Below, one piece after another: positions 1-64,000 of a DNA stretch of 64,000 nucleotides; the first letter of the stretch is position 1, and every line of letters begins with the position of its first letter. The notes below the pieces were generated by a model. That model saw only the letters and a program-made list of their open reading frames with translations, was not told the origin of the DNA and did not search any database. The position numbers and the translations under genes are program-made. The stretch comes from Verrucomicrobiales bacterium (GTDB lineage Bacteria > Verrucomicrobiota > Verrucomicrobiia > Verrucomicrobiales > DEV007), in NCBI GenBank assembly GCA_029210205.1, contig JARGOD010000003.1, positions 27,367-91,366 on the forward strand, read 5' to 3'.

Positions 1-1
1 C

Positions 2-562
2 GACTATGCATCGACTCACCCCGTCTCGATGGAGATCGATTCGCGAGGAAGACCGAGCCGGAAACCCAGCAGTGCTCCGAACAGTGCTCCTGTTAGCGTC
101 CTAACGAACGGACGCGCCCAGAAAAACCACGACGACCCGGAGGAGTCTTTCTTTTTTCGTGACGACATCACCGGTTACATCGTTTTCGATCTCAACGAGT
201 CAGTTCCTGTCACTAGTATTCACACCTATTCGTGGCATCGAAACCGCGACAAGCCGGAGAGCACGATGCGAGCCGTTCAACGCTTTACGGTCTGGGGCGC
301 GAAAAACACCCAGCCCTCGGGATTCCCTGACGCTGAAAATTCAAGCGGCTGGACCAGAATCGCCCGTGCCGATACCGACATCTTCTTTCAGGTCGATCAC
401 CAAGCTAGCCGTCCGCCCCAGCAGGCCTGTCGCATTCTCCCCGCCGGTGATTCGCTCGGAGAGTTTCGCTATCTCCTTTTTGAAATGCTGCCCACCAGTG
501 ATGATATCGACATCCCCCCCCGTCACACCTTTTTCTCAGAGATCGATATTTTCACGGAGTGA
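2..562 (+). CDS. C-terminal part of a secreted or surface protein (discoidin-like end), 5' truncated
   Basis: The frame is open from base 2 to the stop at 562, so the gene most likely began before the window; an internal ATG at 29 is not preceded by a convincing ribosome site. The C-terminal stretch (FDLNESVPVTSIHTYSWH, then a beta-rich segment ending in SEIDIF) resembles the sugar-binding discoidin (F5/8 type C-like) fold found at the ends of secreted Verrucomicrobia enzymes. No catalytic domain is visible. It converges with the ThuA gene, with only 19 bp between the two stops. The fold assignment is an inference from pattern, not a search. Confidence 0.45.
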   Translation, partial: DYASTHPVSMEIDSRGRPSRKPSSAPNSAPVSVLTNGRAQKNHDDPEESFFFRDDITGYIVFDLNESVPVTSIHTYSWHRNRDKPESTMRAVQRFTVWGAKNTQPSGFPDAENSSGWTRIARADTDIFFQVDHQASRPPQQACRILPAGDSLGEFRYLLFEMLPTSDDIDIPPRHTFFSEIDIFTE

Positions 563-581
563 TTCAGGGGATGAAATATCA

Positions 582-1745
582 CTACTCTTTCACCTTAAAC
601 TCAAAATCCGGATACATCGCTTTGATCTCTTCCAAGGTCCATGGCCGGTTCTGAAGCACGCGGGTAATTCTCGAATTTTTCAATTTCGAAGCGTCTTCAA
701 GACCAGCGAACTTCGCTCCCGCAGGCATCACTCGGGAATCCCATCCCGCCAGATCTTGCGGCTTCACGCCAATGCGATAGAAAGCATTACTTGAGTAGGG
801 ACTAGGCGCAAACTCTCCTACGAAACTTACATTCTGATCGGGTTTGATCGAGCCTTCCATGCCGAGTGACCAGAAAGAAGCGTTTACAACAAATCGGCGC
901 GCATCCTCATCCAATAAATCCTCAGATGTTCCAAACGAAGTGTAGACAACTCTCGCGTCCTTCTGTTCTCCGGAAGGTGCAACGTACGAATCGCGAGACC
1001 ATCCAGCATTCACAATGGGGCGCTCTGGATTGATCTCGTCGCTCGGTTCAAAGGTATTTAACACCTGCACTTCAAGCAAGGGAGTCGCATCTGAAGGAGG
1101 TTGGGATTTGTAGGCGCCCGAGTATGCATGAATAGATCCCACCCCGGCCATGATTGGATGATCTTTTGCAGAACTGACTCCTGACACAGTTCCACCCATT
1201 TGGTGATTCGAACCGTAGTGGCTTTGTCCAAGTTCTTTGTCCCAGGTGTTTCCGAAAATCTGTTTCCCCAGTCCCCCGTCATAATCCTCTCCGCTGTAAT
1301 TGTAGTTCAGCTTCTCCCATTTTCCCTTCTGTCCATTGAAACTGTGAGTTGAGGTGCGCAAGCCGACGACCGGCCCGCCCCGCTCAAAGTAGTCGACGAT
1401 TTTCTCCGCCTGTTCATCCGGCAGGTTCATGAAACGGGCCACAAAGAATAAAAGGTCCGCGTCTTCGAGAACCTCAAGGTGGGGAATGGGGACATCGCCG
1501 GCTTGGATAAACCCTTCCTCATTGATCCCAAAGAGCACAGTGCATTTGAATCCGTAGTGTTTTGCCAGGATTTTTGCGATGGCCGGGCAGACCTCTTCGG
1601 AACGATACTCGTGGTCATTCGCGATGAAGACGATGTGTTTTCCGACCCCGGGCCCCTCGGTGCCTTCGAAGGTTAGCGGTGAAGCGGTCAGAGAACCAGC
1701 GAGCAGGAACAGAACTGAAAGAGTTCGAAGAATGAAATTGATCAT
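582..1745 (-). CDS. ThuA-domain (trehalose-utilization-like) secreted protein
   Basis: This 387-residue protein starts with a signal peptide (about residues 1-21, ending LTAS). A ThuA-like class I glutamine amidotransferase-type fold follows: HIVFIANDHEYRSEE near residue 37, then LLFFVARFMNLPDEQ, GGPVVGLRTSTHSF and a late VVYTSFGTSEDL. Family members in Planctomycetes and Verrucomicrobia are periplasmic and usually sit near sugar-degrading enzymes; the biochemical role is not settled. The neighbour transcribed the same way (1777-3291) is a GH43-like lipoprotein, so a shared role in sugar breakdown is plausible. Confidence 0.85.
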   Translation of the reverse strand: MINFILRTLSVLFLLAGSLTASPLTFEGTEGPGVGKHIVFIANDHEYRSEEVCPAIAKILAKHYGFKCTVLFGINEEGFIQAGDVPIPHLEVLEDADLLFFVARFMNLPDEQAEKIVDYFERGGPVVGLRTSTHSFNGQKGKWEKLNYNYSGEDYDGGLGKQIFGNTWDKELGQSHYGSNHQMGGTVSGVSSAKDHPIMAGVGSIHAYSGAYKSQPPSDATPLLEVQVLNTFEPSDEINPERPIVNAGWSRDSYVAPSGEQKDARVVYTSFGTSEDLLDEDARRFVVNASFWSLGMEGSIKPDQNVSFVGEFAPSPYSSNAFYRIGVKPQDLAGWDSRVMPAGAKFAGLEDASKLKNSRITRVLQNRPWTLEEIKAMYPDFEFKVKE

Positions 1746-1776
1746 CTTGGTGTATGGGTCAGGTGTTAGGTTGATT

Positions 1777-3291
1777 CTATTCGAACGACATTGAAAGTCG
1801 CTCGATCATGGGTTTTGATTTATTCTCCGTGGAATCAGTGAGTTTCATTTCAACTTGAAAACCGTAGCCCGCAGGGAGATCGGATAGATCCAGTGCCGCC
1901 GGAGATTTTGAAATCTGTTTCGAGAATCCTTCGATGTAGTCGTAGCTTTCGGATACCTCAGCCCACTCGCTCCACTCGTCGGCTTTTCCATCCTTATCGG
2001 TGTCCACTCCCACGCGAACTTCGACAGTGTCGACCCATGGTCCGGGGCTGACCCAGTCGGTCTGCTGCTGAGTAGCGAGGTAAAACTGACCATTAGCAAA
2101 GGCGACGTCCGGATCCGGATGACCCTCTCCGATGTGATCGCAGAAGGTAAACTCTTCACTGATGTCGGACGAAGTGAACCAGGCCGTGCTCATTTGGGCG
2201 CCGTGCTCGGGATCATAGTCCGCAAAGAGATAATACTGACCTCCGATCGCAATAGCAGCCCAGTCACCATAGGCTTCCTGCTCAGGCTCGTGAATCTCGT
2301 AATCCGCCTCACCGGTCTCGTAATTGTCAGGATCTTCTTTCGCCCAGTGAGGATGATTGTAGGTCGCCTTCTCACCAGTCGGCTTTGTCCGCTGGTCCAC
2401 GGCGGGTTTTCCAAAGACAAAGTTACCGAGACCATCTTCGCTCACGGCGTGACCGGCGAGTGGTGAATCCCAGGAGCGCTTGCTCGCATTGATCGGACTC
2501 CAGTCTTCAATGATGACGTGCATCTTTCCATCGAGATCGCGGATAAATCCGGCGTCGGAACCATGAGAAGGGTCTGCCACCGCGAGACCCCTATTTTCAC
2601 CCGGTTCACCATCGGTGAGATCGCTATCGACGTAGACGTGCGGATCCTGGTCGTTGGGGAAGTCATAGTAGATGTAGGCCCTCCCATCGACCATCTCCGC
2701 GCTGGTGACCCAGCGGGAAAACTGCTCGGTGACCGGGCCGTGATGCACCCAGCTTTTCATGTCACGACTCTGCCAGGCATGATAGCCACCCTGACTGGGC
2801 TTCAACCCTCCGGGCGCGTCGAAGACATTCGGAAACCGTGTCGTCTTGAGAGGCACCTCAAAGCCCTCAAGCGTGGCCTCTGCGGGAACGAACTTGGGCA
2901 TAGGTTTAGCTTTCTCCCCTTTCTTCCGACGGGGCTGTCCGCTGCCGTAGCGACCAAAGATCCAGTAATCGCCGGGACCCATCGTCAGAAGCACGGGCGC
3001 ATCCTGCAAATTTGATGGCCCGAGGTTTTCGATTGGGTTCCAGTTATGCCAAACAGGAGATTGTTGAATCGTTAACGAATTCGCGGACCGCTTTCGATCA
3101 GATGATTTCAGCGCGGTCAGAACCGTCCCGGTATCCCCCTCCGGGACAGCCAAGCCATCACTGAAGGCGACACCATCTGATCGTTCCACCTGATCCTCAT
3201 CTCCAAAAGACCACTGAATCTCCGAAACGGGAGAACAGGAAACAGAAAAGAGTAACAGGATCGGGAGACTGTGTCGGAGACTAACTTTCAT
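1777..3291 (-). CDS. GH43-like five-bladed beta-propeller lipoprotein
   Basis: The chosen start (ATG at 3291) gives a lipoprotein signal (KVSLRHSLPILLLFSVSC, lipobox Cys near residue 18). The open frame extends another 83 codons upstream to 3540, but that extension is basic, lacks a signal and would bury the lipobox. The rest of the roughly 504 residues has the alternating pattern of GH43/GH32-type propellers (GPGDYWIFGRYG, AYIYYDFPNDQDP, SDAGFIRDLDGKMHVI, GQYYLFADYD, NGQFYLATQQQTDW). Probable extracellular glycan hydrolase anchored in the outer membrane; substrate unknown. It lies 31 bp upstream of the ThuA gene and may be co-transcribed with it. Confidence 0.6.
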   Translation of the reverse strand: MKVSLRHSLPILLLFSVSCSPVSEIQWSFGDEDQVERSDGVAFSDGLAVPEGDTGTVLTALKSSDRKRSANSLTIQQSPVWHNWNPIENLGPSNLQDAPVLLTMGPGDYWIFGRYGSGQPRRKKGEKAKPMPKFVPAEATLEGFEVPLKTTRFPNVFDAPGGLKPSQGGYHAWQSRDMKSWVHHGPVTEQFSRWVTSAEMVDGRAYIYYDFPNDQDPHVYVDSDLTDGEPGENRGLAVADPSHGSDAGFIRDLDGKMHVIIEDWSPINASKRSWDSPLAGHAVSEDGLGNFVFGKPAVDQRTKPTGEKATYNHPHWAKEDPDNYETGEADYEIHEPEQEAYGDWAAIAIGGQYYLFADYDPEHGAQMSTAWFTSSDISEEFTFCDHIGEGHPDPDVAFANGQFYLATQQQTDWVSPGPWVDTVEVRVGVDTDKDGKADEWSEWAEVSESYDYIEGFSKQISKSPAALDLSDLPAGYGFQVEMKLTDSTENKSKPMIERLSMSFE

Positions 3292-3575
3292 TTGAGCGAT
3301 TCTTGGGCGTTTAGCTGAACTCAATTCAGCGAAAGTGGTTTTATACTTGTTTACGAGATAATCCAAGCGGCGAAGCAGACACCAACGCGGGATCACATTT
3401 ACCACTTCGGCGCGTGAGATTTGCCTCACATAAACATTCAGATTTGGCTGTCGCTCCAATAATTCTTTATCAGCAGCTCTGATCTGCGGACTCGAAGACT
3501 CCATCGCGGGGTGCAGGTAGAGATTGTGTTCCACTCCCAAGCTTTGGCAGGAGGCAGGAGAACCTTGCCTTCAGA

Positions 3576-3603
3576 AGGCAGAGGGAGTGGGATTCGATCC
3601 CAC
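3576..3603 (-). other. Possible remnant of a tRNA-Ser 3' end (attachment-site-like scar)
   Basis: On the minus strand a 5-bp T-stem with a 7-nt loop (GTGGG ATCGAAT CCCAC, 3587-3603) is followed by TCCCTCT, a discriminator G and CC. This matches the order T-arm, acceptor strand, NCC(A) of a serine tRNA. No D-arm, anticodon arm or 5' acceptor strand follows upstream, and loop position 54 is A instead of T. A duplicated tRNA 3' end is the usual scar of an integrated element; no integrase is recognisable nearby, so this remains a weak call. Confidence 0.3.
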
Positions 3604-3904
3604 GGCAGGCGAAAAATGCCGCCAGATATTGGCCAAATCGCCCGTAAATAGAGGAAACCCGTGGTTTCCCAATTTTGTCGCCAGAATCTTGGCGAAATAA
3701 CGATAATGATCGATTAAGAGGACAACCGAATCAGTTGGCGATTCAAGACCTGGAAAAGCGGGCTGCGCGCCCTACCCCCAGCGAAACTCTTATTCTGAAG
3801 TGTCTCGCTTGAGGGATCAGGTCAAAGCCAAAGTTAGAATTGGCGTGAATCGCTTTGCAGTCACGTCAATCGCAAGATTTCCGGCGATTGACTCAGGACT
3901 CTCA
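3604..3904. other. Gene-free stretch with a cluster of inverted repeats
   Basis: No gene is supported here. Several short dyads lie close together: GCCA-N5-TGGC near 3621, GGAAACC-CGT-GGTTTCC at 3653-3669, CGCCA-N6-TGGCG near 3679, GGGC-N5-GCCC near 3762 and CTCTCA-N6-TGAGAG at the end of the next gene. The middle one could act as a weak terminator for transcription arriving from either side. Nothing else is recognised. Confidence 0.4.
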
Positions 3905-4609
3905 CTAGAATGAGAGGCGGGCTCCTAAGATGAAATTGTGAGTGAAGTAGGGATCGATATTGAAATCGAGATTCTCGTATTCTGTCTGACCAATACCGAG
4001 AGCCTTGTATTGCAGGAATATGGCCATTCTCTCAGAGATAGGCAAATCCACGCCGGCAATGAACTGGTAAGCGAGAGCGAGGTCTGTTTCGGAGAAGCCC
4101 CGGGCAAACCCTCTCTGCTGAAACGGCTCAGCAATGTTGATGTCAGTTTCGGCCGCGCCGACTCCAACGCCAACATAACCGACGATACCATTGTGAATCG
4201 GAATCTCCTTCAACACGTTTACCATCATGGCGCGCGTGTTAATTTGACCACGGAAGCCGAAGTTAATGAAGCCTCTACCGTCGAGAATGTCAGAACGAAT
4301 CCGCCCGATGTCATTTTGAGCTGACAATCCTTCGATTTCGAAGCGAGAACCACCGAGAAATTTTGAATATGCACCGGCACCTCCTCCAACGAGATAGCCG
4401 CCATCCATGTCGATAATCTCGTTCGACGGGAAGATCGGCTCGTTGCCTTTCACGGTAACTTCACCGAAAACACCTCCATAAGCGAAGATGTATCCCGTCA
4501 AGGGCGACGGGGCTTTTTCCAAAATTGGGCGCTTGTCCCAATTTCCTGCAAAGCCGACACAAGGAATCGTGCAGGCTACAACAATCATTATTTTTTTAAT
4601 TGAGTTCAT
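3905..4609 (-). CDS. Outer-membrane beta-barrel protein
   Basis: The start at 4609 gives a clean signal peptide (KKIMIVVACTIPCVGFAGNW, cleavage near residue 21) that an upstream ATG at 4639 would spoil. The mature protein alternates hydrophobic and polar residues as in small 8-10-strand barrels (MMVNVLKEIP, GIVGYVGVGVGAAETDI, LALAYQFIAGVDLPI) and ends in FILGARLSF, the aromatic C-terminal residue typical of BAM substrates. Family-level function (porin-like, adhesin or OmpW-like) cannot be told from sequence. The DNA upstream (4610-4690) is markedly A+T rich and probably holds its promoter. Confidence 0.7.
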   Translation of the reverse strand: MNSIKKIMIVVACTIPCVGFAGNWDKRPILEKAPSPLTGYIFAYGGVFGEVTVKGNEPIFPSNEIIDMDGGYLVGGGAGAYSKFLGGSRFEIEGLSAQNDIGRIRSDILDGRGFINFGFRGQINTRAMMVNVLKEIPIHNGIVGYVGVGVGAAETDINIAEPFQQRGFARGFSETDLALAYQFIAGVDLPISERMAIFLQYKALGIGQTEYENLDFNIDPYFTHNFILGARLSF

Positions 4610-5145
4610 GATGAGTATAATTTTTAAACTTCCACTCAATTTATACGGTATTTTTATAATATCAATAGAAATTAGAAATAAATTTTAAATTATTGTCACT
4701 CGGCTGGAATATCCAGCGATACTCGAATATCAGTGATTGTGAGATCATCGTGGGCTCGGGATGCGCCTGAATGTTCCGATCCACTGTAGCTGGAGCGATC
4801 AAATAGATCCGCCACCTGAAGATTGGTGGCAGGACACACCGGGCGAATGGGAAGCCCCCGAGCTGCCGCTGGACGATGGCTATACCCTCGTTCTCGATGG
4901 AGACGACCCCCACGAACTCACAGACGTTCCCACGTTCTCCGAAGGCTGAAGGGAGATCCTCCCGTTTAGCGAAAAACAGCTTCCAGGGAAAGCTGCCGCA
5001 CTCATATGTCCGGCCCCCGCGATTTTTCGACCAAAACCCCACCATTTCATAGCGGTTCAGTAGATCCGCGGCGCACAGCCTTGACTCCAGCTTGTTTTCA
5101 TAGCCAAATCTCTTCATGAAGACAGGATTTCACCCTTTCTCCCCC
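4610..5145. other. Stretch without a convincing gene
   Basis: The A+T-rich start (4610-4690) is the likely promoter of the beta-barrel gene. Open frames exist on both strands between 4662 and 5117, but neither has a ribosome site, a recognisable domain or a plausible composition. A minus-strand frame of 151 codons and a short acidic plus-strand frame (4761-4949) overlap each other. This may be the decayed left flank of the repeat that begins at 5146. Confidence 0.35.
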
Positions 5146-5215
5146 TGCACCCCCTCAATCCCAGTAGGACCGATGCGCCGATAAGAACTCCTTGAAAAAG
5201 CAAAATCCAATCAGT
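5146..5215 (+). repeat. 70-bp dispersed repeat, copy 1
   Basis: First of four near-identical 70-bp copies, running from TGCACCCCCTCA to CCAATCAGT, all on the plus strand (others at 8836, 9875, 12375). It differs from copies 2 and 3 by one base (CAAAATCC for CAAATTCC). The right edge abuts, to the base, the remnant of a beta-propeller gene at 5216. No terminal inverted repeats or transposase are visible. Confidence 0.95.
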
Positions 5216-5290
5216 TATTCATCCATCGCAGTCTCTGACGGCGACCTTTTAATCCGCACCCACGAAGGACTCTGGTGTATATCCGAATAA
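5216..5290 (+). pseudogene. C-terminal remnant of a PQQ-like beta-propeller protein
   Basis: Starting at the first base after repeat copy 1, 25 codons read YSSIAVSDGDLLIRTHEGLW followed by CISE and a stop. The pattern SDGxLLIRTxxxLWCI is the final blade of PQQ/BamB-like propeller proteins common in Planctomycetes and Verrucomicrobia. Everything upstream of this blade is missing and has no start codon, so it is a broken gene. The stop lies 4 bp before the pectate lyase start, so its old transcript may once have read into that gene. Confidence 0.65.
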
Positions 5291-5294
5291 CCGA

Positions 5295-6707
5295 ATGAAA
5301 ATCCAACTTGCCCTTTTCGTCCCACTGATCGTTCTGTCAGCGGACGCTGCACCATCGGTCAACGAAGCGAAAAGCGCCATCGACCGAGCCGCAACCTTCT
5401 ACCGGGAGAAGGCCGCAGTTAACGGGGGCTATGTCTATTACTACTCACTCGATTTTTCACGACGGCTCGGAGAGGGCGTAGCCGAGAGCACCGAAATTTG
5501 GGTCCAGCCGCCCGGCACGCCGACAGTAGGAGAAGCATTTCTCGACGCCTACGAGGCGACAGGTTCTCGTGCTCATCTCGATTCTGCGATTGCGGCGGGA
5601 AAAGCGCTCGTTCACGGTCAAATCGAATCGGGAGGATGGCGCAACTCGGTCAATTTTAACCCTGCCGGAGCGAGAGCCGATCTCTATCGGAATGGGAAGG
5701 GAAACCCGAAAGGCAAAAATTTCAGCACCCTCGACGATGACATCACGCAAGCGGCATTGCGGTTCATGATGCGTCTTGATGAGACGCTGAAATTCGAGGA
5801 TGCCACGATTCATGAATCCGTGGAATACGCCACGACTCGGCTGCTACAGGCTCAATTCCCCAACGGAGCCTTCCCACAAGGATGGACGGGTCCAGTTGAA
5901 GCCCGCCCTCTCAAAGAGTCGCGCTACCCTGATTACGACTGGCGTACCGAAGGGCGTATCAAGCAGTACTGGGATGAATACACCTTAAACGATGGGCTTG
6001 CCGGAAGCATGACCGACATGTTGATCAGAGCGCATAAGATTTACAAAGATGACAAGTATCTCTCCGCGCTTGGGAAGCTCGGCGAGTTTCTCATCCTCTC
6101 GCAAATGCCCGATCCACAACCCGCTTGGGCGCAGCAATACGGACCCGATATGCAGCCGATTTGGGCGCGTGCTTTTGAACCGCCAGCGATAAGCGGTCGT
6201 GAGTCTGAAGACGTCATGATCTCCCTAATGAAGATCGCCGAATACACCGGCGAAGATCGCTTTCTGGAGCCGATCGTTCGCGGCGTAAAATACCTCGAAT
6301 CGTCTCTCTTACCCGATGGCCGACTGGCCCGCTATTACGAATTACAAAACAACAAGCCGCTCTACATGGAACGGAACGGCGTTGTCTATTCGCTGACCAA
6401 CGACGACTCGAATCTACCGAGTCACTACGGTTGGAAAAACCCATCACGGCTGGATCTAATCAAACAAGCCTATCGGGCAAAACTCGCCGGACGCAGTGCC
6501 GTCGCCGTGCTAGAACCCGCAATCGTCGATCCAGACGAAATAGAAGAGGTCGTCGACAACCTCGACGATGAAGGGCGCTGGATCAGCGAATACGATGGAG
6601 AGTTGCTTGTCGGCCAACCGAAATTCCAACCCGGCGAGAAGTATCTCAACAGCGCTGTGTTTGTCGAGAATATCGAGACGCTTAGACGCTTTGTGCTGAG
6701 TCGTTAG
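5295..6707 (+). CDS. Pectate lyase, PL10 family, secreted
   Basis: A signal peptide (about residues 1-19, LIVLSADAA) is followed by an alpha/alpha-barrel lyase of the PL10 type: [20 protein letters not shown] near residue 35, the hallmark [20 protein letters not shown] near 145, [15 protein letters not shown] near 195 and a late [12 protein letters not shown]. It would cleave polygalacturonate by beta-elimination outside the cytoplasm. Length (470 residues) is normal for this group. The start is the first ATG after the propeller remnant. It converges with the sulfatase gene across a strong hairpin. Confidence 0.85.
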
Positions 6708-6722
6708 TCACGACCGGACAGG

Positions 6723-6755
6723 CAACAGGGTCAGGTCGACCATTCAACCCTGTTG
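6723..6755. terminator. Hairpin between convergent genes
   Basis: A perfect 9-bp inverted repeat (CAACAGGGT at 6723-6731, ACCCTGTTG at 6747-6755) with a 15-nt loop lies between the stops of the pectate lyase and the sulfatase. There is no clear T-run on either side, so a bidirectional terminator is likely but not certain. Confidence 0.5.
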
Positions 6756-6762
6756 AATCGAA

Positions 6763-8226
6763 CTACTTGGCTGGCTTCTCCTTTTTCATATTCTGCAACC
6801 CATCCGACTCCCCGTAGAGCGGAGAATCTGAACCGCTGCTGCCGGGAACGGGATCGACGTTGGTTGTCGGAATCCACTGTTGAAAATCTTCAACCACATC
6901 GGCGTGCTTTCCGGCAGGGATCAGATTTGTGTGTTCGTTAGAATCATTGTGATGGTCGTAAAGTTCTTCACTGCCGTCGGCGTAGTGGCTGTAGCGGAAA
7001 TGCTCAGACCTCAGCGTGTGATTGTTGGGACCGAAGGTGGTGAGGGCGGGATAGGGCCATTCAGAATTGGGATTTTCCAAAAGCGGGGTGAGACTGCGGC
7101 CTTCGAGGCCCTCTGCTGTAGGCACGCCGCAAAGTTCCTCTAAGGTCGGCCAAACGTCGATCAGCCCGACCGGAGCATTGCTGTTGGCACCCTCGACAAT
7201 TCCAGGACCGGCGAAAATCAACGGGACGCGGGTGGTGCGCTCCCAGAGGCTGCGCTTAGCCCACTTCTTTTTTTCTCCGAGATGGAAACCGTGATCGCTC
7301 CAAAGAACGACGACTGTATTTTCCGCTTCGCCGGAATTTTCGAGCGAGTCGAGCATCATGCCAACTAAGGAGTCGATGAAAGAATTCGCGGCAAGGTAGG
7401 CGCGGACGAAATGGATGCCTTCACCGTGTTCTTTCATCCACGCATCGCGTGGGGCAGTGGGATTGAGCGAGAGTTGCACCGCGATCTCAGGCACATCGTC
7501 GAGGTCGTCCTCGGGCGCGGGCGGCATTTCGAGAGAGTCGAGCGGATAGAGATCGAACCACTTTTCCGAGGCATAGACGGGGACGTGTGGCAGAGAGAAG
7601 CCCACTGCCAAAAAGTAGGGTTCCTCTTTTTTCGCCAGTTCGGGTATTTGCTCGGCAGCCCACGCGGCGGTCTTGTAGTCACGCTGCTCTTCGTCGGGAA
7701 CATCGACTTCGCCCCAGTCCCACGCCGGGTGACTTCCGGGAAGCGTGAAGCGAAGTTTTTGCGGAGGCCGTTTCCAACCCGCAGTTGGCTCGATGTGATC
7801 GAACGAAGCGACGTCAGCTCTTCTATGGAAAATTTTCCCACGGGTTGAGGCGTAGTAACCGTTCTCGCGGAAGTGCTGAAACATCGTCTTGGCTTCCTTG
7901 GTGACTTCGACATCGCGGAATCCTGGAGCGAGAAAATAATGCCCAGTTGTCGACGGAAGTTTCCCGAGCAACATACTGACACGCGACGGATTGCAGATAG
8001 GCGCTTGACAATGTGCGTTGCGGAAATTGACACCGCTTTCGGCGAGCGCGTCGATGTGGGGAGTTTTTACCTGTGGATGTCCGTCGAGACAGCCGACAAA
8101 GTCGTTGAGATCGTCTATGGAGATGAAAAGCACGTTGGGAGGTTCGGCAGCATCCAACTCCGAGGCAAATGGAGGTATGGTCCATGCAATCAGTGCGAGA
8201 AATCGAATCGTTTTGGGAAAGTTCAT
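6763..8226 (-). CDS. Type I sulfatase, iduronate-2-sulfatase-like, secreted
   Basis: A signal peptide (about residues 1-26) precedes the alkaline-phosphatase-like sulfatase core. Metal ligands appear in FISIDDLNDF (Asp38, Asp39), and the FGly signature CNPSR begins at Cys78, which a formylglycine-generating enzyme elsewhere would oxidise. Later come the family segments LPHVPVYAS and LWSDHGFHLGEKKKW. Sequence around the active site and the length (487 residues) fit the S1_7/iduronate-sulfatase-like branch; the real substrate is probably a sulfated algal or host glycan. No FGly enzyme is encoded in the window. Confidence 0.9.
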   Translation of the reverse strand: MNFPKTIRFLALIAWTIPPFASELDAAEPPNVLFISIDDLNDFVGCLDGHPQVKTPHIDALAESGVNFRNAHCQAPICNPSRVSMLLGKLPSTTGHYFLAPGFRDVEVTKEAKTMFQHFRENGYYASTRGKIFHRRADVASFDHIEPTAGWKRPPQKLRFTLPGSHPAWDWGEVDVPDEEQRDYKTAAWAAEQIPELAKKEEPYFLAVGFSLPHVPVYASEKWFDLYPLDSLEMPPAPEDDLDDVPEIAVQLSLNPTAPRDAWMKEHGEGIHFVRAYLAANSFIDSLVGMMLDSLENSGEAENTVVVLWSDHGFHLGEKKKWAKRSLWERTTRVPLIFAGPGIVEGANSNAPVGLIDVWPTLEELCGVPTAEGLEGRSLTPLLENPNSEWPYPALTTFGPNNHTLRSEHFRYSHYADGSEELYDHHNDSNEHTNLIPAGKHADVVEDFQQWIPTTNVDPVPGSSGSDSPLYGESDGLQNMKKEKPAK

Positions 8227-8376
8227 GGGGAAGAGATGGCAATGCTCTCATGTTCCAAGCTGAATAACAACCTGCCTACGTCGGGAGCGAACCTGTCGCG
8301 ATGTGTGAGTCTCGAAGTTTCGTGATTCTCAACTGGGGCGCTCGCCGCCCGTTGATCAGGCGGTGGATAATTTCAC

Positions 8377-8815
8377 TTACAAAGAATTGATTCTCTTTTT
8401 GAAGATTTTGAGTTTTTTCATCAACTGTTTCTTTTTGGATTTGCTCTTGGTTCTCTTAAGGCTCTTTTTCAGTCTTTTGTATTTCTTCGTGAGGGCCGTC
8501 TTGAGCACGTTCGTGACTGCGGCGTCCCTCGCCGAGGCTGCCGTGGTGAAATTAACCTGTGGGCCGTAGCCCGTGCCCGCGCTGTTTATGGCGTAGGAGC
8601 GGACGTAGTAGGTTGTGGAAGGAGAAAGGCCAGTGAGGATGTCGGAGAAGACTCCAGTGCCGCTCCCGGAGACGGCCTTGGCTCCACTGGCCGTTGACGG
8701 GGTCGGGAAGGTGGAGATGACTACTCCGCCGTCGTCGGTGACTTCGCCGCCCACCAGAGCTGAACTCGTCGTGACGCCTGATATGGCCGCGGTCGTGACC
8801 ACAGGTGGGTCAATC
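8377..8815 (-). pseudogene. C-terminal fragment of an FN3-repeat surface protein
   Basis: On the minus strand the frame opens after a stop at 8816 with TIDPPVVTTAAISGVTTSSA and carries one fibronectin-III-like repeat (LTGLSPSTTYYVRSYAINSA) of the type tandemly repeated in large secreted proteins. It ends in a highly basic tail (KKYKRLKKSLKRTKSKSKKK). There is no start codon or signal peptide; the stretch between it and repeat copy 2 is out of frame. It looks like the tail of a much larger gene whose middle was lost at the repeat. Confidence 0.65.
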
Positions 8816-8835
8816 GTTTACGTGAACCCGAAAGT

Positions 8836-8905
8836 TGCACCCCCTCAATCCCAGTAGGACCGATGCGCCGATAAGAACTCCTTGAAAAAGCAAATTCCAA
8901 TCAGT
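8836..8905 (+). repeat. 70-bp dispersed repeat, copy 2
   Basis: Identical in sequence to copy 3 and same orientation as the other three copies. It lies between a decayed signal-peptide sequence (minus strand, 8901-9011) and a decayed FN3-repeat C-terminus (minus strand, 8377-8815), as if it marks the joint of a deletion within one gene. Confidence 0.95.
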
Positions 8906-9011
8906 CGTTGGGAGACTGCGTGTCGCGGGCGTCGACTGTCGAGCTGAGCCAAAAGAGTGAGAGTAGTGTCAGCGTGCGCGGTAGGAAGTAGCGAGGAGTT
9001 TTGTTAATTAT
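8901..9011 (-). pseudogene. Decayed signal-peptide N-terminus ending in repeat copy 2
   Basis: Minus-strand codons read IINKTPRYF, LPRTLTLLSLFWLSS, TVDARDTQSPND and then stop where the repeat begins (TGA at 8901-8903). This has the basic start, hydrophobic core and small-residue cleavage region of a secretion signal. No ATG, GTG or TTG is in frame; ATA or ATT at 9011/9008 may be a mutated start. Together with the FN3 fragment on the other side of the repeat it can be read as the two ends of one former gene. Confidence 0.5.
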
Positions 9012-9057
9012 GTTAGAGTATCTCGTGCCCGCTTAGGGTGAGGAGGTTCTGCTCAGG

Positions 9058-9828
9058 TCAGGGTAACTGATCGACGGTAAAAAAAGGTAAATTGAGTGCC
9101 TTGGCTTTTTTGAGAACGTGCTCGAGTGCTGATGGTGTGATAAAATTTCCTTTCCCTATCGGCGTGATTTGGTGGGCATACAGCGTTAATATCTCGCGGT
9201 TTTGCGCCGCTCTCGTCAAAGCGGCATCAATCTTTTCGAACGAGCGGTCGTCGCGGACTGGAGCGAAATCGATCCCTTTTCCGAAGAGGAGCCCTGTCTC
9301 TTTGATCTTTTCCACAGGAACGAAGAACTCGTCGTAGTCGATGATTCCGCGCTGAGAATCGATGCCTTTGCCGGTGCGAAGGTGGCGGAAGATTTTTAAT
9401 AGCTCTTTGTCTGTCTCGGGGTGATTTCGGCTCATCGGATACGCGAAGGCCGTCGGTGTGATGCCAGCTGCCCTGAAGGCAATCATCTGCGGCTCAATTT
9501 CATTTTTAACGAAGTCTGCAGCAGTGTGATCCTCGAGGTACTTGATCGCGCTGAGGTGATGGACGCTGTGCGAGCCAATCGCGTGGCCATGCTGTTTGAG
9601 CTCAAGTGCGGTTGCTATTGCTTTTTCATCGATCGCCCCACTGATGAAGAAGGTGGCATTGGCGTGATACTTTTCAAAAAGGGGAATTGCAGCGAGCCAG
9701 TCGTCGAAATTCCGGTCGTCGAAAGTTAATACGACTCCGCCACTTTTAAGAGGAGCGGGTAAGTCTTCGGAATACGCAGCGGTTCCGAAAATTAACAACG
9801 CGACGAGGCTTAGTATTACTGATTTCAC
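9058..9828 (-). CDS. Polysaccharide deacetylase (NodB/CE4-like), secreted
   Basis: A GTG start at 9828 is preceded by an AGG box and gives a signal peptide (KSVILSLVALLIFGTAAYSE). Longer frames begin inside repeat copy 3 and are unlikely. The NodB core shows the catalytic pair in VVLTFDDRNFDDW, then ATFFISG, the metal-binding GSHSVHHLS and AFAYPMSRNHPETD; the last motif, LTLYAHQI, is in place of the usual RxW/LH region. It probably removes acetyl groups from an extracellular glycan. About 257 residues, single domain. Confidence 0.8.
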   Translation of the reverse strand: MKSVILSLVALLIFGTAAYSEDLPAPLKSGGVVLTFDDRNFDDWLAAIPLFEKYHANATFFISGAIDEKAIATALELKQHGHAIGSHSVHHLSAIKYLEDHTAADFVKNEIEPQMIAFRAAGITPTAFAYPMSRNHPETDKELLKIFRHLRTGKGIDSQRGIIDYDEFFVPVEKIKETGLLFGKGIDFAPVRDDRSFEKIDAALTRAAQNREILTLYAHQITPIGKGNFITPSALEHVLKKAKALNLPFFTVDQLP

Positions 9829-9874
9829 TACCTGAGCGTATTCGCCTCGCGCCTGCATGGCAAAGACGGAATGT

Positions 9875-9944
9875 TGCACCCCCTCAATCCCAGTAGGACC
9901 GATGCGCCGATAAGAACTCCTTGAAAAAGCAAATTCCAATCAGT
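9875..9944 (+). repeat. 70-bp dispersed repeat, copy 3
   Basis: Same 70 bp as copy 2. Its right edge cuts a methyltransferase N-terminus (minus strand, 9945-10099); its left edge lies 47 bp upstream of the deacetylase start. A minus-strand frame through the repeat (EFAFSRSSYRRIGPTG) fuses to the deacetylase frame but is probably not translated. Confidence 0.95.
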
Positions 9945-10099
9945 CGGCCATCTCCATCTCCGGCGACTAGAACGCTAGCCGTTTGAGGAAGGACCGACAC
10001 AATTGTGTCGAGGTGAGCTACCCGCGCGCGGTGAAGGCTTCCTCCGAAAACAACCTTTTCCAAAATGGCGTAAATGGGAGCAATGAAGCTGAAGTCCAT
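9945..10099 (-). pseudogene. N-terminal fragment of a SAM-dependent methyltransferase
   Basis: From an ATG at 10099 the frame reads MDFSFIAPIYAILEKVVF, then GGSLHRARVAHLD and VSVLPQTASVLVAGDGDGR, i.e. the start of a class I methyltransferase up to motif I (GxGxG). The gene stops being recognisable exactly where repeat copy 3 begins; reading continues 20 codons through the repeat to a stop. The rest of the domain is absent from the window, so the fragment cannot be active. Confidence 0.65.
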
Positions 10100-10292
10100 G
10101 AGTTCGATTACACGAAACTGAGAAGGTCGGCAGCGTCGATTTTCGAGTAAATGCACATTAATCCTCCTTCGGGGGATGAAAAACTTGTGCGAGTCATCTG
10201 GAAAAGCCGGCATCCTAGGAGCCATTTTATTAGATTATCGCTTTGATCTTCCGCGTTATTCCGGCAACTTCAGCCGATTTTACTGGAGCACT

Positions 10293-10913
10293 ATGAACGA
10301 TTTTTTCTCACAGATTGTCGCCGTATTTCTGGGCTTCTTTGCAGTGATGAATCCCATCGCGAATACTGCGGCTTTCGCTGGTCTGGTTGGTGATAGAAGC
10401 AAGACCGAGCAGATGAAGGTAGCCTGCAAAGCGATCGTGATCACATTTTTCGTGATTATAGCGTTCGCTTTTCTGGGGAAAGCCATTTTTCACCTATTTG
10501 GCATTACGCTATCCGCTCTGAGAATCACGGGTGGGATTCTCGTATTTCTTATCGGATACCACATGCTGAATGGCAGTGGTTCAAAACTGCATTCCTCCGA
10601 GCTGGGAAAAGAAGAGGTGAAAGACGTGGCAATTTCTCCACTGGCGGTCCCGCTCCTCGCCGGACCTGGGACCATCGCGACAGCAATGAATTTCGCCTCT
10701 ACCCAAGGCTTCACCGGGATATTGGTCACCATCTCCGTATTTGCCGTCTTGTGTCTTATCACTTTCGTCTGCTTTGTCTACAGTTCGAGCATCTTAAAGC
10801 TATTGGGACAAAGCGGCTTAGGAATCATCACTCGACTCATGGGGCTAATCCTAGCCGTGATAGGCACGCAAATGTTGATCACGGGTGTTACCGATGTGGT
10901 AAAATCGATGTAG
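10293..10913 (+). CDS. MarC-family (UPF0056) integral membrane protein
   Basis: The ATG at 10293 has GGAG six bases upstream and starts directly before the first membrane helix; the open frame extends 39 codons further but without sense. The 206-residue product has six predicted helices and family motifs: FLGFFAVMNPIANTAAF, LRITGGILVFLIGYHML, and ISPLAVPLLAGPGTIATAMN. MarC proteins are inner-membrane proteins of unknown substrate, once linked to antibiotic resistance in error. It converges with the lipase-like gene. Confidence 0.85.
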   Translation: MNDFFSQIVAVFLGFFAVMNPIANTAAFAGLVGDRSKTEQMKVACKAIVITFFVIIAFAFLGKAIFHLFGITLSALRITGGILVFLIGYHMLNGSGSKLHSSELGKEEVKDVAISPLAVPLLAGPGTIATAMNFASTQGFTGILVTISVFAVLCLITFVCFVYSSSILKLLGQSGLGIITRLMGLILAVIGTQMLITGVTDVVKSM

Positions 10914-10963
10914 GGATAAATCGGTTCGTGCGCGAGCTGAATCGCGCCGTCGATCATTTTTGG

Positions 10964-10988
10964 TCGAAACTTCTTTCGTGAAGTTTTC
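10964..10988. terminator. Short hairpin between convergent genes
   Basis: AAACTTC (10966-10972) pairs with GAAGTTT (10979-10985) across a 6-nt loop. It lies between the MarC stop and the lipase-like stop. T-run on either side is poor, so termination is only a possibility. Confidence 0.3.
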
Positions 10989-11010
10989 GAGTCCTTTACG
11001 CCTCCTGCTG

Positions 11011-12255
11011 TCAGGGGCTGATTGCATCAGCCATATCCAGTTCGGCTATGGGAATGCATGACTCGCAGGGGTAGTTCACGCCTTTGAACCGAATAAACGC
11101 CAAATTTCGTTTCCGCAGATTGGAGATCATATCTTTCTCGCTCAAAATTCCTGAATCGTTCAAGAGCAGCTCCTGCACCAGATGAATTCCCTCGGGGTCC
11201 TGATTATTAGCGTGGTGTGAGAAGATTCCAACTTCGCAGACTGCGCCTGGTAAATAAGTGCTTCCGGGTGTGACAAAACCATCCCCACGCTCTGGCCGCT
11301 TCGGGTTCTTTATCGCTGGCACTGTATGAAACGTAACCGCAGGATCAATCGGAAGGTTCGCTTGAACCTTTGTTACAGGTGAATCAGGGCGCAAGGTCGA
11401 TACCGCGTTCACTTTGTGCGCTAGGAAACGGTGAAAAGCGGGCTGAAGAAGATCAGAGTTCTTTTTCAATAAAGCGCCGGATAGATCCACCACCGATTCC
11501 GGGCGAGCAGACAACTCCGTCCCCAACCAGCCGGTAAAGCCATACGCCAACTTGCTTCCACGATGTGGGGTCGCCATGAAGATTACTTTTTTCACGTAAT
11601 CCCTAGGCTTGTAACGAAAAGCTTCACTCATCAACTGACGCTCGGCGGGAGTCAGTTCGAAGTCTTCGATAGGCGCCGTGTAGGCGGCGTCCCAAAGGGC
11701 ATCCCCTGTGTCGGAGACCAATGATTTGGCGAGAATTCCGCCCATGCTGTGGCCGATCACAATCAGTTTCCGATTCAGTGAAATCCCGAAGGTCTTCTCA
11801 ATTTTCTTCACGCTTTCATCAAGCTCCCGCTTCATAACCGCAGCCGCCGGCACTGTTGGAGTGCCTGAAGGATAGGCATAAAAGAGAAACTGGAAGTGCT
11901 TTTCTACGTCAGGATTGGCCCGCAACCCTGCCACCATTGCGTCCCAGGTATCTGGATCGGATATGAGGCCATGGATCAATAAAACTGGGGTCTTTGAAGG
12001 ATCATATTGGTCCACCATGAATATTCCGCTTCGGGACTCAGCAAGCTCTGCATTCTCAAACCCCTTGAATCCTGTTCTTGTATCTACCAAATTGCCGATC
12101 GATGCATGAAGTCGGTCATCGAGCCGGGCCAAGGAAAGAGGGGGCGGCGCCGTCTTGCAACCGACAACAAAAATACCGACAAGAAGCGCTGCCAAGATTC
12201 CGCGAAAATTCTCTCGTTTCAGAAGTTTGAAAAAGTTTTCTCCACCAAGAATCAT
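11011..12255 (-). CDS. Alpha/beta-hydrolase lipoprotein (lipase/PGAP1-like)
   Basis: The first ATG gives a lipoprotein signal with lipobox VVGC near residue 33. The hydrolase core has the oxyanion segment PVLLIHGLISDPDTW, the nucleophile elbow VIGHSMGGILAKSL (catalytic Ser), FMATPHRGSKLA and a late GIFSHHANNQDPEGI that probably carries the catalytic His; an acidic residue in RGDGFVTPGS is the likely third member. It should act on an ester in the periplasm or at the outer membrane; the substrate is unknown. About 119 bp upstream lies repeat copy 4. Confidence 0.75.
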   Translation of the reverse strand: MILGGENFFKLLKRENFRGILAALLVGIFVVGCKTAPPPLSLARLDDRLHASIGNLVDTRTGFKGFENAELAESRSGIFMVDQYDPSKTPVLLIHGLISDPDTWDAMVAGLRANPDVEKHFQFLFYAYPSGTPTVPAAAVMKRELDESVKKIEKTFGISLNRKLIVIGHSMGGILAKSLVSDTGDALWDAAYTAPIEDFELTPAERQLMSEAFRYKPRDYVKKVIFMATPHRGSKLAYGFTGWLGTELSARPESVVDLSGALLKKNSDLLQPAFHRFLAHKVNAVSTLRPDSPVTKVQANLPIDPAVTFHTVPAIKNPKRPERGDGFVTPGSTYLPGAVCEVGIFSHHANNQDPEGIHLVQELLLNDSGILSEKDMISNLRKRNLAFIRFKGVNYPCESCIPIAELDMADAISP

Positions 12256-12318
12256 GGCTCAAATTGGAACGGCATCGCCATTTTGCAAGGGAATCGGCTT
12301 GTTCGCGATGAGTGGAAT

Positions 12319-12372
12319 TCAGGCAACGCGAACGCCACTGTAATCGGGAGCATCCACTACGTCTCGTAATAC
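12319..12372 (-). pseudogene. Possible C-terminal remnant next to repeat copy 4
   Basis: Two bases past the repeat, minus-strand codons read VLRDVVDAPDYSGVRVA and stop. The composition looks like a real protein end and there is no start codon, so it resembles the broken ends seen at the other repeat copies. It is too short to name a family. Confidence 0.3.
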
Positions 12373-12374
12373 TC

Positions 12375-12444
12375 TGCACCCCCTCAAACCCAGTAGGACC
12401 GATGCGCCGATAAGAACTCCTTGAAAAAGCAAATTCCAATCAGT
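12375..12444 (+). repeat. 70-bp dispersed repeat, copy 4
   Basis: Same length and orientation as the other copies, with one base difference (CTCAAACCC for CTCAATCCC). It is the last copy in the window and marks the right end of the accessory region. Confidence 0.95.
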
Positions 12445-12623
12445 CAGTAGTTCCCACCTTCGGTATCAGGTCAGAGGGATTTAAGTCAATTGGCACGGTT
12501 CATGTGAATCAAATGGTATATCGAAATCTGTATCTCAGGGAGGTGGCTCTCAGAAACGCCTTCTCTCATCCAATCTGATATCCAGGTTTCGAATCACGCA
12601 TTCGATCTAATCCGATACCCAAA

Positions 12624-12998
12624 ATGATGAATATTACCCTTATCTGTAAGCTAAGATTTTTAGCTCCGTTTACCTCCATTGTCATGCTCACCTCATGTTC
12701 TAAAGACAATGTCGATCCTGACGCTGTCGAAGCCGTCGAGGAAGTGCAGACCGCTGCCGATGAAGCGATTCAGAAGGCAGAGGATGCCCTTGACGAAATA
12801 GGCGAGATTGCACCAAATCCCTCCTCTGCGGAGGTGAACGTCACAGAGGCCTTGAAAGAGGAGGCCGAAGCCGCTGCTGCCACGTTGGAAGCGAGAGCGG
12901 ACGAAGCTGCCTCCGAATTGCGTGAGGCAATCCGGGAAATGCCGAATGCTCAGAAGGCTAATGAGCTAGGAGTAGAAAATACTCCAGTGCCGGAGTAG
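12624..12998 (+). CDS. Small Ala/Glu-rich lipoprotein
   Basis: A lipoprotein signal (FTSIVMLTSC, lipobox Cys near residue 25) is followed by an acidic, alanine-rich helix with heptad-like spacing (VQTAADEAIQKAEDALDEI, EEAEAAAATLEARADEAASE) and a short Pro/Val tail. Such proteins are usually periplasmic or outer-membrane coiled coils; no enzymatic role is suggested. It starts a short plus-strand run with the zinc-ribbon/PH gene 23 bp downstream. Confidence 0.65.
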   Translation: MMNITLICKLRFLAPFTSIVMLTSCSKDNVDPDAVEAVEEVQTAADEAIQKAEDALDEIGEIAPNPSSAEVNVTEALKEEAEAAAATLEARADEAASELREAIREMPNAQKANELGVENTPVPE

Positions 12999-13021
12999 AA
13001 ATACCAATCGAAACACTCGGT

Positions 13022-13684
13022 ATGACTGAAAGCTTTGGAAAAATCAGGTATCGCTGTCCGCTCTGCGAGGAAGTGGTGGATGTGGAAGAATCTCTCGGAG
13101 GCGAGAAGATTGCTTGTCCCGAATGCGATCGCTTCTTCGTAGCAGAAATGCCTTCGGCCAAACCCCTTACCTCGCACAAGGGAACTGAGCAGAGTCAGAT
13201 CCCTGTCGCAGATAGCCCTGCCCATGACGAGTCAGTGATCGAGGTCATCCATCCGGCGGTGTTTCGAAGTCATCTCTTTGGAGTGATCCTCTGTATCCTC
13301 CTCATCGCGGGAGGGGTGGTCGCGATCGTGATATCTGTGCCGATGGTGCCTGCTGCACTGGGCTGGGGCTTGCTGGCCTCCGGCATTTTCGCGATTCTCA
13401 TCAGTCTGTTTTTCCTGATCAAATGGTTCATCGTAAGTCGGGCCACCAAGCTCTCTTTGACTACAGAACGGATCATCTATCGACAGGGGATTTTCCACCA
13501 TATTACGAGTGAAGTTCGATACCATGATGTCCGCAACATCTCGCTTGACCTCTCTCTTCGTGAGCGAATTCTCGGCTACGGAGATCTAGCAGTTTCCAGT
13601 GCGGGGCAGGACGACATGGAGATCGTGATTCAAGATATCCCATCGCCAGAAGACGTTGCTGAAAAGATCCGACGCGGTCAGTAA
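13022..13684 (+). CDS. Zinc-ribbon and bacterial PH-domain membrane protein
   Basis: The N-terminus has two CxxC knuckles (Cys12/15 and Cys32/35), then a polar linker, two membrane helices (about 88-110 and 113-135) and a bPH2 domain (LSLTTERIIYRQGIF, VRYHDVRNISLDLSLRERIL, GYGDLAVSSAG). The bPH2 part is like YdbS/YdbT-type proteins that sit at the cytoplasmic face of the inner membrane. A zinc ribbon ahead of the PH domain is less usual. Function unknown. Confidence 0.75.
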   Translation: MTESFGKIRYRCPLCEEVVDVEESLGGEKIACPECDRFFVAEMPSAKPLTSHKGTEQSQIPVADSPAHDESVIEVIHPAVFRSHLFGVILCILLIAGGVVAIVISVPMVPAALGWGLLASGIFAILISLFFLIKWFIVSRATKLSLTTERIIYRQGIFHHITSEVRYHDVRNISLDLSLRERILGYGDLAVSSAGQDDMEIVIQDIPSPEDVAEKIRRGQ

Positions 13685-13715
13685 GCGGACTTAAAATTTC
13701 AAAAGGCGTCTCCTT

Positions 13716-13894
13716 TGCAATCTGCATCATCAGTGCGCGTTTTGCACGACTCTGGCTGCTGTCACCACTCCAACTAGCAGCCGGCGAAACCTGCATTTTT
13801 GAGGTCCGGCACCCTGCGGAAGGATCAGGGCTGGCATTTCAGCGAAAACCACGGGGACCGACGATATGAGTCGGTAAAAAGGCACATATCTCGC
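13716..13894 (+). promoter_or_regulatory. Putative sigma-54 promoter with upstream TGCA dyad (hsp20 operon)
   Basis: TGCA-ATC-TGCA at 13716-13726 is followed 155 bp later by AGGCACATATCTCGCTC with GG at 13881-13882 and GC at 13893-13894. The predicted +1 (about 13906) is 14 nt before the start of the Hsp20-like gene. Confidence 0.6.
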
Positions 13895-13919
13895 TCTCGA
13901 TAAGAGGCTTTATTGAGCC

Positions 13920-14222
13920 ATGGACCAGAATTCACAAAATAAGCAAACACCTTCAATCGAGATAAAGGCCAAGGATGACTCAATGGAAGTCGGCGTAGAG
14001 ATGCCTGACGTTTCCGAGGAGGAAATCACAATCAGTTCAGATGATGGGCAAATAAGAATTGAAGGTAGAACTCCGCCGGGTGAACCGAACTACGAAGTTT
14101 CGCTCGAAACTGAACCGAAGATCTCTGCCTCCGAGATCAATCCGTCAGTCGAAGATGAGCAGGCCAGTATCAAACTGCCTATCAATCCCGACGACGGTTC
14201 TATCTCAGTGGAAACGGAATAG
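13920..14222 (+). CDS. Hsp20-like (alpha-crystallin fold) small protein
   Basis: The 100-residue product contains the start of the alpha-crystallin domain (VGVEMPDVSEEEITISSDDG, then IRIEGRT), a shortened middle and a closing IKLPINPDDGSISVE. That pattern matches Hsp20/ArsA-HSP20 C-terminal-like folds rather than a full-length heat-shock protein (which has about 140-160 residues and an I-x-I tail). It is highly acidic. Possible holdase or protein-binding module. First gene of a two-gene unit; the next start lies 28 bp downstream. Confidence 0.6.
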   Translation: MDQNSQNKQTPSIEIKAKDDSMEVGVEMPDVSEEEITISSDDGQIRIEGRTPPGEPNYEVSLETEPKISASEINPSVEDEQASIKLPINPDDGSISVETE

Positions 14223-14250
14223 GAAGAGACTTCGAATTTTTAGGATCACT

Positions 14251-14964
14251 ATGAAGCTTTCGGCGAACGACCGCCTTACACTTTGGCGCCTTGCGTTCGC
14301 AGGCGGCAGCCTTTGGCTGAAAGGAATGAAGTCTCCGCCTTCGAAATCCGAGCGTGGTAGATTGATCGATGCCGGATTCATTGATTCAACGTCCCGACTT
14401 GATTCAGAGACGGGACGTCGGGGGACTTACCTCAAACTCTCCGAAGAAGGCTGGAGCTACCTCGATCCGACTCTATTGGAAGGATTCGCCGAGAGCCGGA
14501 GGGGAGCGGTTGCGTTCTCAGAAATTCTGACTTCACTTCACGCTCTACTCCCCTCGAAAATCGGTGTGTCTGATCTGTTTCGCTCGGAGAGGAAAGGCAT
14601 TGGTCAGCCGATGACGAAAATGGTAGAGGCCAAATCGAAGAAGCCTGCCAATAAGCTGTTGGGGTCCAAAACGCCCCCAACCAAGCAGGGAGGGCCTCCG
14701 TCTCCATCGATGGCAGAGGCATCGATCATCAGGAAATGCCTTCAGGCACACTCTTCTAACGCCAAAAAACCACTGTCTGTCCTCAAGTTACGAGATGGAG
14801 TCCGTCTGCCGGACCAGCAATTTGAGAAAATCTTCAGTAGGCTTCTGAAGGAAAATGAGCTCAAGGTGAGCCCATCAGATTTTGCCTTTGGAGATCGAAA
14901 TGACGAGAGCAATACAATCGTTTCATTAGCCGAATCGAGTCGTTACCTAGGCAAGAAATCTTAG
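14251..14964 (+). CDS. Hypothetical protein with winged-helix-like ends
   Basis: The ATG at 14251 (AGGA upstream) is preferred to an upstream frame that overlaps the Hsp20-like gene. The 237 residues show two helix-rich parts with winged-helix character: LTLWRLAFAGGSLWLKGMK with LKLSEEGWSYLDP (about 7-70), and RLPDQQFEKIFSRLLKENEL near 180-205, joined by a Lys/Pro-rich linker. No family is recognised. Co-transcribed with the Hsp20-like gene, so it probably belongs to the same stress response. Confidence 0.55.
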   Translation: MKLSANDRLTLWRLAFAGGSLWLKGMKSPPSKSERGRLIDAGFIDSTSRLDSETGRRGTYLKLSEEGWSYLDPTLLEGFAESRRGAVAFSEILTSLHALLPSKIGVSDLFRSERKGIGQPMTKMVEAKSKKPANKLLGSKTPPTKQGGPPSPSMAEASIIRKCLQAHSSNAKKPLSVLKLRDGVRLPDQQFEKIFSRLLKENELKVSPSDFAFGDRNDESNTIVSLAESSRYLGKKS

Positions 14965-15045
14965 TGCTCCAAGTTGCCGCGCGGGAAAACCAGTCTGCTT
15001 TAGGCTATCCCGCAACCGTCGATGAGCTGCGGCCGAGGAAGCCTT

Positions 15046-16155
15046 CTATTCAGCAGCCCTATCTGCCTTTACCTGTCCTTTAATGGCAGGCAGCTCGTTT
15101 TCTGATATCAAACCAAGTTTGGCCGAATGCTCGGCGAACTCGATGGATGAGTCTGAGAGAAGTAGATCAACTCCTTTCTCCGACGCTTTGGCAGCCAATT
15201 CTATGACTCGAACATCTCTCTCATTGGTGGAGACATCGCGAATGTAGATGGCACGAATACGATCAGAATACTTGTCGAGGACTGAGGTGTAGATTTCAGG
15301 ATCCTCTTGACCGCTATCGCCAAGGAGAACGAAGCTCAACTCGGGATATGCTTTCAGCACTTTCTCAATCGCGGAGGCCTTGTGTGTGTGATGTCCGCTT
15401 TTCAAAAATTTGCCCTCATCGACACCCCAATCCTTCATAAATAAAGAACCGTGCGGGATCCCACGCAGCTCGAAGATTTGGGTGATCATATCAAACAAAT
15501 TCCACGGAGAACTCGTGACGTAAAAGAATGGATTCTTACCCCGGCCATCCTGACCACGCAGAAGTGCTCCGTAATAGGCTGAAACTCCTTCGAAGACTAT
15601 CCGCGTGTGGACGTTTCCTAGCAGCGTATTTTTTACCATCGTCATGAGCTGAGTAGCTCCAGTGTAAAAGACGGTGTCATCAATATCGCTGATGACTCCG
15701 AACTCTGCGCCCGGTCCTGGCATCTGCAAGGGTGAGGAACAGACGACGGGTTGATCGGTCGCAGGCTCAACGAGTCTGAGATGGGCAGTGATGGCATCAC
15801 TGAGAGCTGGCGGGTTCAGCTCATGGTCAAGTTCAGCCATAATGTAGCCTTCGTCGTCCGCTTCAGCCAGTTGCACTTGGTCCCCCACCCTCACTTCAAC
15901 CTTCGCGTGTGGAATCTCGTCCGTGAACCAATTTCTCGATGTGTTGATGAAGTTCCGCCAGTCGCTATCTGTCGCCGTGGAGCCAGGCAATTCTTTTTTC
16001 TTCAGCACCCGCGCGCGGACGAACGCTTTTGAATGATTGGCAAAGCCTGGATAATCTTTGATCTCTACAGACTGGCTTATACCTGATAGCCGGGTGAATG
16101 AATATTTGATGTCATCTACTTCTTTCTCAATGAGGTGTGCGATTTTCTTCCACAT
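15046..16155 (-). CDS. APP1-type phosphatidate phosphatase domain protein (DUF2183)
   Basis: The start at 16155 (MWKKIAHLIEKEVDDI) overlaps the end of the mscS gene by 29 bp; the open frame runs 24 codons further. An N-terminal beta-rich domain is followed by the HAD-like motif FGVISDIDDTVFYTGA (DxDxT, nucleophile Asp), then FFYVTSSPWNLFD and LSFVLLGDSGQEDPEIY. This is the DUF2183/App1 family, a Mg-dependent phosphatidate phosphatase in yeast; bacterial members are untested. Overlap with mscS suggests co-transcription and a link to membrane lipid stress. Confidence 0.8.
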   Translation of the reverse strand: MWKKIAHLIEKEVDDIKYSFTRLSGISQSVEIKDYPGFANHSKAFVRARVLKKKELPGSTATDSDWRNFINTSRNWFTDEIPHAKVEVRVGDQVQLAEADDEGYIMAELDHELNPPALSDAITAHLRLVEPATDQPVVCSSPLQMPGPGAEFGVISDIDDTVFYTGATQLMTMVKNTLLGNVHTRIVFEGVSAYYGALLRGQDGRGKNPFFYVTSSPWNLFDMITQIFELRGIPHGSLFMKDWGVDEGKFLKSGHHTHKASAIEKVLKAYPELSFVLLGDSGQEDPEIYTSVLDKYSDRIRAIYIRDVSTNERDVRVIELAAKASEKGVDLLLSDSSIEFAEHSAKLGLISENELPAIKGQVKADRAAE

Positions 16156-18058
16156 AATTTTCTTTCTTCTGTTGATTTGATCTCGTTCCGTCAGACTCCA
16201 AATGCAGAGTTTGTGTTGGGAAGGCAAAGTTAATCGAGTGCTCCGCGAATTGCGATAGAATGGTCCGATTGACTAACGAAGCATGGTCAAGGTAGCTAAA
16301 CCAACCCCGCTCGCTGTTTCGCTGAAGCATCTCTCCTTCTTCGCCAATGAAATACCAATAGTAGACTAGAAGCTCGAGACTATATTCTCCGAACTCTTTG
16401 AATGTGATAACAGGCGGCCGATCCTGTAAGTTGCACCTCCCCTTTTCAACAATCTCCTTCGAGCGTAAAATGCTGTCGAGGATCTCGAAAGCCTCATCGA
16501 CCTTGTCTGGGGAAGTTCCATAAGGAAGCGATATTATCATCTCACGACGCAAGTATTTACGCATCGCGAGATTCTCCACCTCTCTTGAGATGAACTGCAT
16601 GTTAGGGACAATGAGCATCTCACCTGATAACAACCGAATGTGGGTCGCCTGGGTCCTCACATCGACCACCTCGCCAATTTCCCGGTTGAACTTAATCCAG
16701 TCTCCAACAACGAAGGGGCGATTGGCAAAGATCGATACAGCTCCGAACAGGTTCTGTGTTGTCTCCTTTCCTGCGAGAGACAGAGCCAATCCTATCACCC
16801 CAAGGCCGGTAACCAGTGCCCCGATGTTAATCCCGACGACTTTTTGAAGAATGAAGACCACGAAAATAGTACTGAGCGCAGCTCGCACGATTTGCTGGAT
16901 CATGGTGGCCGACATTTCCCCGTATTCATTCTCCTTCGGGATTAGGTGGCGTCGAACGATCTTTGCGATGAGATCTGTGATCGCGAATAGCATCCAAACG
17001 AAGGCTATAAGGAGGACGCCTCTCACTAACAACCACACCATCTCGGAGACAGATTCTGAGAACTGGATAAAAGAGGTGCCAAAAGTGAAAACCACAGTTC
17101 CAACGAAAATTGCGGCTGAGGTCGCAAGACTACTGAAAATCGAGCCCACCATTGGGTTGACGGACTCTTCAAGACGAACTCCCGCAGCGTTGACGGCTCG
17201 TCGGGTGTAGCGGAAAGAGAAGAAGACGGCTGGGATTGAAGCTATCAGAACCAACCATCCCCACCAAGGGGAGTCTGAGAACAAAGGTCCAAAAAAGCGC
17301 GAAACTAATCTCTGATCGCTAGCGGAGGGATACTGCGGCGGAATCGATTGTAAACTGCTGGCGAGGGCCTGAGCACCTGACAGGGTCTCATTGGTGAATC
17401 GCCATTCCGGATCGTCACCCTCACTCCTTTTGAGAACAACCTTCCCCGTGGGAGACTCCCCCAGAAATTCCCAAATCCATTGATGATCTACACCATAAGG
17501 GAATGCTTCAAACTGGGAGATTCCGGTTTCCTTCACTTCTCCCTCTCCTGGAAGATCGATTGGCGGTATTTCACCGAGACGGTTGAAGACTTCCTTCAGC
17601 GCTTTCACCTCCTCCGAGTTGGCCGAAAATCCCTCGGGTATTGTTTGCGTAATCAAGTCTGCGCCGCTGCCATCACCATAGAAAAGACTCTCAGTCGCGT
17701 GAACGAACGTCAGAATGGTGTGCCTTGGGCTGACATTCGACTCCCAAGTCACTCGATCCTGATGTTCGTTTCCAGCGAGCGACCGAATGCTACGGGTGAA
17801 GGATTTCCCAACCGCGTCCAGCATCTCAATAAACGATGGCTTTTCCTGCCGTGTATCAGGAAGCGCAACGGTATCGCTACCGGATGAATTTGCTCCGCCA
17901 GCTAGCGATTGGGCGAAGAGAGGATTAGTGAGTCCCAAAAAGAGGACGGTTATACTCAGCCAACAGACGATGCCGATACTTCGCCGATTTAAGGGCGAAC
18001 GCCAACACTTCCCAGACCGCCAAGTTCCTAAAATAATGTGCTCATGAAAATAGCCCAT
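16127..18058 (-). CDS. MscS-family mechanosensitive channel with large periplasmic domain
   Basis: The ATG at 18058 is chosen because the predicted sigma-54 +1 (about 18076) lies downstream of the alternative start at 18091. A signal peptide (VCWLSITVLFLGLTNPLFAQ) leads into a roughly 200-residue periplasmic part, then several membrane helices and the MscS core: pore helix GALVTGLGVIGLALSLAGKE, beta domain FANRPFVVGDWIKFNREIGE and RLLSGEMLIVPN. The channel would release solutes under osmotic downshock. It heads a unit with the APP1-type phosphatase. Confidence 0.85.
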   Translation of the reverse strand: MGYFHEHIILGTWRSGKCWRSPLNRRSIGIVCWLSITVLFLGLTNPLFAQSLAGGANSSGSDTVALPDTRQEKPSFIEMLDAVGKSFTRSIRSLAGNEHQDRVTWESNVSPRHTILTFVHATESLFYGDGSGADLITQTIPEGFSANSEEVKALKEVFNRLGEIPPIDLPGEGEVKETGISQFEAFPYGVDHQWIWEFLGESPTGKVVLKRSEGDDPEWRFTNETLSGAQALASSLQSIPPQYPSASDQRLVSRFFGPLFSDSPWWGWLVLIASIPAVFFSFRYTRRAVNAAGVRLEESVNPMVGSIFSSLATSAAIFVGTVVFTFGTSFIQFSESVSEMVWLLVRGVLLIAFVWMLFAITDLIAKIVRRHLIPKENEYGEMSATMIQQIVRAALSTIFVVFILQKVVGINIGALVTGLGVIGLALSLAGKETTQNLFGAVSIFANRPFVVGDWIKFNREIGEVVDVRTQATHIRLLSGEMLIVPNMQFISREVENLAMRKYLRREMIISLPYGTSPDKVDEAFEILDSILRSKEIVEKGRCNLQDRPPVITFKEFGEYSLELLVYYWYFIGEEGEMLQRNSERGWFSYLDHASLVNRTILSQFAEHSINFAFPTQTLHLESDGTRSNQQKKENYVEENRTPH

Positions 18059-18087
18059 GCGAATTTCTTGAACGGCAGTCGCGTAAA

Positions 18088-18181
18088 GCATGCCATCGCC
18101 CGAATCTTATAGCGGCATGCCTTAGCGCCGAGGTCCGTTGTAGAATCATGCGGCCCGCATGAGTTTATCATGCATATCGCA
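18088..18181 (-). promoter_or_regulatory. Putative sigma-54 promoter with upstream TGCA dyad (mscS)
   Basis: Minus strand: dyad TGCG-ATA-TGCA (18181-18171, one mismatch), then GGGCGATGGCATGCTTT with GG at 18101-18100 and GC at 18089-18088. Predicted +1 near 18076, 18 nt before the chosen start. Confidence 0.45.
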
Positions 18182-18324
18182 TAATTCAGACGTTTAAGAC
18201 TTCTACATCTAGGGTCCAGACAATGCCGTCCGATTCGTAACCTCACACATCCGGTGCACGAGGTCGGGCTAAAGAAATACTCGACCGACTCAGAATCTTA
18301 ATTCGACCGGCACAGCAAGGATCT

Positions 18325-18473
18325 TGCTGATCGCAATTCCGCTGGTGGCAGGTTGCACAGTCTCAGTAGGCCCAAATCACCGCGAAGATATTCTTGTAAG
18401 ACCTTTGGGAGCCTAAAGATCAGGACACTAAGCACTACAAGGATGCTTCGGGAAAATTCGGCATGGAGTTAGC
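18325..18473 (+). promoter_or_regulatory. Putative sigma-54 promoter (DUF1206 gene)
   Basis: CGGCATGGAGTTAGCAAC has GG at 18460-18461 and GC at 18472-18473, 16 nt before the ATG at 18489. A weak dyad, TGCT-GAT-CGCA, lies at 18325-18335 (two mismatches). Confidence 0.45.
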
Positions 18474-18488
18474 AACCTAACGTGAGTG

Positions 18489-18869
18489 ATGAAAAATCTC
18501 GAGCCCTCCTACAAAACCTCAAATTTTGACACCAAAATAAGTTCGAAACTCAATTCCAACTCGGGCGGACTATTCACGGTCGGCTACGCGGCGAAAGGGG
18601 TTCTTTATGCCATTTTAGGAATTTTGTGCATTAGCTCAGCCTTCGGGCCAGGAGGATCCGAATTGAGCCTTCAAGAATCACTGCGTTGGTTGAAAGAAAA
18701 GCCCTTCGGTACCATCCTTCTCGCAGTCGTTGGATTGGGCGTCGTCGCCTACGCTTTGTATCGAGTAGGCTGCGCCGTCTTTGATCTGGAGGATGTGGGA
18801 AACGATGGGAAAGGCATTGGAAAGCGACTCGGCTTCACCGCCTCGGCGCTGACATATTTCGCGCGATGA
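18489..18869 (+). CDS. DUF1206 protein, N-terminal part (probable frameshift)
   Basis: This piece holds the first DUF1206 repeat (LFTVGYAAKGVLYAILGILC and LAVVGLGVVAYALYRVGCAV) and the beginning of the second (KRLGFTASALTYFAR), then stops inside the first helix of that second repeat. Normal DUF1206 proteins have three such two-helix repeats in one chain. The remainder continues in another frame from 18866. The start may be GTG at 18486 or ATG at 18489; both lie just after the predicted promoter and have no Shine-Dalgarno. Confidence 0.65.
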   Translation: MKNLEPSYKTSNFDTKISSKLNSNSGGLFTVGYAAKGVLYAILGILCISSAFGPGGSELSLQESLRWLKEKPFGTILLAVVGLGVVAYALYRVGCAVFDLEDVGNDGKGIGKRLGFTASALTYFAR

Positions 18870-19330
18870 CTGCCTTCAACCTTGTCGCCACCGGGAGCGA
18901 CGAGGGCTCATCCCCTGGTCGATACATCTCTGAATTGATGGGCTCCATTTGGGGAATAGTTCTTCTCAGCCTGGTTGCAACGGGGATACTTGCTGCTTCA
19001 TTCACTCAGGCCACTAAAGCGATCACCGGTTCGTTCAAGGAGAGATACCACATTGATGATCTGCCCTCCAAAGTATCGAAGTTTGTCGGTGTGTCAGGTT
19101 TTTTGGGTCTAAGCGCTCGCGCGTTCATCTTCGCAACTCTCTCACTTTTCCTCCTCTACGCTCTGCTTACACGCGATTCCTCACAAGCGGAATCAATGTC
19201 CGGTGCTTTGCAATGGCTGGACAGTTCTACCGCCGGCCCATGGGTTCTTGCAACGATGGGTATTGGATTCACGGCCTACGGCATTTACGCCGCTGCTCTC
19301 TCACGTTATGGCACGATCCACCGAAACTAA
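18866..19330 (+). CDS. DUF1206 protein, C-terminal part (probable frameshift)
   Basis: It opens with an ATG that overlaps the preceding stop (ATGA at 18866-18869) and reads MTAFNLVATG, completing the second DUF1206 repeat and adding a full third one (GFLGLSARAFIFATLSLFLL, LATMGIGFTAYGIYAA). A one-base change in the GCGCG run at 18860-18866 would restore a single three-repeat inner-membrane protein. Translational coupling of two polypeptides is possible but the break falls inside a membrane helix, which argues for a frameshift or sequencing error. Confidence 0.6.
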   Translation: MTAFNLVATGSDEGSSPGRYISELMGSIWGIVLLSLVATGILAASFTQATKAITGSFKERYHIDDLPSKVSKFVGVSGFLGLSARAFIFATLSLFLLYALLTRDSSQAESMSGALQWLDSSTAGPWVLATMGIGFTAYGIYAAALSRYGTIHRN

Positions 19331-19490
19331 CTGCAGCTTGCGAAAGTCGGCCGTCCGGTTCAACGCTTTGCTCAGAGACTCGCAGCAGCACTGAGCTATG
19401 ACCCGAGGCAGCTCCCGGATCATGCCGAGTTCGGTTCAAAACAGGAAGTAACCTCACTTTCTACTCACCAGCGTTGCAAACGCAGAATCG

Positions 19491-19601
19491 TGCGGGATGC
19501 AAAAGTCGCAGCGACAATGCTTTCAAACTGCAATCACCAAGATGGGTATCCTCCCGTGAAGGCCGGTGGGACGGGAGAATCGCTCTTGGCATCATCATTG
19601 C
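19491..19601 (+). promoter_or_regulatory. Putative sigma-54 promoter with upstream dyad (19665 gene)
   Basis: TGCG-GGA-TGCA at 19491-19501 lies 87 bp before TTGGCATCATCATTGCA, with GG at 19588-19589 and GC at 19600-19601. Predicted +1 near 19613 leaves a leader of about 52 nt. Apart from this element the 330 bp upstream hold nothing recognised. Confidence 0.55.
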
Positions 19602-19664
19602 AATACATGAAGCGTACGCCGCAATCTTCGATCGGCAACAATCTTGAAATCAACATATCATCAC

Positions 19665-19985
19665 ATGAGCACCAGAATCACACTTGGAAACATTGGAAGC
19701 CCTGAACATGGAGTCGGATCCGTTACTCCTTCACTAGTCCGAACACGAGCGATTGAACTCGCACTAGCAGACGGGCGGACTGCGGAAGAGATGACTGAAC
19801 ATGATTACGAAACGGCTCGAATTGAGCTCGCGCCATCCCACATGATTCCCAGCCAGAATCTCTCTGAAGGCAACTCGGATACAGATCAATCTCTAGGTGC
19901 CGACCTAGTGAGCGAAGGATTGAAAGAAGCCCAGCACGATATTTCCGTGGAAGCGGAGATTGGTCGCGCTGAACTCCAGCGGTAA
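19665..19985 (+). CDS. Small hypothetical acidic protein (DUF2934-like segment)
   Basis: The 106 residues begin MSTRITLGNIGSPEHGVGS. The middle (RTRAIELALADGRTAEEMTE, then HDYETARIEL) recalls the short helical DUF2934 pattern in which an A-x-x-L-W-x-x-x-G helix precedes an acidic helix; the similarity is loose. The rest is acidic and probably disordered. The gene has its own putative sigma-54 promoter and is followed 71 bp later by the 20057 gene. Function unknown. Confidence 0.5.
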   Translation: MSTRITLGNIGSPEHGVGSVTPSLVRTRAIELALADGRTAEEMTEHDYETARIELAPSHMIPSQNLSEGNSDTDQSLGADLVSEGLKEAQHDISVEAEIGRAELQR

Positions 19986-20056
19986 GGCTCAACGACCTTT
20001 GCATCGGCTCACGCCACACCCGCGGTTCGTACAAGAAAATCAAAATACCATGTGAC

Positions 20057-20719
20057 ATGCGCTCTGATTGTCTACCAAAACCGGTTGAGGAACTGCTACT
20101 CCGCTGTGAGCTACTCAAACGTGCAATCAACCACGCCGATTATCACGATAGTCAGGCCAATGAAGCAGATGTTGCTTTTCTTGCGGCCGATCTCGATGGA
20201 TTAATAACTCCTCTCTTAGGGCCAGCGAGGTCCATCTCGGATCTTGTGGAGGGAAAGAGTTGCTCTCGACTAGCTACGGCGTGGACTGTCGACCTTGTGA
20301 AGTCGCTCTCCGAGGTGGAAACGAGACAAGATGCGAGGGACCGCCTTAGTTGTGAAATTTCTTCAATATTGAAATTGCTCGACAACGTTCCCGCCGTTCT
20401 TTTCCCGGTAAACTGTCGTCGGGAGATCTTGAAAGCACGCCTCGCTATGCATCGTCTCCTTTTCGACGAAAGCCTTAAGGAGCATCTCCGCGGGGACGCT
20501 GGGGGAAACCTTGAGACTCGATCTGGTTTTCTCAAGGACAAGTTGGAAAGCGAGGAACTCTGGGATCGATTCATGAGGGAGCAGTTGAAAGCCCGACCCG
20601 AGGAATCAGCTCAAAAACGTTCACGACGGCTAAGTTTGTTTGAGCGGGTGGTTTCGCGGCTCAAATCGGCCTCCCGCCCGATCAGGACAAAAGCACTGCG
20701 GATGAAACAGACTGCCTGA
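20057..20719 (+). CDS. Hypothetical helical protein
   Basis: A 220-residue soluble protein, mostly predicted helix, with several Leu-rich amphipathic stretches (PVEELLLRCELLKRAIN, SCEISSILKLLDNV) and a basic C-terminus (KRSRRLSLFERVVSRLKSAS). No signal peptide and no known family recognised. It lies 5 bp before the membrane-protein gene and is almost surely co-transcribed with it. General shape is like the 43000 gene product, but residue similarity is too weak to call homology. Confidence 0.5.
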   Translation: MRSDCLPKPVEELLLRCELLKRAINHADYHDSQANEADVAFLAADLDGLITPLLGPARSISDLVEGKSCSRLATAWTVDLVKSLSEVETRQDARDRLSCEISSILKLLDNVPAVLFPVNCRREILKARLAMHRLLFDESLKEHLRGDAGGNLETRSGFLKDKLESEELWDRFMREQLKARPEESAQKRSRRLSLFERVVSRLKSASRPIRTKALRMKQTA

Positions 20720-20724
20720 AAGAA

Positions 20725-21873
20725 ATGGAGAATGAGTCTCTCACCGCCGGAGGGCGTGTACAAATCGGTATCGTCGCCCTATCAGCACCCGATTCAGTAT
20801 CCATAGTGCATCAGGCCGCCGAGATCTTAAATTCTGCTCTGCAGTCGCAACTTCCACAATTCTCCTTGTCGGTTAGTGTTCTCGAACCAGGTGTTCCTAG
20901 AAACCAACTCCCCGGCAATGCTCTTGAGCTCATGGAGCTTGGCTTCGAGCAAAAGGTGAAAGGGAGATTTGATGCACTACTTCTTATCTCAGATCGTCGT
21001 GTTCCGGGAATTAAAAAAGCCTCAGTCTCAGTGATACCTTCTTCCGCATTGGAAGTCGGACTCATCTCCACTTCACCACTCAACAATGAGATTCCATCGC
21101 CCGAGCGGATAGCTGCACTAGCTCAATTCACCCTTGGAAGCATGTGGGGGCTACCATCAGGAAGAACAAAGGCGATGAGCCCCCCGGTGAGTCCAGGTGA
21201 TTTGCAGCTCGAGAATTTCGATACCAGTGAGTTGGCAGTTCTTTCCCTGCGATTGGAAGATATCTCAGACGAGAGGATAGAGGAGAAGAGCGAACAATCG
21301 TCAGCTGACTTCCAGCCCGTTCTCTACTTCAGAACCCTGATATCAAACGCTCGCGGCATCCTTGCCGACGTTGTCGGTTACGAGCCCTGGCTGCAGCCGT
21401 TTCGCCTCGCCAAGCTCACTGCTGCTGCGGTCGTAACCAGCTTGTTTCTCTTCCTCGGAGCCGAGGCATGGGAGATCGGGGTCAAGGTTGAGAACTCCCA
21501 TCTCGTGATCGCAGCCGCAGCTTCATTATTGACCTCGACGACCTTCATATATCGTGGGCAGAACATGGGCGAGCTCATACCGGGAAATCTCATTATCGAG
21601 CAGTTGATGCGAACACAAATTGTTCTTTTCACCTGCATCTTTATTGGAATGCTGAGCCTCGGAGCTATTATTTTTATCGTCTCATTTGCTGCTTCCCAGG
21701 CACTCCCATCCGTGATGCTGGGACGCTGGACGGGAGTGGAAATCGACAACTTTAGACTAATAAAGTTCAGCCTCTTCACGGCCACCATGGGACTTCTGGC
21801 AGGATCGCTAGGAGGTAACCTTGAAGAGACGGAAGATATTAAGGCTGAGTACTTTTTTGACGAAGAACACTAA
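20725..21873 (+). CDS. Hypothetical membrane protein with four C-terminal helices
   Basis: The N-terminal half (about 1-225) is a soluble alpha/beta domain starting RVQIGIVALSAPDSVSIVHQ. The C-terminal part holds four predicted membrane helices (about 228-250, 256-273, 295-320, 350-367), including LVIAAAASLLTSTTFIYRG and LGAIIFIVSFAASQAL. No family is recognised. It sits between the helical 20057 protein and a neutral zinc metallopeptidase in a tight plus-strand run (gaps 5 and 24 bp), which suggests an envelope function. Confidence 0.55.
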   Translation: MENESLTAGGRVQIGIVALSAPDSVSIVHQAAEILNSALQSQLPQFSLSVSVLEPGVPRNQLPGNALELMELGFEQKVKGRFDALLLISDRRVPGIKKASVSVIPSSALEVGLISTSPLNNEIPSPERIAALAQFTLGSMWGLPSGRTKAMSPPVSPGDLQLENFDTSELAVLSLRLEDISDERIEEKSEQSSADFQPVLYFRTLISNARGILADVVGYEPWLQPFRLAKLTAAAVVTSLFLFLGAEAWEIGVKVENSHLVIAAAASLLTSTTFIYRGQNMGELIPGNLIIEQLMRTQIVLFTCIFIGMLSLGAIIFIVSFAASQALPSVMLGRWTGVEIDNFRLIKFSLFTATMGLLAGSLGGNLEETEDIKAEYFFDEEH

Positions 21874-21897
21874 TAATCAACTCAATCACTAAGATCT

Positions 21898-22818
21898 ATG
21901 CGCTGGCGAGGAAGACAACAAAGTAGGAACGTCGAGGATCGACGGGGACAACGAATGCCTGCTGGCAGGGCGATGAGAGGCGGTGGGGGATTGCTGAACA
22001 TTCTTCTTCTCGGATTTGTGAGAGCGAGCCCGAAGGTCAAGCTAATCATGATCGTCATCGCTGCGGTGGCTTTTCTCTTCTTCAGAGGTCCGCTGGTCGA
22101 GATTCTCGGTCTCTCAAGCGCGACATCGCCCGGAATTCAGCAAACAGGCGAGGCTCCGAATGACGAGATGGAAGCTTACCTTAGCACGATGATGGCCGAC
22201 AACGAGTCGATCTGGCCTCCGGTCTTGACTCGGTATGGCATCGATTACCGTCCGTGTAAGATGGTGATCTATACAGGACGCACTATGACCAAGGGGGGTC
22301 TTGCCGATGCCCGGTCGGGACCTTTCTATGCGCCGTCAGAGGAGACTATCTACATCGATCCCACCTTTTTTCGTGAGTTGAAAGAGCGCTTCGGGGCCAC
22401 CGGGGACTTTGCAGAGGCTTACGTGGTTGCTCATGAGTACGCGCATCACGTCCAGAATTTGATGGGGAGACTCGACGAGCTGCACAAACTGCGCGGCAGA
22501 ATGCCAACATCCGAATACAATAAGCGCTCCGTCAGGGTTGAGCTTCATGCAGATTTCCTGGCGGGCGTGTTTGCGAAGACTGCTGAAAGCACCTTCTCCG
22601 GATTTCTCGAGGCAGGTGATATCGAAGAGGCAATGCGATGTGCGGCAGCCATCGGCGATGATCGCATTCAGGCGAAATATGGCTCCGGCAAGATAAATCC
22701 GGAGTCCTTCACCCACGGCACTTCCGAGCAGAGAGTGAAGTGGTTCAACGAAGGAGTTTCTACAGGCGACCTGAGACGGGGCGAAGCGCTTTATTCCCTG
22801 CCTTTCGAACAGCTCTGA
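21898..22818 (+). CDS. YpfJ-type neutral zinc metallopeptidase, membrane-anchored
   Basis: The 306-residue protein has the family's Arg/Gly-rich start (MRWRGRQQSRNVEDRRG), one membrane helix (about 48-66) and the zinc motif VVAHEYAHHVQNLMG (His179, Glu180, His183). A further metal ligand probably lies in VRVELHADFLAGVF, and the typical end FTHGTSEQRVKWFNEG follows. Members are periplasm-facing proteases whose substrates are unknown. Co-directional with the two preceding genes. Confidence 0.9.
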   Translation: MRWRGRQQSRNVEDRRGQRMPAGRAMRGGGGLLNILLLGFVRASPKVKLIMIVIAAVAFLFFRGPLVEILGLSSATSPGIQQTGEAPNDEMEAYLSTMMADNESIWPPVLTRYGIDYRPCKMVIYTGRTMTKGGLADARSGPFYAPSEETIYIDPTFFRELKERFGATGDFAEAYVVAHEYAHHVQNLMGRLDELHKLRGRMPTSEYNKRSVRVELHADFLAGVFAKTAESTFSGFLEAGDIEEAMRCAAAIGDDRIQAKYGSGKINPESFTHGTSEQRVKWFNEGVSTGDLRRGEALYSLPFEQL

Positions 22819-22968
22819 ATAGATAGTGGTGGTCAGAGAACACGATCGAATCGAGATTGAGCTAACTTCGTGACGTAGGGCCGAGAAGCGAGTTACATGC
22901 TGGCCGGTGGTCTTTTGTTAGCTCGCGGATAGAAGGCACAAAGCGTCCTTAGGATTTCAACTTCTGGA

Positions 22969-24021
22969 TCACGATGCCACTTCTTGGTTCCCTTTGAAAG
23001 TCAATCGGTGCACAAATTCAAGTTTCTCGACGGCTGGTGTCGGAACCACAAACGGATAAAGGTCAGGTTGCCCCATGCTTCGATTCAAGCTGTTTACTGC
23101 GAGAGTCAGAGTTTTGCTGTCCTCAAAAATCTGATTAAATTCTGGATGGCTGTAAGGGTCGTAGGTTCTGTCCAGCCGCCACGTTAGACCAGAGTCAGCA
23201 TCACGGTCTATCTCAAGATGCAATTCCATTGAGGTCTCAAGTAAATCGACCAGATGAAAATAATGAGCCCAGCTCTCAGCGAAATCTTCCCACGGGTGTA
23301 CAGACGCATAGGCGGTCACAAAACTTGAAGGCCAGTTTTTAGGGGGGCCACTTTCGTGATGATCCTTTAGCGATTTACCGTAATCGTCTCTCTCATCACC
23401 GAATAAGCTTCTAAATTGCTCAAGTTGCTCAACATCAGGCGATACCAGCCTGTCCCAATAGTAGTGGCCTATTTCATGACGGAAGTGCCCCACAAGTGTG
23501 CGATAAGGCTCTCCCATTTGAACGCGGCGAGCTTCACGGCTTGCCGGATCAGCCTCGGCAATGTCGAGAGTGATGATTCCGTTAGAATGTCCAGTCATGA
23601 CCGTTCCAGTAGACGAGGACTCGCCAGACAGAAATCGGAATGAAAGACCGCCTTCAGGATCTGATAATTTGGAGGCAATCGGTAATCCGAACCGGAGGCA
23701 GCTATAGACGACCCGATGTTTGGCCTGCTCAATCTCCCTCCATCGATCACTGGCGTGGTATTCATCGAGATTGGGAATGACGTGATTGAGACTGCAAGCG
23801 ATGCACAAGTCAGAATTTACTTTGCTGTCGATAGTCCAATTACAGACACCTGCCTGCCGATTTGAGCAGAGCGCCACCTTGTTTTCAGGTGCCTGTGAGT
23901 TGCCAAAGAAGGTCAAAGAGTTACTCTCAGGGCAGTAGGCAAGGCCGACGCCACAGGCCGAACACAGAGTGTTTTCAAAGTAGGCGACGCTGCCGCAGTT
24001 GGGACAGGAGAATATTTTCAT
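22969..24021 (-). CDS. Putative zinc-binding metallopeptidase (DUF2248-like)
   Basis: The start at 24021 places a zinc ribbon at the very N-terminus (CPNC at residues 6-9, CSAC at 20-23); the open frame runs 33 codons further upstream. A CxW and CxxC-containing second module (GVCNWTI, LCIACSL) and the metalloprotease motif GHFRHEIGHYYWDRL follow, then FVTAYASVHPWEDFAESWAH. This is the layout of the DUF2248 zinc-peptidase family, predicted cytoplasmic. It has its own sigma-54-type promoter and converges with the YpfJ-type gene. Confidence 0.8.
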   Translation of the reverse strand: MKIFSCPNCGSVAYFENTLCSACGVGLAYCPESNSLTFFGNSQAPENKVALCSNRQAGVCNWTIDSKVNSDLCIACSLNHVIPNLDEYHASDRWREIEQAKHRVVYSCLRFGLPIASKLSDPEGGLSFRFLSGESSSTGTVMTGHSNGIITLDIAEADPASREARRVQMGEPYRTLVGHFRHEIGHYYWDRLVSPDVEQLEQFRSLFGDERDDYGKSLKDHHESGPPKNWPSSFVTAYASVHPWEDFAESWAHYFHLVDLLETSMELHLEIDRDADSGLTWRLDRTYDPYSHPEFNQIFEDSKTLTLAVNSLNRSMGQPDLYPFVVPTPAVEKLEFVHRLTFKGNQEVAS

Positions 24022-24120
24022 GTCTAATCGTATGGCGCATATTTCAGGGAAGAGCCACCTTTCTAATAGTCTCAAGGAGCTTCGATTTTTCGCCGTTTCA
24101 ATTTCACGGGAAACCATCAT

Positions 24121-24236
24121 GCAAGAATCGAGCCTAGGGCCCTCTCTGATGCCGTATCACCTCACCGACACGTCTCCAGACAAGTTCACCCCGGAAACAG
24201 TTCCTGACAGATCAGTGATGAATACTGCATTTTGCC
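24121..24236 (-). promoter_or_regulatory. Putative sigma-54 promoter with upstream TGCA dyad (24021 gene)
   Basis: Minus strand: dyad GGCA-AAA-TGCA (24236-24226), then AGGCTCGATTCTTGCAT with GG at 24134-24133 and GC at 24122-24121. Predicted +1 near 24109, leaving a leader of about 88 nt. Confidence 0.55.
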
Positions 24237-24367
24237 ATGAACAAGAAGCTCTCTGCAACGGCGACGCTTATTCCTTCGGGAAGTCGGAAATAATGAATTT
24301 CCAGATTAGAGTGGGGTTTTTGATGAATCATCGATTAAGTTTGAGCGCTCTGAATGTTAGGCTTTAG

Positions 24368-25303
24368 ATGAACTCGCAAACGATAGACGCCCCGCAAAAA
24401 GTTTCTGTGATCGTCAACCCGGCATCTGGCGGTCCTTACCCTATATTATTTGAGCTGAATAAGGCGCTCATCTCCCATGACTGGGCTGTTGAGATCACGA
24501 GGCAGGCAGGTGATGGAGAGAAATTTGCACGTGCAGCAGTCGGCCGTGGATCTGAGCTCGTCATCGTCTACGGGGGCGACGGGACCCTGCTGGAAGCTAT
24601 CAATGGACTCGTCGGAAGCACAGTACCGATGTTAGTGCTTCGCGGGGGGACAGGAAATTTAATCGCGGATGAGCTTGGGCTGCCGTCTTCGATCAAGTCA
24701 ACCTTGGAGCTACTGTGCGGATCTCACCTTGAGGTGCGAACGATGGATCTCGGTCTGATAAGCGGAGAGACACATTTTCTGCTCCGCTGCGGTTGCGGGC
24801 TCGAGGTCGAGGCGCTGAAACTGACCGACACCGGAGAGAAGTCCGGCTGGGGAAAGCTCGCCTATGTGAAAGGCTTTCTCCGCGCTTTGGCAGCACATAA
24901 GGAGATGGAATGTGAAATATGGATCGATGACGAGCAGAAGCCGTTAACTGCTTCGGCAGTGGCCTTGACGGTTGCCAATGCCGGTCGGGTTGGCCTTGGA
25001 GAGCTCCAGATTGCACCGGACGTATCAGTGTCCGACGGGCTCTTGGATATCTGCCTCATCGAGAAGGCAGAAGTCCAATCGGCCATCGAGTTTCTTTCCA
25101 TGAACTCCGGGCTAGAAGATGAGCCTCCGAGACTTTCATCCACCTCTCTAGTTCGACATCAAACAGCCAAAAAAGTCCGGATCGTCACCGACCCTCCTGT
25201 TAGATTTCAGACCGACGGCGATTTAAGTGGAATGACCCCCCTTGATATCTCTGTCGTCCCGCAAGCTGTTAGGGTGATCACTGGGAAATCAAAAGGTGAC
25301 TAA
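24368..25303 (+). CDS. Diacylglycerol/sphingoid-type lipid kinase family protein
   Basis: The 311-residue protein has the DAGK catalytic-domain signatures VSVIVNPASGG (about 12-22), ELVIVYGGDGTLLEAING (nucleotide-binding GGDGT near 72) and PMLVLRGGTGNLIADELGLP, followed by the beta-sandwich C-terminal domain ending in PPVRFQTDGDLSGMTPLDIS, as in YegS/BmrU-type lipid kinases. It would phosphorylate a lipid using ATP at the inner membrane face. It lies in a region rich in phospholipid enzymes (two cardiolipin synthases, APP1 phosphatase). No sigma-54 element was seen before it. Confidence 0.85.
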   Translation: MNSQTIDAPQKVSVIVNPASGGPYPILFELNKALISHDWAVEITRQAGDGEKFARAAVGRGSELVIVYGGDGTLLEAINGLVGSTVPMLVLRGGTGNLIADELGLPSSIKSTLELLCGSHLEVRTMDLGLISGETHFLLRCGCGLEVEALKLTDTGEKSGWGKLAYVKGFLRALAAHKEMECEIWIDDEQKPLTASAVALTVANAGRVGLGELQIAPDVSVSDGLLDICLIEKAEVQSAIEFLSMNSGLEDEPPRLSSTSLVRHQTAKKVRIVTDPPVRFQTDGDLSGMTPLDISVVPQAVRVITGKSKGD

Positions 25304-25528
25304 TGGACAAATGACGTCGTCGAGCTGGATCAGGAGTATTCACCGACGAATTCGGACTTAACCAACATCTCGCCGCTGCAATGGTGGAGAATGATGGAAG
25401 CCATGACGGCAGAAGATCCGCAGCAGGGATGAGGACCTCATAGCTTCTCTTGGAGGACTTTAGAGATCCAGACAACTTTCTGAAGGAATCGAAACAGCTG
25501 CGGTATGCGTTCTGAGCCGACTTGCAGA

Positions 25529-26032
25529 TTACGCTGCGAATTTAGAATCAGTGCCTGCAGATTCGACAGAAGCAACAATGTCGTTGGTAAGAGCGTCAGT
25601 AACTAGGATGAAATCAATAAGTTCCGACATCCTGTCCTTCTCGTTCTGTAGAATCGCGCCGAGTTTGCGGAACAGGTCGGCCAGCACTCGGACCAAGGTA
25701 TCAGCGTCCTCACTCTTCTCTATCAACTCGATCCTCCCGCAGAGAAACTCCAGCTCAAACGCCCAAACATCGAGCAGCTCGTGGAGAGGGAGATCGTCAG
25801 GAGCGACAAAACTCTTTGCCTCCAGCAGGAGAAGCTCATCGTCAATCTCCGACAGAAAACTTGCAACGGAGTTGAGAGCTGTGATGCCGTCGAAATTAAG
25901 AGAGCGATTCGTCGCTGAGACGCAAAAAAATCTGATCGCGGCAACCGAAGTCCCAAGTTTTGACCACAAGTCCTGGTCTGTCGATCTAGCTCGGTTATTG
26001 CTTACGAGGTTGGTGAGCGCTCTTAGTTCCAT
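25529..26032 (-). CDS. Hypothetical helical protein, paralogue of the 38084 gene product
   Basis: The 167-residue soluble helical protein shares a clear core with the product of 37581-38084: LLDVWAFELEFLCGRIEL here against LLCVWGFELDVICDRIEL there, followed by DADTLVRVLADLFRKLGAIL against DEVDTLVRLQAELCRLLADI. Both have the same length. Family not recognised. The start (26032) lies 14 nt after a sigma-54-type -12 element and has no clear ribosome site beyond AGGA. Neighbour of the ANTAR gene, divergently transcribed. Confidence 0.65.
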   Translation of the reverse strand: MELRALTNLVSNNRARSTDQDLWSKLGTSVAAIRFFCVSATNRSLNFDGITALNSVASFLSEIDDELLLLEAKSFVAPDDLPLHELLDVWAFELEFLCGRIELIEKSEDADTLVRVLADLFRKLGAILQNEKDRMSELIDFILVTDALTNDIVASVESAGTDSKFAA

Positions 26033-26045
26033 ACGTCCTATTAGT

Positions 26046-26159
26046 GCAAGAACGCAGCCAGCCTCTAGAACCCCCAGAAATCCTCTTAATTTACTGATTT
26101 AGAGTTAGTTATGCATACTAAAATCCGAGCAGAAATTCAGACAAGTCATGCACATTGCA
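26046..26159 (-). promoter_or_regulatory. Putative sigma-54 promoter with upstream TGCA dyad (26032 gene)
   Basis: Minus strand: dyad TGCA-ATG-TGCA (26159-26149), then TGGCTGCGTTCTTGCAC with GG at 26059-26058 and GC at 26047-26046. Predicted +1 about 2 nt before the ATG at 26032. Confidence 0.65.
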
Positions 26160-26316
26160 CGGAACCTTAATACCCGCACGCCGCAAAATGCCTTCTCCTT
26201 CCAAGCGATCGAAGGGTTAATAACGCACGCCTAAGCCGCAGCTCCCCTCCCGCGGACATCGCGCGATTTCGTTGACGGCTCGGAGAAGATGCAGGATCGA
26301 TCCCTCCGCAGTTGAT

Positions 26317-26327
26317 TGCATTCTGCA
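26317..26327 (+). promoter_or_regulatory. TGCA dyad close to the ANTAR gene start
   Basis: TGCA-TTC-TGCA ends 22 nt before the GTG start. The second ANTAR gene has the same kind of dyad at 43657-43667, 28 nt before its start, and both are followed by GTTAGnCTC at nearly the same spacing. No good -24/-12 pair fits the start, so the dyad may play a different role here (repression or another promoter type). Confidence 0.4.
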
Positions 26328-26349
26328 CATAAGGAGTTAGTCTCGCTTT

Positions 26350-26934
26350 GTGAAAGAGACAAAATACCGAGTTGCCTTGGCTCACGGCAAGGAGGAAACG
26401 CGGAGCCGCTTGCAAATCGACTTGGAGGAGCTGGGACACTCCATCCTTTTCTCCTCTGACTCATGCAAAGAGACAATTTCGCGGACACTAAAGGACGAAC
26501 CGGACTTAATCGTCTCAGGAATACTCTTTGACGATGGTGACGGGATTGATGCGCTGATTGAGATCGCTGAGACCCGTTGCCTTCCTGCCATCGTGGTGAC
26601 AAGTATCTCAAGTCTCAAACGGGTGGAGGATGCAATGGATGACCACGTCATGGCCTACCTGATTGAGCCGGTGAGAGCGGTAGACCTTAAGCCCGCAATT
26701 CACGTTGTTCTTCGCCGATTTGAACAATTTGAGGATCTTCACCAAGAAGTTTCTGATCTGAAGTTGCGACTCGCTACTCGAAAAAAGGTGGAACGAGCAA
26801 AAGGGATTTTGATGGTGACCAAAGGAATCAGCGAAGAGGAGGCCTACCTGCAGCTTCGCGCGGCGGCAACGAGAAACCGAGTCACCATGGGGAAGGTTTC
26901 CGACCTCATTATCGATACAGCGACGGGTTCCTAG
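26350..26934 (+). CDS. ANTAR-domain RNA-binding regulator with degenerate receiver
   Basis: A receiver-like domain (about 1-120) is followed by a coiled linker and an ANTAR domain (RKKVERAKGILMVTKGISEE, EAYLQLRAAATRNR). Receiver residues needed for phosphorylation are lost: the acidic pocket reads LAHGKEE, the phosphoacceptor site reads LIVSGILF (Gly for Asp) and the conserved Lys is Glu (AYLIEPV). This is the AmiR-like situation, where a partner protein rather than a phosphate controls RNA antitermination. The GTG start gives the same N-terminal length as the paralogue at 43696. Confidence 0.85.
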   Translation: MKETKYRVALAHGKEETRSRLQIDLEELGHSILFSSDSCKETISRTLKDEPDLIVSGILFDDGDGIDALIEIAETRCLPAIVVTSISSLKRVEDAMDDHVMAYLIEPVRAVDLKPAIHVVLRRFEQFEDLHQEVSDLKLRLATRKKVERAKGILMVTKGISEEEAYLQLRAAATRNRVTMGKVSDLIIDTATGS

Positions 26935-27024
26935 GGCGCCAAGGAAGCCTCGTTACTGCTGGGAAAGGTGCGCTGTCAGGTCATTGAAATCGACCGGTCG
27001 CCTGTCTCGGGTGCGCTGAAATGC

Positions 27025-28134
27025 TTAACCGGTAATTTCGTTCTCGATCTGGTGAAGCGATAAGCCTAACTCGTTTTCGACCCATTCATCGTGAAAGATG
27101 GTGTTGAGGTATCGTTGACCAGAATCTGGAAGGATCGCAGCGATTCGACTATCCTGCAGATTCTCCGTATATCGATTCATTGCTTCGATGATTCCGCCAG
27201 CGCGCAACCCCACCAAGAGTGCCTCTTGTTTCGCGGCTCTTCTACACCCGATCACACACTCTTCCTCAGACACGCTGACAACATCGTCGAACTCCGCCTT
27301 GTCCCTGGTGTCGTTAGCTGACCCGGACTCAGGATCGAAGGGCTGAACGAAGCCGGACAGATTTTCGGTAAAGCCTCCTTCCTCAGTGCGGACAGCTATT
27401 ACTTTAGTAGAAGAGCCAAAGTTCTGAAGCTGGTGGCGCCAGATTTGTTTTGGACGGGGGCTACCAACGCTGACAAAAAGGTAATCAATCTCCCCCTCTA
27501 CACCCCCGACAAGGTCTCTTATCGTTGTCTCCGCCTGCGATTGAAGAGTTTGCTCATTCGCATGCTCGCCTGGCCAATAGAAGTTGTAGTCGCCAGCAGC
27601 TTTCTCAATTTCCCTTCTCCGATTCGCTGCGGGACTTTCCCCGTCCAACGAATGCCCACACACGACGATTCTGGCATCTAAAGCCCTCATTACCTTCAAG
27701 TCTTGCTCAAGGACCTCGGGATGGACTAAACATACAAATGGGATGTCGTGGAAACAGCAGATCTGAGCGAGATCAATTCCAAGACCTGATGAGAAATACT
27801 CGACGACGATCGTATCTTTGCCAATCTCTCCACGACGCATTGCTCCCTCTATGACCGCCTTGGCTCGACCATCCTTCGGTTTTTCCCCCAGATTACTCGG
27901 CTGCAGCTTAGCGAAGACTTCTGTTTTGCGTTTAGGGAAAATATTTCGAAGGCGAACCACCGGGGCCGATGCGTTGGAATCAATTTGGGCCGTATCTGGG
28001 AAAGCAACTCGGTCACGAGACTTTGTCTCGCAACGCTCAACTTCTGCTTCCGCCTCCTCCGGCGGAAAGCCGACAGCCATGTTGCCTGAAATTTGCTGAC
28101 ATTGGTCACGGTGGGATTTTGCTATATTCTTCAT
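27025..28134 (-). CDS. Degenerate cysteine-synthase/SbnA-like PLP-fold protein
   Basis: The ATG at 28134 lies just after a predicted sigma-54 +1 (about 28143). The protein follows the fold of the SbnA-like enzyme at 47328 throughout and shares its C-terminus (DSGQRYLNTIF, EWVENELGLS). Catalytic parts have drifted: NLGEKPKDGRA keeps a Lys at the PLP position (Lys87), but the substrate loop SSGNMG is FSSGLG, and the phosphate-binding loop SSTGT is VGSPRPK. It may be a pseudoenzyme, a regulator of the active paralogue or an enzyme with changed specificity. It converges with the ANTAR gene. Confidence 0.75.
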   Translation of the reverse strand: MKNIAKSHRDQCQQISGNMAVGFPPEEAEAEVERCETKSRDRVAFPDTAQIDSNASAPVVRLRNIFPKRKTEVFAKLQPSNLGEKPKDGRAKAVIEGAMRRGEIGKDTIVVEYFSSGLGIDLAQICCFHDIPFVCLVHPEVLEQDLKVMRALDARIVVCGHSLDGESPAANRRREIEKAAGDYNFYWPGEHANEQTLQSQAETTIRDLVGGVEGEIDYLFVSVGSPRPKQIWRHQLQNFGSSTKVIAVRTEEGGFTENLSGFVQPFDPESGSANDTRDKAEFDDVVSVSEEECVIGCRRAAKQEALLVGLRAGGIIEAMNRYTENLQDSRIAAILPDSGQRYLNTIFHDEWVENELGLSLHQIENEITG

Positions 28135-28154
28135 GGGGGTAGCACCGGAAGTTT

Positions 28155-28276
28155 GCAAGAGCCGTACCACTAATTGTTTCGACCTGAAACCAAGCTGTAT
28201 CTTGCCTGAGCGGACAGACCAATTGTAGATACAACCACGCATCGGGCGGATCGCGGTGACAATCGTGCACGATGCA
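28155..28276 (-). promoter_or_regulatory. Putative sigma-54 promoter with upstream TGCA dyad (28134 gene)
   Basis: Minus strand: dyad TGCA-TCG-TGCA (28276-28266), then TGGTACGGCTCTTGCAA with GG at 28168-28167 and GC at 28156-28155. Predicted +1 near 28143, about 9 nt before the start. Confidence 0.6.
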
Positions 28277-28643
28277 TCTATTTACTTATACTATCGCAAT
28301 TAGGACAGCCTGTGACCGGCAAGCTTTTTTGACGCAGGACTCATATGCTCTCTCTTCTGTGCGGAGTGACTCGAACCGGCCAGAACCGAGACGCGTGAAC
28401 CGACCTGTTAAAGCGAGAATCGAGATGAAATATTAGAGCGGTGACTGCCCTGCAGGCCTACTCTGCTAGAAAAAGCTGGGCGAATCGCATAATGCGTTTC
28501 GCCGTTCGTCATGACAGGAAAGACCGAGTCAACGTATTTTAAATGCGAGTCTTTTGGATAAGTGACGGAAAGCACTCCGGCCCACGCGAGGTCATCTGAA
28601 CCAACAAACCATCCTGCGAGGCCGAAGGCCCTTACCGCCGTGC
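28277..28643. other. Gene-free stretch
   Basis: No gene is supported between the dyad upstream of 28134 and the end of the lipoprotein gene. A minus-strand frame (28408-28650, TTG start) overlaps the lipoprotein stop but has no ribosome site or recognisable domain. No repeat or terminator is apparent. Confidence 0.4.
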
Positions 28644-29039
28644 TCACCAAGGCGACCTGATCGGGTTGCGGACGACGGCGTACGTAGCCCCACGCTTCCG
28701 ATAGTAATTACCATCAGCAACGTAATAGTCCCTGTTCCGATACCGGAGCGTCTGGCGCTGCGCCGGAAGAGTGTCAAAGTAGGTATTGTAGCTGAGCGCT
28801 CGCTTCGCTCTTACCGTCGAAAGCGGATTCCGAACGGAGACGTAGCGATCGCCTCGCTTCACAAAATAGTCTCCCCGGTGCATGTAGTACTGACGCCCGT
28901 CGACCGCCATCGGTCGATAGTTTGACGGACTGACAACGATTCTTTGAGAGGTCGCACCGTATTGATCAGTGGTAGAACAGGAAGAGAGAACAAGTGAAGC
29001 AGCGGCAACTACAGCGAGTGAGAGAGGGGGTGTTTTCAT
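28644..29039 (-). CDS. Tyr/Arg-rich lipoprotein
   Basis: The start at 29039 gives a lipoprotein signal (AVVAAASLVLSSC, lipobox Cys near residue 20). The 131-residue product then has repeated YY and R-rich beta segments (GRQYYMHRGDYFVKRGDRYV, RNRDYYVADGNYYRKRG) like the periplasmic DUF6515-type proteins in which short Y-x-x-x-G-x-Y-Y motifs recur. No enzymatic function is suggested. It follows the 29446 gene by 11 bp and should share its promoter. Confidence 0.6.
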   Translation of the reverse strand: MKTPPLSLAVVAAASLVLSSCSTTDQYGATSQRIVVSPSNYRPMAVDGRQYYMHRGDYFVKRGDRYVSVRNPLSTVRAKRALSYNTYFDTLPAQRQTLRYRNRDYYVADGNYYRKRGATYAVVRNPIRSPW

Positions 29040-29050
29040 TTTTGGTGGGA

Positions 29051-29446
29051 TTAAATGGAGACTGGAGTCAAATCGACAATGACGAGTGTTTTTGAGTGGA
29101 TGGTGATCACCGTCTGATTTAGAAATCGATAAACGCAGCGGTCTTCGGGCGATACAAATCGGTCTGCAATCGAATCTGGAATCTCTTCCATAGAGGCTAT
29201 GGCGCTTTTCGTGAGCACATCGCCCTTTTCCCAAACGAGACTGCCGACGGGCAACGGCGAAGGATTTGGCAAAGCAGCACGGGGGGTATGCTCATCCGAC
29301 TCAGGAGCGATACGCAACAAGAACTCTCCGAAGCGATCCCTGTCGGGGTCAGCAAGAGGCGCAAAGAAAAGAAGAAACATACCGAAGAGCGCTGCTCCAA
29401 GAACGAGATTCCAAAATGCGTTTGATGAAGATGTCATACACCACAT
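29051..29446 (-). CDS. Small membrane-anchored hypothetical protein
   Basis: One N-terminal membrane helix (NLVLGAALFGMFLLFFAPL, about residues 13-31) precedes a soluble tail of about 95 residues with no known domain. Two starts are possible, 29446 and 29437; 29446 is preferred because the predicted sigma-54 +1 falls directly next to it. It is divergent from the cardiolipin synthase gene and shares its upstream dyad. Function unknown. Confidence 0.55.
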   Translation of the reverse strand: MWCMTSSSNAFWNLVLGAALFGMFLLFFAPLADPDRDRFGEFLLRIAPESDEHTPRAALPNPSPLPVGSLVWEKGDVLTKSAIASMEEIPDSIADRFVSPEDRCVYRFLNQTVITIHSKTLVIVDLTPVSI

Positions 29447-29458
29447 CTGCGCAGAAAT

Positions 29459-29583
29459 GCTGCCGCCGTGCCAATCAAATCATAAATCGTTTAAATAGAG
29501 GGTATTGTATCTATTCCAGAAGCCGCGAACCTCTCAAATGATACGGCAATTCGCACTGAAGACATTGCGTGCTGCATCCTGCC
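29459..29583 (-). promoter_or_regulatory. Putative sigma-54 promoter, leftward, sharing a triple TGCA-type site
   Basis: Minus strand TGGCACGGCGGCAGCAT has GG at 29472-29471 and GC at 29460-29459, 13 nt before the ATG at 29446. The site 29566-29583 (TGCG-TGC-TGCA-TCC-TGCC) holds three half-sites spaced 7 bp and is shared with the rightward promoter. Confidence 0.65.
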
Positions 29584-29653
29584 ACCCAGGGCTTTGCACC
29601 CCCCGGTCGCAGTTGTTCTCTGCCGATGGCCAGGACATCGGCACGATTTTCGC
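29566..29653 (+). promoter_or_regulatory. Putative sigma-54 promoter, rightward (cardiolipin synthase)
   Basis: CGGCACGATTTTCGCG has GG at 29640-29641 and GC at 29652-29653, 15 nt before the ATG at 29668. The triple half-site at 29566-29583 lies 57 bp upstream. Confidence 0.65.
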
Positions 29654-29667
29654 GAACTGTGTCTAAC

Positions 29668-31230
29668 ATGGGTAACTCGAAAACTTCAACTCTTGGCGGA
29701 ACATGGCGGCGGCTCACCAAGGATCTTAGTCAGCGGTATACAGCGTTCTCGAAGAGGTTTCCGAGAACTGCCAAATTTTTCGGGATCCTTAAGCGAAGAA
29801 AGAAGCCGATCAGAGCGACTCTGCATTTAATCCTTCACTTAGTGGGGTTTATCTTCTCGCTTCAAGCAGTCATGCAGACTCGTACTGAGCAGGGAGCCGT
29901 CGCTTGGGCAATATCTCTCAACACCGTGCCGGTCATCGCTGTTCCTGCCTGGCTGGTCTTCGGGGACAGCAAGATGGAAACCTACGTGGCAGCAAAGAAT
30001 GCCGGGACGGAAGAGCTACGACCGCTCGCAGAGCGGCTGCTCACGAATCCCGACGAGGGAGAGGAGCAGATCACTTCCCGGACTTCGAAAACCATCGAAA
30101 CGCTTGAGACACTCGCCAGCATGCCGATGATGCGAGGAAACGCTGCTGAGCTTCTCGTCGACGGCAAGAACACCTACGCCTCCATCTTCGAAGCAATTGA
30201 GGCAGCTGAGGAATATGTCCTCGTGCAGTTCTACATCGTCAAAGCCGATGACACAGGTGGGGATCTCAAGGACAAACTCATCGCAAAAGCCAGAGAAGGG
30301 GTGGACGTTTATGTTCTTCTCGACAACTACGGCAGCCTCTCTCTTCCCGATGAGTTCTTCGACGACCTCCGTGCAGTGGGGGCGAAGGTGCACTACTTCA
30401 TGGACATTTCCGGGAAGGCGAACCGATTTCAGCTCAACTTCAGAAATCATCGGAAGATCGTTGTTGTAGATGGAGAGGTCGGGTTTGTCGGAGGCCACAA
30501 TGTCGGCGACGACTACCTCGGCAAGCATCCTACGCTGACCCCTTGGCGCGACAGCCACCTTCGACTTTCAGGCCCCGTGGTGAAGACACTGCAGATCCCA
30601 TTCGCAGAAGATTGGCATTGGGCGACCGGGGAGATTCTTGAAAACCTGAACTGGGAAATCAGTGATGATGACTTCCGGGGCGGAGTCGAAGCGCTCTGCC
30701 TCGCCACCGGCCCGGCCGACCCTATTGAGATTTGCTCCATGTTTTTTCTGACGGCGATCAATGAGGCCGACGACCGGATTTGGATTGCTACCCCCTACTT
30801 TGTTCCGGACGACAAGATGGTCACCGCACTGCAGCTGGCAGCGACTCGTGGGGTTGACGTTAAGATAATCATTCCGGCAATGAATGATAGCCAGCTGGTT
30901 CATTTCTCATCCTACTCGTATCTCACGGAACTCGTTGAGGTTGGAGTTGAGATCCATCGATACGAGAAAGGATTCATGCATCAGAAAGTGGTGGTGGTTG
31001 ACGATGACTTATCGGCTATCGGCTCGGCTAACTTTGACAACCGCTCCTTCCGACTCAACTTCGAGGTGACAGGAATTGTTCATGACAAAGAGTTCAATCG
31101 GGAGGTGTCATCGATGCTGGAGACAGACATCGCGAACAGTCGGCTCGCGTCCGCTGCAGACTACAAGGAGAAGCCATTCCACTTCCGTTTAGTCGTCAAC
31201 CTCGCAAGACTACTGGCGCCTATCCAGTGA
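29668..31230 (+). CDS. Cardiolipin synthase (PLD superfamily), membrane-bound
   Basis: The start at 29668 is preferred over the frame start at 29569, which lies upstream of the predicted promoter. Two N-terminal membrane helices (LHLILHLVGFIFSLQAVM, SLNTVPVIAVPAWLVF) precede two PLD domains with intact HKD motifs: NHRKIVVVDGEVGFVGG and MHQKVVVVDDDLSAIGS. It should join two phosphatidylglycerols into cardiolipin at the inner membrane. A second, soluble-looking homologue is encoded at 59933. No Shine-Dalgarno precedes the ATG. Confidence 0.9.
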   Translation: MGNSKTSTLGGTWRRLTKDLSQRYTAFSKRFPRTAKFFGILKRRKKPIRATLHLILHLVGFIFSLQAVMQTRTEQGAVAWAISLNTVPVIAVPAWLVFGDSKMETYVAAKNAGTEELRPLAERLLTNPDEGEEQITSRTSKTIETLETLASMPMMRGNAAELLVDGKNTYASIFEAIEAAEEYVLVQFYIVKADDTGGDLKDKLIAKAREGVDVYVLLDNYGSLSLPDEFFDDLRAVGAKVHYFMDISGKANRFQLNFRNHRKIVVVDGEVGFVGGHNVGDDYLGKHPTLTPWRDSHLRLSGPVVKTLQIPFAEDWHWATGEILENLNWEISDDDFRGGVEALCLATGPADPIEICSMFFLTAINEADDRIWIATPYFVPDDKMVTALQLAATRGVDVKIIIPAMNDSQLVHFSSYSYLTELVEVGVEIHRYEKGFMHQKVVVVDDDLSAIGSANFDNRSFRLNFEVTGIVHDKEFNREVSSMLETDIANSRLASAADYKEKPFHFRLVVNLARLLAPIQ

Positions 31231-31252
31231 CTTGCCCCTTAAGGAAATGCAC

Positions 31253-31433
31253 TGCATTATGCACTTTAATCGGGCATACCGCATTGCAAAAAGCCATATT
31301 AGCTGGGAAGCGATGTCGTCCATCCCTTACAATCAGCTCGTAAACCAGCCTCTTTCAGCTATCCCAGGTTACAGTTGCGCCGGACTGAGTGAGCCTTCCC
31401 GGGTCTAGTGCCGGCTCATGGCACAATGCATGC
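31253..31433 (+). promoter_or_regulatory. Putative sigma-54 promoter with upstream TGCA dyad (ubiB-like)
   Basis: TGCA-TTA-TGCA at 31253-31263 (with a further TGCA at 31248), then TGGCACAATGCATGCAC with GG at 31420-31421 and GC at 31432-31433, 14 nt before the ATG at 31447. Confidence 0.65.
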
Positions 31434-31446
31434 ACGGTAGTTGGTA

Positions 31447-33099
31447 ATGAGCAAATCCAACGCACTAGAAAGACTCGCCACCTACAAAGACATTGCCGGA
31501 CTCCTATTAAAGTATGTCCCGAAGCTATCCGGCGCACACAATGAGGTAGCATCGCAGTTCGAGGTTGAGGAAGAGATCCAACCTTCTGAAAACGCGGAAG
31601 AGTTCGCATCAGACCTCGAGAATCTCGGCCCAACTTTTATTAAGGTCGGACAACTTCTTTCAACCCGCGCTGATCTCTTACCCAAGCAGTGGCTGGCTGC
31701 GCTTCAGCGTCTTCAAGATGATGTCGAACCAGTAGCCTATGAAGATATCCGCGAGAGAATTGAGTCGGAACTTGGAGCTAAAGTCTCACGCCTTTTCGAG
31801 GAGTTCGACGAAACGCCGCTCGCCTCTGCGTCATTAGGGCAGGTCCACCGCGCCACCTTGCGCAATGGCAGACCAGTCGTAGTGAAGGTTCAGCGTCCAG
31901 ACATCCGACAGCGTGTCGCGAAGGAACTCGAGGCAATTCAGGAGGTAGCGGACTTCATTCAAGCTCACACTGACTTTGGTAAGGCCTACGACGTCGAATT
32001 GATGGTTTCGCAATTCAGGAAAGCCATTCTGGGAGAATTAAACTATCAGACTGAAGCACGGAATCTTGAGCGTCTCCGTGAGAACATGAGTGAATTCCGT
32101 GGAATTGCGGTCCCCTCCTCGATTGACGACTATTGCTCCGTGGGCGTCCTAACGATGGACTACATCGACGGTTCAAAAATCACAGAACTTTCAGGCGTCG
32201 TGAAAGCCGATCTGAACGGCGATGCGATTGCTGACCATTTGTTCCATGCTTATCTCAAACAAATCCTGATCGATGGATTTTTCCACGCCGACCCTCATCC
32301 AGGCAACATTCTCCTGACACGTGACCATCGTCTCGGGCTGATCGATCTCGGCATGGTGGGCACCGTTTCCGACGGGTTGAAGGACCAGCTCCTTCAACTT
32401 CTGGGAGCGATTTCAGAGGGGCGGGCAGATGATGCTGCGGACGTCGCCCTGGCAATGGGGACCAAGAAAGAAAACTTCGAGGCGGAAACTTTCCGCATGG
32501 AACTCACCGAGCTCATCGAGAATCGGAAAGAATCGAGCGTCGAGAATATTCAGGTCGGCGACCTTGTCATGAAGGTGACGGAGGTGTGCGGCCAAAACGG
32601 ACTGCGTATTCCAAACTCTATGTTCATGGTCGGAAAAGCTCTGCTGAACCTCGATATGATCGGAACGTCGTTGGCTCCTGATTTCAATCCGGACGAGAGC
32701 GTCAAGCGCCACATCTCGACTCTGGCCAACAAGCGGATGAACGACGACCTCTCGCTGGGATCTGTCATTAGCTATCTGACTGAAATGAAGGAGTTGTTCA
32801 GCGAAACTCCCGGCAGACTCAACATGGCGCTGGAAAAGGTCGCCGAGAACAAGCTCGAGTTTGACGTCAATGCGATCGACGAAGCGAAGCTGCTGAAGGG
32901 GTTCCATCGAGTCGCCAACCGGATCACCGTTGGTATTATCCTGGCCGCCATGATCGTGGGCGCGTCCATGATGATGAGCATTGAAGCTGAGTTCACTGTC
33001 TTCGGTTATCCCGGCATCGCGATGATCTTCTTCCTCATCGCTGCAATCGGTGGGCTTCTCGTCGTCGGCCGGATTCTTTTTGGCAGTGAACATGAATAG
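31447..33099 (+). CDS. UbiB/ABC1-family atypical kinase
   Basis: This 550-residue protein carries the ADCK/UbiB hallmarks: the KxGQ-like segment GPTFIKVGQLLSTR, the Ala-rich loop ASASLGQVHRATL, VVKVQRPDI, the QTEARN element, catalytic FHADPHPGNILL and metal-binding GLIDLGMVG. Two C-terminal membrane helices (about 500-548) anchor it. Family members act as ATPases supporting quinone biosynthesis or lipid homeostasis. No ubiquinone genes are near; here it sits among stress and lipid genes. No Shine-Dalgarno; start lies 14 nt from the -12 element. Confidence 0.9.
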   Translation: MSKSNALERLATYKDIAGLLLKYVPKLSGAHNEVASQFEVEEEIQPSENAEEFASDLENLGPTFIKVGQLLSTRADLLPKQWLAALQRLQDDVEPVAYEDIRERIESELGAKVSRLFEEFDETPLASASLGQVHRATLRNGRPVVVKVQRPDIRQRVAKELEAIQEVADFIQAHTDFGKAYDVELMVSQFRKAILGELNYQTEARNLERLRENMSEFRGIAVPSSIDDYCSVGVLTMDYIDGSKITELSGVVKADLNGDAIADHLFHAYLKQILIDGFFHADPHPGNILLTRDHRLGLIDLGMVGTVSDGLKDQLLQLLGAISEGRADDAADVALAMGTKKENFEAETFRMELTELIENRKESSVENIQVGDLVMKVTEVCGQNGLRIPNSMFMVGKALLNLDMIGTSLAPDFNPDESVKRHISTLANKRMNDDLSLGSVISYLTEMKELFSETPGRLNMALEKVAENKLEFDVNAIDEAKLLKGFHRVANRITVGIILAAMIVGASMMMSIEAEFTVFGYPGIAMIFFLIAAIGGLLVVGRILFGSEHE

Positions 33100-33137
33100 G
33101 AATTCTCCTAGAGCTTCGACCGCCTCGATTGTAAGAT

Positions 33138-33273
33138 TGCAATCTGCAATACTGGTCGGGCATAGAAGGCACTTATGACCTATCGTAAAGAGCAAAATGC
33201 GATCTCAAACATCGGTAACCAACTAACTGTCAGCAATATAAGACTCTTCCACCTTCTGCGGCATAAGCCTTGC
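33138..33273 (+). promoter_or_regulatory. Putative sigma-54 promoter with upstream TGCA dyad (DUF1328 gene 1)
   Basis: TGCA-ATC-TGCA at 33138-33148, then CGGCATAAGCCTTGCAG with GG at 33260-33261 and GC at 33272-33273. Predicted +1 near 33285, about 38 nt before the start. Confidence 0.65.
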
Positions 33274-33322
33274 AGGTAAAAGGGGTGCGAATAAATCGCT
33301 TTTACTACTAACCAATAAAATC

Positions 33323-33478
33323 ATGTTAAGACTAGCAATCATTCTTCTCGTCGTCGGACTCATCGCTGCCGCTCTCGGCCTTGGCGGTCTCGGCGGCCTC
33401 ATTATGAACGTCGGCTGGGTTATTCTCGTCGTCGCTGTCATTCTCTTTATCGTCCATTTCATTGGACGCAAAGTATAG
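33323..33478 (+). CDS. DUF1328 small membrane peptide (51 residues)
   Basis: ATG at 33323 opens 51 codons reading MLRLAIILLVVGLIAAALGL, then GGLGGLIMNVGWVILVVAV and a short IGRKV end. Two hydrophobic helices separated by GGLGG match the DUF1328/YtjA family of tiny inner-membrane proteins induced by stress in several bacteria. A second copy lies at 62379-62540 on the other strand. The gene is followed by a strong terminator, so it is monocistronic. Confidence 0.85.
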   Translation: MLRLAIILLVVGLIAAALGLGGLGGLIMNVGWVILVVAVILFIVHFIGRKV

Positions 33479-33498
33479 ACAGATAGAAAACCGAAACA

Positions 33499-33543
33499 GG
33501 GCGGGAGATTCGTGTGTCATTGCGCGGAACTCCCGCCCTTTTT
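33499..33543 (+). terminator. Rho-independent terminator after DUF1328 gene 1
   Basis: GGGCGGGAG (33499-33507) pairs perfectly with CTCCCGCCC (33530-33538) and is followed by five T residues. Confidence 0.9.
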
Positions 33544-33823
33544 GTTACTCAAGACGATTCTCTTGAGATTGCATGCCGTCCCCACACTGCATATCCGTGA
33601 TAACACATCTGCCCTCATCGTCCTTGTGCCTTACAGTAGTATAACTGGATACGCTTGTAGCACCGACCTCAAGAGTGCGGCGGAAAATCGATAACTAACG
33701 AAATAGCCAAGCGCCTCGGAACGCTTCTCAAACTTTTGTTCCATTCACCAGTGTTCGAAATTTCAATAACCGATCCAGTGCCTCCGGAAACAAACGCTGT
33801 GTCAAAATGCACTCTAGTTTGCA

Positions 33824-35149
33824 TCAACCAGTAGATCTCTTACGCTTCAGTAAGCCGAGGGCCGGAGTCGCTAAAATTCCGTGGATGAGCACCGAGAGCG
33901 CTACCGTGAGACTCACAATCGCCCAGAGTTTTGCACTGCCCGGAAACGGCTGCTTTAACAGCGCGTAACTCAGGTAGAAAAACGAGCCCACTCCCCTGAC
34001 CCCAAAAAAGCTGATCATGAGTCGTTCTCTCCAAGGTGCTTGAGTGAATCCGACGAACCCGATCACTCCTCCCAGCGGTCTGATGACAAGAATGATCCCC
34101 AGTGCGAGAAGAATCAGATTCCATCCTGCCGTGCTGAGCACACCCTGCGCGAGGGCACCGCCGAGAGCGATGAGGAACAGGGCTGAAAGAAGCCGCTCGA
34201 CCATTTCCGAAAAATGGAAGAGCGATTCATGATATGGATGATCCTTGCACGATCCCCTCATCACGAGAGCTCCGATAAAGACGGCGAGAAATCCGTAACC
34301 TTCGACCATCTCAGTTCCACCGTAGAGAACCAGCGTGGCCGCGAGAGCGGTTGGCCCAAGGAGGGCTCGCGCTATCTTCGTCTCTCCGGGAATCGAGAGG
34401 ATTAATTTACCAAGCAAGAGTCCCATCCCAACTCCGCATGCAACTCCCACGAGAATTCGATAGAGGACATCGAGTAAGAACCAATCCCCGATCCAGTGGC
34501 TAATTCCTCCCTCGGCAGCGGCCATGGCGATAGCTGCGTAGACGAAGGGGAAAGCCAAAGCATCATTAAGCCCGGCCTCCGACGTTAGGCTAAAGCGAAA
34601 TTCATCTTTTTCGTCACTGGGGTCACCACCGACTCGCTCCTCATGTCCGTCATTATTGTTCTCGATTGCCTCGGCAGCATTATCGTTCTTCCCCGGGGGT
34701 CCAACTTGGATCTCGGAGGCGAGCACGGGATCAGTCGGCGCAAGCACGGCACCCAGGAGCAGGGCACTGGCAGGGACGAGACCCGCCAACCACCATCCTC
34801 CGAAAGCCGCCGCAACGATGGTGAAGACCATTGTCACCGCAATCAAGCGCCAGGTCCCGGCCCAGCGCTTCCAGCCCATCCGTCGGTCAATCTTCAGTCC
34901 AGCCCCCATCAATGAAATGATGACTGCAATCTCGGTCAGATGTTTGCACATCTCCGGATCCTCAATCAATGAGGGGAATTCCAAACCAAGAGGCAGTTTG
35001 AACATGGCAAACCCGAATCCCAGCAGAATGATGGGAACTGAGACGGGAAGGGCCTGAAGAAAGCGCGGAAGAGTTGCCGCGAGAAAGATGGCAACGCCAA
35101 GGAGGAGCATCAAGCCGCCGTGGGGTTCAAGAAACTGGAGCTTGGGCAT
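33824..35149 (-). CDS. Cation/proton antiporter, CPA1 (NhaP-like)
   Basis: The ATG at 35149 has GAGGA about nine bases upstream; a GTG at 35152 is the alternative. The 441 residues form about 12 membrane helices with the CPA signatures GAVLAPTDPVLASEI and LTSEAGLNDALAFPFVY (the ND pair of electroneutral antiporters), plus FFGVRGVGSFFYLSYAL. A hydrophilic acidic loop (about 160-185) interrupts the fold. It would exchange Na+ or K+ for H+. Last gene of a four-gene unit (38084 to 33824). Confidence 0.85.
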   Translation of the reverse strand: MPKLQFLEPHGGLMLLLGVAIFLAATLPRFLQALPVSVPIILLGFGFAMFKLPLGLEFPSLIEDPEMCKHLTEIAVIISLMGAGLKIDRRMGWKRWAGTWRLIAVTMVFTIVAAAFGGWWLAGLVPASALLLGAVLAPTDPVLASEIQVGPPGKNDNAAEAIENNNDGHEERVGGDPSDEKDEFRFSLTSEAGLNDALAFPFVYAAIAMAAAEGGISHWIGDWFLLDVLYRILVGVACGVGMGLLLGKLILSIPGETKIARALLGPTALAATLVLYGGTEMVEGYGFLAVFIGALVMRGSCKDHPYHESLFHFSEMVERLLSALFLIALGGALAQGVLSTAGWNLILLALGIILVIRPLGGVIGFVGFTQAPWRERLMISFFGVRGVGSFFYLSYALLKQPFPGSAKLWAIVSLTVALSVLIHGILATPALGLLKRKRSTG

Positions 35150-35220
35150 CACGAAAGGTCCTCTTGGATCCGGCCGAGGCTTCCCCCGACCGCGAGAGAC
35201 TAATCATTCGACAGTCTATC

Positions 35221-37002
35221 CTAGTTTCCGTGAGAATAGATCAGGCAGTCATATCCGCCAAGCGAAACCGCCGCGGAGTGCTGCCGTCCGTCCAACGGGA
35301 AATCCTCGGCACTGACGCCACTGCCTGTTTCAGCGCCGAAATCCGGCCCGTAAAAATCCGAATCAGCTCTGAATCTCAGGCTCCAGTGTCCCCCATCGGG
35401 CAGAGGAATTCGGTAGTGAGACCAAGACTTATTCGTGAGGTTCATTACGACAACAACCTTTCCACTGTCATCATTTCCTCTCGTAAAAACGAGGACTCGA
35501 TTACTCGAGTTGGCGTGGAGAAATTCTATCTCTTGAGTCGTCAGACCACGCGTCCAACCGTCCGAATTTCGCCGTAGTTTGATCAAATCACGATAAAGCC
35601 TGACGACACCTTCATTGTGGGATCCACTTCTCCAGTCTAGCTCTGAGTGATCTTCGAAAGATCCTGTCACGAGCAATTCCTGACCTTGAAAGATCATCGG
35701 AATACCGGGAGCTGTCATCGTGAGGCATCCTCCCAAAAGCGACCGCTTACGTGCCCAATATCCCTTATCGTCGTGCTCGTCGACTTCGGTCGGCAGCCTC
35801 GCCTTTCCGTTTGCCACTTCGTCATGTGACTCGGTGTAGACGACCCGCTGGAAGGCGTCTGCATTATATCGAAAAGTGAGGGCTTCGATGACACGCTGGA
35901 GATCCCGCTGGTCGTCGTCTTGACAGGCGAGGACTTCGCGAATTGGGTGGACAAATTGCTCATCCCATTGTGAGCCGAAGCCTGCTCCCCCCGCTCCACT
36001 GTCTTTCGTGATCCACTCATTGGACCGCAAGTCTTCTGCAATGGTGAGGGCCCCCGGGAATTCCTGCGCGATGTCGTGGTTGATCCACTGGGCCAGTGAC
36101 CAACCTTCAGGTATCTCAGCGGCGTCATCCACTGATCGCATGTAGAAGGTCATGTCGAACCGCAGCCCATCGACGTGGTAATCCCGAAGCCACATGAGGG
36201 CGTTATCACGAATATATTGCCTCACTTCCTGCCTTCCGTAGTCCGGACGTGTGTCACCCCAGGGAGTCTTCGCGCGCCAATCATTGTAAAAGAAAATACC
36301 CCCCAGGTCATTCTCGCTCCATCCATCGAACCGCCACATATCCAGATCACTGGGGCCGAAATGATTGTAGACCACATCCATGATGACCGCGACTCCCTTC
36401 GAGTGGCACGTTTTCACAAATTGTTTCAACCCCTGAACACCACCGTAATCAGATTCGATAGCGAATGGGAAAGCAGGGTTGTAGCCCCACGACTGGTCGC
36501 CTGCGAATTCCGCCACCGGCATCAATTCAATGCAGTTAATACCAAGACCGAGGAGATGATCGAGCCGCTCAATCGCATCGCCAAAAGTGCCGACAGTCTC
36601 TTCGTTATCACCACGATGATAGGTCCCGAGGTGCATTTCATAAACCACCAGTTCATTCCATGCTGGCATCACAAACTCTTGATCATCTCCCCAGTCGAAA
36701 GCGGAGTGGTCAATGAGGATGCTATTTCCGGCAGAGTTTGTCAGCTCGTACGCCGCAGGATCATTTTTGTAGAGCCTGCCGTCCGACGTCTCGACGACAA
36801 ATTTGTATTCGGAACCCGGCTTTGCGTTTTCGACATGGCCCTCCCAAAAGTCGCCTTCCCGCTCCAGCATGTCTCTTTCTTCAGACCACTGATTAAAATC
36901 TCCTACCACTGAAAGCGCAGTTGCATGAGGCGCCCACACCTTGAAGTCGGCGCCTCCGTGCTTCCCCGGCCTCGCCCCGAAGTTAAAATCGTCACCACTC
37001 AT
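35221..37002 (-). CDS. glgB: GH13 alpha-glucan branching-type enzyme with CBM48
   Basis: The start at 37002 begins MSGDDFNFGARPGKHGG; the frame is open a little further upstream but overlaps the DUF421 gene. An N-terminal CBM48 domain (FKVWAPHATALSVVGDFNQW) precedes the GH13 barrel: region I DVVYNHFGPSD, region II GLRFDMTF (nucleophile Asp), region III LTIAEDL (acid/base Glu) and region IV YTESHDE. GlgB is the best fit, although trehalose-forming GH13 relatives are close. It would branch storage glucan, in keeping with a stress or stationary-phase role. Confidence 0.75.
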   Translation of the reverse strand: MSGDDFNFGARPGKHGGADFKVWAPHATALSVVGDFNQWSEERDMLEREGDFWEGHVENAKPGSEYKFVVETSDGRLYKNDPAAYELTNSAGNSILIDHSAFDWGDDQEFVMPAWNELVVYEMHLGTYHRGDNEETVGTFGDAIERLDHLLGLGINCIELMPVAEFAGDQSWGYNPAFPFAIESDYGGVQGLKQFVKTCHSKGVAVIMDVVYNHFGPSDLDMWRFDGWSENDLGGIFFYNDWRAKTPWGDTRPDYGRQEVRQYIRDNALMWLRDYHVDGLRFDMTFYMRSVDDAAEIPEGWSLAQWINHDIAQEFPGALTIAEDLRSNEWITKDSGAGGAGFGSQWDEQFVHPIREVLACQDDDQRDLQRVIEALTFRYNADAFQRVVYTESHDEVANGKARLPTEVDEHDDKGYWARKRSLLGGCLTMTAPGIPMIFQGQELLVTGSFEDHSELDWRSGSHNEGVVRLYRDLIKLRRNSDGWTRGLTTQEIEFLHANSSNRVLVFTRGNDDSGKVVVVMNLTNKSWSHYRIPLPDGGHWSLRFRADSDFYGPDFGAETGSGVSAEDFPLDGRQHSAAVSLGGYDCLIYSHGN

Positions 37003-37025
37003 TCTGAACTGGATTAGTGGTAGAA

Positions 37026-37556
37026 TCAGGACTCTCTGCATCCCTCCACGATGCAGCTTGAAATCTCAGCATATCGAATACTCTCTCCATGGAGCACGGA
37101 GACGTCACCCGTTGTCTCAAACACCACGGCCGCAACCTCCTCTTTCTGTAATGCATTCGCTTCTCGCAGCTTCGCCATGAGATCGCTCTCGGTGACGCCT
37201 GACTGGCGAAGATTATCCTGCAAAATCTCGCCATCCTTCATCAACAAGACAGGAGAATTATCTACCAGCTTCGAAAGCCAGCTGGTCCTCTTCCTTCCCT
37301 GCGAGATCAACCATTGAACCAAAAAGATGGCAGCGAGAGCAATGGCACCGGTCATCATTGATGGCCCGGGTGAGGAAATGATCGAAGCGAAGATCGAACC
37401 GACCGCAACGGTCATCGCGAAGTCTGCGGTCGACATCTTGGAGAAAGACCGCAAACCGCAAATCTTACAAAGGAGAATGATAAAAGCGTAGATACAGATC
37501 GTGCTCAGAAGCACCCCGTTAATTTTCGTCCAGTCAGTGGCGATCCAATCACTCAT
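37026..37556 (-). CDS. DUF421 (YetF-like) membrane protein
   Basis: The 176-residue product has three N-terminal membrane helices (INGVLLSTICIYAFIILLCK, FAMTVAVGSIFASII, MTGAIALAAIFLVQWLI) and the conserved cytoplasmic domain start LVDNSPVLLMKDGEILQDNL with VTESDLMAKLREANA, typical of DUF421. Function is unknown; homologues are often in general-stress regulons. It follows the 38084 gene by 24 bp and precedes glgB by 23 bp. Confidence 0.85.
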   Translation of the reverse strand: MSDWIATDWTKINGVLLSTICIYAFIILLCKICGLRSFSKMSTADFAMTVAVGSIFASIISSPGPSMMTGAIALAAIFLVQWLISQGRKRTSWLSKLVDNSPVLLMKDGEILQDNLRQSGVTESDLMAKLREANALQKEEVAAVVFETTGDVSVLHGESIRYAEISSCIVEGCRES

Positions 37557-37580
37557 GATGATAAACCTAGTAAGAGCGAA

Positions 37581-38084
37581 TTAAGCGGCTTTCGCGAGAG
37601 AATCACCAGAGCCGGTGACAAAATAAAGGGCGTCGCAGGAGACAAGGTCGGCGAGGCCGACGAATTCTGCTTTGAGCGCCAGATCCTCTTCCTGGTCTTC
37701 AACGATATCTGCCAAGAGACGACAGAGTTCCGCCTGGAGACGAACCAAGGTGTCAACCTCGTCATCAATCTTCGAAAGCTCAATTCGATCGCAAATCACA
37801 TCGAGTTCAAATCCCCAGACGCAGAGAAGGTCCGCGAGCGAGACCTTCTTAAACGGAGGCTCATTGACAAGGTCGTCCTTCGGAAGTTCTTCCTCGATCT
37901 CTTCCAGAAATGTGATGATCGAAGTGACCGACCGAAACTCGTCCGAGCTCTTTCGACTCGTCCGGAGCGACAGACAGACGCACCTGACGGCAGTGATGCT
38001 TGAATTCAGCCGGGCGACAAGACTGGCTGGGTCTATGGCCGAGGTGGAGGTGTACTTAGTTGGGGATGGAGTGGTAAGCTGCAT
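37581..38084 (-). CDS. Hypothetical helical protein, paralogue of the 26032 gene product
   Basis: Same length (167 residues) and same core as the 25529-26032 product: LLCVWGFELDVICDRIELSK and DEVDTLVRLQAELCRLLADI. The N-termini differ except for a shared VTSIITFLEEIEEEL-like helix. No family recognised; soluble and helical. It leads a unit with DUF421, glgB and an antiporter, and has its own sigma-54-type promoter. Confidence 0.65.
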   Translation of the reverse strand: MQLTTPSPTKYTSTSAIDPASLVARLNSSITAVRCVCLSLRTSRKSSDEFRSVTSIITFLEEIEEELPKDDLVNEPPFKKVSLADLLCVWGFELDVICDRIELSKIDDEVDTLVRLQAELCRLLADIVEDQEEDLALKAEFVGLADLVSCDALYFVTGSGDSLAKAA

Positions 38085-38125
38085 ACTGCGACCAGTCGCA
38101 GAAAATCAGCCATGTTGATTCTGCA

Positions 38126-38210
38126 GCAGGATGAGCGCCTTTCCTTTGTAGAACAGGGCTCGTGCCACTCCACGCTTCGACAGTTCGACCGAAACGCACT
38201 GCAAACTGCA
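38126..38210 (-). promoter_or_regulatory. Putative sigma-54 promoter with upstream TGCA dyad (38084 operon)
   Basis: Minus strand: dyad TGCA-GTT-TGCA (38210-38200), then AGGCGCTCATCCTGCTG with GG at 38139-38138 and GC at 38127-38126. Predicted +1 near 38114, about 30 nt before the start. Confidence 0.55.
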
Positions 38211-38235
38211 ATCTTACAAAGCAGGCTGCAACGAG

Positions 38236-39330
38236 TCAATCAGCAGGCAACTCGACGAAAAACGTGCTTCCTTTGCCCAGCTCTGACTCAATCCAGAGCT
38301 TGCCACCATGTCGCTCGACAATTTGCTTCGAAAAGCTGAGCCCAATTCCAGTTCCTGCAATCTCTTCCCGATCATGAACCCGAAAGAACAGGGTGGAGAT
38401 CTTAGGTAGGTTCGCGGCAGAGATCCCGAGTCCGTTGTCTGAAACAGAGATCACCGTCCCGCGCTCATTTTGCTTCGCTGAAACTGTAATTTCAAGAGGT
38501 CTGTCAGCTCGATACTTGAAGGCGTTGGAGATCAGATTCATGAGAACCTGCCGCAACTGAAGTCGTGCCGCTTTGACAACGGGAAGACTTTCATCGAACT
38601 CGACTGCGGCCTCAATGACCGGAAAGTGCGCGCGCACCTCTCTGATCACTTCTTCCACAAGTGGCAGAAGCGGCACCGGCGTTGCGACGAGCTTCTCATC
38701 TTCAAACTCCGCGAAAGAGAGCAATTCGTTCACAAGAACCTTCAGGTGAGCGGTGGACTCGATTCCCAAATCCATCAGCTTCATCAATGACTCCTTCGTT
38801 CCCTCAACTGGAGTGTTCTCCCGCAGAAGGTGGAGCGCTGTAGTCACACTCTGAAGCGGTGATTTCACCTCGTGCGCGACTGTGTGTGCAAACGTTCGCA
38901 ATGCTTCATTCTGCTTCTTAAGAGTGTTGAGAGCTTCCTTTCGCTTGATCGCATAGCGGACCGAGCGTGACATCAGCTCACTTGAGAGAACTGTCTTATC
39001 AAGAAAATCCTGCGCCCCCCACGCGATTGCATTCTCGACCAACTCCGCGTCTGCAAGCGACGTCAGGACCACGATTGGCAATGTCGGGAATTTCTCCGTG
39101 AATAGCCGCAAAGTATCCTCCGGCCCACTGTCGGGCAGGCTCAAGTCCAAGAGAACAATGTCGTATCTTTCTGAGGACAGTCTCTCGATCCCATCGCTGG
39201 CATGAGAACTCCAATCAGCCGTCACTGTATAAAAAGGAACCCGATTCAACTTTGAGAGAATCAGATCCCGATGGTCCGGACTGTCTTCGACGAGAAGGAC
39301 TCGGCAGGGCGGTTTGCGGACAGATGACAT
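38236..39330 (-). CDS. Receiver-histidine kinase (REC-HisKA-HATPase)
   Basis: The start at 39330 has GGAG and AGG elements just upstream. A receiver domain comes first (LLVEDSPDHRDL, phosphoacceptor in IVLLDLSLPDSG), then HisKA (FAHTVAHEVKSPLQSV, phosphorylated His) and HATPase (LMNLISNAFKYRAD, VSDNGLGIS, GTGIGLSFSKQIVE). No sensor or membrane segment is present, so it is a soluble relay kinase. It is the last gene of the phytochrome operon and probably takes its signal from the phytochrome or the single-domain regulator before it. Confidence 0.9.
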   Translation of the reverse strand: MSSVRKPPCRVLLVEDSPDHRDLILSKLNRVPFYTVTADWSSHASDGIERLSSERYDIVLLDLSLPDSGPEDTLRLFTEKFPTLPIVVLTSLADAELVENAIAWGAQDFLDKTVLSSELMSRSVRYAIKRKEALNTLKKQNEALRTFAHTVAHEVKSPLQSVTTALHLLRENTPVEGTKESLMKLMDLGIESTAHLKVLVNELLSFAEFEDEKLVATPVPLLPLVEEVIREVRAHFPVIEAAVEFDESLPVVKAARLQLRQVLMNLISNAFKYRADRPLEITVSAKQNERGTVISVSDNGLGISAANLPKISTLFFRVHDREEIAGTGIGLSFSKQIVERHGGKLWIESELGKGSTFFVELPAD

Positions 39331-39331
39331 C

Positions 39332-39781
39332 CTACTTTTCTCCCTCCCCGCTTGGCGATTGATTCCAGACTCCCCAATAGAGACACAGATCGTTGACCAT
39401 CTGGTGGAACTGCTCAAAATCGACTGGTTTGCGGAGATAGGAATTCACGTTATTCCCGTATGCATCTGCAATATCCTGCTCGTCTCCAGAGGTAGTGAGG
39501 ATCACTACTGGAATTCCTTTGAGCCTTTCATCAGCCCGTATTTCAGCCAGGACTTCGAGTCCTGACTTTTTCGGTAGATTCAGGTCGAGGAGAACAATGT
39601 TTGGCAGGGGTTGACCGGCATGTTCTCCTTCCCCTCTTAAATACTGCATCGCTTCGACACCGTCGCGCGCCCGGTCAATCCGATTCACAATTCGCGCTTT
39701 TTTGATCGCTCTTTCCGCGAGCATGGCGTGATCATCATCATCCTCGACGAGGAGAAATTTCACTAAACCTGGTTCACTCAT
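39332..39781 (-). CDS. Single-domain response regulator (Rcp1-like)
   Basis: The ATG at 39781 overlaps the phytochrome stop (ATGA), a sign of coupled translation. The 149 residues form one complete receiver: LLVEDDDDHAMLAERAI, phosphoacceptor in IVLLDLNLPKKSG, VVILTTSGDEQDI and YLRKPVDFEQF. This is the Rcp1-type regulator usually paired with bacterial and cyanobacterial phytochromes. No output domain, so it should pass phosphate on, most likely to or from the kinase encoded next. Confidence 0.9.
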   Translation of the reverse strand: MSEPGLVKFLLVEDDDDHAMLAERAIKKARIVNRIDRARDGVEAMQYLRGEGEHAGQPLPNIVLLDLNLPKKSGLEVLAEIRADERLKGIPVVILTTSGDEQDIADAYGNNVNSYLRKPVDFEQFHQMVNDLCLYWGVWNQSPSGEGEK

Positions 39782-42021
39782 TTCAAATTCAAAGGTAAGT
39801 TTTTCAGTTCGATCCAAAATTCGGCACCTTCTCCCGGCGCAGACTCCACTCCGCAGTGACCTCGATGGAGCTGGACAATCTTCGTCACCGTCGCGAGACC
39901 AACTCCCGTCCCGGACTGGGATTGATCCAGTCTCTGAAAGAGCTCGAAGATTCTTTTCTGGTAGTCAGGGTGGATACCCTCACCAAAGTCCCGAACGGAG
40001 TAACGGGCACCTCCTGCGCTCTTTCGACCCGAGATGTGAATTCTCGAATCCTCCTCAGAGCTTCCGTACTTCAATGCATTGCTGATGAGATTCTCAAAAG
40101 CCCGCCTGATTTCCATGGGGTATCCACGGATCGGCGGCAGATCAGGATCAATCGTGAGGGAGAATCCTTCGGACTCTAAACGCAGTTGAAGCTCGGCCTT
40201 CAGTCCATTGAGAAGGTCATCCACGTCGATGCTCTCGATCGTTCCTCTCACTCGTCCAATTTTCGAGAATGCGAGGAGGTCTTCAATCAGGCGCCCCATT
40301 CGACTGACCGCGTTTTTGATCCGACTCAGCGCCTGGTCAATATCCGCCTCGTCTCCACTTGCCAAGTCCTCCTCGAGAGCCCCGACCCAGCCGTTGATGG
40401 TCACCAGTGGGGACTTTAAGTCGTGAGAAACGGAGTAGGCAAACTGCTGAACTTCACGGTTCTTCGCTGTCAGTTCTTCATTGAGTCGCTCCAACTGCAC
40501 AGTCTGCTGCATCACGAACGCCATCAGGGCGCCATGCAACTCCCGCGCGATCTCTGAATCCACTCGCGACCATGGACGACTGTGGCCTTTCACTGACTCG
40601 ACCCACTCATCAAAAGAATTCCGGGGACTTAATCCTGAGCCCTGAGTCACATTCCCCTTTGGGTTTCCGCCCCAGCGAACCTCGCTTCGATGTTCTCGAC
40701 GAAAAAAGATAAATCCCCACTCAGTGCTGCAACGAATCATCAAGGCACCTGCCACATCGCTCCCTCCCGGATGAAAGTGTGGAAACGATTCTGAGATGGA
40801 GTCATAGATGACGATGTTCTCTTCATTTCGAGAGTCGAAAGCTTCGCTCCAAAGCTCGCGGACCTCTTCGTCGGAAGGAGTTTCACCGTGAAGATAAAGA
40901 GATTCATTCGAGAGAAACGCGAGGCCATCCGCTTCACATATCGACAGAAGACTCTCAGGTCGCTCCTTAATCGTTTCGTCCAGCTTCAGACTGACTGACA
41001 AAACCTCAATTTCGCCTGAGACTTTTGCCTTTCGCTCCGCGAGTTCCCGCGCCGCAATACCCTCCATCATCGCTCTAATCTGAGCCGAAACCACCATCCC
41101 AAAATGAACACAGGATACGCGCGACGAGCACGGGACAAGATGTGGACCATCGTAATGGTGACAGGCGAGCAGTCCCCAAAGGTTGTCACCTTCAATCAGC
41201 GACACTGACATGGTGGAGGCGACCCCCATATTTTTCAGATACTGAATGTGAAATGGAGAAACCGCTCGCAAGGCGCAGAAGGTCATGTCCAGCGACTCAC
41301 CGTGCGGAACAATTTGAGCCGGTTCTGCCTCCACGTCATGAACCAGACGCACGGGATTCCTTACATAGAGACGCTTAGCGACATCCGGAATGTCGGAAGC
41401 TGGATAGTGGAGGCCGGCAAAAGACTCAAGATCCGCGCGTTTGTCCTCAGCGATCACCTCACCATGGCCGTCTTCGGCAAAAAGATAAAACATGACCCGG
41501 TCGTATCCGGTGAACTGGCGCATCTCCTGACAAGTGATAAAAGCCGCCTCGGTCAGAGTCGAAGCCTGCCTGATCGCCCCCAGCGTTGCCGAAGTGAGTC
41601 GAAAGTGATGCTCGATACTGCGGCCTGACGCGGCGTCCGGCACCGACCCGTCTTCGCGAGTTTCGATTTCCAGGATGATGAAACCGTCACGCTGGTGCGC
41701 CAGTCCATCGTAATATTCGACCAACCCTTCCCGACTCACTGCAATGGTCAGTGGATTGGAATACATAGGTGCATCTGTGTTCAGTAGCTTAGTGAGCGCC
41801 TCAAAATTCTCCTTCTCAAGGAACTCTGACAGTCTCCTCCCAATCACCTCCTCTGGCGCTTTATCCAGAAATTGCTCCGCGTTGGAGGAAACTCGACGAA
41901 TCGTCAAATCGTCGGGCGACATAACGAGGAGAAGTCCATGCGGTTGCACAAAATCCGGACGCGCTATCTCTTCTTCTTCACAGGAGGAGAGATGAGTTGG
42001 GATCGAACGACTGCTCATCAC
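39778..42021 (-). CDS. bphP: Bacteriophytochrome histidine kinase
   Basis: PAS-GAF-PHY sensory core followed by HisKA and HATPase. Cys14 in LSSCEEEEIARPDFVQPHG is placed as in biliverdin-binding bacteriophytochromes. The GAF domain has the PASDIP motif (HYPASDIPDVAKRLYVRNP) and WGLLACHHYDGP; the kinase part has FAYSVSHDLKSPLVTI and FENLISNALKYGS. A red/far-red light sensor using biliverdin. Its stop overlaps the response-regulator start and its start overlaps the heme oxygenase stop by 4 bp, so the genes are tightly coupled. Confidence 0.95.
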   Translation of the reverse strand: MMSSRSIPTHLSSCEEEEIARPDFVQPHGLLLVMSPDDLTIRRVSSNAEQFLDKAPEEVIGRRLSEFLEKENFEALTKLLNTDAPMYSNPLTIAVSREGLVEYYDGLAHQRDGFIILEIETREDGSVPDAASGRSIEHHFRLTSATLGAIRQASTLTEAAFITCQEMRQFTGYDRVMFYLFAEDGHGEVIAEDKRADLESFAGLHYPASDIPDVAKRLYVRNPVRLVHDVEAEPAQIVPHGESLDMTFCALRAVSPFHIQYLKNMGVASTMSVSLIEGDNLWGLLACHHYDGPHLVPCSSRVSCVHFGMVVSAQIRAMMEGIAARELAERKAKVSGEIEVLSVSLKLDETIKERPESLLSICEADGLAFLSNESLYLHGETPSDEEVRELWSEAFDSRNEENIVIYDSISESFPHFHPGGSDVAGALMIRCSTEWGFIFFRREHRSEVRWGGNPKGNVTQGSGLSPRNSFDEWVESVKGHSRPWSRVDSEIARELHGALMAFVMQQTVQLERLNEELTAKNREVQQFAYSVSHDLKSPLVTINGWVGALEEDLASGDEADIDQALSRIKNAVSRMGRLIEDLLAFSKIGRVRGTIESIDVDDLLNGLKAELQLRLESEGFSLTIDPDLPPIRGYPMEIRRAFENLISNALKYGSSEEDSRIHISGRKSAGGARYSVRDFGEGIHPDYQKRIFELFQRLDQSQSGTGVGLATVTKIVQLHRGHCGVESAPGEGAEFWIELKNLPLNLK

Positions 42022-42593
42022 CCGGATCCCCCCATTATCTGTTGGAACCGCTCGAATGTCCGGACCGCAGCCGCAGCCGCCTCATCGTAGTTCTCCTCCG
42101 GGAGATTAAATTCCGCCCACTCGGTGAACTTCTTCCACATCAAGGCCGTCTCGGCTCCATACCCGTAGAAAAAGCTACCTCCCCGCCTCCGGGAAATGCC
42201 GAGTTCCTTCACTGCCATTGTGATCTGCGATCCGCCGAATCTTGAGCCTTCCAGCACGTAGAGATATCCCACAGCTTCCGGAAAGGTGAGCATCTCCCAT
42301 GAACGCTGACGGGAATTGACGTCAAAATCTGGCAATCCCTCTGATTCCAGGAATGCAAAATCATCGAGCAAGCTAGGAGTCCGCAGTCGGTTATTCAGCT
42401 CTACTGAGGTATGATATCTCAGCGGCGAACGCAGTAAGGCCCGCTCCGCTGGCAGGAAGAGATAGGAAAACCTCATCAAAAGTCCGGCATACCGCTCCAT
42501 GCTGGTGAGATACTCCTCCAGAGGCAGCGACTTCTCCACCTCGGTGTGGATCTCAGAGGTCGCCTCTCTCATGCTGGCAAGAAAAGCACTCAT
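42018..42593 (-). CDS. bphO: Heme oxygenase (biliverdin-forming, BphO-like)
   Basis: The 191-residue protein has the heme oxygenase fold: proximal His in LREATSEIHTEVE-like context (MREATSEIHTEVEKSL, His16) and distal-helix GYLYVLEGSRFGGSQI. It would open heme to biliverdin IX-alpha, the chromophore for the phytochrome encoded directly downstream (4-bp overlap). No sigma-54 element was found upstream; the operon promoter is not identified. Confidence 0.9.
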   Translation of the reverse strand: MSAFLASMREATSEIHTEVEKSLPLEEYLTSMERYAGLLMRFSYLFLPAERALLRSPLRYHTSVELNNRLRTPSLLDDFAFLESEGLPDFDVNSRQRSWEMLTFPEAVGYLYVLEGSRFGGSQITMAVKELGISRRRGGSFFYGYGAETALMWKKFTEWAEFNLPEENYDEAAAAAVRTFERFQQIMGGSG

Positions 42594-42840
42594 GAGAGGG
42601 TTAATATGTGTAAGGCGGAAAGGAGACAGGTTTGCATCGGGAGAAGAGCAGACGGCAAAGATCCGCTCGTGAGAGTGGACTCGTGCTGGAGTGAAAGACG
42701 ACAGTGTCTTTACTGAAAATTGACCGAGCGACGGTGATCGGGATGTCTATACATACACTAGTTCGGACCTCTTGCAAACAAACTAGGTGAATACCCATGG
42801 TAAATCCGGCTGATCAATGCACGCTATTCCAGAATTCTCA
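42594..42840. other. Gene-free stretch upstream of the phytochrome operon
   Basis: No gene, clear promoter or repeat was recognised. The leftward bphO operon must start here, but no GG-N10-GC element fits; a conventional promoter or a different sigma factor is likely. Confidence 0.35.
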
Positions 42841-42986
42841 TGCAACTTGCCGCCGACTCATGCATCTCGCAAATATTCCGGTTCAGAGCAAACTTAGAGA
42901 GCAGCTCACAGAATCTGCCTAAAACACTAAAAATCAACGCATTATAGAAACCGTAATCACACTCTCCCAATTGGCATTAGCCATGC
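42841..42986 (+). promoter_or_regulatory. Putative sigma-54 promoter with two TGCA-type dyads (43000 gene)
   Basis: TGCA-ACT-TGCC (42841-42851) and TGCA-TCT-CGCA (42861-42871) lie upstream of TGGCATTAGCCATGCAC with GG at 42973-42974 and GC at 42985-42986, 14 nt before the ATG at 43000. Confidence 0.6.
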
Positions 42987-42999
42987 ACACGATTGTTGC

Positions 43000-43647
43000 A
43001 TGAGTCATCCATTTCATCAAGACATACCAACGCAGCAGGAGGAAGTGATCGCAGCATTCATTCTTCGTCTAGATTCCCTCAGGTCAGCGCTCTCTGGTCA
43101 TCGCTGTCAGCGGATTCCGGACTTCGACTCGAACGAATTGAGCGATACATTGTCTAGCATCCTTAATCTTCTCAACGATTTAAGTCAGAATTGCCTCAAC
43201 CCGGCGCTCTGTGCCCTTCCGGCCCGCCCTATTCGGGTCTGGCAGGCAGAACTGAAAAATACGCTCTCTCACGCAAGGTCACGAAAGATCCTTCGCGGGC
43301 GGCTGGCCACTGAATTGCAGTTCATCGCCAAAAACAGCGACGCCGTAGGCGAACTGATTCAAGACGAAGAATCCAGAAATCATTTCTTCAATCTGGTTTC
43401 AGTCACACAACAACTCGGAAAACCTCTTAGATTGAAAGCCGGACACTCATTCTCTTCGTGCAATGAGAAGTTCAAGGAAGCGGTGACTGATGTTCTGACG
43501 GTTAACTGGAGCCGCTTCCCTCCAATCCCACACGGCTCCTGGAGATCGTTTCCGTCCGCCATTTTGAACATTCTTAAAGCTCAGCGGGGCTCGATATCTG
43601 AGAAACCAGCTCAAGCTAAAAGACCCTTCAAGCCAATTGCGGCATAG
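43000..43647 (+). CDS. Hypothetical helical protein
   Basis: A 215-residue soluble, mainly helical protein without recognised domain. It starts with a helix (EEVIAAFILRLDSLRSALSG) and has a second long helical part (SRKILRGRLATELQFIAKNS). The start codon lies 14 nt from the -12 element and has no Shine-Dalgarno. It is followed after 48 bp by an ANTAR gene, mirroring the pair 26032/26350 (helical protein plus ANTAR), although there the two are divergent. A role as the ANTAR partner is a guess. Confidence 0.55.
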   Translation: MSHPFHQDIPTQQEEVIAAFILRLDSLRSALSGHRCQRIPDFDSNELSDTLSSILNLLNDLSQNCLNPALCALPARPIRVWQAELKNTLSHARSRKILRGRLATELQFIAKNSDAVGELIQDEESRNHFFNLVSVTQQLGKPLRLKAGHSFSSCNEKFKEAVTDVLTVNWSRFPPIPHGSWRSFPSAILNILKAQRGSISEKPAQAKRPFKPIAA

Positions 43648-43656
43648 CTTAATTCT

Positions 43657-43667
43657 TGCAAATCGCA
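43657..43667 (+). promoter_or_regulatory. TGCA-type dyad close to the second ANTAR gene start
   Basis: TGCA-AAT-CGCA ends 28 nt before the ATG and is followed by GTTAGGCTC, as at the other ANTAR gene (26317-26327 with GTTAGTCTC). Confidence 0.4.
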
Positions 43668-43695
43668 ACACTCTGGTTAGGCTCTGATTCTATTC

Positions 43696-44280
43696 ATGGA
43701 CTCAGGCCCACATTCCATTTTCATCGCCCACAGCCTTCCTGAAACCAGAGAGACGCTGGAAAAAGAGCTTAAATCTCTGGGTCACGAGATCGTTGGTATA
43801 TCGTCAAGTTGCAAGGAAACGCTGGAACACGTTATCGCCAATCCTCCCCGTCTTATCGTCTCGGGGATAGACTTCCCAGACGGAGATGGTGTAGACACCC
43901 TGGTTAAGATATCCGAGTCGCGGATCCTACCATCCATAGTGGTCACATCAAACGCGACACTTGAGCGTGTCGAGCGGGCCATGGACGACCATGTCATGGC
44001 CTACCTTATGGAGCCGGTCGATGCTGTTGACCTCAAACCCTCAATACATGTGGTCCTGCGTCGCTTCGAGCAGTTCGAAGAACTTCATCAGGAGGTGCGC
44101 GAGCTGAAGGGTGCGCTCTCTACCCGAAAGAAAGTGGAGAGAGCAAAAGGAATCCTCATGGCCAAAAATGAGCTGACCGAGGAAGAAGCCTATCTACAGC
44201 TTCGAGCGTCGGCCACCAAAAATCGAATCTCGATGTCAAAGGTAGCTGACCTGATCATTGATACTCACACTGGAGAGTAG
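43696..44280 (+). CDS. ANTAR-domain RNA-binding regulator with degenerate receiver (paralogue)
   Basis: Close paralogue of the 26350 product over its full 194 residues. The receiver lacks the acidic pocket (FIAHSLPET), the phosphoacceptor Asp (LIVSGIDFP, Gly) and the conserved Lys (AYLMEPV, Glu). The ANTAR domain is intact (RKKVERAKGILMAKNELTEE, AYLQLRASATKNR). It should bind paired RNA hairpins in target leaders independently of phosphorylation. Its 3' end overlaps the convergent decarboxylase gene by 45 bp, so antisense effects between the two are possible. Confidence 0.85.
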   Translation: MDSGPHSIFIAHSLPETRETLEKELKSLGHEIVGISSSCKETLEHVIANPPRLIVSGIDFPDGDGVDTLVKISESRILPSIVVTSNATLERVERAMDDHVMAYLMEPVDAVDLKPSIHVVLRRFEQFEELHQEVRELKGALSTRKKVERAKGILMAKNELTEEEAYLQLRASATKNRISMSKVADLIIDTHTGE

Positions 44281-45720
44281 CTCACTTTCTAGGTCAATCG
44301 GATCGAGCGCTCCTAGGCCAGCAAGGAGGTTTTTTGCAAGAGGGAATTGGTGAGATCTACTCTCAAGAAAATGCATAAAGTAGCCTGCCGTATTCGGCAA
44401 GGCGAGCAGATCGCCCGCCTTGACTCCCTTCGGAAACTTGATTTTCCTCTGCAAAATGAGTTCAGACTCAGTACAGTAGGCCCCGACCAGATACCCGCTT
44501 AACTCGTTGTAATCTTCTTCGACGATCCGGCTCCGGATGAGGAGTGGATCCAAGAGGAAGTCTTCACTACTGGTCCGGCACTGAGTCCGGTTCATCGCGA
44601 GGCCGATGTAGTTTCTGCCATCTTCAAAGTGCTTCACGAACTCTACTCTCGCCACCGTCGCGCCAGCCCCGTCGAGTAGCGCTCTCCCGGGCTCACACCG
44701 AAGTTCAAGGTTCCGCTCATTGAGAGATTCGGCCACTTCTCGAAGGATACGCTCCAACCAGCCCTCCTTCGCAGACTCCTGATAGAACGGATACAGTTTC
44801 GGTTTCCCATATACCATCTCTCCCTCGACATGATATCCAAGTGAATGATTCCGATGAGTAATGGGGGGGCGTTCCCCACGAAGTGCTGACCGGTGCTGCT
44901 CAAGAAACCCCAGCCACTCCGACTCGTCCTCCAGATAGCAGACTGGAAAACCTCCCCCCATATCGACGAATTCAAGCTCATGTCCCAGGCGGCGCAGCTC
45001 GTCGATAACCTGAGTAGACTGATGGATCGCCGCGGCTCGCTGCAAATAGTCATATCCGTCGAGGTGAAAGTGAAGACCGCGTATTTGCATCCCCGCACTC
45101 ATCCACCGCGCCAGTGAACCGAAGGATTGCACGTCGTCGACAACGCGGTCGATCTCGAAGCCAAACCGTGTAAAGAGTTTCTTTCCGTCGACTGTGAATC
45201 CTCCCACTCGGAGAGCGACTTGTGCCGGCTCCACCTTTTGATCCACGCTCGCCGCCTCCACTTTCTGTAACTCATCGTCGCTGTCGATGGCAATGACCAC
45301 TCCTCGATCAACACAAGCCTGAATCAGCGCCTGGCTTTTAACAGCTGCTGTGCAGATAATCTTACCGGGCGGAAATCCCAGCCCCAGAGCCTGATCGAGT
45401 TCCTCATGCGAGGCAACATCGAGCCCGGCCCCTTCCTGCATGGTTGCAGAGACAAAGCTCAGCGCTTTATTCGCTTTCCTTGCGAAGTAAATCGAAAATT
45501 GATTTAGATGCCTTGATCCAAGGGTTTGAAATACTCTCAGATTGTCCGTGAAGACCGAAGGCTCAATAAGATTGAGCGGCGATCCATACTCAGCGACCTT
45601 TGCGTGCAAGCCGCTGCCCTCCTCGGCCACTGCTTCCAGCAGCCAAGGCTCCATTCGCGGGCGGAGAGGCGGGTCTCCGTGACATTCTATTACCTCAGTG
45701 CTCGGGGTCGATAAATCCAT
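44236..45720 (-). CDS. PLP-dependent decarboxylase, fold type III (Y4yA-like)
   Basis: The 494-residue enzyme has the alanine-racemase-like barrel of Orn/DAP decarboxylases. PLP would bind Lys82 in IYFARKANKALSFV; further motifs are GLDVASHEELDQAL, GLHFHLDGYDY, EFVDMGGGFPV and the C-terminal RCEPGRALLDGAG with AYCTESEL. The neighbours (SbnA-like synthase and FAD protein) point to the Y4yA-type branch and to SbnH in staphyloferrin B synthesis. Likely step: decarboxylation of a diaminopropionate or related amino-acid conjugate. Substrate not proven. Confidence 0.75.
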   Translation of the reverse strand: MDLSTPSTEVIECHGDPPLRPRMEPWLLEAVAEEGSGLHAKVAEYGSPLNLIEPSVFTDNLRVFQTLGSRHLNQFSIYFARKANKALSFVSATMQEGAGLDVASHEELDQALGLGFPPGKIICTAAVKSQALIQACVDRGVVIAIDSDDELQKVEAASVDQKVEPAQVALRVGGFTVDGKKLFTRFGFEIDRVVDDVQSFGSLARWMSAGMQIRGLHFHLDGYDYLQRAAAIHQSTQVIDELRRLGHELEFVDMGGGFPVCYLEDESEWLGFLEQHRSALRGERPPITHRNHSLGYHVEGEMVYGKPKLYPFYQESAKEGWLERILREVAESLNERNLELRCEPGRALLDGAGATVARVEFVKHFEDGRNYIGLAMNRTQCRTSSEDFLLDPLLIRSRIVEEDYNELSGYLVGAYCTESELILQRKIKFPKGVKAGDLLALPNTAGYFMHFLESRSHQFPLAKNLLAGLGALDPIDLESELLSSVSINDQVSYL

Positions 45721-45727
45721 AACTACA

Positions 45728-47326
45728 TTAGGCTGCTGAGAGAGACATTGACTCCTTTGGCGACGCGGAGAGGATTTGAATCTCCTGGCTCGCCCATCGG
45801 TCGACGTGCTTATTCAGAGTTCGACTCAAGGTATCGTTTCCAATAACGCACCCTTCTGTCGCTCGCCCTACCACACCAAGGTTTAGCTTCAGTCGTCCAG
45901 CCTTTCCGAAGGGCCGAGCATTGGAGTCCACCCGTATTCCCTTCTCTTCCTGTATCCTCTCGACTTCTCCCTTTTCCTCCAGCAATCCCAACGGAGATGT
46001 CGGAGACCAGGCAGAAGGAGAAGGAATTCTAGCATCAATCAGGATCGCTCCGGGCAGTGGCTTGTCGCAGAGTTGAACCAAACCACAATCGATCAGCGCC
46101 AACATCTTGGAAACATTCTCCGCTGGAGGACCGAAGGCAATTCGCTCCATCTCCGACGCGAACCCTTCGTAATTCTCTCTTTCGGTAACGGGAAGGCCCC
46201 CATGCTGCAATTTTCTTACGAGCGCTGGATACAGGTTTCTCCAAGCTTCAGCAATGGCTATTTCGTGAGACGGAGGAGCATCTCCCCTTGCGGAGGATAG
46301 CGATACCGACAATTGCTTGAAAATCCGCTCGGCATCCCACACCCCGTTCATCCATTCATCAAACCATTCGCGTGTCGTCTTCTCCTGAAGATTGCCGGTT
46401 ATGGCGACTGCTTCGTCAGCTGCATTCCATAGTAAACGACACAGATCATCTGGAAACGAGTAGTGAGGCCCCAGCTGGGAGATTGCTCGGGAGTATCTCT
46501 CCCAGACACTATCCCAGGTATTGGGTATCATAGCCCGCCTCCGATCAGGCTTCGGAAGCATTGGCCTACCACTTCTTGAGTAAACATAAATGCTACGAGG
46601 CTCTCGCCCTGACTCCACGTATTGACGATCACCATCGCTCAAGTCTGCGAACTTTCCGTCTCGCCCCTCGGAAAGAGCCAAACAGGCGTCAATGCAGGTC
46701 AGCCCAAACCCCTTGATTCCAACGAGGGATTCGGTGGTGATGATTCGTTCAGATAGAAACTGGGTTACTGGATACACCCTGAGGGAAAAGTCCGTGGGGT
46801 CCGCGTGCCGCCAACCGTCGTGACCTGTCGCCAAAAGGACACTATCAAAGCGCGAAGTCTTCGTCGGCGTGGTGAGTTCCCATCTTTCGCCTACTTTCCT
46901 GAGATCGCTGACCCGAGCTTTGATCAGCGATACTGACATCCCGTCTGGCAATTCATCCAGGACGATCGAAAAGGCGTTCATTAGATAGTCGCCCACGAGT
47001 GACCTCGGAACATAAGCATCCGGGTCGCTGAAAGTGGGATGATTTCTCGTGAGCCACTCCGTCAGAGTCAACCGTGTGCTACTTCTCCGCCGGTGACTTT
47101 CTTCACTCCAGACATCGATATGCCGAGTGGCAAAATTCATGATGAGATAGGAGGGCTGCCCCGGAGCGTAAATGTTGCCGGCACCAAACTGGCCCGTCGT
47201 ATCCAAGACCGTCACTTCGAGTCCCCTTCCCGGTGAGGCATCTTCATACTCCAAGGCCAACCGTTCCACTGCAAACAGCGCACGTGGCCCCCCTCCTACA
47301 ATAGCTATTTGATAGGGCTTGTTCAT
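45728..47326 (-). CDS. FAD/NAD(P)-binding oxidoreductase of the SbnA/Y4yA-type cluster
   Basis: The N-terminus is a dinucleotide-binding fold (QIAIVGGGPRALFAVERLAL). It continues with an FAD-type segment (FGAGNIYAPGQPSYLIMNFA), SVLLATGHDGW and SLVGIKGFGLTCIDACLALS, the pattern of the NAD_binding_9 family found in amino-acid-derived metabolite clusters. 532 residues. Start and stop nearly touch its neighbours (1 bp and 7 bp), so it is cotranscribed with both PLP genes. The likely role is oxidation or hydroxylation of the intermediate made by the SbnA-like enzyme. Confidence 0.75.
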   Translation of the reverse strand: MNKPYQIAIVGGGPRALFAVERLALEYEDASPGRGLEVTVLDTTGQFGAGNIYAPGQPSYLIMNFATRHIDVWSEESHRRRSSTRLTLTEWLTRNHPTFSDPDAYVPRSLVGDYLMNAFSIVLDELPDGMSVSLIKARVSDLRKVGERWELTTPTKTSRFDSVLLATGHDGWRHADPTDFSLRVYPVTQFLSERIITTESLVGIKGFGLTCIDACLALSEGRDGKFADLSDGDRQYVESGREPRSIYVYSRSGRPMLPKPDRRRAMIPNTWDSVWERYSRAISQLGPHYSFPDDLCRLLWNAADEAVAITGNLQEKTTREWFDEWMNGVWDAERIFKQLSVSLSSARGDAPPSHEIAIAEAWRNLYPALVRKLQHGGLPVTERENYEGFASEMERIAFGPPAENVSKMLALIDCGLVQLCDKPLPGAILIDARIPSPSAWSPTSPLGLLEEKGEVERIQEEKGIRVDSNARPFGKAGRLKLNLGVVGRATEGCVIGNDTLSRTLNKHVDRWASQEIQILSASPKESMSLSAA

Positions 47327-47327
47327 T

Positions 47328-48440
47328 CTAAAGAATTGTATCTCGGGACGCGAAGGCCATGACGCGGCTTCTCATCTCCGAGGCCGAAAGGCCCAGGTTA
47401 CTCTCGACCCACCCATCGGAAAAAACGGTCTCCAAATAGCGCTGGCCCGAATCGTGAAAAATGGCTCCCACGGTGGACCCATCCAGCATTTCACCACAGG
47501 AGCGAATGGCTTCAACCACTCCCCCGCCCGAACCTCCAATAAGGAGGGCCTCGTAGTGCGCGGCACTTCGGCAGCCAACCACGCAGTCGAGCTCAGAAAC
47601 GCGGACCACACGGTCGAATCTTGCTTTCCGTGCGAGCGGTGAAATGACTCCCGCTCCAAGTCCGGGGATCCTTCGCCTCCCCGCACTCCCCCCGAAGAGA
47701 ACACTCCCCTCGGCATCGACAGCCACAACCTCGGTCGAGCGGCCCTTTGATCGTAGGTATTCCTGACACCCGAGTGCGGTGCCAGTGCTGCTGGTCGCGA
47801 CAAAGAGGTAATCCAGTTCACCCTGAAGTGCCTCATCCAACTCTCGGACGGTCCCTTCCAGATGAGACCTGGGATTCGATAAATTAGAGTATTGGTTAGG
47901 CCAAAAAATGCGTGGATCTGAATCCACGAGAGCCCGAACTCTATCCAGCCTCGCAGAAAGCGGGTCCTCTCGCTCAGCCGTTTCGACAAGGTCGATTGTC
48001 GCGCCCAAGGCTTCCATGATCCGGAGATTTTGAATCTGAGCATTGGCATCGACAACACAGACAAACGGGAGGCCGTAGTAGCGACAGATCTGCGCTAGTC
48101 CAATTCCCATATTTCCCGACGATGATTCCACTACGGTAGTTTCTCCGGTCACCTCGCCGGACGCGATTGCATCCTCGATCATCGCTCGGGCGGGCCGATC
48201 TTTCGCACTACCGCCCGGATTGAGGGCCTCCAACTTTGCGAAGACCTGAGCACCATTGTTTCGGAAAAGCCTCTTCAACTCGACTACCGGGGTTCCGCCA
48301 ATGTGATCAGTTATACCTCCAAAGCGATCTGGAGAGAATTCGAATTGACCGTGATCTAAGATAGAGCGTTGGTCACAGCGGAAATTTTGATCCGCGCGAT
48401 TCTTGCATCGCTCTGGAGGGGGTGCTGCTTGGGTCTGCAT
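47328..48440 (-). CDS. sbnA: SbnA-like PLP synthase (cysteine synthase fold)
   Basis: The ATG at 48440 is chosen because the predicted sigma-54 +1 (about 48455) excludes the frame start at 48482. Fold type II motifs are intact: HIGGTPVVELKRLF, PLP Lys80 in LNPGGSAKDRPARAMIEDA, substrate loop ESSSGNMGIGLAQIC and phosphate loop SSTGTALG. The DRPA context is that of SbnA, which joins O-phosphoserine and glutamate on the way to diaminopropionate. First gene of a three-gene operon; a degenerate paralogue lies at 27025. Confidence 0.8.
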   Translation of the reverse strand: MQTQAAPPPERCKNRADQNFRCDQRSILDHGQFEFSPDRFGGITDHIGGTPVVELKRLFRNNGAQVFAKLEALNPGGSAKDRPARAMIEDAIASGEVTGETTVVESSSGNMGIGLAQICRYYGLPFVCVVDANAQIQNLRIMEALGATIDLVETAEREDPLSARLDRVRALVDSDPRIFWPNQYSNLSNPRSHLEGTVRELDEALQGELDYLFVATSSTGTALGCQEYLRSKGRSTEVVAVDAEGSVLFGGSAGRRRIPGLGAGVISPLARKARFDRVVRVSELDCVVGCRSAAHYEALLIGGSGGGVVEAIRSCGEMLDGSTVGAIFHDSGQRYLETVFSDGWVESNLGLSASEMRSRVMAFASRDTIL

Positions 48441-48466
48441 CGTATCAGTGGTCTCACGGACGAGGC

Positions 48467-48588
48467 GCAGTTCATGTTCCAATCACCTGAAGACTATCTT
48501 TCCACAGCCCACAAGGCTTCCCGGTCTGCGGCTGTGATGGCGGCGCTGACCAGCATCGCTCTTTGCATTTCCGAAAGTGCAAATTGCA
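48467..48588 (-). promoter_or_regulatory. Putative sigma-54 promoter with upstream TGCA dyad (sbnA-like operon)
   Basis: Minus strand: dyad TGCA-ATT-TGCA (48588-48578), then TGGAACATGAACTGCGC with GG at 48480-48479 and GC at 48468-48467. Predicted +1 near 48455, about 15 nt before the ATG at 48440. Confidence 0.6.
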
Positions 48589-48664
48589 TTGAGCGGTGTG
48601 GCACGGCTTGGCGTATCAATTCTCAAATCGGTTGCAACTGAAGCGATCTCTAGAACGTTGGCGA

Positions 48665-51037
48665 ATGGCTGATTTTTTTTCCAGACTGCTGGATACCTCC
48701 GATTTCCCTCCCCGGTGGGAATGCGGCGACTGGTCGACCGCCCATGGGTGGTTGCACATCATTTCCGATCTGGCAATCGCCTCGGCCTACTTCGCCATTC
48801 CGGTTGTGCTCGGCAGCCTCATCATCAGGAGACATCGTGACCTGCAATTTGCCTTCCTGATATTTCTATTCGCCTCCTTCATTCTCTCTTGTGGCATCAC
48901 TCACCTCATTGAGGCCTCTCTGTTTTGGGAACCTTGGTATCGGCTTTCGGGACTCGCCAAAGCAGTTACCGCGGTCATCTCCTGGATCACTGTGATTGCT
49001 TTAGTGAGAGTCGCGCCAGCGGCGCACAGGGTCCAGGAACTCGCCAGTTCGAAAGCGGAGCTCGAAGAGAAAATCGAGGACAAGCAGGAGGCCCTTCAAA
49101 CTGCGCATGAAACTGCTGTTGAGTTAGAGCTCATTCTCGATTCCACCGCAGAGGGAATTTTCGGCGTCGATCGGGAAGGCGTCTGCACATTCAGTAATAC
49201 GTCTGCGGCAAGACTTCTCGGCTATGGAAGTCCGCAAGAGCTTACCGGAAAGCCCATAGCTCTCCTCCTTAAAAGCGCACCTGACGGAGGCGATGATTCT
49301 ACAAACTGGGTTAAGGACGTTCTGAAGACAGCATCCAGTGGAGTTCGGGCTCACTCGGAAGATACCGAATTTGCCAAGGTCGATGGCACCAGCCTCGCGG
49401 TCGAATACTGGTCTCACCCTGTCATGGAGGGAGCTGAGCACACAGGGGCAGTGGTGACATTTTTCGATATCACAAAGCGAAAAGAATCCGAGGTAGAGCT
49501 GATTGCTGCCAGAGAAATCGCCGAGAAAGAACGGCAGGCCGCCGTGAAGGCCAATCACCAGAAAACTCAGTTCCTCGCAAACATCAGTCATGAGATTCGC
49601 ACTCCCATGAATGCCATCCTCGGTTTCAGTGAACTCATGGAGGGAGTCGTCCATGGCGATAAAGCGAAGCAGTACCTTTCAATTGTTCGCGGCAGTGGAG
49701 AATCTCTGCTGGAGCTCATCAATGACCTCCTCGACCTCTCGAAAATCGAGGCCGGCAAAATTGAACTCAACCCCGAGCCCTCTGACCTTGCCAAAGTCGT
49801 TCATTCGATCGCGGCGCTCGTTTCGCCGCTAGCGAGCGAGAAGGATATTGCAGTCACCGTAAATCTGGCTCCCGACCTTCCGCGGATGGTCATCATTGAT
49901 CGGCTGCGTTTTCGCCAGATCGTCATGAATCTGGTATCCAACGCGATTAAGTTCACGGACCGGGGAGAGGTATCGGTGAACATTGCGGGATTAATAGTCG
50001 AAGAACATCCTGAGAAATTGGATCTGACGATCGAAGTCACCGACACCGGATGTGGAATCTCTAAGGACGATCTTGACGAGATATTTAAACCTTTTCATCA
50101 GGCAGAGCAGGAAACCGAGACCCTCATTGAGGGCACCGGGTTGGGCCTCAGTATATCTAATAAACTTGCCGGGTTGATGGGCGGGAGGATCGATGTGCAA
50201 AGTGAGGAAAATGTCGGAAGCACGTTTACCATTTCAGTTCCGGGTATCCTGGTTTCAGAGGAAGCAGCCAAAACAACGCCGACAAGTGCCGACGGAGTCC
50301 CTGACTTAAATCGAATCAGGCCATCGCAGATTTTGATTGCCGATGACAACCCGCTCAATCGCGAGCTTATTGAGGAAATGTTTTCAAGCAGTCACCACGA
50401 GATAATGATCGCTGAAGATGGAGCGGAGGCGGTAGAACTGGCAGAGAAGGAAAATCCGGATGCCATTCTGATGGATATCAGAATGCCGAAACTCGACGGG
50501 CGGGCCGCTCTAAGGGTCTTGCGGGGGAATCCTGCTCTTGAAACCACGACGGTCCTCGCGGTGACCGCGTCCAGTCTTTTGAATAAGGAGAAAACGCTCC
50601 GCGAGGAATTCGATGGGTATCTGAGGAAACCATTCTCTCGCAAAGAACTTTTCGACGCCTTAGCCGCTCGCCTGCCCCTGATCGAACACGAGGCAGAAAC
50701 GGTTTTGGTAGAAGAGAATGTCCCTCAAAAAAAATCGGGCGAGTGGACAATTGAGGAGGATGACAATCCTGCGGACTGGGAAGAACTCGCCGACGAACTG
50801 GCGGAACTCGAAAGCACTGCCTGGGAGGAGATTTCCCAAACCCTGGCCACAAAATCTGTCATGACATTCGCTCAAAATTTAGGGCGACTTGGAACTGCGC
50901 ATGCATGCTCGACCCTCGCGGCCTACGGTGCGGAGTTAGCCTCTGTCACCGAAATGTTTGAGCTTTCTCGAATGGAGAAAGAGATCAACCGCTTTCCATT
51001 GCTCGTCGCCTGGATCCGCGAACGGTCGGACAGCTAG
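48665..51037 (+). CDS. Hybrid histidine kinase with ethylene-receptor-like sensor domain
   Basis: Three N-terminal membrane helices match the ETR1 ethylene-binding domain, with the copper-site residues in register: Asp and Tyr seven apart in ISDLAIASAYFAIP, Ile, Cys and His in FILSCGITHLIE. A coiled coil, a PAS domain (about 165-290), HisKA (FLANISHEIRTPMNAIL), HATPase (LVSNAIKFTD), a receiver (AILMDIRMPKLDG) and a helical C-terminal domain without a clear phosphotransfer His follow. Start at 48665; the frame opens earlier. No certain sigma-54 element before it. Confidence 0.85.
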   Translation: MADFFSRLLDTSDFPPRWECGDWSTAHGWLHIISDLAIASAYFAIPVVLGSLIIRRHRDLQFAFLIFLFASFILSCGITHLIEASLFWEPWYRLSGLAKAVTAVISWITVIALVRVAPAAHRVQELASSKAELEEKIEDKQEALQTAHETAVELELILDSTAEGIFGVDREGVCTFSNTSAARLLGYGSPQELTGKPIALLLKSAPDGGDDSTNWVKDVLKTASSGVRAHSEDTEFAKVDGTSLAVEYWSHPVMEGAEHTGAVVTFFDITKRKESEVELIAAREIAEKERQAAVKANHQKTQFLANISHEIRTPMNAILGFSELMEGVVHGDKAKQYLSIVRGSGESLLELINDLLDLSKIEAGKIELNPEPSDLAKVVHSIAALVSPLASEKDIAVTVNLAPDLPRMVIIDRLRFRQIVMNLVSNAIKFTDRGEVSVNIAGLIVEEHPEKLDLTIEVTDTGCGISKDDLDEIFKPFHQAEQETETLIEGTGLGLSISNKLAGLMGGRIDVQSEENVGSTFTISVPGILVSEEAAKTTPTSADGVPDLNRIRPSQILIADDNPLNRELIEEMFSSSHHEIMIAEDGAEAVELAEKENPDAILMDIRMPKLDGRAALRVLRGNPALETTTVLAVTASSLLNKEKTLREEFDGYLRKPFSRKELFDALAARLPLIEHEAETVLVEENVPQKKSGEWTIEEDDNPADWEELADELAELESTAWEEISQTLATKSVMTFAQNLGRLGTAHACSTLAAYGAELASVTEMFELSRMEKEINRFPLLVAWIRERSDS

Positions 51038-51085
51038 AGAGAACTGGTGGGCCGTGCCGCTTTTTGCGAGACCCACCGCGCTCAA

Positions 51086-51238
51086 TCACACGATCACGTC
51101 CTCAATCTCCTGCTCGGCTGGATCATCATCCGCAACAGGAGCGACCTCTGAGAGCAAAGCGACACCAATGGTCACCGGACCAATCCTGCCGACAAACATG
51201 GTGACAATCACTTGCACTGATTGCCGGAGATTCAGATA
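51086..51238 (-). pseudogene. C-terminal remnant of a TrkH/KtrB potassium transporter
   Basis: The last 50 codons on the minus strand read LNLRQSVQVIVTMFVGRIGP, then VTIGVALLSEVAPVADDDPA and end EQEIEDVIV. The VTMFVGRIGPVT segment is the final helix of TrkH/KtrB potassium-channel-like subunits, which end just after it. No start or the preceding eleven helices exist; upstream is the metallo-beta-lactamase/rhodanese gene. The fragment is a deletion remnant. Confidence 0.65.
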
Positions 51239-51255
51239 AGTCCGCCTTCCTATCC

Positions 51256-52665
51256 TCAGCTTCCGACATCGCCGCTGGCAACTGTCGCCGCCTGATGAGC
51301 CCAATCGTCGAACTTGCCATTCGCGTAGGTGACTTGATAGCCCATGCGCGCTAACTGAGAGACTGCTATGGCTGCACGCACCCCACTGGCACAATGCACT
51401 GTAATCGACCCAATTTCCGGAAGCCTATCTGCGTCAGCGACTATCCGAGTGTGGGGAACGTTGGTTGCTCCGGGAATGTGTGCCTCGTTAAACTCGTCGC
51501 TGCCCCGAACATCAATCACAGTCCGATGAGAACCTATTTCTGTGATATCGACAGACTTGATGGACTTGAGCCCTCTAGATTTCGTCTTCCCTACGTTATC
51601 GGACATCAAGTAACCGCCAATGCGGTCATAACCCATCCTGACCAGCATACGGATCGCGACGTCCAAATCATCCTCGTTCTCAATCAGAAGAACGATGAGT
51701 TCGTCCGAATCAAGGTAGCTCCCCACCGCCTCGCAGAATTTTGAGCCAAGCGGAGCATGAATGGAGTTTTCAAGATGTTCGTCCATGAATGACTCACGAT
51801 CATCTCTTGCATCGACGATCACCGCTTCATCCGGAATATCGATGACTTTATCTGGACAGGGGAGCGCTCCCAAGAGAGGTTGACCATCGCGATTTTGCTT
51901 CTTCATCCGAGAAAAATACCGCGGAGGTTCGGGCTGCCCGCTCAAAATGTTTTCAAGGAAATCATCCTCTCTTCCGTCCATTGCGAGATGAAGAGCATTG
52001 CTGTATCGCTTTTCGTATCCAAGAGAACTGATCGGAACCGAACCGAGTGACTTCCCGCATGAACTCCCTGCGCCATGTCCGGGGAGGATGACGATGTCAT
52101 CTCTTTCTTCTCGGAGAAGCCTGGCTGACTCGTAGAGGTCTTCGGCAGCGTCTTCCCTCGAGGTTCCATCGCCGGTTTCCTCAAGCAGGTCGGGGCGTCC
52201 CAGATCGCCGATGAAGATAAAATCTCCGCTAAGGATGAACCAGACGTTCGGATCGTCCACGGAGCGATCAGTGACAAGAAAGGAAAGGTGCTCTGGCGTG
52301 TGCCCGGGAGTGTGCAAGGCTTCTAAAACAACGCTACCAACTTCAATTTTCGATCCACTGACGAGTGGCTTCACCCGGTTATCAGTTCCAAGAAGATCAT
52401 ACTTCCAGTTCTCGCCTCCTTCATCAGAGAGGTGGACCGTGACATTTTCCGATTCGTTTAGAAATTCCCGGATTCCCGAAAGGAAGTCAGCGTGGATGTG
52501 TGTCTCGGTGACGTGAGTGATCTCCAGATTGTTCTTTTTGGCAATCCTCTGGTATCGGTCAATATCACGTTGAGGGTCGACGATGATGGCCTCTCCTTCC
52601 TGCGGACAACCGATCAGATAGGAATATTGCGAGAGGCCTTCGTCATAGATTTGTTTCAGGAGCAT
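51256..52665 (-). CDS. MBL-fold persulfide dioxygenase-like protein with two rhodanese domains
   Basis: The MBL domain (about 1-250) has the family's metal motif THIHADFLSG, LHTPGHTPEHLSFLV, LSGDFIFIGDLGRPDL and LPGHGAGSSCG. Two rhodanese domains follow; the first (about 275-355) lacks an active Cys (VLLIENEDD), the second keeps it (TVHCASGVRAAI). The layout is that of ETHE1/CstB-type sulfur-oxidising proteins, which handle glutathione or protein persulfides in the cytoplasm. It is the last gene of the leftward run from the PBP2 promoter, 51 bp after the 53109 gene; cotranscription is possible. Confidence 0.85.
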   Translation of the reverse strand: MLLKQIYDEGLSQYSYLIGCPQEGEAIIVDPQRDIDRYQRIAKKNNLEITHVTETHIHADFLSGIREFLNESENVTVHLSDEGGENWKYDLLGTDNRVKPLVSGSKIEVGSVVLEALHTPGHTPEHLSFLVTDRSVDDPNVWFILSGDFIFIGDLGRPDLLEETGDGTSREDAAEDLYESARLLREERDDIVILPGHGAGSSCGKSLGSVPISSLGYEKRYSNALHLAMDGREDDFLENILSGQPEPPRYFSRMKKQNRDGQPLLGALPCPDKVIDIPDEAVIVDARDDRESFMDEHLENSIHAPLGSKFCEAVGSYLDSDELIVLLIENEDDLDVAIRMLVRMGYDRIGGYLMSDNVGKTKSRGLKSIKSVDITEIGSHRTVIDVRGSDEFNEAHIPGATNVPHTRIVADADRLPEIGSITVHCASGVRAAIAVSQLARMGYQVTYANGKFDDWAHQAATVASGDVGS

Positions 52666-52716
52666 CGTTGAAGTCCTTTCATTAGTGAATTTCTTTGAAT
52701 AGTTTTACCACATTCA

Positions 52717-53109
52717 TCAGGCCGCAGTTTTGACCTGACCGAGACGAGGTCTCGCTCTGCCAGGGGTCGGGCCAATGGCGTCAAGGAGGCAACCGGGCTT
52801 TAAAGCGCCCTCAGAGAGCCTTACCAATGGGACGTTCTCATCCAATTGTGTCTCAAATCTTTCACCGATCTGGCCGCTTCCAATGAGAAATACGGCTTCT
52901 AGATTTCCGAACATCTTCGGGAGTCGGTCATTCATGGGGAGAAGTCTGGCTCCGGATTCATCGTCAGTCGTTTCCTCTACCGCCTCCCCTGAAATGTACA
53001 CGAACCCACCTCTCTGCATCGCTCCTACATCTCTCTCTAACTCTTTTATCAATAACGGGACAGAGAGCTGTGGCGACGCTGAAACAACAAGGTAATTTCT
53101 GGTTTTCAT
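52717..53109 (-). CDS. Small hypothetical protein
   Basis: The start at 53109 gives 130 residues with an alpha/beta look (RNYLVVSASPQLSVPLLIKE, FVYISGEAVEE, AVFLIGSGQIGERF). No signal peptide; no domain recognised. It lies 19 bp downstream of the M15 peptidase gene and is probably part of the same unit. Confidence 0.5.
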   Translation of the reverse strand: MKTRNYLVVSASPQLSVPLLIKELERDVGAMQRGGFVYISGEAVEETTDDESGARLLPMNDRLPKMFGNLEAVFLIGSGQIGERFETQLDENVPLVRLSEGALKPGCLLDAIGPTPGRARPRLGQVKTAA

Positions 53110-53128
53110 TTTGGGTTTTGGCTGGTGT

Positions 53129-54442
53129 TTATTTTTTCCATCGGGCCTCGTAACCACGAGTGTCGATGTGAATGAATGGGTTTCGGTAATTGGCTGAGCT
53201 GTAAAAGCCCAATCCTCCTTTAAATAGCCGGTTTTCGCCGCTGACTGATTCGACCGCTTTCTGGATCATGACCGCATCGCCATCATCCGTGGACCCACTG
53301 AAATCCAAGTCGTCAAGTTTTCCGTCGCGATTGGAATCTACAAAGAGATCAGCGGCATCGCCGTAGAGATGACGGCTGTAACTCGTGGTGTTGCCAAGCG
53401 CCACGTTGTATGCCGGAGTTCGGTAGCCGCTCGAAATGTAGAGGTGAGATGCCTCCCGTCCTCCCTCCTCAAGTTCCTCGATCAGCTTTTCGAGCTTCAA
53501 CAAGAGGCGGGAGTCGAGGAGCATGTATTTTGGAAAGTCAGCCTTCTGTTTGCAAACGAACTGGCTCAGCTGGAGATGCGGAGACACCCACGTGTCCTGA
53601 TTTTCTTCAGTAACCTCGATAAAACCCCTTGGTTTCTTGTAGCGCGGATTATCTCGATAAGGTTTATCCTGATAGGTCCCAATCTTATAGCCATTCAATG
53701 TTTCTGACTCTCCATCCCACGGTTTCATCACCGCGACATGAAGACACATAATGTTCTCAGAGTCTTCTTGGAGAATCCTGACGCAATAGATACCGGGATC
53801 TGAAGGTGCCTGCCAAGAGGCGGCAGTCGCCCCTGCACTGGTAATCTCCCCATGGTCGGATTCAAATGTGAAGCTCCGACCGTCGCTACCTTCGATCACG
53901 TTAAGGGTGACTAAATCATCCGGAAGTCTCGTGAGAGTCATGAGCGACCATGGGTTGACGAGCCCGTCGAACTCGACTGAGAAGCCCGATTTCTTAGGAC
54001 CCTCCTTAGCAATCAATGGTGACGAGTCACCCATCTTCTTCAGGAAAAATTCGTCACAGCTTTCAATCGCTTCCTGCGGAGCCTGCTCCTGATCGGGGAG
54101 TCGATTTTCAGCGTCTCCCAAACCACCGATCTTCTCCATCGGAACATCCGCGTTCGAGACAACCTCAATCTTATCACTCGGCGCAAGGGTGGGTTTTGGC
54201 TTGCTTTCCTCTTCATCATCCGGTGCATCCTCAGAGTTGTAGCCTGAAGCTGTAGTATCGACTCCAACGAGAGGTGGAGCCTCACTTTTCAAGCTACTTG
54301 ATGCTTCCAACGCTCCGGCTTCGGGAATGGCTGCTTCGCCTTCAGTCCATTCGACCAGCAGAACCCCTAACAAAACACCAAGGGGTAGAAATGCGACAGC
54401 TAGCGCCGTATCCTTAAGGCTCTTTCTATTTTTTTCTTTCAT
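53129..54442 (-). CDS. Secreted M15-type peptidoglycan peptidase (VanY/DUF882-like)
   Basis: The start at 54442 gives an N-terminal membrane anchor (ALAVAFLPLGVLLGVLLVEW) followed by a long acidic linker (to about 130), a beta-rich domain and a C-terminal M15_3 peptidase core: ASHLYISSGYRTPAYN, zinc ligands in SRHLYGDAADLFVD and NPFIHIDTRG. It should trim peptide stems of peptidoglycan in the periplasm. It follows the class A PBP gene by 22 bp. Confidence 0.8.
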   Translation of the reverse strand: MKEKNRKSLKDTALAVAFLPLGVLLGVLLVEWTEGEAAIPEAGALEASSSLKSEAPPLVGVDTTASGYNSEDAPDDEEESKPKPTLAPSDKIEVVSNADVPMEKIGGLGDAENRLPDQEQAPQEAIESCDEFFLKKMGDSSPLIAKEGPKKSGFSVEFDGLVNPWSLMTLTRLPDDLVTLNVIEGSDGRSFTFESDHGEITSAGATAASWQAPSDPGIYCVRILQEDSENIMCLHVAVMKPWDGESETLNGYKIGTYQDKPYRDNPRYKKPRGFIEVTEENQDTWVSPHLQLSQFVCKQKADFPKYMLLDSRLLLKLEKLIEELEEGGREASHLYISSGYRTPAYNVALGNTTSYSRHLYGDAADLFVDSNRDGKLDDLDFSGSTDDGDAVMIQKAVESVSGENRLFKGGLGFYSSANYRNPFIHIDTRGYEARWKK

Positions 54443-54464
54443 TTCAGTTTCATTGCTTTTCGTT

Positions 54465-56729
54465 TTAATTTCCGGCCCATGGATTTCCACCGATGACGAT
54501 ATCAACCTGAGGCTTGATGGGGCTAAATCGCTGATACAGATTCGGGTTATCTGTTAAACTAGGAGTGCTTTTCAGTAATTCACCGGCATTCCGCTCGGAT
54601 TCAGTGTGCACCTCGCAGATACCCGTTTCGCTAGGAAGTCGCAGGGGGACTGTTAGATCCCCAACATTCGTATGCTCGCAAAAGGGACCGGCCTCCTTCC
54701 CGGTCAGAACACAAATCTTTCCTTCGGGTTCCGCAGGGGGAGAAAGGTGAGATCCGGGCAGCAAGTCAGCGAGAGCATTCCAAACCGGAAGAGCAGTATC
54801 GACGGCAAAAGCGCCCTCGTAGATTTCTCGACCATCATCGAATCCCACCCAAACGCCCCACGTGTATTGACCGTTTGATCCGATAAACCAATTATCGGCA
54901 GCGGCGTATGAACTTCCGTTTCGCCCAAAAAGATGTGAACCAAACTGATCCGACCGGCTCACGACCGGCGCCGTTTTAAACACTTGGTGCAACCCTTTGC
55001 GAACTACGCCAGCGTTTGCTGGGTCTATCACTAAATCTCCCGCTTCAGGTTGGTCTCGCTGATAGAGAGGTCTACCGTCACGGTCAGTTATCGATTCGAT
55101 CAAGGTAGAACGAGGTGCCAGTCTGCCCTCATTAGAAAAAATCGTGTAGCTTCTGACAAGTTCCAGCGGGCTGACGACGAACTCTCCCAAGAGAGTATTT
55201 GCATACCCGGTTCCTGATGAAGTGAACTCCAGGTCTGTCAGGAGTTCCTCAAACCGGTCCAGCCCCATCCGCTGCCCAATTCTGACAGTGGAGCCATTTT
55301 TGCCGAAGATCATGGCATACAGGGCGGCCACCTCGCCATCGTAGTCGTTCTCCGCCCGTTCAGCCCCCCATTCACCGAGCAGACCTTCCCTTCCCCCAAT
55401 CATTACCTGACGATTGTCCAGCGGCGCATCGATGACTTTGTCGAGAGGTTTGAGTACCGAAGCGTCGAAGGCAGCGGCATAGACGAAAGGAGCGATGGTC
55501 GTTCCCGGCTTTCTTTTGGCATTCCAGACCCGATCAAACTCGCTGTCACCAAAATCACGGCTACCAACTGCGGAGACAATTTGACCTGTTTCGTTGTTAA
55601 GGACGATGATCGCTCCTTGAAGGTAGTCGGCTGTTCCAGAGTCCATTTCCTCAAGCTCAGCCTTCGACGCATGTCTAAACTGCGGATGCCTTTCGATTCG
55701 TTCGAGGCGAACACTCAGAACTTCGGTTGCCTGCTCCTGAATGTCACGGTTCACAGAAGTGTTGATTCTGAGATCATCAAGGTCGTGATATTGACCGAGA
55801 ATTTCCCGGGCCTCGCGCCGGACTGCTGCGAGGACATAGTCGGGCCGTTGCTCCCTCTTCTCCTCGCCGACAGTTTCCAAGGGCATGGATGTCAAAGTGG
55901 AAAACTGCTCGTCAGAGATCGAGCCGACAACACTCATTCTGCGAAGCGTTAGGTTTCGGGCCTCGACAGCGAGATCAGGATTTCTAAAAGGCGAGAGCCG
56001 GTTCGGGCTCTTAATGATGGATGCCAGTGTCGCGGCTTCTCCAATAGAGAGCTTAGAGGAAGATTTCCCAAAATATCCATAAGAGGCGGCCTCAACTCCG
56101 TAATAACCGGAACCTAGGTAGATTCGATTGATGTAATGCTCCAGGATCTCATCTTTCGAGAGTTTCTCTTCGATCCTCATGGACAGGAAAAGCTCGAGAA
56201 ATTTCCTTTCAAAGGTCCGACCGGAGAGGTCGAAGGCATGGCGAGCCAATTGCTGCGTGATCGTACTCCCCCCTTGTCTGATGCCACCCGCCTTTAAATT
56301 TGCCACCGCGGCACGTGCGATACCCTTGGGATCGACCCCATGGTGGTCGTAAAACCGTGAATCTTCGGTCGCGACCAGTGCGTCAATAAAATGCTGCGGA
56401 ACCTCACCAAGTTCCACAACTCTTCTGTCCTTCAGCGCGACTTGACCAAGAATCCTACCGTTTGAATCATAGGCGACGGAACCTGCCTCAAGCTTATCCA
56501 CCATTCCCAGGTCGTAGGAGTCTGCACGATCTGAGTAGTGTTTGTAGAGTCCGACCGAGTGTATCGCAAGCCCGATGAGGAGGGCGCCAAGCACCAAAGC
56601 GATTGAGATAACGACAGGGCGGCGGCGGGTGCGGAGACGATTTGGTCTGAGATGGGGCTGCGCGAGTTCGATGCTTGTCTGGGCTTCCGATGCGCGACGT
56701 TGATCTTTGTAGGTTTCGTTTTCCATCAC
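54465..56729 (-). CDS. Class A PBP with intact glycosyltransferase and degenerate transpeptidase
   Basis: A cytoplasmic tail and one membrane helix (about 40-60) precede a GT51 domain with all signatures: ATEDSRFYDHHGVD (catalytic Glu), RQGGSTITQQLAR and EILEHYINRIYLGSG. The transpeptidase domain is folded but its three motifs are changed: SxxK reads TTIA (PGTTIAPFVYAA), SxN reads GKN (IFGKNGSTVRI) and KTG reads RNG (FGRNGSSY). It therefore should polymerise glycan without cross-linking it. Encoded 13 bp after PBP2 and opposite an L,D-transpeptidase. Confidence 0.9.
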   Translation of the reverse strand: MMENETYKDQRRASEAQTSIELAQPHLRPNRLRTRRRPVVISIALVLGALLIGLAIHSVGLYKHYSDRADSYDLGMVDKLEAGSVAYDSNGRILGQVALKDRRVVELGEVPQHFIDALVATEDSRFYDHHGVDPKGIARAAVANLKAGGIRQGGSTITQQLARHAFDLSGRTFERKFLELFLSMRIEEKLSKDEILEHYINRIYLGSGYYGVEAASYGYFGKSSSKLSIGEAATLASIIKSPNRLSPFRNPDLAVEARNLTLRRMSVVGSISDEQFSTLTSMPLETVGEEKREQRPDYVLAAVRREAREILGQYHDLDDLRINTSVNRDIQEQATEVLSVRLERIERHPQFRHASKAELEEMDSGTADYLQGAIIVLNNETGQIVSAVGSRDFGDSEFDRVWNAKRKPGTTIAPFVYAAAFDASVLKPLDKVIDAPLDNRQVMIGGREGLLGEWGAERAENDYDGEVAALYAMIFGKNGSTVRIGQRMGLDRFEELLTDLEFTSSGTGYANTLLGEFVVSPLELVRSYTIFSNEGRLAPRSTLIESITDRDGRPLYQRDQPEAGDLVIDPANAGVVRKGLHQVFKTAPVVSRSDQFGSHLFGRNGSSYAAADNWFIGSNGQYTWGVWVGFDDGREIYEGAFAVDTALPVWNALADLLPGSHLSPPAEPEGKICVLTGKEAGPFCEHTNVGDLTVPLRLPSETGICEVHTESERNAGELLKSTPSLTDNPNLYQRFSPIKPQVDIVIGGNPWAGN

Positions 56730-56742
56730 TCCGTTTCGTTTT

Positions 56743-58740
56743 CTAGTTACTCCTCACCGGACGAGCCCGGGGAACGCCAACCGTAGGCCTCGCTGTAGAC
56801 GGATAATTTCGCGCGCCTGAAGGACGGGCCTGAAGCAAAATCCGGTCGTCCGTCAACGGTGAGCCAGTAAGCTCTGCCGACTCCGCCCGACCCTCGACGC
56901 GGAAAGGGTCGACGACACTTGTGACTGTAGTTTCGACGTCAAATCGCTCCTGACTTCCATAGACCTTCTCGACCCACTCCCCTACCAAAGGGGCTGCACT
57001 TCTACCCCCTGACAAAGTCTCGCCCGACTCGCCCTGCACCATCACGGTGAATGCGATCCGCGGGGCATTCGAGCCGACATAACCTGAAAACCAAGCAATA
57101 TTTCGGTCGCCTGCCCACTGGGCGGTTCCCGTTTTTCCGTATACAGCAGGCAAGTCATGTTTGGCTCGACTTCCAGTCCCTGCGGGATGGTTGACAACTC
57201 CCCACATCCCATCTCGAACTGCTTTTCTGTCTGTCCGGCGGGAGTTGAGAAAAGACAGCTTCCGAGTGGCATTCGAGGTCTTTATGTCACTGCTGATCGG
57301 ATCTTGAGTTTGAATCACCAAGCGAACGTCAGGAACTGTCGTTCCGGCAGAAAGCCCGGCCATTGCACGAGCCAGTTGCAGGGGGGAAACGAGGACATCA
57401 CCCTGACCGATGGACAAATTCGCGACTCCCTGCCTGACGATGAGAGCCTTTTCCGCAGGCAATCCTCCGGAACTGGTCGGAATCTCGATGTCTGGCGCTT
57501 CACCAAAACCGTAGGATTCTGCCATCCGCAGGATTGGAAGTCCTCCAGCACGGATCCCTGCCTGGTAAAACCAGGTGTTAGAGGAGCGCAACAGAGCGTA
57601 GCGCACATCGAGGTAGCCCTCGTCTTCCTCGTTCCAATTCTTGAACGCTCTTCCATCAATGCTAAGAGATGGAGGACTAGGGAAACGAGTGTAGGGCCCG
57701 TTCACTGCTCCCACCTCCATCGCCGCCAACGCGACGATAGGTTTGAAAGTTGAACCCGGCGGGTATTCACCCATTGAGGCCTTAGGAAACAATGGGCCAT
57801 CCTCATCAGCCTGAAGCGCCTCAAACTCGGCCACTGACATGCCTACGACAAAATCGGCCGGGTCATAGCTCGGATATGAGGCCATTGCGAGTATGTCGCC
57901 TGACAATGAATCAATGGCGACGAAGGCTCCCGGTTTCCCATTCTCCTTCAGAATCTCAAAAGCGAGCTCCTGCATCGGTCTGATTAGAGTAGTCACCACA
58001 ACATCACCAGCAGTGGGCGGCTTTAGAAGTTCGACATCAAGAAGTTCGCCATCTTCGCTATAAATGTAACTGGCGAGACCGGGCTCACCACGCAACAATG
58101 AATCCAAAGATCGCTCAAGCCCCTCGGCTCCCTCACTGGTCGGCCAAAGATTCTCAGGCGATTGCAGCGGGCCGTGTTGGAACGGTTTCCCGGGGCGCGC
58201 ATACCCTGTGATGTGCGCGGCGCTTTTTCCTGCAGGGTATTCCCGGACAAAAACTTGTTTGAGGACAAGATAGTCAGATGAGTCGACAATAGGCCTTAAC
58301 CGCTCAGCCTCCTCCTCAGTCAGCGGAGAGCTGACAGGAAACGGCACCTGCGGTCGATTTTTCCAGTGCTTTGTGAAATCGTCACCACTTATCTGCATCG
58401 CAGCCAAGGCCGGGGACTCTCCGAAGGCCCTACGGAGAGTCGTCAATGCCGCAATCGCACTAAGTGTTTCCTGGAGAGGTTTCAGCCGCACTGCCAAATA
58501 CTCTGAAGCTCGCGTCTGAATCAACGGTTCACCGTTTCGGTCTACGACCAGTCCGCGCGGAGCTGGAATACTGAACAGCCGCGTCTGGACGGTGTGGTCA
58601 GATTGAATCGGTGCAGCACGTTCGTCATCTGAGGAAATGAGATCTGAAATCTCATCCGCCGACGACATAGTCGGAGCCATGAAAACGGTCGCCACCGCCA
58701 TGGCCGCAATAAGAAACTGTCCGGAGATTTTCAGATTCAT
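56743..58740 (-). CDS. Class B penicillin-binding protein (PBP2-like transpeptidase)
   Basis: Start at 58740 gives a signal-peptide-like anchor (NLKISGQFLIAAMAVATVFM). The PBP dimer domain follows (IPAPRGLVVDRNGEPL), then an active transpeptidase: SxxK in GSTFKPIVALA, SxN in LLRSSNTWFYQ and KTG in VYGKTGTAQWAG. It would form D,D-cross-links. The -12 element lies 18 nt before this start; an ATG at 58752 is the alternative. It leads a unit with the class A PBP and M15 peptidase. No mreC or rodA gene is adjacent. Confidence 0.85.
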   Translation of the reverse strand: MNLKISGQFLIAAMAVATVFMAPTMSSADEISDLISSDDERAAPIQSDHTVQTRLFSIPAPRGLVVDRNGEPLIQTRASEYLAVRLKPLQETLSAIAALTTLRRAFGESPALAAMQISGDDFTKHWKNRPQVPFPVSSPLTEEEAERLRPIVDSSDYLVLKQVFVREYPAGKSAAHITGYARPGKPFQHGPLQSPENLWPTSEGAEGLERSLDSLLRGEPGLASYIYSEDGELLDVELLKPPTAGDVVVTTLIRPMQELAFEILKENGKPGAFVAIDSLSGDILAMASYPSYDPADFVVGMSVAEFEALQADEDGPLFPKASMGEYPPGSTFKPIVALAAMEVGAVNGPYTRFPSPPSLSIDGRAFKNWNEEDEGYLDVRYALLRSSNTWFYQAGIRAGGLPILRMAESYGFGEAPDIEIPTSSGGLPAEKALIVRQGVANLSIGQGDVLVSPLQLARAMAGLSAGTTVPDVRLVIQTQDPISSDIKTSNATRKLSFLNSRRTDRKAVRDGMWGVVNHPAGTGSRAKHDLPAVYGKTGTAQWAGDRNIAWFSGYVGSNAPRIAFTVMVQGESGETLSGGRSAAPLVGEWVEKVYGSQERFDVETTVTSVVDPFRVEGRAESAELTGSPLTDDRILLQARPSGARNYPSTARPTVGVPRARPVRSN

Positions 58741-58757
58741 CGTTGGATCCATCCTTT

Positions 58758-58836
58758 GCATGACCAGTGCCAAACCACCGGAGCGGTAGAACCAGCATTT
58801 GAAGCCCTCTCACGACCGAAAACGTTGCAGACTGCA
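58758..58836 (-). promoter_or_regulatory. Putative sigma-54 promoter, leftward, with shared TGCA dyad (PBP2 operon)
   Basis: Minus strand: dyad TGCA-GTC-TGCA (58836-58826), then TGGCACTGGTCATGCAA with GG at 58771-58770 and GC at 58759-58758, 18 nt before the start at 58740. Confidence 0.65.
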
Positions 58837-58937
58837 AGACGACTGATGCATTCGACACGAATGAAAGGGATGTTAGAAGTTGCCATCCCCGATCCTATCG
58901 GATCACGTGGGTGCATTCGAAAAGGCACGACTTCTGC
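58826..58937 (+). promoter_or_regulatory. Putative sigma-54 promoter, rightward, with shared TGCA dyad (L,D-transpeptidase)
   Basis: AGGCACGACTTCTGCAC has GG at 58924-58925 and GC at 58936-58937, 15 nt before the ATG at 58952, and lies 88 bp from the dyad it shares with the PBP2 promoter. Confidence 0.65.
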
Positions 58938-58951
58938 ACACTTCCCTGCCA

Positions 58952-59908
58952 ATGAAATTCGCAATAATTACCGTAATCCTCGTCTTTCCTTTCAGTGCGC
59001 TCACTGCCGATCTCCCTGAAGAACGCATGGACGCATTGGCCCTTCAGCTCTTTCTTGACTCACAAGACTTTGGCCCTGGCCGCTTCGATGGTCGCTGGGG
59101 AGAGTTTACGCGAAAAGCTGTGGATCGATGGAATGAGGGAAATCCCAACCGCAACATTGCGCTCGCCGTAAACGGCCCCGAAGAGGGAACTGGAATGAAA
59201 CTGTGGGGAGAGAGGAGCGTCCTTGCTAACTACACAATCTCGGCCGCTGATCGAGAACTCGTCGGAGAGGTTCCTGAAGCACCTGAGAAGAAGGCTGAGC
59301 AAGAGCGGCTTCCCTACGACACACTTCTCGAAGTGATCGCTGAGAAATTTCACGCAGACCCCGCGCTCCTAAAAGAGCTTAATCCTTCGACACCTTTTGA
59401 AACACTGGGTCCAGGAGTGTCGATTAGAGTGCCTAACCTGGAGAATCCTTTCGACCTAAATGGGCTGCCCACGGAATCAAGCAAGGGCGCAGGCAACGCT
59501 GATCTCAGCGTGAAAATATATCTGAACCGGAACGTCCTTGAAGTCCACGGTTTGAAAATGCTCAGGGCGAGCTTTCCAATCTCAGTGGGTGAGCAGGGTA
59601 ACTCAACCCCGGTAGGAGACTGGAAAGTGAATGTTGTCCAGTGGATGCCCGAATTTCGTTATGATGAAAAAATGCTGGAACAGGGAGAGCGGTCAGACGA
59701 TGCTTTCATGCTTCCCCCGGGCCCCAATAGTCCGGTCGGGGTTGTCTGGATCGGGCTCGACAGCGACGGAATTGGTATTCACGGCACAGCCAACGCAGAG
59801 GCAATTGGTCGGAATACCAGCTCCGGCTGCATCCGGCTTGCAAACTGGGATGCTGCAAAACTCGGAAAAATGATCCAGGTAGGAACCTCGGTTGAAGTCC
59901 TTCAATGA
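58952..59908 (+). CDS. L,D-transpeptidase (YkuD) with peptidoglycan-binding and LysM-like parts
   Basis: The ATG at 58952 opens with a signal peptide (FAIITVILVFPFSALTAD). A short PG-binding helix bundle (LQLFLDSQDFGPGRFDGRWG) and a LysM-like repeat (YDTLLEVIAEKFHADPALLK) come before the YkuD domain, which ends in the active site GIHGTANAEAIG and NTSSGCIRLANWD (catalytic Cys). It would form 3-3 cross-links or attach proteins to peptidoglycan. Divergent from PBP2 and cotranscribed with a cardiolipin synthase (24 bp gap). The start has no Shine-Dalgarno. Confidence 0.9.
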   Translation: MKFAIITVILVFPFSALTADLPEERMDALALQLFLDSQDFGPGRFDGRWGEFTRKAVDRWNEGNPNRNIALAVNGPEEGTGMKLWGERSVLANYTISAADRELVGEVPEAPEKKAEQERLPYDTLLEVIAEKFHADPALLKELNPSTPFETLGPGVSIRVPNLENPFDLNGLPTESSKGAGNADLSVKIYLNRNVLEVHGLKMLRASFPISVGEQGNSTPVGDWKVNVVQWMPEFRYDEKMLEQGERSDDAFMLPPGPNSPVGVVWIGLDSDGIGIHGTANAEAIGRNTSSGCIRLANWDAAKLGKMIQVGTSVEVLQ

Positions 59909-59932
59909 ATTGACCTCTTCCCAGATCATCAA

Positions 59933-61150
59933 ATGCTAACCGTGCGAGAAACATTATCCAAAATCGTGGGAGAGCCCTGGACGGAGGGGAACCGAATTTT
60001 TGTGCTAGAAAATGGAGACCAGATTTTTCCCGCGATGCTTGCTGCCATCGAGAAGGCGAAGATCGATATTCAATTTTTGACCTACGTTTACTGGCAGGGC
60101 GAAATTGCAGAACAATTTGCCGAGAGGCTCGCTGCCAAGGCGAGAGACGGGGTGACCTGTCATGTCTTGATCGACGCCCACGGAGGAGCGCGGGTAGGAA
60201 AGCACCTTCTCGATATGATGGAGGAAGCCGGTGTGATCCTCGCGAAATACAATCCGTTCAGACCGCTCTCTCCTCTCAAGTATCAACACAGAACACATCG
60301 AAAGATTTTGACCTGCGACAGCGAAGTAGGATTTATCGGCGGCGTCGGCATCGCGGACGAATGGAAAGGAGACGCCCGGAATCCCGACGAGAGACACGAA
60401 TTCCACTTTCAGATCGAGGGTCCGGCGGTGAACAGCCTGTCTTTGGCATTCCGCGAGAACTGGTTGTCGAAGTGGACCTACTTAAGGTCTGGCGACCACC
60501 CGGCTGAAATGATCCCGTTCGATCCCGGTGCTGACGAATACTTCCAAAGGCCCGACGATCACGCCGGGTTTCACGACAGCGCGAGAATGCTTCCACTACT
60601 CAGTTCCCCATTAGCGGCGGAATCAGAGGCCGGTGACGCCTATCGCGCTCTGATTGAGAGTGCTAAAGAAAGCATCCGTATCACTAGTGCCTACCTAATT
60701 CCCGACACCGAGATGATCGCATTATTGCGGCGCGCACAGATGCGCGGCGTCAGAGTCGAACTGGTCATTCCGGGTCCACACCGGGACTCGTGGCTTGCGC
60801 AGTCGCGTTCCCGAGCAGTCTGGGAGAAACTTCTTGAGGCTGGGGTAACGATACACCTCTACCAGCCCACGATGTGCCACGCAAAGGTCACGATCATCGA
60901 TAATCACTTCGTCACGGTCGGTTCCATCAATTTCGATCTGCTCTCCTTCCGCCTCAACGAGGAGGCCAATGTCATCGTCGATTCCGAAAGTTTTGCTTCC
61001 CTAATGATCTCAAAATTCGAGCACGATAAGGCACGCTCGAAGGAACTAAAACCTGAGACTCATGCAGAGCGTTCCGGCTGGTTGCGCTTCAAAGAGAAGC
61101 TGTCATGCCTCTTCCCCCTTCCCTACTGGACAGAGGGTTGCAACTATTGA
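59933..61150 (+). CDS. Cardiolipin synthase-like PLD protein without membrane helices
   Basis: The 405-residue protein has two PLD domains with intact motifs (THRKILTCDSEVGFIGG and CHAKVTIIDNHFVTVGS) but, unlike the 29668 protein, no N-terminal helices, as in ClsB-type enzymes. It should make cardiolipin or a related phospholipid. It is cotranscribed with the L,D-transpeptidase and its stop overlaps the convergent kinase gene by 7 bp. Confidence 0.85.
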   Translation: MLTVRETLSKIVGEPWTEGNRIFVLENGDQIFPAMLAAIEKAKIDIQFLTYVYWQGEIAEQFAERLAAKARDGVTCHVLIDAHGGARVGKHLLDMMEEAGVILAKYNPFRPLSPLKYQHRTHRKILTCDSEVGFIGGVGIADEWKGDARNPDERHEFHFQIEGPAVNSLSLAFRENWLSKWTYLRSGDHPAEMIPFDPGADEYFQRPDDHAGFHDSARMLPLLSSPLAAESEAGDAYRALIESAKESIRITSAYLIPDTEMIALLRRAQMRGVRVELVIPGPHRDSWLAQSRSRAVWEKLLEAGVTIHLYQPTMCHAKVTIIDNHFVTVGSINFDLLSFRLNEEANVIVDSESFASLMISKFEHDKARSKELKPETHAERSGWLRFKEKLSCLFPLPYWTEGCNY

Positions 61151-62238
61151 TCAACCCTGCGCATCGGAAATTTCAAGGTAATCTCCGCGCCCCGATCACC
61201 GTTGTCGACACTGATTTCTATCCCCAATCTATCGCTAAGTTGTTTTACGATTGAGAGCCCCAGCCCTGTCGATGCTTCCCCTGCGGTCGGCTTTGCACTC
61301 AGGCGTGTGTAAGGCTGAAATATCTGGGTAAGATCCTCTTCGCTGAAGCCAGGACCGTCATCTGAAACTTTGAGCGTCAGCGGGTCCTCAGCTAAAGTCA
61401 CCACGACTTCTGTATCAGTCGGCGAAAATTTGATCGCATTGGCGACCAAATTACTCAATATCTGCCCGAGCGCGGTGCGATCGGAAATCACGTTTATTTC
61501 ATCGGTCGGAATCTGGCAGCTCACTGAGATCTTTTTTCGCTGAGCTGCGCCCCCTAGCTGGGCTGCAGTCTCGCGGCATATCGCGCTCAGCGAAATCTCC
61601 TGCTCATGAATTTCGGTTTCCTCTCTTGCCTCGCGCGCACTGGTAAGATACTCGCTGATGAAGTCCAATGATCGACCGGTAGAATCGACGATCGTTTCAA
61701 CAATCTGGTTAGCCTTCTCGGGCTTGTCCAGCACTTCAGGGAGTAACTGCGCACTTAATGATGCGCTGCCGATCCAGTTCTTCAAATCATGTGCCATGAC
61801 CTCAAGGAACCTCTCTGTTTTCGCGAGCAGGGCTGCCCGGTCATCGCGGACCCGCTTCAGATCTAAGTGAGTTCTGACTCTTGCCAGCAGTTCTGCTTTG
61901 TTGAAGGGTTTGGTCACATAATCGACTCCGCCAGCCTCCAAGGCCCTCACGACAAAATTTTTGTCATCATTTGCTGAAAGAAATATAACCGGAACGCCCG
62001 CCATTTCAGGAAGCTTTGCAAAACTTCGACAGACCTCGAATCCGTCCATTCCTGGCATTTGAATATCGAGCAATACCAAGTCGGGGACCCTGGCCTCGAT
62101 CCGCTGCACCGCTTGCTCCCCGCTGGCGGCCGCCATGAAATCGTAGCCAAACGCAGCCAGAGTCGTTCCGACGACCTGGATATTTTTAGGCTCATCGTCG
62201 ACGATGAGAATCGTTTCCTCAATTTCTGCTGAATTCAT
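61144..62238 (-). CDS. Receiver-histidine kinase (REC-HisKA-HATPase)
   Basis: A receiver (LIVDDEPKNIQVVG, phosphoacceptor in LVLLDIQMPGMDG, VTKPFNKAEL) is followed by HisKA (VMAHDLKNWIGSASLS, phosphorylated His) and HATPase (LVANAIKFSP, VSDDGPGFS, STGLGLSIVKQLSD). Same architecture as the 39330 kinase but only distant in sequence. Soluble, with no sensor domain. It stands alone between the cls gene and a DUF1328 gene; its partners are not evident. Confidence 0.9.
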   Translation of the reverse strand: MNSAEIEETILIVDDEPKNIQVVGTTLAAFGYDFMAAASGEQAVQRIEARVPDLVLLDIQMPGMDGFEVCRSFAKLPEMAGVPVIFLSANDDKNFVVRALEAGGVDYVTKPFNKAELLARVRTHLDLKRVRDDRAALLAKTERFLEVMAHDLKNWIGSASLSAQLLPEVLDKPEKANQIVETIVDSTGRSLDFISEYLTSAREAREETEIHEQEISLSAICRETAAQLGGAAQRKKISVSCQIPTDEINVISDRTALGQILSNLVANAIKFSPTDTEVVVTLAEDPLTLKVSDDGPGFSEEDLTQIFQPYTRLSAKPTAGEASTGLGLSIVKQLSDRLGIEISVDNGDRGAEITLKFPMRRVDQ

Positions 62239-62317
62239 TAAAAGCCTAGACTGTTCGGAATCCTACTCAGCGGTGACGAAAATGCAAAGCTGACATCACA
62301 TTCGAAATCAAAGAAAA

Positions 62318-62349
62318 GGCCGGACACTCGAAAATCGAGATGCCCGGCC
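62318..62349 (-). terminator. Rho-independent terminator after DUF1328 gene 2
   Basis: GGCCGG (62318-62323) and CTCGA (62327-62331) pair with CCGGCC (62344-62349) and TCGAG (62335-62339) across an AAA loop, with one bulge and one mismatch. On the minus strand the stem is followed by TTTTCTTT. Confidence 0.8.
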
Positions 62350-62378
62350 CCTTCAACCTGAAATATGTCAGTTGCGAT

Positions 62379-62540
62379 CTAGCGGACTCGTCGTCCGGAG
62401 ATTGCGCTGATAAGGAAGAGTACGACTCCGACAGCGAGAAGTACCCAACCGATGTTCATCGCGAGACCTCCGACGCCTCCGAATCCAAGTGCGACGGCGA
62501 TAAGTCCAATAATGAGAAGTGTGATTGCCCAAGAGATCAT
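62379..62540 (-). CDS. DUF1328 small membrane peptide (53 residues), second copy
   Basis: Minus-strand ATG at 62540 opens 53 codons: MISWAITLLIIGLIAVALGF, then GGVGGLAMNIGWVLLAVGVV and an end SGRRVR. Two hydrophobic helices flank GGVGGLAMNIGW, the DUF1328/YtjA signature also seen at 33323. Monocistronic, with its own sigma-54-type promoter and a strong terminator. Confidence 0.85.
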   Translation of the reverse strand: MISWAITLLIIGLIAVALGFGGVGGLAMNIGWVLLAVGVVLFLISAISGRRVR

Positions 62541-62605
62541 AATGGTAGTGTGTTAGTATTTTTTCGGGGTCTGCAATTTTAGCAGTCCGTTCGATCCACT
62601 ACGTC

Positions 62606-62741
62606 GCACCAAAAATGCCAACGGCCGACATTATACATAACACCCTAAAAATAAACGTGTTAAATCCTACCTATCACTTCATCATATACATTCGATCTCG
62701 CCATTCTAAGGCCTACTGCATGCTGTCTATTGCAGAATGCA
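62606..62741 (-). promoter_or_regulatory. Putative sigma-54 promoter with upstream TGCA dyad (DUF1328 gene 2)
   Basis: Minus strand: dyad TGCA-TTC-TGCA (62741-62731), then TGGCATTTTTGGTGCGA with GG at 62619-62618 and GC at 62607-62606. Predicted +1 near 62594 gives a leader of about 54 nt. Confidence 0.6.
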
Positions 62742-62813
62742 ATAGAAGCTTTATAGGGGTTGAGCGGAAGTAGTCGGTAATTTCACCAGCATCGAAAAGA
62801 GTATCGAAGCCAC

Positions 62814-62839
62814 AAAAAAGGGACGACTTGCGCCGCCCC
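62814..62839 (-). terminator. Rho-independent terminator of the 63502-62871 unit
   Basis: Minus strand GGGGCGGC and GTCGTCCC form an 8-bp stem with a GCAA tetraloop, followed by six T residues (62814-62819). Confidence 0.85.
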
Positions 62840-62870
62840 TTTCAGTAAAGTTTAGGTGGTTATGAGCCTA

Positions 62871-63272
62871 TCAGTTGGTTTCAGGACTCTCCTTCTTCTC
62901 GTCGGCTGGAAGCGTCGTAGCGTCGGAAGGATCGTCTTTGTCTACTGGCATTTCGACATCCACGGTTGGTACCTTAATTACTTTCTCTTCCATTTTGACG
63001 TCAACAGTCGGTACTTTGATCACTTTCTCCTCCATTTTCACGTCGACATCAGCAACGTCGACATCGAACTTGGGAAGATTTCCTCCCGTCACGTCGACAT
63101 CAACCTTAGGAAGTTTTGTTTCTCCCGTGACTTCGACGTCCGGGAGACTTCCAGCCTCTGCATCGACATCAATATCCGGCATTTCCATATCTTGGGTCTT
63201 CTCAACCTCACACGCTGTCAGTGCAAGTGCGGCAGCGATGAGGGCGGTGGTGGTTATGTTTATTTTCTTCAT
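62871..63272 (-). CDS. Acidic lipoprotein with tandem repeats
   Basis: A lipoprotein signal (NITTTALIAAALALTAC, lipobox Cys near residue 21) precedes 110 acidic residues made of short V-D-V repeats. One unit, TVDVKMEEKVIKVP, is present twice in a row (DNA about 62955-63047); related units such as PDVEVTGETKLPKVDVDV surround it. Probably a periplasm-facing spacer or binding surface with no enzymatic activity. It follows the UPF0057 gene by 35 bp and ends before a strong terminator. Confidence 0.65.
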   Translation of the reverse strand: MKKINITTTALIAAALALTACEVEKTQDMEMPDIDVDAEAGSLPDVEVTGETKLPKVDVDVTGGNLPKFDVDVADVDVKMEEKVIKVPTVDVKMEEKVIKVPTVDVEMPVDKDDPSDATTLPADEKKESPETN

Positions 63273-63307
63273 AATTCGTTTTGCTTCAGTTTTAGATTGA
63301 GTTGAGA

Positions 63308-63502
63308 TTAGGCGCTGATGCGGCTGTTCCCACGCGTCAAAATGATGTAGACCGCGTGGATGATTCCCGGAATGAATCCGAGCAGTGTAAGGATGATGTT
63401 GATCCAGAAGTGTAATTTAAGCCCCACCTGAAGGAAAACTCCCAACGGTGGGAGCAGGATGGCAAGAATTATTCGGATTGTATCTTTAGTTGCTTCTTTC
63501 AT
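63308..63502 (-). CDS. UPF0057/YqaE (Pmp3-like) small membrane protein
   Basis: From the ATG at 63502 the 64 residues read KEATKDTIRIILAILLPPLG, VFLQVGLKLHFWINIILTLL and GFIPGIIHAVYIILT. Two helices with LPPLGVFLQ and LLGFIPGIIHAVYI are the Pmp3/YqaE signature. Eukaryotic members protect the plasma-membrane potential under salt stress; bacterial ones are stress induced. The start codon lies 17 nt from the -12 element; an in-frame ATG at 63511 falls upstream of the predicted +1. Confidence 0.85.
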   Translation of the reverse strand: MKEATKDTIRIILAILLPPLGVFLQVGLKLHFWINIILTLLGFIPGIIHAVYIILTRGNSRISA

Positions 63503-63518
63503 GACACCCACAGTCGTT

Positions 63519-63635
63519 GCGAGAATCGTTCCACATCGCGCTAATTTAATCGTAAGGCGCTTATTATCATCCCATTACAAATTAAAACAGCCTTTAAAAA
63601 GGCGTGTAAAACCACTCTCAGTGTTGCATTTTGCA
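63519..63635 (-). promoter_or_regulatory. Putative sigma-54 promoter with upstream TGCA dyad (UPF0057 gene)
   Basis: Minus strand: dyad TGCA-AAA-TGCA (63635-63625), then TGGAACGATTCTCGCAA with GG at 63532-63531 and GC at 63520-63519, 17 nt before the start. Confidence 0.65.
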
Positions 63636-63718
63636 ATCGGCTAGCACCCTCTTTGCACGGGAAGCGGAGATGCCACAGAAGTCGATATATCTGCAAAATT
63701 CGAAAAAGATCACAATCG

Positions 63719-63852
63719 TGCGAGTTGCACGATTATTTTAATGCTATCTATGCAATTTGCCCGTCAGTTATCTTCGGAAGTCGTACCCATCTGCATCGGT
63801 AGCCCACTTTCTATTAGTCTTGCGGGTCAGCGCCAGTTGGCACCCTCCCTGC
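63719..63852 (+). promoter_or_regulatory. Putative sigma-54 promoter with two TGCA-type dyads (63867 gene)
   Basis: TGCG-AGT-TGCA (63719-63729) and TGCA-ATT-TGCC (63751-63761) precede TTGGCACCCTCCCTGCAAA with GG at 63839-63840 and GC at 63851-63852, 15 nt before the ATG at 63867. A second near match (AGCACCCTCTTTGCA) lies at 63642-63656. Confidence 0.65.
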
Positions 63853-63866
63853 AAAGTAAGTGACCC

Positions 63867-64000
63867 ATGGATATTTTAATCATTGACGATGAACGCTCTG
63901 TGCGAGAATCGACCCGCTATGCTCTCGAAGCCGACGATCACTACGTAGAAGCTATCGACAATGGGAGAACAGGCCTCTCGAGGCTCAAAGAAGACCCGTT
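63867..64000 (+). CDS. Response regulator, N-terminal receiver (3' end beyond window)
   Basis: The visible 44 codons read MDILIIDDERSVRESTRYAL, then EADDHYVEAIDNGRTGL and SRLKEDP, i.e. the start of a receiver with its acidic pair (IIDDE) intact. Start and spacing fit NtrC-type regulators, whose AAA+ and HTH domains would follow, but that part lies outside the window. It has the same promoter architecture as the 18 other units, so it is probably autoregulated and is a good candidate for the activator that reads the TGCA dyads. Confidence 0.7.
   Translation, partial: MDILIIDDERSVRESTRYALEADDHYVEAIDNGRTGLSRLKEDP

Follow-up and report, generated by a model that had tools for sequence, protein, structure and literature searches.

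A 70-bp repeat in Verrucomicrobiales is the terminal end of an IS91/ISCR-like transposon and marks gene breaks at several of its copies

The 70-bp repeat described here comes from an IS91/ISCR-like rolling-circle transposon, where it forms the last ~70 bp of the end that follows the transposase gene on its 3′ side. Solo copies of this end arose separately in several lineages, and gene breakage is demonstrated for several copies, not for all of them. The copies are probably non-autonomous oriIS-end miniatures that come from one-ended rolling-circle transposition, a process that would sometimes capture or delete adjacent DNA. Several copies mark the exact cut of a gene or of a transferred block, and therefore the copies flag sites of gene shuffling.

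The window, which is the whole stretch of 64,000 nucleotides that was analysed, carries four copies of the repeat in the same orientation (Table 1), each at most one base off the consensus, as a sequence-only reading of this DNA had stated. Copies 2 and 3 are identical, and copies 1 and 4 have one base different each. Dinucleotide shuffles gave an expectation of 0 matches for the 33-bp core, even with 3 mismatches. The copies in the window were confirmed to have no terminal inverted repeats, and neither these nor a target duplication was seen at solo copies or at full elements. The repeat is thus not a MITE of the TIR type, in line with the sequence-only reading. Copy 1 is longer than 70 bp: its leftward homology to other copies, which that reading had overlooked, reaches about position 4763.

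Table 1. Features of the window around the four copies of the 70-bp repeat.
Feature	Position	Strand	Remark
IS91/ISCR-like transposase, C-terminal remnant (LNVPIHCSWSDQIDPPPEDWWQDTPGEWEAPELPLDDGYTLVLDGDDPHELTDVPTFSEG*)	4763..4949	+	C-terminus as in the intact L073/L099 transposase; DNA homology to other long copies begins here
Sub-terminal 3′ non-coding part of the transposon, joined to copy 1	4950..5145	+	72-92% identity to the left flank of the repeat in long copies of other species
Copy 1 of the 70-bp oriIS-side end	5146-5215	+	Sequence match; right edge cuts the PQQ gene
PQQ-propeller gene, last 24 codons, cut off by the right edge of copy 1	5216..5290	+	Intact directly upstream of the pectate lyase gene in at least 8 relatives
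Pectate-lyase-like gene, intact	5295..6707	+	PF09492; common in the genus; served as synteny anchor
Sulfatase gene, between copies 1 and 2	6763..8226	-	PF00884, E = 2.4e-36
FN3-like secreted-protein fragment, left of copy 2	8377..8802	-	Weak fn3 match
Copy 2 of the 70-bp end	8836-8905	+	Sequence match
Polysaccharide deacetylase gene, apparently intact, between copies 2 and 3	9058..9858	-	PF01522, E = 3.9e-14
Copy 3 of the 70-bp end	9875-9944	+	Sequence match
ORF, possible methyltransferase N-terminus, running into copy 3	9884..10225	-	No Pfam match
MarC-family gene, between copies 3 and 4	10176..10913	+	PF01914, E = 6.7e-52
Alpha/beta hydrolase gene, between copies 3 and 4	11011..12255	-	PGAP1, E = 1.3e-6
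Copy 4 of the 70-bp end	12375-12444	+	Sequence match

The parent transposon

The sequence to the left of copy 1 encodes the C-terminus of a protein that is intact as a transposase at two loci of the relative G004 (L073 and L099). This transposase has the domains Y2_Tnp (PF04986, E = 2.1e-23) and Zn_Tnp_IS91 (PF14319, E = 4.9e-15). Full-length elements were found in G004, G014 (three), G020, G024 and G032. All of them end in homologues of the 70-mer, with this end about 200 bp past the transposase stop. The earlier opinion that the repeat does not look like a known IS is not supported, since an IS91/ISCR-type element has this sequence as its 3′ end. In public records, the parent element occurs in Verrucomicrobiales/Akkermansiaceae MAGs.

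The HUH motif FHPH[LI]H is conserved in the parent transposase, and its motif III holds one tyrosine (AEY[LM]LRAPF). ISCR transposases also have one motif-III tyrosine. Two are present in another IS91-type transposase, L110 of G007 (YLGAY), and IS91 itself has two, Y249 and Y253 (PMC5714925). Because of its single motif-III tyrosine, the parent is called IS91/ISCR-like here and not a canonical two-tyrosine IS91. In G014, the left end of the element (terIS side) carries a 12-bp hairpin with perfect pairing ahead of the start codon (z -7.8). Single-strand folding, a check proposed by the sequence-only reading, did not support a conserved oriIS hairpin in the 70-mer, whose folding did not surpass that of shuffled sequence (z 0.75). 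A candidate CAACCC/GGGTTG stem is paired in 72% of cells and shows no covariation.

Two other identifications were tried and rejected. The minus-strand ORF at 4662-5117, beside copy 1, was considered as a linked recombinase, but it runs antisense to the remnant of the transposase and gave no match in Pfam. The 70-mer was considered as a coding relic, its hydrophobic minus-strand reading resembling the C-terminus of an ABC permease, and this was abandoned once the full element was found. A second small repeat (translation roughly NRRRF.RRRAERSETDCRQAARRASEAKSTRS) interrupts the genes of this transposase family in several species; it was seen in L055 and L065, shortly before the C-terminus of the transposase.

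The MAG from which the window comes is 4.9 Mb in 195 contigs and 86.6% complete. The search of the whole genome and of relatives for the 70-mer found only the four copies of the window in this MAG and many in congeners. No intact transposase gene was detected in the MAG, and a degenerate transposase remnant of ~60 codons lies on its contig C48, apart from the window copies. Since this MAG retains only a decayed transposase remnant, its copies are probably either inactive scars or the product of a transposase that has since been lost or was not assembled.

Solo copies, their edges and their distribution

Congeneric species hold abundant related copies, with identities down to ~75-80%, and such copies are essentially absent outside the genus, which comprises uncultured Verrucomicrobiales. 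Some genomes hold tens of copies. Exact 23-mer scans of GTDB and IMG/VR gave no match. The copies within one genome are often nearly identical and clustered. In the fetched loci, 34/43 neighbouring pairs have the same orientation (p = 1.7e-4, with pairs that are not fully independent), and the median spacing is 2.0 kb.

Solo copies lie near a full element in four lineages that are independent of one another. In G032, two solo copies follow the full element at 1.0 kb and 1.3 kb; they match its final 70 bp at 100% and 98.6% identity, and both begin exactly at TGCACCCC. An element with nearby solos, each with its lineage's own sequence, was also found in Ww561, G014 (in tandem) and the more distant AE_MB128 (three solos). 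Across these four lineages, the solos are 98.6-100% identical to the last ~70 bp of the local element and have the same start point.

The right edge of the copies is fixed (..AATTCCnATCARt). On the left, most copies begin at a single preferred point, TGCACCCC, with the variants TGAAC/TGGAC. An exact left edge (TG[CAG]A start) was found in 44/56 distinct copies, and 43/44 of these have a pyrimidine at position -1. Past the right edge, the copies showed a weak preference for A/C/T followed by R, and no conserved target tetranucleotide was found beyond such weak preferences. Longer copies share the common right end and are cut on the left at varying points. Their left edges have no clear consensus tetranucleotide, and for this reason the longer copies may be ordinary rearrangements. 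Tandem duplications of the element's final 13-30 bp are frequent at the right edge (L193 4785-4815, L194 4722-4763, L045 4702-4730 and L038 10110), as if the end were a preferred target.

Gene breaks at the copies and their possible origin

The propeller C-terminus said to follow copy 1 without a gap does exist (24 codons, 5216-5290), and a check of this gene in relatives found it complete directly upstream of the pectate lyase gene in at least 8 of them. Another PQQ gene of the same genome (contig C133) was rejected as the source of the window fragment: it matches the fragment at 84% over 38 bp only and is a diverged orthologue or paralogue. PQQ-propeller-like matches number at least 20 in this genome, which makes the family unusually large. 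Two further fragments had been reported from the sequence alone. The FN3 fragment by copy 2 is weakly supported (fn3 E = 0.012, below the cut-off), and a signal-peptide fragment beside the same copy is plausible by eye. As for the methyltransferase described as ending at copy 3, an ORF does enter this copy, but it has no Pfam match to confirm the identity. The MarC-family gene of the window is present in only 3/33 congeners.

Breaks were also found in other genomes. To the right of the copy at L039 of G004, homology to most relatives sets in 1-2 bp past the copy edge, as seen at seven places. The reading frame of the broken gene runs at least 259 aa beyond the break in G025, and the missing part was not found elsewhere in the locus. 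At L034 of G023, a 532-bp fragment that is 95.5% identical to G005 contains a kinase-like gene's tail and an EamA-like gene's head. Both genes are intact in G005. In G023, the fragment is interrupted where two copies in inverted orientation have their left edges, with a 2-bp offset on one side.

A larger segment is shared by two species. The block of 8.45 kb in G025 (G025:C133, L185:9775-18218) is 94.4% identical to one in G005 (G005:C201, L184:1748-10196), whereas the two genomes are 67% identical at the pectate-lyase locus. It holds three large same-strand genes, and the host species are otherwise ~67-73% identical. In G025, copies lie within 51 bp and 32 bp of the borders, and weak homology on the left side appears to reach the copy edge. 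In G005, there is no full copy at the borders; an ori-like end was seen by eye beside one of them.

The suggestion that the repeat is tied to a process that cuts and moves gene segments therefore holds for these breakpoints of genes and of segments shared by lateral transfer, but not in general. Undisturbed intergenic DNA also houses the repeat: many copies sit between intact genes and several at breaks. A search for an empty site at L042, L039 and the window copies found none, no relative keeping both flanks of a solo copy together, so a single transposition step was never seen cleanly.

We propose the following course for one-ended transposition. Rolling-circle displacement would start with a nick at the right end of the element, and its normal stop would be the hairpin-bearing left end. 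Here it would often terminate early, at a ter-like site 70 nt in, and leave a miniature copy with oriIS kept; a transposase acting in trans may reuse such solo origins. Events from solo origins that end at chance terminators in neighbouring DNA would copy or delete segments. Genes would come to end at the repeat through such runs.

The chief rival, which we judge possible but unlikely, is that MITE-like 70-bp units insert cleanly in trans and that the breaks and borders form later by homologous recombination or deletion between dispersed copies. It agrees with the two edges being fixed in most copies, with the many copies between intact genes and near start codons, and with the existence of tandem and inverted pairs. 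In P. syringae, moreover, IS801 fragments are mostly ascribed to reorganisation, and direct copies of MITEPsy2 recombine often (PMC3189936, PMC6354349). However, it predicts that both flanks are pieces of other copy-flanked loci, and no rest-of-gene partner was found at copy 1 or L039. The 8.45-kb block, lacking full copies at its borders in G005, also argues against it. One-ended transposition and 70-bp insertion with homologous recombination may both be operating.

It is quite unlikely that the ~70-bp end is by itself a minimal rolling-circle unit with two ends, an origin and its own terminator, and that the DNA between neighbouring same-orientation copies is a cassette mobile through a transposase in trans. 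If this were true, these Verrucomicrobiales would have a HUH-based, integron-like gene-shuffling platform.

It is highly improbable that the copies form an integron-like array of gene cassettes in which a tyrosine recombinase moves an attC-like site. The clusters of mostly one orientation with their 2.0-kb median spacing recall such an array, and some gene-copy-gene units resemble cassettes. The 70-mer, however, has no attC-like hairpin and derives from the end of a rolling-circle IS, which bears out the earlier view that it is not an integron attC site, and the segments range from 0.2 to >5 kb with mixed gene orientations inside.

We give very little credit to the idea that copies of the repeat regulate the genes downstream of them, as a promoter, a leader RNA or a riboswitch. 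The right edge is indeed within 60 bp upstream of a same-strand start codon in 22/77 copies, and one copy in G032 lies 1 bp ahead of a DUF1552 gene; ISCR1 ends are described as carrying outward promoters (PMC6218425). Against this, there was no Rfam match at E up to 0.1 and no conserved structure, other copies adjoin gene fragments or gene 3′ ends (one sits at the very end of a gene), and the transposon origin accounts for the repeat. The repeat could act secondarily as a promoter.

Misjoining of contigs through a short high-copy repeat is hardly credible as a general explanation: several copies do lie at MAG contig ends, but copies are also interior to contigs >100 kb (G004:C81, G025:C133, G021:C47), and the same anatomy is repeated in independent assemblies. 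Some individual joins could be chimeric. A 4,703-bp contig is 100% identical in G025 and G027 (L036, G025:C139:53-4755; L052, the whole of G027:C146), though these genomes are ~69-70% identical at the pectate-lyase locus, and this reflects either very recent transfer or mis-binning.

Comparison with known systems

IS91/ISCR-type elements move resistance and virulence genes, and the evidence on how they acquire neighbouring DNA is mostly circumstantial. The present copies form a natural system with tens of minimal fixed-border ends, independent replicates in sister species and base-resolved breakpoints. For these reasons it is a good test system for where rolling-circle transposition starts and stops and how frequently it carries or deletes genes. 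It is also a warning for annotation, as a tiny TIR-less repeat can be the footprint of a rolling-circle element. In the open-access papers searched, no description of such elements in Verrucomicrobia was found.

Eukaryotic helitrons likewise have no TIRs or target duplication, form truncated copies and transduce fragments of flanking genes (PMC4778049, PMC5714925). Unlike them, the present element is bacterial and has a transposase gene of ~1.5 kb without a helicase; the likeness is taken as an analogy only. With ISCR elements it shares the HUH transposase, the distinct oriIS and terIS ends and the mobilisation of adjacent genes. It differs in its Verrucomicrobiales host and in having segments bounded by solo ori ends instead of full ISCR copies.

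IS801, an IS91-family element of Pseudomonas syringae, provides an experimental precedent for the proposed steps, namely one-ended miniatures, mobilisation of adjacent DNA and deletions from ori. Its miniatures have an intact right terminus, a left end inside the element at GAAC/GGAC/CAAG/CGAC/GCAC and no TIRs, and IS801 also mobilises adjacent DNA (PMC3189936, PMC6354349). Right-end fragments of 229, 360 and 679 nt are known, one of them starting at GCAC (PMC3189936), and IS801 deletions start at ori801 (PMC6354349). The solo copies are alike in their intact right end, their left end within the element at a ter-like tetranucleotide and their lack of TIRs. Their left edges TGCAC/TGGAC/TGAAC contain GCAC/GGAC/GAAC, which are reported for left ends of IS801 miniatures or as targets of IS801 (PMC3189936). 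They differ in being ~70 bp instead of 229-679 nt. As judged from the sequences, they also appear to differ in that the same left edge recurs in several independent lineages, that some genomes hold tens of copies and that these form same-orientation clusters. One-ended miniatures of the IS91 family and ISCR-type mobilisation are a class already known. Within it, a ~70-bp solo end whose borders are fixed, which recurs independently and which reaches high copy numbers in same-orientation clusters, is apparently an undescribed variant.
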